Shown here in pieces: positions 1-20,911 of a stretch of 20,911 nt of DNA; positions within the stretch are counted from its first letter, which is position 1, and every line of letters starts with the position of its first letter. The notes under the pieces were generated by a model. That model made no database searches and was not told the origin of the DNA. It saw only the letters and a list, made by a program, of their open reading frames with translations. The position numbers were made by a program, and so were the translations under genes. The DNA comes from a virus: positions 1 to 20,911 of IMG/VR virus record IMGVR_UViG_3300021600_000036, one strand, 5' to 3'.

Positions 1-154
1 TTCTAATTTGTTCTCCTAGATCTGCATCATTAGGATTTTGTTGAATAAGTTTTTCTATCATCCAATCTGTATCTTTTTTATCCATAGCATCTGCTATTCT
101 TTTAAGCTGGTCCCCTATATCAGGGAGGGTGTGTTCTATAAGTTTTCTACCCAT
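1..154 (-). CDS. hypothetical protein, C-terminus outside window
   Basis: A reading frame starts at the ATG at 154-152 and runs open for 51 codons off the left edge. It begins MGRKLIEHTLPDIG and continues with a charged, probably helical stretch (residues 12-51) without a recognisable domain. Its start lies 7 bp beyond the TGA of the preceding gene (162-164), as expected for another cistron of the same leftward operon. There is no signal peptide or membrane segment in the visible part. I do not recognise a family; the assignment as a gene rests on the open frame, the tight spacing and the shared direction. Confidence 0.6.
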   Translation of the reverse strand, partial: MGRKLIEHTLPDIGDQLKRIADAMDKKDTDWMIEKLIQQNPNDADLGEQIR

Positions 155-161
155 TAGGGTT

Positions 162-353
162 TCATGCAATTGCACCATCTCTTAAATGTTTAAATTGTTT
201 CCAGTCTTCTTCTGGTAAATATTCTATTAAATTTACATTAGGCATAAATCCTAATAGTTCCTCTAAAGCTTCTAGTTCACCACAGTGAACATCTAATTTA
301 ATCTGATCCATTACGATTTCTATAAGATCTTGTTTATCTTTTGGACTTCTCAT
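162..353 (-). CDS. small conserved phage-type hypothetical protein (63 aa)
   Basis: This short acidic protein contains a helical core around LDVHCGELEALEELL followed by an IEYLPEEDW segment. It resembles in style the small 'EALEELL...YLPEE' proteins common in phage genomes, but I can give it no function. The frame is open up to an ATG at 383, which would overlap the HNH gene by 50 bp. The internal ATG at 353 (start MRSPKDKQDL) leaves a 20-bp overlap, is preceded by an A-rich stretch, and is my preferred start. It is the penultimate visible gene of the leftward operon. Start choice is uncertain; existence of the gene is fairly likely. Confidence 0.6.
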   Translation of the reverse strand: MRSPKDKQDLIEIVMDQIKLDVHCGELEALEELLGFMPNVNLIEYLPEEDWKQFKHLRDGAIA

Positions 354-735
354 CTTGTGTTTTTTTATTGTGGCAGGTCTCACAAAGTATCTGAAGATTG
401 TCTATTTCACAAAATAGTCTCTCTACAAAGCCTGGGAGGTCATTGGCACACCTTAAAGTACCAGCAGGTACAATGTGGTCAACATTAATTTTCTTGTCAG
501 GAAACCAATTAGAACACTCTTTACATTGATATTCAAATTTCTGTCTCTTAAGAGGACCTTTGTACATCCTACGAGATTTCATTTTACATTCAGTAATAGG
601 CTTCCACCATCTTGATTTCTGTCTAAGTGAACTACGTATAAAACTCCAGAAAGCAGATTCTGTCATAGTACCTGCATTTCTAGTTTTTAACGTAATAGCT
701 TTCTTAGGTTTTGATATTTTTTTCTTTTTAATCAT
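334..735 (-). CDS. HNH endonuclease
   Basis: A 133-residue basic protein with an HNH nuclease core. A CKEC zinc knuckle lies near residues 71-74, a VDHI motif (the first catalytic H) near 85-88, and an NLQILCETCHNKKT block at residues 112-125 supplies the second zinc pair and the N and H positions. The N-terminus is Lys-rich and suited to DNA binding. Such enzymes make metal-dependent nicks or double-strand cuts. In phages they act as homing nucleases, in packaging or in host DNA attack, and the sequence does not tell which. It overlaps the end of the primase-like gene by 8 bp, so it is co-transcribed with the replication genes rather than sitting beside terminase. That fits a free-standing homing enzyme or a replication-coupled nuclease. 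Confidence 0.88.
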   Translation of the reverse strand: MIKKKKISKPKKAITLKTRNAGTMTESAFWSFIRSSLRQKSRWWKPITECKMKSRRMYKGPLKRQKFEYQCKECSNWFPDKKINVDHIVPAGTLRCANDLPGFVERLFCEIDNLQILCETCHNKKTQDEKSKR

Positions 736-1696
736 CTCTTAATTTTTTATCTAAGATAGGAACTAATCTGTTTCTAACTTCCTTAGCTCCAAAATCTTTT
801 ACACTATCTGACGGATCCTTACTCATAGGAAGCACTGCTATTTCTATACTAGGATAGGTTTCCTTATATTTAATCATAGCTGCAATTCCAGGTTCGTCAT
901 TATCAAATAGTACAACGATCTTTTTATATCTTTCTATATAGGTTTCCATCAAATCCCTTTTAATCATAGTGTTCTCTGAATCAGGGGCTATAATATCAAC
1001 ATTAAGCTTAATGCTTTTCAGTGACATGATATCCTTGAGACTAGAAGTGATTAGTAGATAGGGGCTGTTGTTAAGCTGTTCGTTACCCTGAACATAGTCT
1101 GTTACTTTAATAAATTTCTTATCAAGTGTTTTGGGTTGATATATTTTATAAAGAGTTCCGTCTTTCTTAAAATACCCATAGAGATATAAACCTTTTATAC
1201 GAAGTTCCTTATCATCTTTAACCATACAATAGTGATCTAATGGCTTGACATAATATTCTTCTAAAAGTTTAGATCCAATATTAAACTGTGTCCAGAAATA
1301 CTGATCTTGAGTGGTCCAGTTTCTAAATTTGAATTTAGTCACCTTATACTTAGATTGTTGCTTAAATTCTCCTACGTCATATCCTCCGTTATTATGTAGA
1401 ACAAAATCATTATAGTTTTCTATAACAAGTTGAGCTGCTTTATGAAAGGTGAGGCCTTTTATCTCTTTTACAAGATCTATTGCAGAACCTCCTTTACCTG
1501 TAGAAAAATCTTTAAACTTATAAGCTTTACCATCAAAATATATACACATACTAGGTGTACGTTCTTTAGGATTAAATAGGGATTTAATCTTTAAATCTTG
1601 ACCATTAAGCTTTTCTTTTAATTTACAAAAATGCTCAAACATCCAACCTGTGGGAACATCTTTTATATCATGCACTAAATTTTTAGTCTTAAACAT
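728..1696 (-). CDS. Toprim primase-like protein (DnaG-type, degenerate motifs)
   Basis: A 322-residue protein with the layout of a small phage primase. Residues 38-92 resemble the DnaG zinc-binding region (NPKERTPSM, then a FKDFSTGKGGSAIDLV block), but the zinc-ligand Cys/His residues are gone. Residues 212-300 form a Toprim fold, with LFDNDEPG (263-270) as the DxD metal motif and KDPSD (293-297) downstream. The Toprim glutamate motif is replaced by ITSSLKD (216-222), so the usual catalytic Glu is not visible. Known family members make RNA primers for DNA synthesis; whether this one is active or an accessory factor is open. It lies just downstream of a strong intrinsic terminator, with an A-rich leader before the ATG at 1696, and overlaps the HNH gene. 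It has no helicase domain; a separate DnaB-like gene is upstream in the operon. Confidence 0.82.
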   Translation of the reverse strand: MFKTKNLVHDIKDVPTGWMFEHFCKLKEKLNGQDLKIKSLFNPKERTPSMCIYFDGKAYKFKDFSTGKGGSAIDLVKEIKGLTFHKAAQLVIENYNDFVLHNNGGYDVGEFKQQSKYKVTKFKFRNWTTQDQYFWTQFNIGSKLLEEYYVKPLDHYCMVKDDKELRIKGLYLYGYFKKDGTLYKIYQPKTLDKKFIKVTDYVQGNEQLNNSPYLLITSSLKDIMSLKSIKLNVDIIAPDSENTMIKRDLMETYIERYKKIVVLFDNDEPGIAAMIKYKETYPSIEIAVLPMSKDPSDSVKDFGAKEVRNRLVPILDKKLRDD

Positions 1697-1710
1697 ATTT
1701 TTTATTTTTT

Positions 1711-1743
1711 AAAAAAAAGGGGGGAATGTAGAAACACTCCCCC
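1711..1743 (-). terminator. intrinsic terminator between ssDNA-binding and primase-like genes
   Basis: Read on the minus strand, GGGGGAGTG pairs with CATTCCCCC (one mismatch, 6-nt loop TTTCTA), followed at once by eight T. This is a textbook rho-independent terminator placed 28 bp after the stop of the putative ssDNA-binding protein and 15 bp before the ATG of the primase-like gene. It should reduce transcription into the primase, HNH and downstream genes. Confidence 0.85.
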
Positions 1744-1770
1744 GTATATTAACTAAAACTAGAACAAATT

Positions 1771-2391
1771 CTAAATATTGAAATCGTTATTCACTGGTTC
1801 AAAACCATTAACTTCCTTATTTACATAAGCAGTGAAATGATATTTGTTGTTCTTATCAAATTTATTCAATTTGCTTTCATCAGCAGATGCAAATTTGAAT
1901 TTAGGAAGAGATAGTCTTACAATCACCTTTCCATTATATTCATCTTCTTTACCTGCTAGGAACCAATATAGATCGTTACCTTTCAAGATTTCTACAGCTT
2001 TTTCCACCCATTGTTCAATAGATGTAATAGCAGCATCTTTAGATAGATTATCTACTTTCTTTCTAAGACCAAGCTCATTAGAGATTACTAACAACTTGCT
2101 TAGTATTTCATTCTTATTTACATCATCACTATTAAAGTCAGCAATGTAAATACTTGCACTCACTCTAGCTGTTTGACCTTTATACTTTTCACCTTCTTGA
2201 TTGTCTCTATCAATAGCCCAACCTTCAAAACCTGGAACTGCAGGTCCTTCTAATGTTAGTTCTAAAGATTTTTTACCAGTCTTTGCTGTTCTAACTTGTG
2301 CACTGTGAATATGTGCATAAACCACTCCAGGTTCAAAGGTTTTGTTTAAACCTCCACCTTGTTTTACATCTTGTCCTTCTGTCTTAAACAT
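1771..2391 (-). CDS. putative single-stranded DNA-binding protein
   Basis: A 206-residue soluble protein. The N-terminal part (FEPGVVYAHIHSAQVRT, then KKSLELTLEGP) has the alternating strands expected of an OB-fold-like phage ssDNA-binding protein. The sequence ends in a short acidic and hydrophobic tail (VNNDFNI), reminiscent of SSB tails that recruit partners. Its gene lies 35 bp after the Sak4-like ATPase gene; phages often pair Sak4 ATPases with an SSB-like protein. I infer that it coats ssDNA during replication or annealing. No motif is diagnostic, so the call rests on fold impression and neighbourhood. The leader before the ATG is A-rich (AAAAACAAAAAACATG) with no Shine-Dalgarno, and a strong terminator follows the gene. 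Confidence 0.55.
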   Translation of the reverse strand: MFKTEGQDVKQGGGLNKTFEPGVVYAHIHSAQVRTAKTGKKSLELTLEGPAVPGFEGWAIDRDNQEGEKYKGQTARVSASIYIADFNSDDVNKNEILSKLLVISNELGLRKKVDNLSKDAAITSIEQWVEKAVEILKGNDLYWFLAGKEDEYNGKVIVRLSLPKFKFASADESKLNKFDKNNKYHFTAYVNKEVNGFEPVNNDFNI

Positions 2392-2426
2392 GTTTTTTGT
2401 TTTTAAATTTTAATAATAATTGTGAA

Positions 2427-3110
2427 CTAGTTTTCATAATCCTTAATAGCATCACTTACAAGTTGTAAGTCATTAGCAATCTCAAAGGTAGGAAACATTC
2501 CTTTAGGACTCTTACAAGTATTTTCTCCGTTTGTTTGTGTCTCAAATACATAACGGATGTTACTGTCCTTGTCTTTTTTAGCTTTACCAAATAGTACAAT
2601 AGAGAATAAGCCTTCCAAAGTTAGCTTTTCATCTACCATTTTCCCAATTGTTTTAGCTTTAAATTTACGTTTACCTTCCATATCAGTGGCTTCTTCAGCA
2701 TGAGTGAGAAAGAATATAAGGAGGTCTTCTCTCATATCCTTAGGCATACGAACAATTTTAGCTAGGTGTGCACCTATCTGTGTAAACTTTTCATAACCTT
2801 TCTCATTAGCTTTATCAAAGAATTCAAAAGAACTCATGTACTGAAAATCATCTACAATGATATTCTTAATTTCTGGACGTTTCTCACTAACATATTTAAT
2901 GCAAGCTTCTATTCCTTCTGGGGTGGCTTTATCATACATATTCCCTGTAGGAGTTTCTTTACTCCACAAAGTGTACTTCTTTTTCCAACCTTTGAATGGT
3001 AGAGGCTTGTTAGCAACATTAATAATAAATGTCTCTTTAGGATCTAATGTCTCAATGCTAGTAGACTTTCCAGCACCAGACTCTGCAATAATTAATACTC
3101 CTTGGGCCAT
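2427..3110 (-). CDS. Sak4-like RecA-fold ATPase
   Basis: A 227-residue P-loop protein. The Walker A motif AESGAGKST lies at residues 9-17, almost at the N-terminus. Walker B is NIIVDDFQY (83-91), and LLIFFLTHAE (130-139) supplies the polar residue at the end of the next strand. Length, early P-loop and the FxTH element match the phage Sak4/AAA_24-type RecA-like ATPases, which act with an ssDNA-binding protein in recombination and replication repair. It sits between a conserved unknown (6 bp upstream) and the putative ssDNA-binding protein, the expected partner. Its leader is A-rich (AAATAAAAACACATG) with no Shine-Dalgarno. A generic AAA ATPase is the alternative description. Confidence 0.82.
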   Translation of the reverse strand: MAQGVLIIAESGAGKSTSIETLDPKETFIINVANKPLPFKGWKKKYTLWSKETPTGNMYDKATPEGIEACIKYVSEKRPEIKNIIVDDFQYMSSFEFFDKANEKGYEKFTQIGAHLAKIVRMPKDMREDLLIFFLTHAEEATDMEGKRKFKAKTIGKMVDEKLTLEGLFSIVLFGKAKKDKDSNIRYVFETQTNGENTCKSPKGMFPTFEIANDLQLVSDAIKDYEN

Positions 3111-3116
3111 GTGTTT

Positions 3117-3701
3117 TTATTTATTTTTTATAAGTTCATTTAACCAAATCTTTGCACTAACAGGCTTTCCTATATGAATGGCATAATAGTCTCTTATAGT
3201 CATTTCACTATAAGGACAATCTTCCATTGGGGCAGGAGCTCTCTGTACTAAAGATTGAGCTTTTTGAGTGACTTTAAATACATTATCTTCTGAAGGTGTT
3301 CCAGTGATGAATGCATTCATTTTGCTAATAGCAATAGATTGAGGATGAGCCACTTTCAACTCTTCTAAAGGAACTAAATAGGACCCTTTAGCATTAAGTT
3401 CGTATTCATCTTCAAAATGATCATTGGGTGGTACCCGGTAGATCTTCCTGTCTGGATCTGTTGGATTTAAATCAGAATCAATAAGCTCAAAGAAAAATCC
3501 TTTGGTCTTCTTAAACTCTGAAGGGAAAATCCCAACAACCAGTCTCTTTTGTTCATCTAAGAACTGTGTCTTCATGTTGAAGTCATAAGCACTTACACCT
3601 AAATCCCCAATGAGTTCAGCATTATAATCTCTGATCTCTTTGAGCTTGTCAGCTTTGTACTTAGTCCTTTCAGCATCAGACATACTGTGCATAATAGACA
3701 T
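3117..3701 (-). CDS. conserved hypothetical protein in replication operon
   Basis: A 194-residue soluble protein that I cannot assign. The N-terminus (residues 1-35) is helical and charged, the middle (about 40-110) looks beta-rich, and the C-terminus carries a compact MTIRDYYAIHIGKPVS...WLNELI segment. Similar 'MT(I/L)RDY' endings recur near the C-termini of phage proteins of unknown function. It lies between the DnaB-like helicase (30 bp upstream) and the Sak4-like ATPase (6 bp downstream), so a DNA-metabolism role is plausible only from context. MSIMHSMSD offers several Met codons; the first, at 3701, follows an A-rich leader (AAAACAAAACACATG) and is the most natural start. Confidence 0.7.
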   Translation of the reverse strand: MSIMHSMSDAERTKYKADKLKEIRDYNAELIGDLGVSAYDFNMKTQFLDEQKRLVVGIFPSEFKKTKGFFFELIDSDLNPTDPDRKIYRVPPNDHFEDEYELNAKGSYLVPLEELKVAHPQSIAISKMNAFITGTPSEDNVFKVTQKAQSLVQRAPAPMEDCPYSEMTIRDYYAIHIGKPVSAKIWLNELIKNK

Positions 3702-3731
3702 GTGTTTTGTTTTAATTGTGAATGTAAATTG

Positions 3732-4793
3732 TTATTGTATGTTTGCATCTAATGAATTATTATTAAATCTATTAGCCGTTCTCCTTTGAGGAGGAGCTCC
3801 TGTTGGATTGTTAGCTATGGGTTCAGCCACTTCTAACATTCTTTGTTTAGAAAACTCAGCTTTAAGAAATATTAGATTGGTATCATCTGCACTATTTCTA
3901 GACTTTAGAATGTGAGCAAAGACATCATCTGTTTTACAAGGATATTCCTTTCTACCATATATTTCAATATCTGCTTTGAATGGTCTAGTTAATACTAACA
4001 CCATATCACTTCCTTGTTGTAAAGCATCTCCACCAAATATGTCAGAGCTGGTAGGATAGTTTCCTATTGTACCAGGAGTTTTTCTAGTAGGTTCATCAAT
4101 ACTTCTATTGAGCTGAGATATCATAAATACAACAATAGGAAGTTTATTCTTCACTTTCATTAACATCTCCACTGTATTATATAAAGTGGATATTTTCTCT
4201 TTCTCTGTTGGATCTTTTTTAATTAACCAACTATGATCTATTGTAACAATAAGTGGCTTTCCCTGCAGTCCTTCATACACTGTATAAATAGCCTGCTCCA
4301 TTTGTTTAACAGTGAGAGGTTCATTAATTTGAGTTCTGTAGTTACCAAGCTTTTCAAAAGCTCTAGTATCATCTAAATATTGTTTCATTAATTTTATAGA
4401 AAAGTCGTCTAGTTCTCTATGAGTACTTAACACTTGATTATAGTCTAATGCCACTTGAGAAGCAAAGTCTCTTGATGCTGTTTGTTTAGGTCCCATTTCA
4501 AATTGAAATTCTAAAATATTAAAATCCTGTGTAGGATTGAGGTATTTAGACTCCCTTAAAATTTGACTAACAAACATAGTTTTACCAGAACCAGGTCTTG
4601 CTCCAATAGTGAGCATTGATCCCCATTCTAGTCCTCCAACACCTGCATTATTTAATCCATCCCAGGGTAGTTTTAATGATTTAATTTTCCCTGCTTTTCT
4701 ATCCTTTATATAGTCTAAACCTTCTTCTAGTATCTCTGTGTAAGTCTTGATACCAAAGGGTCTATCTTTCTGTGGGAGATTTAATAAGTTCAT
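3732..4793 (-). CDS. dnaB-like: DnaB-type replicative helicase (RecA-like core)
   Basis: A 353-residue SF4 helicase core. Walker A is GARPGSGKT (64-72), Walker B is LIVTIDH (181-187), and a DnaB-style MISQLNR (224-230) provides the H3 glutamine. A GGDALQQGSDMVLVL stretch (254-268) and a downstream KSRN element fit the H4 and arginine-finger region. It would unwind the fork as a hexamer and normally works with a primase, here the Toprim protein further down the operon. The usual DnaB N-terminal primase-interaction domain is absent; only about 55 residues precede the P-loop core, as in several phage helicases. The start ATG overlaps the stop of the small membrane-protein gene by one base (TAATG), indicating translational coupling. 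Confidence 0.9.
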   Translation of the reverse strand: MNLLNLPQKDRPFGIKTYTEILEEGLDYIKDRKAGKIKSLKLPWDGLNNAGVGGLEWGSMLTIGARPGSGKTMFVSQILRESKYLNPTQDFNILEFQFEMGPKQTASRDFASQVALDYNQVLSTHRELDDFSIKLMKQYLDDTRAFEKLGNYRTQINEPLTVKQMEQAIYTVYEGLQGKPLIVTIDHSWLIKKDPTEKEKISTLYNTVEMLMKVKNKLPIVVFMISQLNRSIDEPTRKTPGTIGNYPTSSDIFGGDALQQGSDMVLVLTRPFKADIEIYGRKEYPCKTDDVFAHILKSRNSADDTNLIFLKAEFSKQRMLEVAEPIANNPTGAPPQRRTANRFNNNSLDANIQ

Positions 4794-4978
4794 TAATTTA
4801 ATCCTAATTTTAGTTTGGTAAAGTTATACAATTTCAATGAAATAATCAAAAGAAATTCAATAAAAAAATATTTATAAATAGAAATTTCTATAATGAATTT
4901 ATCAATTATAAACCAGCATAATACACTAAAACATGTTGATAATATTAACGAATGAATAATCTTTTCACGCATATTCAT
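4793..4978 (-). CDS. small two-segment membrane protein
   Basis: A 61-residue very hydrophobic protein. Residues 7-27 (IIHSLILSTCFSVLCWFII) form one clear membrane segment and roughly 33-52 (IYKYFFIEFLLIISLKLYNF) a second. There is no recognisable domain. It is inserted between the gene at 5570-4989 and the helicase gene, overlapping the helicase start by one base, so it is transcribed with early replication functions. It could tether replication to the membrane or alter host physiology; neither is supported by a motif. Its composition (TTA, ATT, AAT codons) is more AT-rich than its neighbours. Confidence 0.6.
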   Translation of the reverse strand: MNMREKIIHSLILSTCFSVLCWFIIDKFIIEISIYKYFFIEFLLIISLKLYNFTKLKLGLN

Positions 4979-4988
4979 ACTCTCTTTT

Positions 4989-5570
4989 TTATAGGTTATC
5001 TAATAATTTTGGATTGTCCATAATTTCCTGACAATAATCAGCAAGTTTTGAACTCACTTCTTTTGTAGTGGTATTAGTCTTCTTTATAAAATAACTACTA
5101 GTGGCCATATACATATAATTCTTTTTTTTAAAGACATCATTGTAATAGTCTGTAGCATCTAACACTAAATCCCAATCATACTCTGGATAGGTTTTAAAGA
5201 ACCATATAAACTTATCCTTAAGCTCTTGTGAACTCTGTCTAGCAAGTTCTCCTGAAGGAAGCCTTTTACTAGGCCATATGTCTCTGTATTCTGTAATCTT
5301 TTCATTAAAGTCTGGTCCTAACACTTCAGAAGTAATCTTCTTTTTAGTTTTTACCAAATATGTCTCAAATTCTGTAAGGATACTTGATGCCTTATTAGTT
5401 AACTTTCCATCCTGGTCTATTAAGCCTTTATGTTGAGCCATCATTCTTTCAGCATCTGGATTAATTAACATCTTAGATGGAATGATTTTTTCCCGGCAAC
5501 AGTCTAAAAAATATATCTGATTAGGACTTAAATTCCATTTCAGAAGGGTGTTCCATAGTTGATGACTCAT
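4989..5570 (-). CDS. replication-operon protein, possible helicase loader
   Basis: A 193-residue, probably helical protein that I do not firmly recognise. It has a short N-terminal segment (LSPNQIYFLDCC), a KGLIDQDGKLTNKA stretch typical of small winged-helix-like folds (about 49-62), an IWPSKRLPSG motif near residue 98, then a WFFKTYPEYDWDLVLDAT segment and MYMATSSYFIKK near the end. Proteins of this general architecture occur beside phage DnaB helicases. Position between a DnaA-IV-like protein and the helicase makes a helicase loader or initiator partner the first hypothesis, but no ATPase motif is present. The gene overlaps the end of its upstream neighbour by 50 bp; the next Met is at residue 34, beyond the N-terminal segment, so I keep this start. 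Confidence 0.65.
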   Translation of the reverse strand: MSHQLWNTLLKWNLSPNQIYFLDCCREKIIPSKMLINPDAERMMAQHKGLIDQDGKLTNKASSILTEFETYLVKTKKKITSEVLGPDFNEKITEYRDIWPSKRLPSGELARQSSQELKDKFIWFFKTYPEYDWDLVLDATDYYNDVFKKKNYMYMATSSYFIKKTNTTTKEVSSKLADYCQEIMDNPKLLDNL

Positions 5571-6006
5571 GATCTTGTTTTATTTTGTTAATGATTTTGT
5601 AATATAGTTCTCTAAACATGTCATCTGTCTCATACCTATTTCTAAAGGTGGTAATTCCGTGAATAATGGTGGTATGATCTTTCCCTCCTAAAAACTGACC
5701 AATATCCTTGAGATTATACCTCATTGACCTAGCTAGGAAAAAGAAAATATATCTAAGCTCTACAAGGGCTCTTATTCTGTGTTTAGACTCAAGACTTACT
5801 GTTTTACCATACATTTTGGGTAAATAAGGGGTAAAATAGCTTTTAAGCTCATCTAAAGTGAGGATTTTTAACCCATCTTTGTTCTCTATATTGTTATATT
5901 TTGTTATAACTGTCGGATAATATCCCAGCTCTTTGTAAAAATTTTCCATAAAATCCTGAATTAAACTCTGCTGAAGCTTTCTCTTAGCTAGTCTTTCTTT
6001 TATCAT
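5521..6006 (-). CDS. DnaA domain IV-like DNA-binding protein
   Basis: A 161-residue protein. Residues 77-120 reproduce the C-terminal domain of the bacterial initiator DnaA: a helix ending in ARSMRYNLKDIGQFLGG followed by the signature KDHTTIIHGI (109-118), corresponding to the GGRDHTTV-H element that reads DnaA boxes. There is no AAA+ ATPase domain. Residues 1-75 are unlike DnaA, with a helix (1-27) and a short mixed region. It is the first gene of the leftward operon, beside the AT-rich divergent region, so it may bind DnaA-like sites as origin-recognition protein, operon regulator or competitor of host DnaA. The tail is charged, and the last 50 bp overlap the next gene. Confidence 0.85.
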   Translation of the reverse strand: MIKERLAKRKLQQSLIQDFMENFYKELGYYPTVITKYNNIENKDGLKILTLDELKSYFTPYLPKMYGKTVSLESKHRIRALVELRYIFFFLARSMRYNLKDIGQFLGGKDHTTIIHGITTFRNRYETDDMFRELYYKIINKIKQDHESSTMEHPSEMEFKS

Positions 6007-6169
6007 GCTATATTGGTTTTAAAAAATTATTATAGGTATTTAGTTCAAAATTTCGTATATTATATTGTGAGATGAAGGGCAACAAATCTATAGTATTTTA
6101 GCCGTTTTTCCAAAAACTTTTTTCAATATTATCATATGATTATTTTATATAATATAAACTATTTAGGAA
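6007..6169. promoter_or_regulatory. divergent AT-rich control region
   Basis: This 163-bp non-coding stretch separates the leftward and rightward operons. A TATAAT lies on the minus strand at 6034-6029, 22 bp before the DnaA-IV gene. On the plus strand a TATAAT lies at 6148-6153, 16 bp before the ATG at 6170. No convincing -35 or Bacteroidota -33 TTTG box at correct spacing is visible for either. There is a perfect 10-bp palindrome ATCATATGAT (6131-6140) and an inverted repeat GTTTTTCCAAAAAC (6104-6117). I see no DnaA box of the TTATNCACA type. Promoters, operators or an origin are inferred from position. Confidence 0.5.
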
Positions 6170-6511
6170 ATGAATGCACCTGTTACAAAAAATACAGTGT
6201 CAAACACACTTAAAATCTATGTGTTTCCGGCACTTGTAACCATTCTTGCAACCCTTATTTGGAGGGATGTAACTGAGATGAGAAGTGATGTTAAATCTTT
6301 ATTAGCCCAGTCTAATGTAGATAAAACTGAGATTCAAAATCTTAAAAAAGATGTTCAAATGCTTGACCATGCTGTGTTTAAAACACCCGTGGTAGTAGCT
6401 TTTAATGAAACAACTGCTGAAACTCAAGCTATAACACTACTATCATATCGTGATAAATACTTCAAACCTGAAGAAGAATTTGATATTAAAAAACACCTTA
6501 TAACTGAATAA
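6170..6511 (+). CDS. membrane-anchored coiled-coil protein
   Basis: A 113-residue protein and the first gene of the rightward operon. It has a single membrane segment at about residues 15-31 (IYVFPALVTILATLIW), then a heptad-like helix (about 32-68) consistent with a coiled coil, then an acidic tail rich in Lys and Glu. No family is recognised. It stops two bases before the ATG of the giant adhesin gene, so the two are coupled. AGGA just before the ATG (AGGAAATG) is the nearest thing to a Shine-Dalgarno, but it is too close to be typical. A virion membrane-interacting or host-surface role is possible; nothing decides it. Confidence 0.7.
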   Translation: MNAPVTKNTVSNTLKIYVFPALVTILATLIWRDVTEMRSDVKSLLAQSNVDKTEIQNLKKDVQMLDHAVFKTPVVVAFNETTAETQAITLLSYRDKYFKPEEEFDIKKHLITE

Positions 6512-6513
6512 CT

Positions 6514-9500
6514 ATGGGATATCCTCAAGGAATATTTGAAAGACTGGATTGGCTTACTAAAAAGTATAAGCAACTATGTTGTCTTATACAAGGCAATTCA
6601 TCTGCAGGCTGTATTACACATACAGACATCACTTGGGATGCCCTTAATGCTGGTAATGCAGCAGGTACGTTGGCTGATTGTTTCTATAATGTAATAGACA
6701 GACCAAACTCTGGTACTGATCCTCTATATGTATTAGCTGAAGGTGGAAGAGTGGATCTTGATAATGAAGTGGTTAGACAACAGGCAGCTGTTGGATCTTT
6801 GTGTATAGATTCTTTAACAAAAGGAAATGGTTGTTTTAATATATATGCTGAATCAACATCTTACACAGTAAGTTATGTCCCTGGTGTTCAGGTTATACAA
6901 TTACTACTTGACGCTAAATTTTGTTCAGATACTACTTTTGCTATAGGTGATACAGTTACACAAATTGATCCTATTGCTTCACCAACTCCTACAGGAACTA
7001 TTGTTTTTATAGGTGCTGTTGATACAGATGGTTATGGATGTTTTATATATGTAGAAGTGACTAGTGGAACATGGGATTTTGATGGTACTCTTACAAATGG
7101 TGTTGATGAAATACGATTTCGTTATAAACCTGAATGTAGAGATGCTTCTCCTTTAGCTGTTGGTACAGAAGTGTTTGGTATACAAGCTCTTCCTACAGAT
7201 CCTAGACCTATAGGAACTATTACAGCAATCTCTGGAACTACTATTACTATCACTCCTACATCTGGAGATTGGAATGGTGTGGTTGTATTTGGAGTGAGAG
7301 ATAGAGAAAACATATGTTTCTACACTCTTACAGCTCCTATTGTATCAGTTAGTACACAGCTTAATAGTGAAACTGTATGTTGGGATGCTGATTCCTATCT
7401 TGGACTTGGTGTTCAATTAAATACATTAATGCAAGGCATTGATGGATTAATATATGGAACATTACAAGAAGGTTATGAAGGTAATACTAATGGTCAATTA
7501 TTCTCTTTAGATCCTATTACAAACACTGTAAAGGTGTTATTTGAGTTTACTGATCCTACAAATCAAGGAGTTAATCCAACTTCTGGATTAATAGAAATAG
7601 CTGGAGAGTTATATGGTACATGTAGACTTGGAGGAGTTATTGGTAATGGTATATTGTGGAAATGGAACATAGCAACAAGTACATTTACAAAGCTTTATGA
7701 TTTTGATGATAAAAATCTTTTTGATGGAACTGAACCTACAGGAACATTAGCTAATATAGGTGGTGTATTATATGGTACATGTGAATATGGTGGAAATGCA
7801 TTTTCAGCTGCTGGTACATTCTGGTCTTGGAATATAGCCACTGATACATTTACAAAGCTTTATGATTTTGATGCTACAGTAATAGGTAATCCTCAAGGCC
7901 CTCTTGTAGAAGTGAATCCTGGGGAACTGTGGGGTACATCTCAATATGGTGGTGTTAATAATAATGGTACAATATTTAGTATAACAACTAGTGGCTCACC
8001 TAATACAATTATCAATCTTGATGATGTTCCTAATAGTGGAACAGGATCTGTAGGTGGAGCATCTGGTGGTGTATTATTAGCTAGTGATGGTAATGTATAT
8101 TTTAATACAGTGAGAGGTGGATCTGTTGATTTTGGTACAATATGTCAAATTACTAATGTAGCTACCTCTCCTATACTTAATGTTCTTTACGAACTTACTG
8201 ATAGTGTAGTTGAAGGTAATTTATTTAAAAATTTATGCCCTATATATATTGATGGTTATCTTTATGGTGCTATAACTAGTGGTGGTGATTATGGAGCAGG
8301 TACATTATATAAACTAAATGTAGCAACACAATTCTTTACAAAACTACATGATTTTACTGGAAACGATGCTCCTTCAGATGGTGGAGAGTTACTATTTGGA
8401 CAATTCTTTGCTTTAGGTAGTGAGCTATTTGCTATGTCTAATGGAGTTAGATGTAAAATAAGACCTTGTACACAAACTTTCGGACAAATATTTAAATACA
8501 ATATAGATACAGATGTATATACAAATATACATGCTCTAAACTCTCAAGCTCAAACAAGTGCTGATATAGCATTAAACATTTGTGCTAGCATTACAAACCC
8601 AGACTATTTATGTCACACTGTAGGAAACTGTGTATATATTGATGGTCCTGTTGGAGAGAATGGATATACATTAGCTCTTAAGACAGTGGTTACATATAAT
8701 TGGTGTAGAAGGAATAATCCTTTAGATCCTACAGCATGTAATCCCACAATTGGTGATCATTTATATAATGGTGGTCTTTTAGTAGGAACTATACAAACAG
8801 TTACTATCACTTCAACAGAGCCTGAAAGAATATGTGGAACAATGACTGTAGAACTTGCTAATAATAATTATAATCCAGAACCTAGATTTGAATATATTGT
8901 AGATGAAACAGGATGTTTAGGTATTATTGAAGAAGTGACAGGATCAACCCTTAGCTATGAGGTTACACCATTTGCTGGAGGATTTACTCCTGTAAATCTA
9001 CCATGCTATTACAATGTACCTTTTGATGTTATTACAGAATATCCTCTATCACAGAAGCTTACAAAAGCTGAGATAGATTATCTTGTAGCTAACAACTTAT
9101 TAATACCTGGAACTTCCTATCGTATAATTGATGCTGACTTCTTCCTATATGGAGGAACGGAGATTGTTATACAAGCTGTGGCTCCTGATAAGTTTTCTGA
9201 TATTGGGATGGGTAAATTCTACACTCCTAGATATAATCAAGAGATAGAAGGATATGGAATATGGGATGCACAACTTCAAAACGATGGTTTTTATGCTGCT
9301 GGTGATACAGCTATTTGGGGTGGATTAGTTTGGACAAAAATAGATCCTCCTATAGGTGAAGAATGTATAGTTGGTCCACCAAGTCAATATAATTTAAATT
9401 ATGGATGTTGGTCTATTCCTGGAAGAATTAAAATAAGTATCTCTGGAATTTCTGGAACATTTTTAGTTGGTGATTCAGTTTATTCACATGATAGTGACTT

Positions 9501-10551
9501 TATGGGAGTAATTACAGAAGTGGGTGCAGACTATTTAATAGTTATGGCTCCTCCTTCATTCTTTGCAAATCCTACTTGGGAAACAAATCATTATATATAT
9601 GATGATGATAATGGGGCACAAGCTATAATGGATTCTGTAACATTACATGCAGATTATTTTAGTGATCTTATATACAATGTAAGATGGGATGAGATTAAAT
9701 ATGACTATGCTAATGACTTTATTTCTTACAGAAAAGATAACTCTGGTAACAGTGTAAATCAAGAACGTTGGGAATATGATGATTGGGGAACTACCACTTA
9801 TAGAGGTATTCTAGGTATGCAATGGGGTAATGATTTTGATGATAATAGTTATATAGGAATAGGAAGCAACATTATGTCAGGAAATGGATATATTGAACTT
9901 ATCAACTTTAAAGGAGGATATGCTATTAATAACATTTTTGAATCAAGTATGTTTATTAATAATATATTTGTTCCTTCATTTGCTTCAAGATTTTCTAATA
10001 ACAATTTTAATTTATCTGAATGTACAGGTAATGTTATTTATGTTGATTGTTTTATTACTAATAATATTTTAAAAAATGGAGCTTATATTAGTTATAATAA
10101 TATTTCAGCAGGTTCACATATAAGTGATAATTATATTAATATAGGTGATATATCTGGTCATACATTATTAAATGGAGCTTATATTAGTTATAATATATTA
10201 TCAGTAGGTCATATTTCTGGGTTTTCATTAAATAATGGTTCTTATATAGTTTTTAATAATTTAAATAATAATTCTGTAATAAGATCTGGTATATTTACTA
10301 ATAGTAGTAGAATTGATTACTGTAATTTTAATAATGGATGTAATTTTAATTTCAATCCATCTGGTACATTAGCTGCTAAGACAATTAGATTTTTAAATGC
10401 CTATGGTGGAAGTATAAGTTCAAATATTGGAACTGCTACAATTATTTATGGAAACTATGAAAAAGATTTAATAATGAGACCAGATGGAACAGTTGTAATT
10501 AGATATATAAATAACTCTAATACTCAAGTAATTACAGCAGTAACAACTTAA
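6514..10551 (+). CDS. giant modular tail-fibre or adhesin-like protein with GloVer propeller
   Basis: A 1345-residue protein, probably a virion appendage. Residues 1-24 (MGYPQGIFERLDWLTKKYKQLCC) match the start of the collagen-like fibre at 10775. About 110-260 is beta-rich with VGDTV...GTI motifs. About 298-676 holds seven repeats of about 50 residues built around LYGT..GG..G and F.LYDF, the GloVer (TIGR03803) pattern, best read as a seven-bladed beta-propeller. Further beta modules follow (about 725-1050). About 1110-1280 is Asn/Ile/Ser-rich with NGAYISYN-type turns, like a right-handed beta-helix, and the last 60 residues form a cap-like end. There is no signal peptide, as expected for a virion protein. 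Likely roles are receptor or glycan binding. No depolymerase catalytic motif is recognised. Confidence 0.8.
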   Translation: MGYPQGIFERLDWLTKKYKQLCCLIQGNSSAGCITHTDITWDALNAGNAAGTLADCFYNVIDRPNSGTDPLYVLAEGGRVDLDNEVVRQQAAVGSLCIDSLTKGNGCFNIYAESTSYTVSYVPGVQVIQLLLDAKFCSDTTFAIGDTVTQIDPIASPTPTGTIVFIGAVDTDGYGCFIYVEVTSGTWDFDGTLTNGVDEIRFRYKPECRDASPLAVGTEVFGIQALPTDPRPIGTITAISGTTITITPTSGDWNGVVVFGVRDRENICFYTLTAPIVSVSTQLNSETVCWDADSYLGLGVQLNTLMQGIDGLIYGTLQEGYEGNTNGQLFSLDPITNTVKVLFEFTDPTNQGVNPTSGLIEIAGELYGTCRLGGVIGNGILWKWNIATSTFTKLYDFDDKNLFDGTEPTGTLANIGGVLYGTCEYGGNAFSAAGTFWSWNIATDTFTKLYDFDATVIGNPQGPLVEVNPGELWGTSQYGGVNNNGTIFSITTSGSPNTIINLDDVPNSGTGSVGGASGGVLLASDGNVYFNTVRGGSVDFGTICQITNVATSPILNVLYELTDSVVEGNLFKNLCPIYIDGYLYGAITSGGDYGAGTLYKLNVATQFFTKLHDFTGNDAPSDGGELLFGQFFALGSELFAMSNGVRCKIRPCTQTFGQIFKYNIDTDVYTNIHALNSQAQTSADIALNICASITNPDYLCHTVGNCVYIDGPVGENGYTLALKTVVTYNWCRRNNPLDPTACNPTIGDHLYNGGLLVGTIQTVTITSTEPERICGTMTVELANNNYNPEPRFEYIVDETGCLGIIEEVTGSTLSYEVTPFAGGFTPVNLPCYYNVPFDVITEYPLSQKLTKAEIDYLVANNLLIPGTSYRIIDADFFLYGGTEIVIQAVAPDKFSDIGMGKFYTPRYNQEIEGYGIWDAQLQNDGFYAAGDTAIWGGLVWTKIDPPIGEECIVGPPSQYNLNYGCWSIPGRIKISISGISGTFLVGDSVYSHDSDFMGVITEVGADYLIVMAPPSFFANPTWETNHYIYDDDNGAQAIMDSVTLHADYFSDLIYNVRWDEIKYDYANDFISYRKDNSGNSVNQERWEYDDWGTTTYRGILGMQWGNDFDDNSYIGIGSNIMSGNGYIELINFKGGYAINNIFESSMFINNIFVPSFASRFSNNNFNLSECTGNVIYVDCFITNNILKNGAYISYNNISAGSHISDNYINIGDISGHTLLNGAYISYNILSVGHISGFSLNNGSYIVFNNLNNNSVIRSGIFTNSSRIDYCNFNNGCNFNFNPSGTLAAKTIRFLNAYGGSISSNIGTATIIYGNYEKDLIMRPDGTVVIRYINNSNTQVITAVTT
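10075..10195 (+). repeat. 25-bp direct repeat pair inside the adhesin beta-helix
   Basis: The sequence aatggagcttatattagtta plus taata occurs identically at 10075-10099 and 10171-10195, 96 bp (32 codons) apart and in frame. Both copies encode NGAYISYN turns, and a degenerate third copy (NGSYIVFN) follows near 10234. It reflects internal duplication of beta-helix rungs and could recombine to change fibre length. Confidence 0.85.
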
Positions 10552-10568
10552 TAAAATAAAATAATTAT

Positions 10569-10772
10569 ATGAAGAAGATTCAACGTTTAACAGATAGTAA
10601 ATATTTAGTAGATGTATTAAAGGATACATGGACAGAAAATATTGAAGAAGCTAGAGCTTACAGAAGTGGTGAGCTTATGGTGGCTAAAATGAAATTATTT
10701 AATAAGGGTGTTAAACCTGAAGATATTATAGAAGTGGATGTAATTACTACTACCACCACTACAATTGCATAA
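10569..10772 (+). CDS. small hypothetical protein between fibre genes
   Basis: A 67-residue charged protein (start [16 protein letters not shown]), probably helical until about residue 50 and then a beta strand ending in a run of six Thr ([10 protein letters not shown]). It lies 17 bp after the giant adhesin and two bases before the collagen-like fibre gene, so it is part of the same transcript. Small proteins between tail-fibre genes can be fibre chaperones or assembly factors, but nothing here proves that. No membrane segment or known motif is visible. The leader is A-rich (AAAATAATTATATG). Confidence 0.65.
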
Positions 10773-10774
10773 TT

Positions 10775-12067
10775 ATGGGATATCCAAATGGAATATATGA
10801 AACTCTAGCTTGGCTCACTAAAAAGGTGAACAGGCTTTGCTGCTGGGTTAAAGAACTAGCAGAAAGTGGTATAGCTGGTCCTCAAGGTCCTGTTGGTCCT
10901 CAAGGCCCACAGGGTGTAGAAGGTCCTCAAGGAACTCAAGGTGAAACAGGTGCTGCTCTTACAGTGTTAGGATCTTACCCAGATCTTGCTAGTTTTCTAG
11001 CAGGAGCTGGTGGTAGCCCAGGTGATCCTGGTACAGCATGGATTATAGAATCAGATGGTTCTTTATATATATGGAATACAGCAACTAATGCTTGGGAAGA
11101 TGTAGGTGATCTACAAGGACCACAAGGACCACAGGGTATCCAAGGGGTACAAGGAGAACAGGGTATACAAGGAGTTCAAGGTATTCAGGGTGTACAAGGT
11201 AATACAGGAAATACAGGTGCTCAGGGAGACCAAGGTGTTCCTGGTATACAAGGATCTGCTGGTAACTCTGTAACTATATTAGGAAGCTATGTAGATCTTG
11301 CAGCTTTCTTAGCTGGTGCAGGAAGTCTTCCTGGAGCTAATATAGGTGATGCATGGATATTATTATCTGATGGAAGTTTATATTCTTGGAATGGTTCTGT
11401 ATGGTTTGATGCTGGTGATATTAAAGGACCTCAAGGTGATCCTGGACCAACTGGTCCAACAGGAGCTACTGGTGATGAAGGACCTCAGGGTGTGCAAGGT
11501 ATTCAAGGACCTCAAGGAATTCAAGGAGTACAAGGAATACAAGGTCCTACAGGATTACCAGGTTTATTTGCTCAAACTGCAGATAGTACACATGTTACAG
11601 CTACTATAGTTGAATCTTCATTAATAGGAACTGGTGTTGGTACATTAACTGTTCCTGCAAATGGATTTTCTATTGGAGATAGTTTTACTGCATTTTTTGA
11701 TGGAAGAATTAGTTGTGTTGGAACTGCCACACTTCATATTAGAGTTAAAACTTTAACAGGAGTTTTATTAGCTGATACAGGTATAATTGCAATGGATGCA
11801 GCTACAGATCATAATTGGAAATTAGATTTGCAATTTACAATAAGAACATTAGGAACAACAGGAGTAGCTTCTATATCTTCAGGAGGACTATTTGGATATG
11901 TTAAAAATTCAGGTAATAACTATGAAGGTTATGTATCAAGTACAGTTAACAATACAACTTTTAATACAACAATAAATAACACTTTAATAGTAACAGCTCA
12001 ATGGAATACAACCAATGCTGGAAATTCAATATTTTCAAGAAACTTTACACTTACAAAAGTATATTAA
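10775..12067 (+). CDS. collagen-like tail-fibre protein
   Basis: A 430-residue fibre protein. Residues 1-30 repeat the MGYP.GI.E.L.WLTKK...LCC module of the giant adhesin. Collagen-type Gly-X-Y blocks lie at about 35-59, 115-163 and 218-263, rich in GPQ, GIQ and GVQ triplets. Between them sit two homologous globular inserts (61-114 and 166-217) sharing VLGSY.DLA.FLAGAG and W...SDGSLY.WN. Residues 264-430 form a beta-rich head that is probably the distal tip. Collagen-like triple helices are common shafts in phage fibres, so a trimer is expected. Likely role: host attachment. The final TAA is followed one base later by the next ATG. Confidence 0.85.
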
Positions 12068-12068
12068 T

Positions 12069-12275
12069 ATGGAATTTGGATTTAAACATTATTTTGCTCC
12101 CACTCCTAAAAGGATGAGAGTGTTAGGAGACAGTTTAGCAGCTGCTGGTACTTTTGGTGCCGGCATTGCTGTTTTAAATGGTCATCCTATGATGGGTACT
12201 ACTATTATGATAGTATCTGTAGTAGGTAAATTTATTTCAAACTTTTTTACAGATGCTCCAGAAGATAAAGCTTAG
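12069..12275 (+). CDS. small membrane protein at start of lysis block
   Basis: A 68-residue protein (start MEFGFKHYFAPTPKRM). About residues 19-37 (LGDSLAAAGTFGAGIAVL) and 41-60 (MMGTTIMIVSVVGKFISNFF) form two hydrophobic segments with a Gly-Ala-rich first helix. It ends with a short acidic tail. The frame is open further upstream to 12015, but that start lies inside the collagen-like gene; the ATG at 12069, just after its TAA, is preferred. The stop is TAG. Its end overlaps the next gene by 23 bp. Being first of several membrane proteins before the endolysin, it may act as holin or antiholin, but the topology alone is not decisive. Confidence 0.6.
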   Translation: MEFGFKHYFAPTPKRMRVLGDSLAAAGTFGAGIAVLNGHPMMGTTIMIVSVVGKFISNFFTDAPEDKA

Positions 12276-12867
12276 TGAAATTGTTATACTAGTTCTACTA
12301 GTAGTTTTATTTCTACAGAGATGTGGTGATACCACGGGTCCGTTGGAACCAAAAATTATTAGAGACACTGTCTGGGTGAATAATAATGGTTCTGTAATAA
12401 CAAAGCCTACAGTGACCAATAACATTCCTTATGGAGTGCCTATTGACAGATGGAATACAGAATATCTACCAGACACTAATTATTCTAAGCTTTTAAAGCA
12501 ATATGAAGAACTGGTTAAAAGATTTCTTTCTACTAATATTGAAAGTGATAGTATAAAAATAGACTCAATAGGCCACGTTTATATTATAGACTCTGTAACT
12601 AGTAATATAATTAAGAATAGAAAAGTAACCTGGAATTTAAAGTATCCTGTTATTACAACAACCATTATAGTTCCTGAACCTAAAAAGACTCAGTGGTATA
12701 TTGGTGGTGCTTTACAAGGTACTCAGGGTGAGTTAATTGATGGAATTAATGCCGGTGTTCTTATAAAGAATAAGAAAGATCAAATATATGGTGGATACGT
12801 AGGACTTAATAGTCTTGGTCATTTGCAGATAGGATTACAATCATATTGGAAAATTAAATTAAAATGA
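12253..12867 (+). CDS. membrane-anchored envelope protein, spanin-like candidate
   Basis: A 204-residue protein with one N-terminal hydrophobic segment (residues 9-21, IVILVLLVVLFLQ) ending in RC at 23-24, then a polar, mostly extracytoplasmic domain. The Cys at 24 is lipobox-like in position, but LQRC is a poor lipobox, so either a lipoprotein or a signal anchor is possible. About 65-115 is helical and polar. The C-terminal third (from about 148, YIGGALQGTQGE onward) has alternating aromatic and Gly strands resembling a small beta-barrel or hairpin sheet. Position just before DUF1003 and GH19 genes suggests the third step of lysis, envelope disruption. No known spanin family is recognised. 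Confidence 0.55.
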   Translation: MLQKIKLSEIVILVLLVVLFLQRCGDTTGPLEPKIIRDTVWVNNNGSVITKPTVTNNIPYGVPIDRWNTEYLPDTNYSKLLKQYEELVKRFLSTNIESDSIKIDSIGHVYIIDSVTSNIIKNRKVTWNLKYPVITTTIIVPEPKKTQWYIGGALQGTQGELIDGINAGVLIKNKKDQIYGGYVGLNSLGHLQIGLQSYWKIKLK

Positions 12868-13298
12868 ATTGGAAAAACTTTGGAATAAATTTAGCTGATA
12901 AAATCACAAGTTTTGTTGGTTCTTGGAAGTTCATCATACTTCAATCTGTAATTCTTATAGGTTGGATGATGATTAATCTAGACCATATGGTGGGATTTGA
13001 CCCTTATCCTTTTATTCTAATGAATTTGTTTTTATCAGCCCAGGCTGCTTATGCAACACCTATGATTCTTATGTCTGGTAATAGACAAGCTACTAAAGAC
13101 AGAGAAGAGCTTGTTAAAGATTTACAAGTAGATGAGAATACTAATGAGCTTTTACAAAATGTAATGGTTCTTCTTATTAAAATGGAAGAAGATCTTAAAA
13201 TAGATAGACAGGCCCTTAAGGACCATGCTAAAATACTAGCTGAACTTAAAAAAATAGAAAAGAAAACTAGAAAACCTAAAGATCATGGACATAAGTAA
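12864..13298 (+). CDS. DUF1003 family membrane protein
   Basis: A 144-residue protein that matches DUF1003 well: two membrane segments (about 22-40 and 52-72) linked by the typical DPYPFILMNLFLSAQAA stretch, followed by the ATPMILMSGNRQATKDRE motif and a long cytoplasmic helix (about 78-144, rich in Lys and Glu, heptad-like). The molecular role of the family is not established. Here the gene overlaps its upstream neighbour by 4 bp and the endolysin gene by 14 bp, placing it firmly in the lysis block. It may serve as a holin or a membrane-stress component; that is inference from position. Confidence 0.82.
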   Translation: MNWKNFGINLADKITSFVGSWKFIILQSVILIGWMMINLDHMVGFDPYPFILMNLFLSAQAAYATPMILMSGNRQATKDREELVKDLQVDENTNELLQNVMVLLIKMEEDLKIDRQALKDHAKILAELKKIEKKTRKPKDHGHK

Positions 13299-13878
13299 GT
13301 TAAAAGGACATATACCTGATTCAGTTTTAGCTCAAATTCCTGAAGTAATAACTAAGTTTGGTATTGATACAGTTGTTAAACTATCTCATTTCTTAGCTCA
13401 ATGTAGTCATGAATCAGGTGGGTTTAAACTTACACAAGAGAACCTAAACTATGGTGCTAAAGGATTGAGAGGGGTATTTCCTAAATACTTCCCTACAGAC
13501 GATTTAGCTGCTGCATATGAAAGAAAGCCTGAGAAAATAGCTAATAGAGTTTATGCTAATAGAATGGGTAATGGAGATGAGGCATCTGGTATGGGGTATA
13601 AATTTTGTGGCAGAGGGTTTATCCAGCTTACTGGTCATGATAACTATAAAGCATTCTCTACTGCTATAGGAGAAGATTGTGTAGCAGTTCCTGAGCTAGT
13701 AGCAACAAAGTATCCTCTTGCTTCAGCAGCTTGGTTCTTTAGTAAGAACTGTCTTAAGAAAGCTGTAGATGCTAGTGAAGCTTCTGTAATAGCTGTGAGT
13801 AAGTGTGTAAATGGTGGAACTATTGGTTTAGAAGATAGAATAAAACATTTTAATGAATACTATAAATTACTTGCATAA
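13285..13878 (+). CDS. GH19 endolysin (chitinase-like peptidoglycan hydrolase)
   Basis: A 197-residue single-domain lysozyme of glycoside hydrolase family 19. HFLAQCSHESGGF (35-47) contains the expected catalytic Glu at 43. NRVYANRMGNGDE (87-99) with YKFCGRGFIQLTG (about 105-117) forms the second conserved block, and SAAWFF (about 147-152) follows. Length matches phage GH19 endolysins, which cleave the glycan strands of peptidoglycan. There is no signal peptide or wall-binding domain, so release to the periplasm should depend on a holin. It starts inside the DUF1003 gene (14-bp overlap) and its TAA overlaps the next ATG by one base. Confidence 0.92.
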   Translation: MDISKLKGHIPDSVLAQIPEVITKFGIDTVVKLSHFLAQCSHESGGFKLTQENLNYGAKGLRGVFPKYFPTDDLAAAYERKPEKIANRVYANRMGNGDEASGMGYKFCGRGFIQLTGHDNYKAFSTAIGEDCVAVPELVATKYPLASAAWFFSKNCLKKAVDASEASVIAVSKCVNGGTIGLEDRIKHFNEYYKLLA

Positions 13879-14186
13879 TGTTTAATAGTCAACATTTATG
13901 GGTTATGATACTTGGTGTAATAATGGGTATGGCATTTATTGTAGGAAGTGTATATTACGTCAATAGGTTATTTGTTAACCACACTAAAGATTTACTAGTT
14001 AGGTTTATATTATTAGTATTTGCTGCTTTAGTGGGAGTATTTGTTGTAGATAAAGTGATAGCTTTTGGGATGCCATTATTATCTGAAAATCAAAATGAAC
14101 AATTATTTGATTTAATAAAAACTTTAACCCTCATGATCTTCAGTTACTATTTTGGTACACAGAAGTCTGATAAAAAGGAAGAATAA
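13878..14186 (+). CDS. holin-like membrane protein
   Basis: A 102-residue protein with three hydrophobic segments: about 7-29 (LWVMILGVIMGMAFIVGSVYY), 40-64 (LLVRFILLVFAALVGVFVV) and 80-95 (LIKTLTLMIFSYYFG). It ends in a charged tail (KSDKKEE). Size, number of segments and charged C-terminus are those of class I holins, which open the inner membrane for the endolysin. It directly follows the endolysin with a TAATG overlap. No holin family motif is certain, and several other small membrane proteins nearby could hold the role instead. Confidence 0.65.
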   Translation: MFNSQHLWVMILGVIMGMAFIVGSVYYVNRLFVNHTKDLLVRFILLVFAALVGVFVVDKVIAFGMPLLSENQNEQLFDLIKTLTLMIFSYYFGTQKSDKKEE

Positions 14187-14260
14187 TGACTAAAAATAAT
14201 AACATATATGGGTGTGGTTGTGGTAAACCAGCTAAACCTATATCAAAGCCTAAAAAATAA
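14186..14260 (+). CDS. 24-residue CGCG microprotein
   Basis: A tiny frame begins at the ATG that overlaps the holin-like stop (TAATG), encodes MTKNNNIYGCGCGKPAKPIS plus KPKK, and stops at TAA 14258-14260. It is followed 5 bp later by the next gene. The exact fit into the gap, the overlap start and the GCGCGK knot with a Lys/Pro-rich tail suggest a real microprotein, possibly metal-binding. No function can be given. Confidence 0.5.
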   Translation: MTKNNNIYGCGCGKPAKPISKPKK

Positions 14261-14265
14261 ATACT

Positions 14266-14526
14266 ATGTCTAAAGAACTTACATTAGAACAGATGATTAG
14301 TTTAGAACAAGAAGTTTTAGATTATAAAAAATCTAAAAATCTTGCTGCTATAGCTAAACTTACAGAAAAATTAGCTGCTGCTACAGAAGAAGATGTTAAG
14401 AAACATCTTCAATCAGATATTGATGATTACACTTGGGAAAAAGAATGGCTTGATAGTCAAGATGCTACAGCTTCTGTAAATAAAAGATTATTAAAAAAAC
14501 AATCTAAATCACCTAAACATGTCTAA
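14266..14526 (+). CDS. small helical protein
   Basis: An 86-residue, highly charged and probably all-helical protein (start MSKELTLEQMISLEQEVLDY). The heptad-like spacing of Leu, Ile and Ala through about residues 5-55 suggests a coiled coil; then comes an EKEWLDSQD segment and a basic tail (KRLLKKQSKSPKHV). There is no membrane segment and no recognised family. It overlaps the next adhesin-like gene by 8 bp, suggesting co-translation. A structural, chaperone or assembly role is possible from the neighbourhood alone. Confidence 0.65.
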   Translation: MSKELTLEQMISLEQEVLDYKKSKNLAAIAKLTEKLAAATEEDVKKHLQSDIDDYTWEKEWLDSQDATASVNKRLLKKQSKSPKHV

Positions 14527-15721
14527 GCAAAGAGCCTTCGTAAGATATACCAAAGCCGGGGAGGTAGTTCCAGGTAGTCTTATATTAACTAACGGAAGTT
14601 ATCCTAATGGTCCTGCCTTATGGGAAGAGGTACCTGCTGATCTATGCTGTACTACACCTGTAGAAGAAATCTATACAATGGTGCTAAGATTTAATATTCT
14701 TAGTGAAGAAGTTAGTGCTTTTATTGGTGGTGATATATCATTATTAGCATCTTGGAATAACTTTTTTGATCTTCCTCTTTATGGAGGAGAATTTACTTCT
14801 GTAAGTTATGAAAATCCTACTGAATTTGAAACTATTGTAACTTTAGTAGGAGGTCATGATATATATGTTAAAGATGGTTTATTCAATCATATTTCCTATT
14901 TAGTAAGTGTAGATGATTCAGGAGCTGTTACCACTATTGGGGATGCTTCTTTTGGTTATTGTTCATCTCTTGAAACAGTTAGATTTGCAAATTGTACAAA
15001 AACAATATTTACGTATGATGTAGATTATGGTTCTTTTGGAAGTTCTTATAATTTATATAGTGTTGATATGCCTAAGCTTTATGATTTAGGAGAAGGTACT
15101 TTTTATGACTGTGAAGAAATGACAGATATTATATTAGATTTTAATAATATCACTTATTTAGCACCACACACTTTTTATTATAACTATTATGTAGAAAATT
15201 GGAGTTTTCCAAATGTTATATATGTAGGAGATGATTGTTTTGAAGATTGTGGAGGAGCATTAAGTTTTAACTTTCCTTCATTAATAACAGCTGCTGATTA
15301 TGCATTTCAAAACTGTACAGATACTATAATATTTAACATGCCTTCACTTATTAATATAGGAGAGTATACATTTAGTTCATGTCAAAGTGTATTATCTTTT
15401 AATTTTCCTTCTGCTATTAATGTTGGATATAAGGGATTTGCTGATTCTAATAATGTTATAACTTTTAATCTACCTTTAGTAACTAATGTTGGATATCATA
15501 CATTTAAAGCTTGCATTAGTGCTCAAACATTTAATTTAAATTCAATTGTTTGGATAGGAGAAGAAGATTGTTCTGTAATTAATAATGTATTTATTGGTAT
15601 CACCGGAAATACAATTACATTAACAGTACCAGCAAATATAATGACATGTAACTCTGGTAGTCCAGAAGCAGATGTAGCAGTACTACAATTTAATAATACA
15701 GTAACAGTAATAACCGTATAA
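14519..15721 (+). CDS. BspA-type LRR adhesin-like protein
   Basis: A 400-residue protein. Residues 5-45 form the RAFVRYTKAGEVVPGSL module, ending VPADLCCTT, shared with the genes at 15732 and 17638. About 50-135 is a beta-rich spacer. About 138-385 holds leucine-rich repeats of the BspA/LRR_5 kind, with units around IG..TF..C...L.F.FPS....G, roughly 23 residues each. Such repeats form a curved solenoid used for binding host surface molecules. I infer a phage appendage protein with a reusable N-terminal attachment module and an LRR receptor-binding part. No signal peptide or catalytic motif is visible. Confidence 0.78.
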   Translation: MSKQRAFVRYTKAGEVVPGSLILTNGSYPNGPALWEEVPADLCCTTPVEEIYTMVLRFNILSEEVSAFIGGDISLLASWNNFFDLPLYGGEFTSVSYENPTEFETIVTLVGGHDIYVKDGLFNHISYLVSVDDSGAVTTIGDASFGYCSSLETVRFANCTKTIFTYDVDYGSFGSSYNLYSVDMPKLYDLGEGTFYDCEEMTDIILDFNNITYLAPHTFYYNYYVENWSFPNVIYVGDDCFEDCGGALSFNFPSLITAADYAFQNCTDTIIFNMPSLINIGEYTFSSCQSVLSFNFPSAINVGYKGFADSNNVITFNLPLVTNVGYHTFKACISAQTFNLNSIVWIGEEDCSVINNVFIGITGNTITLTVPANIMTCNSGSPEADVAVLQFNNTVTVITV

Positions 15722-15731
15722 ACTAAATATA

Positions 15732-17615
15732 ATGGCAAAGAAAAAAAGGGCTTTTGTAAAATACACTAAGAAAGGAAAGATTATTCCAGGTAGTCTTATT
15801 GTAGGTACATCAGGAGGCTATCCTAAAGATGGCTTATATGAAGAGGTGACTCCTAATTTATGTTGTGAAACACCACAATGTTTTAAAACAATTCTTCAGG
15901 GGTTGTTTGATAGTATTCCTATTGATGATCCAAATCCTTTGGATACTTTACGTAATATACTATTTACAACTAATCTTCCTGCAAGTTTAGATAATATAGG
16001 ATATACTACTACATGTTGTACTTGTTCATCATGTTCTACAATTTCTAGTTTTGGAACAATTAATATGGCAAGTGTAGAAACTTTCTTAAAGTTTTATGAA
16101 GGTATTGTCAGAAGTGGTGATGCTTCATCATTATGTTGTTTAGGAGCTCTATCTAGTGTAGAAACATTCTTAAAGTTTCAAGAAGCTATAAATAGTTTTT
16201 CTGGTCCTTCTGCTTTATGTTGTCCTAATGTATTGGCAAGCATAGAAACCTATCTTAAATTTAGTGAAGCACGTACGTATAGTGGATCAGAAACTCCTAT
16301 ATGTGGATGTAATACAGTGTTTGGTAATGTACCTCAATATTTTAAATATTGGGAAGCAACTAATAGAGCTACTATTAATTCTGCAGTTGCTAGTTGTCCA
16401 TGTAATGATGTTATATCTTCATATGAAAGATATGTTTATTATTGTAGTGTTTTAGGAGTTCCTGCCACTCTACCTGAACCTATTACACCACTTAATTATG
16501 TTAGTTACGGAAGTCCTACATGTGGACTCACTCCCACACAGCAAAGTTGTGTATTAGCATTAGAAGCTATACTTGGTACTGAATGTTTACAAGCTAGATT
16601 AGATTATGGAATTATTGATGTACCTGGACAATCTAATACCTATTTATCTTGTCAATTACAAGATATTTTTTCTTCTTCAAGTGATCCTGATAAATGTGAA
16701 GTTTTACAAAACTTACAAGATAAAGGAGTGGTGCATGAAACAGATGCAGCATCTCAAAATGCTGGTGAAAAACTAATAACTTTCCTTGATAAAGGAATTG
16801 ATATTGATAGAAGATTAGATAAAGGAACTGTACAAAGTGGTCTATTTAATCAGCATGATGCTTTTTATAAACTAAATGTATTATATAGTGCAGTGGGTGC
16901 AGCTAATATTAATATGGTAGTTGATAGAATTCTTGATAAAGGATTGTTAGAATATGGTAATTCCACTGATGGATCGGCATTTTTTACAGCTATAGAAATA
17001 CTTGCTGCTAGACCTGATATGACCGAGACATTGATGATGGACTTTATTGATTATTTATTAGATAGAAGTTTAGTGATGACATTTGGTCCTGATTGTAAAG
17101 TGAGTATTACATGTACAGAACACTATTTACAAGTTTGGACTGCATTAAATTGTACTACTAGTAATGGATATACAGACTTTACCACTGGAATAATAGATTG
17201 GAGTAGATTTGGTACAGATACTGATGGAGATTATTTAGTAGATTATAGCAGTGAACCTGCAACTATGTATGGTGAAGGAACAAACACTTCAAGATATACT
17301 GTTACATCATTCTTAACATGTTATTGTAATGATGGATCTCATGATACAGATGGTTTTGGTAATCAATATCCTTATATTTATTGGAATAGCACTCCTGCAT
17401 TTACAGGAACAGACCCTGATGCATATTTTAGAATCATAATAAATGGTGTTATAGTGTTTGAAAGTGTAGCTGGTGTTGTTACAGTTGCTCCTGTTAGTTA
17501 TTACTTCCCATTGGTTCCTGTTGACACATGTTTGAATTATCAAGTGACAATAGAGTCTTATGCTGGTGAAACTGGAGCAACATTTGGATATGATTTTAGT
17601 TTTGGATATGATTAA
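15732..17615 (+). CDS. Cys-rich repeat adhesin-like protein
   Basis: A 627-residue protein. Residues 5-46 are the RAFVKYTKKGKIIPGSL...LCC module also found at 14519 and 17638. About 95-245 holds five units of 28-31 residues, each a helix of the S.ETFLKF.EA kind followed by a Cys pair (CC, CGC or CPC); the first three are exactly 84 bp apart. A CCTCSSC cluster precedes them. About 310-460 is largely helical with recurrent DKG motifs and an LFNQHDAFYKLNVL segment resembling one in the gene at 17638. The last 150 residues look like a beta-sandwich with DTDGD and paired Cys. I recognise no family. An appendage role is inferred from the module and position. Confidence 0.72.
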   Translation: MAKKKRAFVKYTKKGKIIPGSLIVGTSGGYPKDGLYEEVTPNLCCETPQCFKTILQGLFDSIPIDDPNPLDTLRNILFTTNLPASLDNIGYTTTCCTCSSCSTISSFGTINMASVETFLKFYEGIVRSGDASSLCCLGALSSVETFLKFQEAINSFSGPSALCCPNVLASIETYLKFSEARTYSGSETPICGCNTVFGNVPQYFKYWEATNRATINSAVASCPCNDVISSYERYVYYCSVLGVPATLPEPITPLNYVSYGSPTCGLTPTQQSCVLALEAILGTECLQARLDYGIIDVPGQSNTYLSCQLQDIFSSSSDPDKCEVLQNLQDKGVVHETDAASQNAGEKLITFLDKGIDIDRRLDKGTVQSGLFNQHDAFYKLNVLYSAVGAANINMVVDRILDKGLLEYGNSTDGSAFFTAIEILAARPDMTETLMMDFIDYLLDRSLVMTFGPDCKVSITCTEHYLQVWTALNCTTSNGYTDFTTGIIDWSRFGTDTDGDYLVDYSSEPATMYGEGTNTSRYTVTSFLTCYCNDGSHDTDGFGNQYPYIYWNSTPAFTGTDPDAYFRIIINGVIVFESVAGVVTVAPVSYYFPLVPVDTCLNYQVTIESYAGETGATFGYDFSFGYD

Positions 17616-17637
17616 TTAACCCTTAAATAAATAAAAA

Positions 17638-18612
17638 ATGAAAAAAAGAGCATTTGTAAGGTACAGTAAGCAAGGCAAAATTGTACCTGGTAGTTTGATC
17701 CTAACAGGAGGAAGTTATCCTCAAGGACCATCTACATGGAACGAGGTTCCAGCAGACTTATGTTGTACAACTTCTGTATTTCCACCTAATCCAGCATCTT
17801 ATACAGTCACTGTTCAAAGTCAGTACACAGGTGCTGTATCAGCATTAAGATTTGCTGAAGCTGCTAAAGAGTTTATTAAAACTCAAGGATACAGTTATAA
17901 AGATGTACTTCTTAGTACAGATGTATGTTCTGATGATGTTAATGCTATAGAGCATGTTGACAATCTAGGACAGACTTCTGCACAACAATCTAATTTACTT
18001 GGACCATTCTTTGGTGCAGGATTAGCTGGTTATCCTCATACTGGTGTATTAGGACTACAAGCTTGGGGTTCTCACATTACAGCTGATGGAGCTTTATTCT
18101 TAGTTAACATGCCTCATATAGGTGTATCACAAGCTGGTAATGTAGGACGTATGTGGAGAAAAGGTAAAACTCAAGCTGAGTCTTTAACAGATAATACTTG
18201 TGGTGCTGTAGCAACAGCTGCTACATGGGTTATTAATAATGCATCTGCTCCAGTGTATAATACAGGAGTCTTTAATAATAATGATCAGTTTTATAAACTT
18301 TGTGTTATACTACGTGTTTTTAGAGCTACAATATTAGCTTCTTACAACTTTGTAGCAACACCATCTTTATATGGAGCTTCTATGAAATATTGTACAGAGC
18401 AAATTAGAATAGCATCAAATACATTTCTTACAGGAGCAACTGGTATAGTGGGTGCTAACGTAGGATTTAATGTAGATGTATTCTATTGTAATGGTACATT
18501 TATTAATGTAGACCATGGATATAATGCTTATGTAAAAGTAACTTCTTTTAAAAAGTACAACTCTACATCAGGATGGACAGATTTAACAACACAATTTTTA
18601 AACATTTTATAA
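17638..18612 (+). CDS. adhesin-like protein with LCIB-like beta-carbonic-anhydrase-type domain
   Basis: A 324-residue protein. Residues 3-44 are the shared RAFVRYSKQGKIVPGSL...VPADLCC module. Residues about 58-200 resemble the LCIB/LCIC limiting-CO2 protein family, a divergent group of zinc beta-carbonic anhydrases: TDVCSDDVN (95-102), a GPFFGAGLAGYPHTG block (122-136), FLVNMPHIGVSQAGNVGRM (154-172), WRKGKT (173-178) and NTCGAV (186-191). By analogy Cys97, His160 and Cys188 could be the zinc ligands, with Asp99 nearby. About 205-324 is a separate region with FNNNDQFYKLCVI near 212-224 and a beta-rich end. Recognition is from memory of the motif order, not a search. Activity is unknown; the fold may serve binding. 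Confidence 0.68.
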   Translation: MKKRAFVRYSKQGKIVPGSLILTGGSYPQGPSTWNEVPADLCCTTSVFPPNPASYTVTVQSQYTGAVSALRFAEAAKEFIKTQGYSYKDVLLSTDVCSDDVNAIEHVDNLGQTSAQQSNLLGPFFGAGLAGYPHTGVLGLQAWGSHITADGALFLVNMPHIGVSQAGNVGRMWRKGKTQAESLTDNTCGAVATAATWVINNASAPVYNTGVFNNNDQFYKLCVILRVFRATILASYNFVATPSLYGASMKYCTEQIRIASNTFLTGATGIVGANVGFNVDVFYCNGTFINVDHGYNAYVKVTSFKKYNSTSGWTDLTTQFLNIL

Positions 18613-18622
18613 AATTTTAATT

Positions 18623-19270
18623 ATGCCACTTAAAAAATTTAAACCTCTTAGCCCTGAAATTTATTTAAATAAAACAGTAGGGGACAACACATTTGCTAGA
18701 CTAGGACATTTAAATGGTCTAGTAGATGATATTAACAAAAGTGAATTATATTCCATTTATAGAACAGGAATATATGACATTTATCCTTTTCCTGTTACAC
18801 CATCAATGATTAAAGGTAGCACTAAAGTTATTGATACTCCTGGTTATCCAGCTCCAACTATGTTTCCTTTTAATTTAGAAAGTTATAAAGTAGGAGGAGT
18901 GTATGAATTAGGTTCTGCAAATGATACTTTTATTATAGAATATATTGGTACAGTGGAAACAACTGATGGTAGTTTTTTATATACATATCCATTTAAAACT
19001 ACAGGAACTGTTACATGTAGTCCAAGTTGGCCTGGACCAAGTCCTGTTATATCTTCATTTGCAAATGGTGCTTCTGTAACAGATGATGTTGATGATTTAG
19101 TTCCTGCAGAACTTATGAATATTGCAATAGATCAATATGCTCCAGATGCAGCAGACCTATATTTAATTGCTGCTTCTAATACAGCAGTGGATAATATAAA
19201 TGGTGATGCTGCTTTTGAATTTGAGTTTCTAGTTGTTGAAGGCACTCCTCTTAAATTTACTCTTTATTAA
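18623..19270 (+). CDS. appendage-like protein with KFKPLSP module
   Basis: A 215-residue protein. Residues 1-35 (MPLKKFKPLSPEIYLNK, then FARLGHLNGLV) match the N-terminus of the gene at 19450, defining a third shared module in this region. The remainder is mostly beta-rich, with Pro, Thr and acidic residues and a GDAAFEFEFLVVEG strand near the C-terminus. No domain family is recognised. Its position at the end of the rightward block and its modular N-terminus suggest a virion component. Leader: AAAATTTTAATTATG, with no Shine-Dalgarno. Confidence 0.68.
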   Translation: MPLKKFKPLSPEIYLNKTVGDNTFARLGHLNGLVDDINKSELYSIYRTGIYDIYPFPVTPSMIKGSTKVIDTPGYPAPTMFPFNLESYKVGGVYELGSANDTFIIEYIGTVETTDGSFLYTYPFKTTGTVTCSPSWPGPSPVISSFANGASVTDDVDDLVPAELMNIAIDQYAPDAADLYLIAASNTAVDNINGDAAFEFEFLVVEGTPLKFTLY

Positions 19271-19288
19271 TCTTTAAAACTATTTATA

Positions 19289-19447
19289 ATGGCAAGCAAA
19301 TTTTTATCTAAAAAACCTGAAAATTGGGGAAAAGCTCCACAGGTAAAAACATTATCTACTGAAAGTGTAGAACCAAATAGAGCTAGAATTGAAGCTAAAA
19401 CAGCTGAAATGAAAGCTGCTTTAGAAGCTAAATTTAAAAAAGCATAA
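19289..19447 (+). CDS. small basic helical protein (52 aa)
   Basis: A 52-codon frame from the ATG at 19289 to the TAA at 19445-19447. It encodes MASKFLSKKPENWGKAPQVK, then a helix rich in Ala, Lys and Glu (about 30-52, RIEAKTAEMKAALEAKFKKA). It fills the gap between two KFKPLSP-module genes and ends two bases before the next ATG, which supports its reality. No family is recognised. The composition (Lys, Ala, Glu) suggests a nucleic-acid-binding or scaffolding helix, without proof. Confidence 0.6.
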   Translation: MASKFLSKKPENWGKAPQVKTLSTESVEPNRARIEAKTAEMKAALEAKFKKA

Positions 19448-19449
19448 TC

Positions 19450-19899
19450 ATGTCAATTAGAAAATTTAAACCGTTAAGTCCTGATCCAGCATTAGGCAAA
19501 ATTAAAGGAGACACTGAGTTTGCAAGACTTGGTCATTTAAATCAATTGATTCAGCAAATGAGAAAAGTAGTAACTCTACCTGTACCTGCAGCTGCTTCAA
19601 CAGTATCATTAACTACTTCAACATTAGATACTGTTATTGTATTTGATGGAAATTTAAATCATAATTTTACTATAGATATATATGCAGGACCTCAATCTTT
19701 ACCAGGAGATAGAATTTATTTATTTTTAACTGCTGGTACATTACCACTTCCTGGTCATATTGTTGTAACATATGGTGGTCAGATTATAGATGCTTTTTGT
19801 GGAAATAATGATGGTATTTTCTGGTTGGATCATAACACTAGCATATGTATAGAATTAATATACAATGGTAAAAATTTTATTGGAATAGATAACTGTTAA
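19450..19899 (+). CDS. appendage-like protein with KFKPLSP module, short form
   Basis: A 149-residue protein. Residues 1-38 (KFKPLSPDPALGKIKGDTEF, then ARLGHLNQLI) are homologous to the start of the gene at 18623. The body (about 45-149) is a compact beta-rich domain with Gly/Pro turns (AGPQSLPGD, LPLPGHIVV, YGGQIIDAF) and a terminal YNGKNFIGIDNC. It looks like a small jelly-roll or tip domain, but I cannot name a family. Its close spacing with 19289 and 19903 places it in the same transcript. A fibre-tip or decoration role is inference. Confidence 0.68.
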   Translation: MSIRKFKPLSPDPALGKIKGDTEFARLGHLNQLIQQMRKVVTLPVPAAASTVSLTTSTLDTVIVFDGNLNHNFTIDIYAGPQSLPGDRIYLFLTAGTLPLPGHIVVTYGGQIIDAFCGNNDGIFWLDHNTSICIELIYNGKNFIGIDNC

Positions 19900-19902
19900 A
19901 CA

Positions 19903-20025
19903 ATGGCAAAGATTTTAGGAAATTCAAACAAAACTTCATTTGGTAGACGTAAGTCAGGAAGTGCTAAAAAGTCTTATAATAAGCACAATCCTAAACCAAA
20001 GAAATATGTAGGTCAAGGTAGATAA
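19903..20025 (+). CDS. 40-residue basic microprotein ending in YVGQGR
   Basis: A 40-codon frame starts 3 bp after the preceding stop and encodes a very basic peptide (MAKILGNSNKTSFGRRKSGS, then Lys/Asn-rich, ending KKYVGQGR). Similar short phage peptides ending in (Y/K)..GQGR are familiar to me from other phage genomes as unannotated small genes, but I cannot cite a family. Strong positive charge suggests nucleic-acid or virion interaction. It is the last plus-strand gene before the convergent terminator. Confidence 0.6.
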   Translation: MAKILGNSNKTSFGRRKSGSAKKSYNKHNPKPKKYVGQGR

Positions 20026-20081
20026 CACCCTCTATATATAGTCTATTAACAACTCCCTCCAGTTAGTAGAGATAAGAAAAA

Positions 20082-20105
20082 AGGGCCCCTATTACTAAGG
20101 GCCCT
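20082..20105. terminator. bidirectional intrinsic terminator between convergent operons
   Basis: AGGGCCC (20082-20088) pairs with GGGCCCT (20099-20105) across a 10-nt loop. An A-run lies to the left (20077-20082) and a T-run to the right (TATTTTTATTT), so the hairpin has a U-tract in both directions. It sits between the rightward block ending at 20025 and the leftward gene ending at 20114, and should terminate both. The rest of 20026-20113 shows nothing else. Confidence 0.88.
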
Positions 20106-20113
20106 ATTTTTAT

Positions 20114-20911
20114 TTAAATTGTATTGCCAATTTCATCTACTTTTCTAATAGATTCACCATTAAATACTACCACTTGACCTTTGTCAGAGTATTCTTTAAT
20201 AGTTTCTGGATTAAAATAACTGAAATTAGCTCCTTGTACTCCTATAAAGAATGCTTTATCAGAATATATAGAACAATCATCTTCAGCATCAGTGATTACT
20301 AATGCATTCCTACCATTGTTTTCTATACTTCTAATAGCAGCATCAATAGTTGTACCACCGTCACAGTCCATCATTGCTATGGATATGATATCATTCTTAC
20401 CTTTCTTCACTCTATTATCAAATGTATAGACATCATTAAGCATATCCATGGCTTTAAGTTTAGCTGTAAAAGCTTTACAAAAATCCATTTTGCTAATACT
20501 GTCTCCATTTGCATTCTGTACACCACAATAAGAACTCATACTGCCCGACCTATCTATATAAATATCAATCTTACCCACACTCTTGGTGTCTTTGATATTA
20601 ACATCTTCTATGAATATCTTTCTAAGCTTGGGATGTAACATCTCATATTCCTCTAATCCAGCTATATTGTCTGAATTAAACAAATCTTCATAAATAGTCT
20701 TCTTTTTAGCACTAAAATAACTAACAGACTTATCCATTAGCTTTTTAATCTTTTCTTTAAGACTTCCCATAGATAGATTAATGTTCTCAAGACTGGCTGC
20801 TATGGTTCTGAGATAATCAGGACTGAGTTTAGATGCTCCATTGCTAGTTCCAGGCTCATTAGCAGCCTCAAACATCTTTTCTTGAATATCTCCATCCATT
20901 ACATCATCCAT
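20114..20911 (-). CDS. VWA/MIDAS-domain protein, 5' end uncertain
   Basis: At least 265 residues, open to the right window edge; the ATG at the very last bases may not be the true start. Residues 113-265 form a von Willebrand factor A domain: DRSGSMS (120-126) is the metal-binding DxSxS motif, GGTTID (185-190) supplies the MIDAS Thr, and TDAED (207-211) the final Asp element. The first 110 residues are helical and charged, with LSPDYL and a Lys-rich helix. No signal peptide is visible, so it is likely cytoplasmic. Such VWA proteins often pair with a MoxR-type AAA ATPase next door, which could lie just outside the window. It is transcribed towards, and ends at, the GGGCCC terminator. Confidence 0.85.
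   Translation of the reverse strand: MDDVMDGDIQEKMFEAANEPGTSNGASKLSPDYLRTIAASLENINLSMGSLKEKIKKLMDKSVSYFSAKKKTIYEDLFNSDNIAGLEEYEMLHPKLRKIFIEDVNIKDTKSVGKIDIYIDRSGSMSSYCGVQNANGDSISKMDFCKAFTAKLKAMDMLNDVYTFDNRVKKGKNDIISIAMMDCDGGTTIDAAIRSIENNGRNALVITDAEDDCSIYSDKAFFIGVQGANFSYFNPETIKEYSDKGQVVVFNGESIRKVDEIGNTI

Follow-up and report, generated by a model that had tools for sequence, protein, structure and literature searches.

A single open reading frame of a crAss-like phage encodes an anchor-like N-terminal segment, module A, joined to a complete LCIB/theta-type domain with a predicted beta-carbonic-anhydrase fold and a fully conserved active site. The frame lies in a window of 20,911 nt, which is the whole stretch of DNA analyzed here (positions 1 to 20,911 of the IMG/VR record IMGVR_UViG_3300021600_000036). 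We give an even chance to the reading that its product is an accessory virion-display protein of the phage, in which module A serves for docking and the LCIB domain is a zinc enzyme with CO2/HCO3- as its substrate. Algae use LCIB proteins in their CO2-concentrating mechanisms, where the activity of these proteins is a matter of dispute. To our knowledge, carbonic anhydrase is known on no virus particle. The sequence-only reading had called the setting of the domain unusual; we agree, and a search of the open-access literature found no earlier report linking LCIB to phage. The positions of the features are collected in Table 1.

Table 1. Positions of the features in the window and the basis of their assignment.
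Feature	Positions	Strand	Basis
Replicative helicase	3732..4793	-	Best matches in Crassvirales; neighbor order as in NC_055900
GH19-type endolysin, lysis/display region	13285..13878	+	PF00182, E=2.1e-8
Module A + BspA-type leucine-rich repeats, 400 aa	14519..15721	+	LRR_5, E=5.7e-26; module A, 1e-17
Module A + Cys-rich repetitive protein, 627 aa	15732..17615	+	Module A, 6e-16
ORF, 324 aa: anchor module A + LCIB-type domain of predicted beta-carbonic-anhydrase fold	17638..18612	+	Motifs, Pfam, profile, model
Module A, residues 1-45 (KKRAFVRYSKQGKIVPGSLIL...WNEVPADLCC), anchor-like N-terminus	17638..17772	+	Profile on 83 ORFs; dN/dS 0.126
LCIB/theta-type domain, approximately residues 52-308	17791..18561	+	Profile vs. 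PtLCIB4 (5b5y); Pfam
C97 (predicted zinc ligand) and D99 of CSDDVN	17926..17934	+	126/126 phage and 39/39 cellular rows
Phage-specific loop around G111-Q112 (NxGQ)	17950..17991	+	Low model confidence; gap in cells
H146, PtLCIB4 His88 column	18073..18075	+	Invariant; Ala in the H88A chain 5b5z
H160, predicted zinc ligand (PHIG)	18115..18117	+	Invariant in all phage and cellular rows
R174, sole invariant Arg	18157..18159	+	Invariant in all rows
C188, predicted zinc ligand (TCGA)	18199..18201	+	Invariant

The assignment to the LCIB family had been proposed on the basis of five motifs, VCSDDVN (with C97), GAGLAGYPHTG, NMPHIGVSQAGNVG (with H160), WRKGK (residues 173-177), and NTCGAV (with C188), and all of them were found in that order in the single frame. 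A profile search against Pfam LCIB_C_CA (PF18599), which had been suggested as a check, gave a significant match (E=1.2e-22, 80.7 bits at a curated cut-off of 25), best over residues 71-198 (17848-18231), and the same model was matched by 22 of the 22 members of alignment A2. With phmmer, the single sequence retrieved 6kfs (6.9e-12) and PtLCIB4 (2.9e-10). The family profile (A4), based on 56 relatives (47 phage rows and nine from cellular loci), matched solved LCIB structures from diatoms and cyanobacteria over almost the full length of the profile; with PtLCIB4 (5b5y), the aligned profile positions were 3-257 of 270 (E=2.5e-38), so that the domain includes the C-terminal GTFINVD part. The extent first given for the domain, 17809-18237 (residues 58-200), was therefore too short, since the C-terminal half also aligns with the C-termini of cellular LCIB proteins.

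Structure prediction pointed to the same family. The first AlphaFold model, made with 22 sequences, was poor around residues 94-136, yet it retrieved LCIB structures; the second, made with 56 sequences, had a pLDDT of 84.6 and a pTM of 0.86, the prediction being that of a monomer. When the second model was compared with the PDB using Foldseek, seven of seven matches at E<=0.001 were LCIB-family entries, the best being 6kfs (2.3e-13) and 5b5y (TM 0.78). The model thus supports the beta-carbonic-anhydrase-like LCIB fold that had been expected from the motifs, and at this threshold it retrieved entries of no other family. Neither a missing profile hit nor a wrong fold, two outcomes named beforehand as contradicting the sequence-only reading, was seen. 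The search of the predicted viral proteins in BFVD gave nothing at E<=0.001. The loop at residues 102-117 (model residues 54-69) had a pLDDT below 50 in the second model, and the case for the zinc site is built on aligned columns. A chance match of the motifs was ruled out by the profile, the structure, and the 156 confirmed viral stretches described below.

In the alignment, C97 and D99 correspond to Cys46 and Asp48 of PtLCIB4 (via the S47R mutant chain), and the S98 column is that of Ser47 (mutant chain 5b60). The features of LCIB proteins, namely the Cys/His/Cys ligands, the Asp, and an equivalent of His88, could all be located by alignment, and the earlier proposal that C97, H160, and C188 are zinc ligands is retained as a prediction from aligned, invariant columns. 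Six residues, C97, D99, H146, H160, R174, and C188, were unchanged across 126 phage and 39 cellular rows, and these were the only polar positions among the 17 columns conserved at >=97% in both 47 phage and 31 cellular representatives. Since the earlier scans leaned partly on the CSD motif, the search was repeated with the C-terminal half alone. It yielded 71 loci with 77 ORFs, 76 of which kept all six residues; the remaining ORF is cut by the contig end and retains the four residues that it covers. The two scans comprise approximately 200 phage rows, a number that is not a sum of independent counts because their contigs overlap, and a degraded active site was found in none of these rows. The retention of the full set in every intact phage copy suggests a working enzyme.

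The number of viral loci recovered from IMG/VR depended on the query: 10 with the single sequence, 37 with an alignment, and 156 confirmed viral contig stretches, 80 of which were kept, with a mixed alignment of phage and PDB sequences. The confirmed stretches included crAss-like records and records with myovirus-type structural genes. Among INPHARED phages, no match was found to the whole protein, to the N-terminal modules, or to the phage copy closest to cellular proteins, and no PHROGs family was matched. On some contigs (L034, L035, L036, L051, L052, L075, and L078), two LCIB-domain copies stand in tandem, and some of the second copies have CADD in place of CSDD, with the six active-site residues retained. 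By analogy with algal LCIB/LCIC, such pairs could possibly form heterodimers.

On a tree of 80 rows, all phage rows formed one clade (SH-aLRT 100) with a stem of 1.84 changes per column. The clade was placed inside the Bacteroidota-type cellular rows, apart from the outgroup of diatom sequences and 6kfs. The tree was a quick one, its phage stem is long, and cellular rows from outside Bacteroidota were sparsely sampled; the derivation of the phage domain from Bacteroidota is therefore likely, short of proof. PF18599 was detected in 34 of 395 sampled genomes of the phylum Bacteroidota, in single-domain proteins; the cellular homologs are stand-alone and 230-260 aa long. Of the nine cellular loci that the contig scan gave, five (L043, L044, L045, L047, and L048) have a bestrophin gene as the next gene; they belong to Dyadobacter (two), Hymenobacter (two), and one Acidobacteria MAG. 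Algal bestrophin-like proteins are described as carrying HCO3- in the CO2-concentrating mechanism (PMC6708349). Taken with this role, the bestrophin neighbor suggests inorganic carbon as the substrate of the cellular relatives. The adjacency in bacteria is a counterpart of the algal LCIB-bestrophin partnership.

According to the preferred reading, the phage protein would consist of a short N-terminal tag, module A, which docks it on the particle, and a complete LCIB/theta-type beta-carbonic-anhydrase domain, kin of Bacteroidota LCIB and acquired once by phages. The domain would probably be dimeric, with Zn2+ held by C97, H160, and C188 and the zinc-bound water activated by D99, H146, and R174. 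The virion-borne enzyme would then work at the host surface or close to it, with CO2/HCO3- or a small molecule closely related to it as substrate, perhaps to the benefit of the phage. Several observations count against a CO2 enzyme. Activity within the family is uneven, with CO2 hydration confined to some members: recombinant LCIB and LCIC and the native LCIB-LCIC complex showed no carbonic anhydrase activity in vitro (PMC8825250), which has been ascribed to a His and an Arg that are disordered (PMC5876011); the Arg of the canonical CxDxR motif is missing; and positions near the site are changed. P148, Y157, and F143 of the cellular proteins are replaced in almost every phage representative, by T, by N/S/V, and by W, respectively, and residue 187, a Cys in most cells, is T or S in phages. 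G111 occurs in 126 of 126 phage rows and falls in a gap in 39 of 39 cellular rows.

Since positions constant in cells, such as P148 and Y157, are altered in phages, the substrate may differ. It is conceivable, although unlikely, that the zinc site was kept for another reaction at the surface of the host, for example the hydrolysis of an ester or a small sulfur or carbon compound, as would be expected of a tail-associated decorating enzyme. An invariant first shell combined with changes at P148, Y157, C187, and F143, the phage-only G111-Q112 loop, and the long phage stem would all fit such a change of reaction, but the bestrophin-adjacent cellular relatives point to inorganic carbon.

Loss of the catalytic Arg was considered as a phage trait and rejected: position 103 is Ala or Gly in phages and mostly Asn or Ala in Bacteroidota cells. 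The Arg of the CSDEVNRP motif of PtLCIB4 and 6kfs is absent from the phage proteins and likewise from most Bacteroidota cell proteins.

The sequence-only reading had also described the LCIB domain as fused to an N-terminal module present on two other adhesin-like genes. The module A profile bears this out, as it matched the two display-type genes upstream (starting at 14519 and 15732). In the fetched loci, it detected 83 ORFs, of which 53 carry LCIB and approximately 30 carry unrelated C-termini, including leucine-rich repeats, Cys-rich repeats, and others; once the module was in tandem. Two further modules, B and C, form the N-termini of other display-type proteins of the same region. We infer attachment of the LCIB protein to the virion from this modularity and from the gene context.

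Several side observations concern these display-type proteins. The 627-aa protein (15732-17615) contains several VETFLKFxEAI-like copies followed by CC; it matched the NCBIfam GvpA model weakly (2e-8 in total, below the cut-off) and nothing in Pfam. We take this repeat type to resemble the C-terminal helix of GvpA. A module B protein of 1345 aa (6514-10551) has six matches to the GloVer repeat (TIGR03803; E=1.5e-42). Collagen-like display proteins with module B (window 10775-12067) and module C (locus L003, 8540-9967) have similar collagen regions, and the occurrence of such regions on different N-terminal modules suggests swapping between anchors and ectodomains. An LCC motif is found in both anchor modules A and B (ADLCCTT, QLCCLIQ, and RLCCWVK; e.g., window 17758-17766) and is possibly a disulfide or assembly signal. 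In locus L073, a 94-aa module C protein (5372-5653) directly follows the major head protein; its size and C-terminal pattern are like those of crAss001 gp21, with a profile match that was not significant.

The substitution rates differed along the protein. Among eight close relatives, dN/dS was low in the anchor (0.126) and the core (0.135) and higher in the C-terminal half (0.405) and the linker (0.475); recombination in L007 and L008 influences the value for the C-terminal half. In these two loci, residues 191-258 form a divergent segment like that of L012-L017 in place of the version found in the other close relatives, which looks like recombination within the LCIB domain. The gene is accessory: it was present in two of 21 records (20 fetched by helicase, plus L010), and the rest include some fragments. 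A 77-aa module A protein is all that occupies the matching slot in the 125-kb record G435.

Such patchy presence resembles that of host-range genes, and together with the faster, exchangeable C-terminal half and the adhesin-like C-termini that module A bears elsewhere, it would agree with a non-catalytic reuse of the fold, as a dimeric receptor-binding or spacer domain with structural zinc. The sequence-only reading had offered binding beside proton or bicarbonate chemistry as a possible use. This alternative is weakened by the finding that none of the phage rows in the two scans has lost the site, and the non-ligands D99, H146, and R174 are as invariant as the ligands, which favors catalysis over structural zinc. 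We therefore consider non-catalytic reuse rather unlikely.

By replication gene order and helicase similarity, the phage of the window is a Crassvirales relative. The gene order of the left half (helicase, hypothetical, Sak4-like, hypothetical, primase, and HNH) parallels that of Crassvirales NC_055900, and the top phage matches of the helicase are crAss-like. The crassvirus genes for terminase, portal, and major capsid protein lie outside the window fragment; the NC_055900 terminase was matched in 10 of 28 viral carrier records, namely the sister record G001 (2.8e-32) and nine further carriers, and other carriers of 32-272 kb gave no match. The terminase gene of NC_055900 itself (L130, 22442-24487) has 11 stops under table 11 and is accepted with TAG read as Gln, from which this crAss-like phage appears recoded; under that table, no stop interrupts the genes of the window or the terminase frames matched in related records. 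In other loci, the LCIB gene is accompanied by different structural genes: it adjoins tail sheath and tube genes, with a head-tail adaptor also nearby, in L126; a major head protein is among its structural neighbors in L070, and portal and major head proteins are in L073. The crAss-like carriers and the other structural genes in L126 and L070 indicate that the gene occurs in at least two phage lineages.

This gene context bears on whether the enzyme acts off the particle. An intracellular auxiliary metabolic enzyme working during infection would match the stand-alone cellular homologs, but the phage copies are located in structural gene clusters and add N-terminal modules common to non-enzymatic display-type proteins, and so we hold this explanation to be improbable. 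Injection of the protein with the DNA as virion cargo, active in the new host, for example beside a bestrophin channel, is very improbable: the capsid and tail of crAss001 do contain large cargo proteins (PMC10172136) and the host-type gene adjoins bestrophin, but the crAss001 cargo proteins gp45-gp50 are encoded outside the fibre/lysis region, and module A is also borne by leucine-rich and repeat-rich proteins resembling surface proteins.

A displayed zinc enzyme is the most economical account. A more specific claim, that phages of at least two lineages carry on the virion exterior an active zinc carbonic anhydrase, obtained from Bacteroidota hosts, that shifts the level of CO2, bicarbonate, or protons at the cell surface as the phage adsorbs, appears doubtful to us. 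Should the virion display the domain in active form, phage particles would bear an unexpected kind of enzyme, and inorganic-carbon chemistry would enter phage-host contact. A large viral LCIB branch with an intact active site provides an independent natural experiment on the roles of the residues, and work on uncultured phages of environmental Bacteroidota gains a marker gene together with a modular anchor.

In crAss001, the head fibres gp21 and gp29 dock by residues 1-38 (as a trimer) and 1-58 (as a dimer), respectively, and the tail fibre gp22 docks by residues 1-26 (PMC10172136). The proposed likeness is that of an exposed domain behind a short docking N-terminus, together with a lysis/fibre neighborhood, since gp29 adjoins lysis genes and the module A genes do likewise in the region of the window; a dimeric LCIB domain would, hypothetically, fit a dimeric head fibre. 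However, the exposed domains are different, and modules A, B, and C had no significant sequence similarity to the anchors of gp21, gp29, and gp22; therefore, the docking parallel is an analogy.

Canonical beta-carbonic anhydrases (CxDxR...HxxC) and DabA2 share with the phage protein a beta-carbonic-anhydrase-like fold and, by family relation, a Cys2His zinc site. Unlike in these enzymes, the phage sequence reads C97-S-D-D-V, and its His and Cys (H160 and C188) are 28 residues apart. The Arg of CxDxR, required in DabA2 (PMC13144422), is missing from the phage protein and from its cellular relatives. With PtLCIB4 (5b5y) and 6kfs, the likeness extends to the fold, the Cys/His/Cys residues with LCIB spacing, the Asp, the His88 equivalent, the Arg174 column, and the C-terminal hairpin; the differences are the N-terminal display module, the phage-only GQ loop, P148T, Y157N, and C187T, at approximately 20% identity. 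The LCIB proteins of Bacteroidota (Runella, Dyadobacter, Hymenobacter, and Spirosoma) are chromosomal, single-domain, without an anchor module, and in five of nine loci beside bestrophin, whereas they share with the phage protein the CSDDVNA motif and full-length homology and form its nearest cellular group on the tree.
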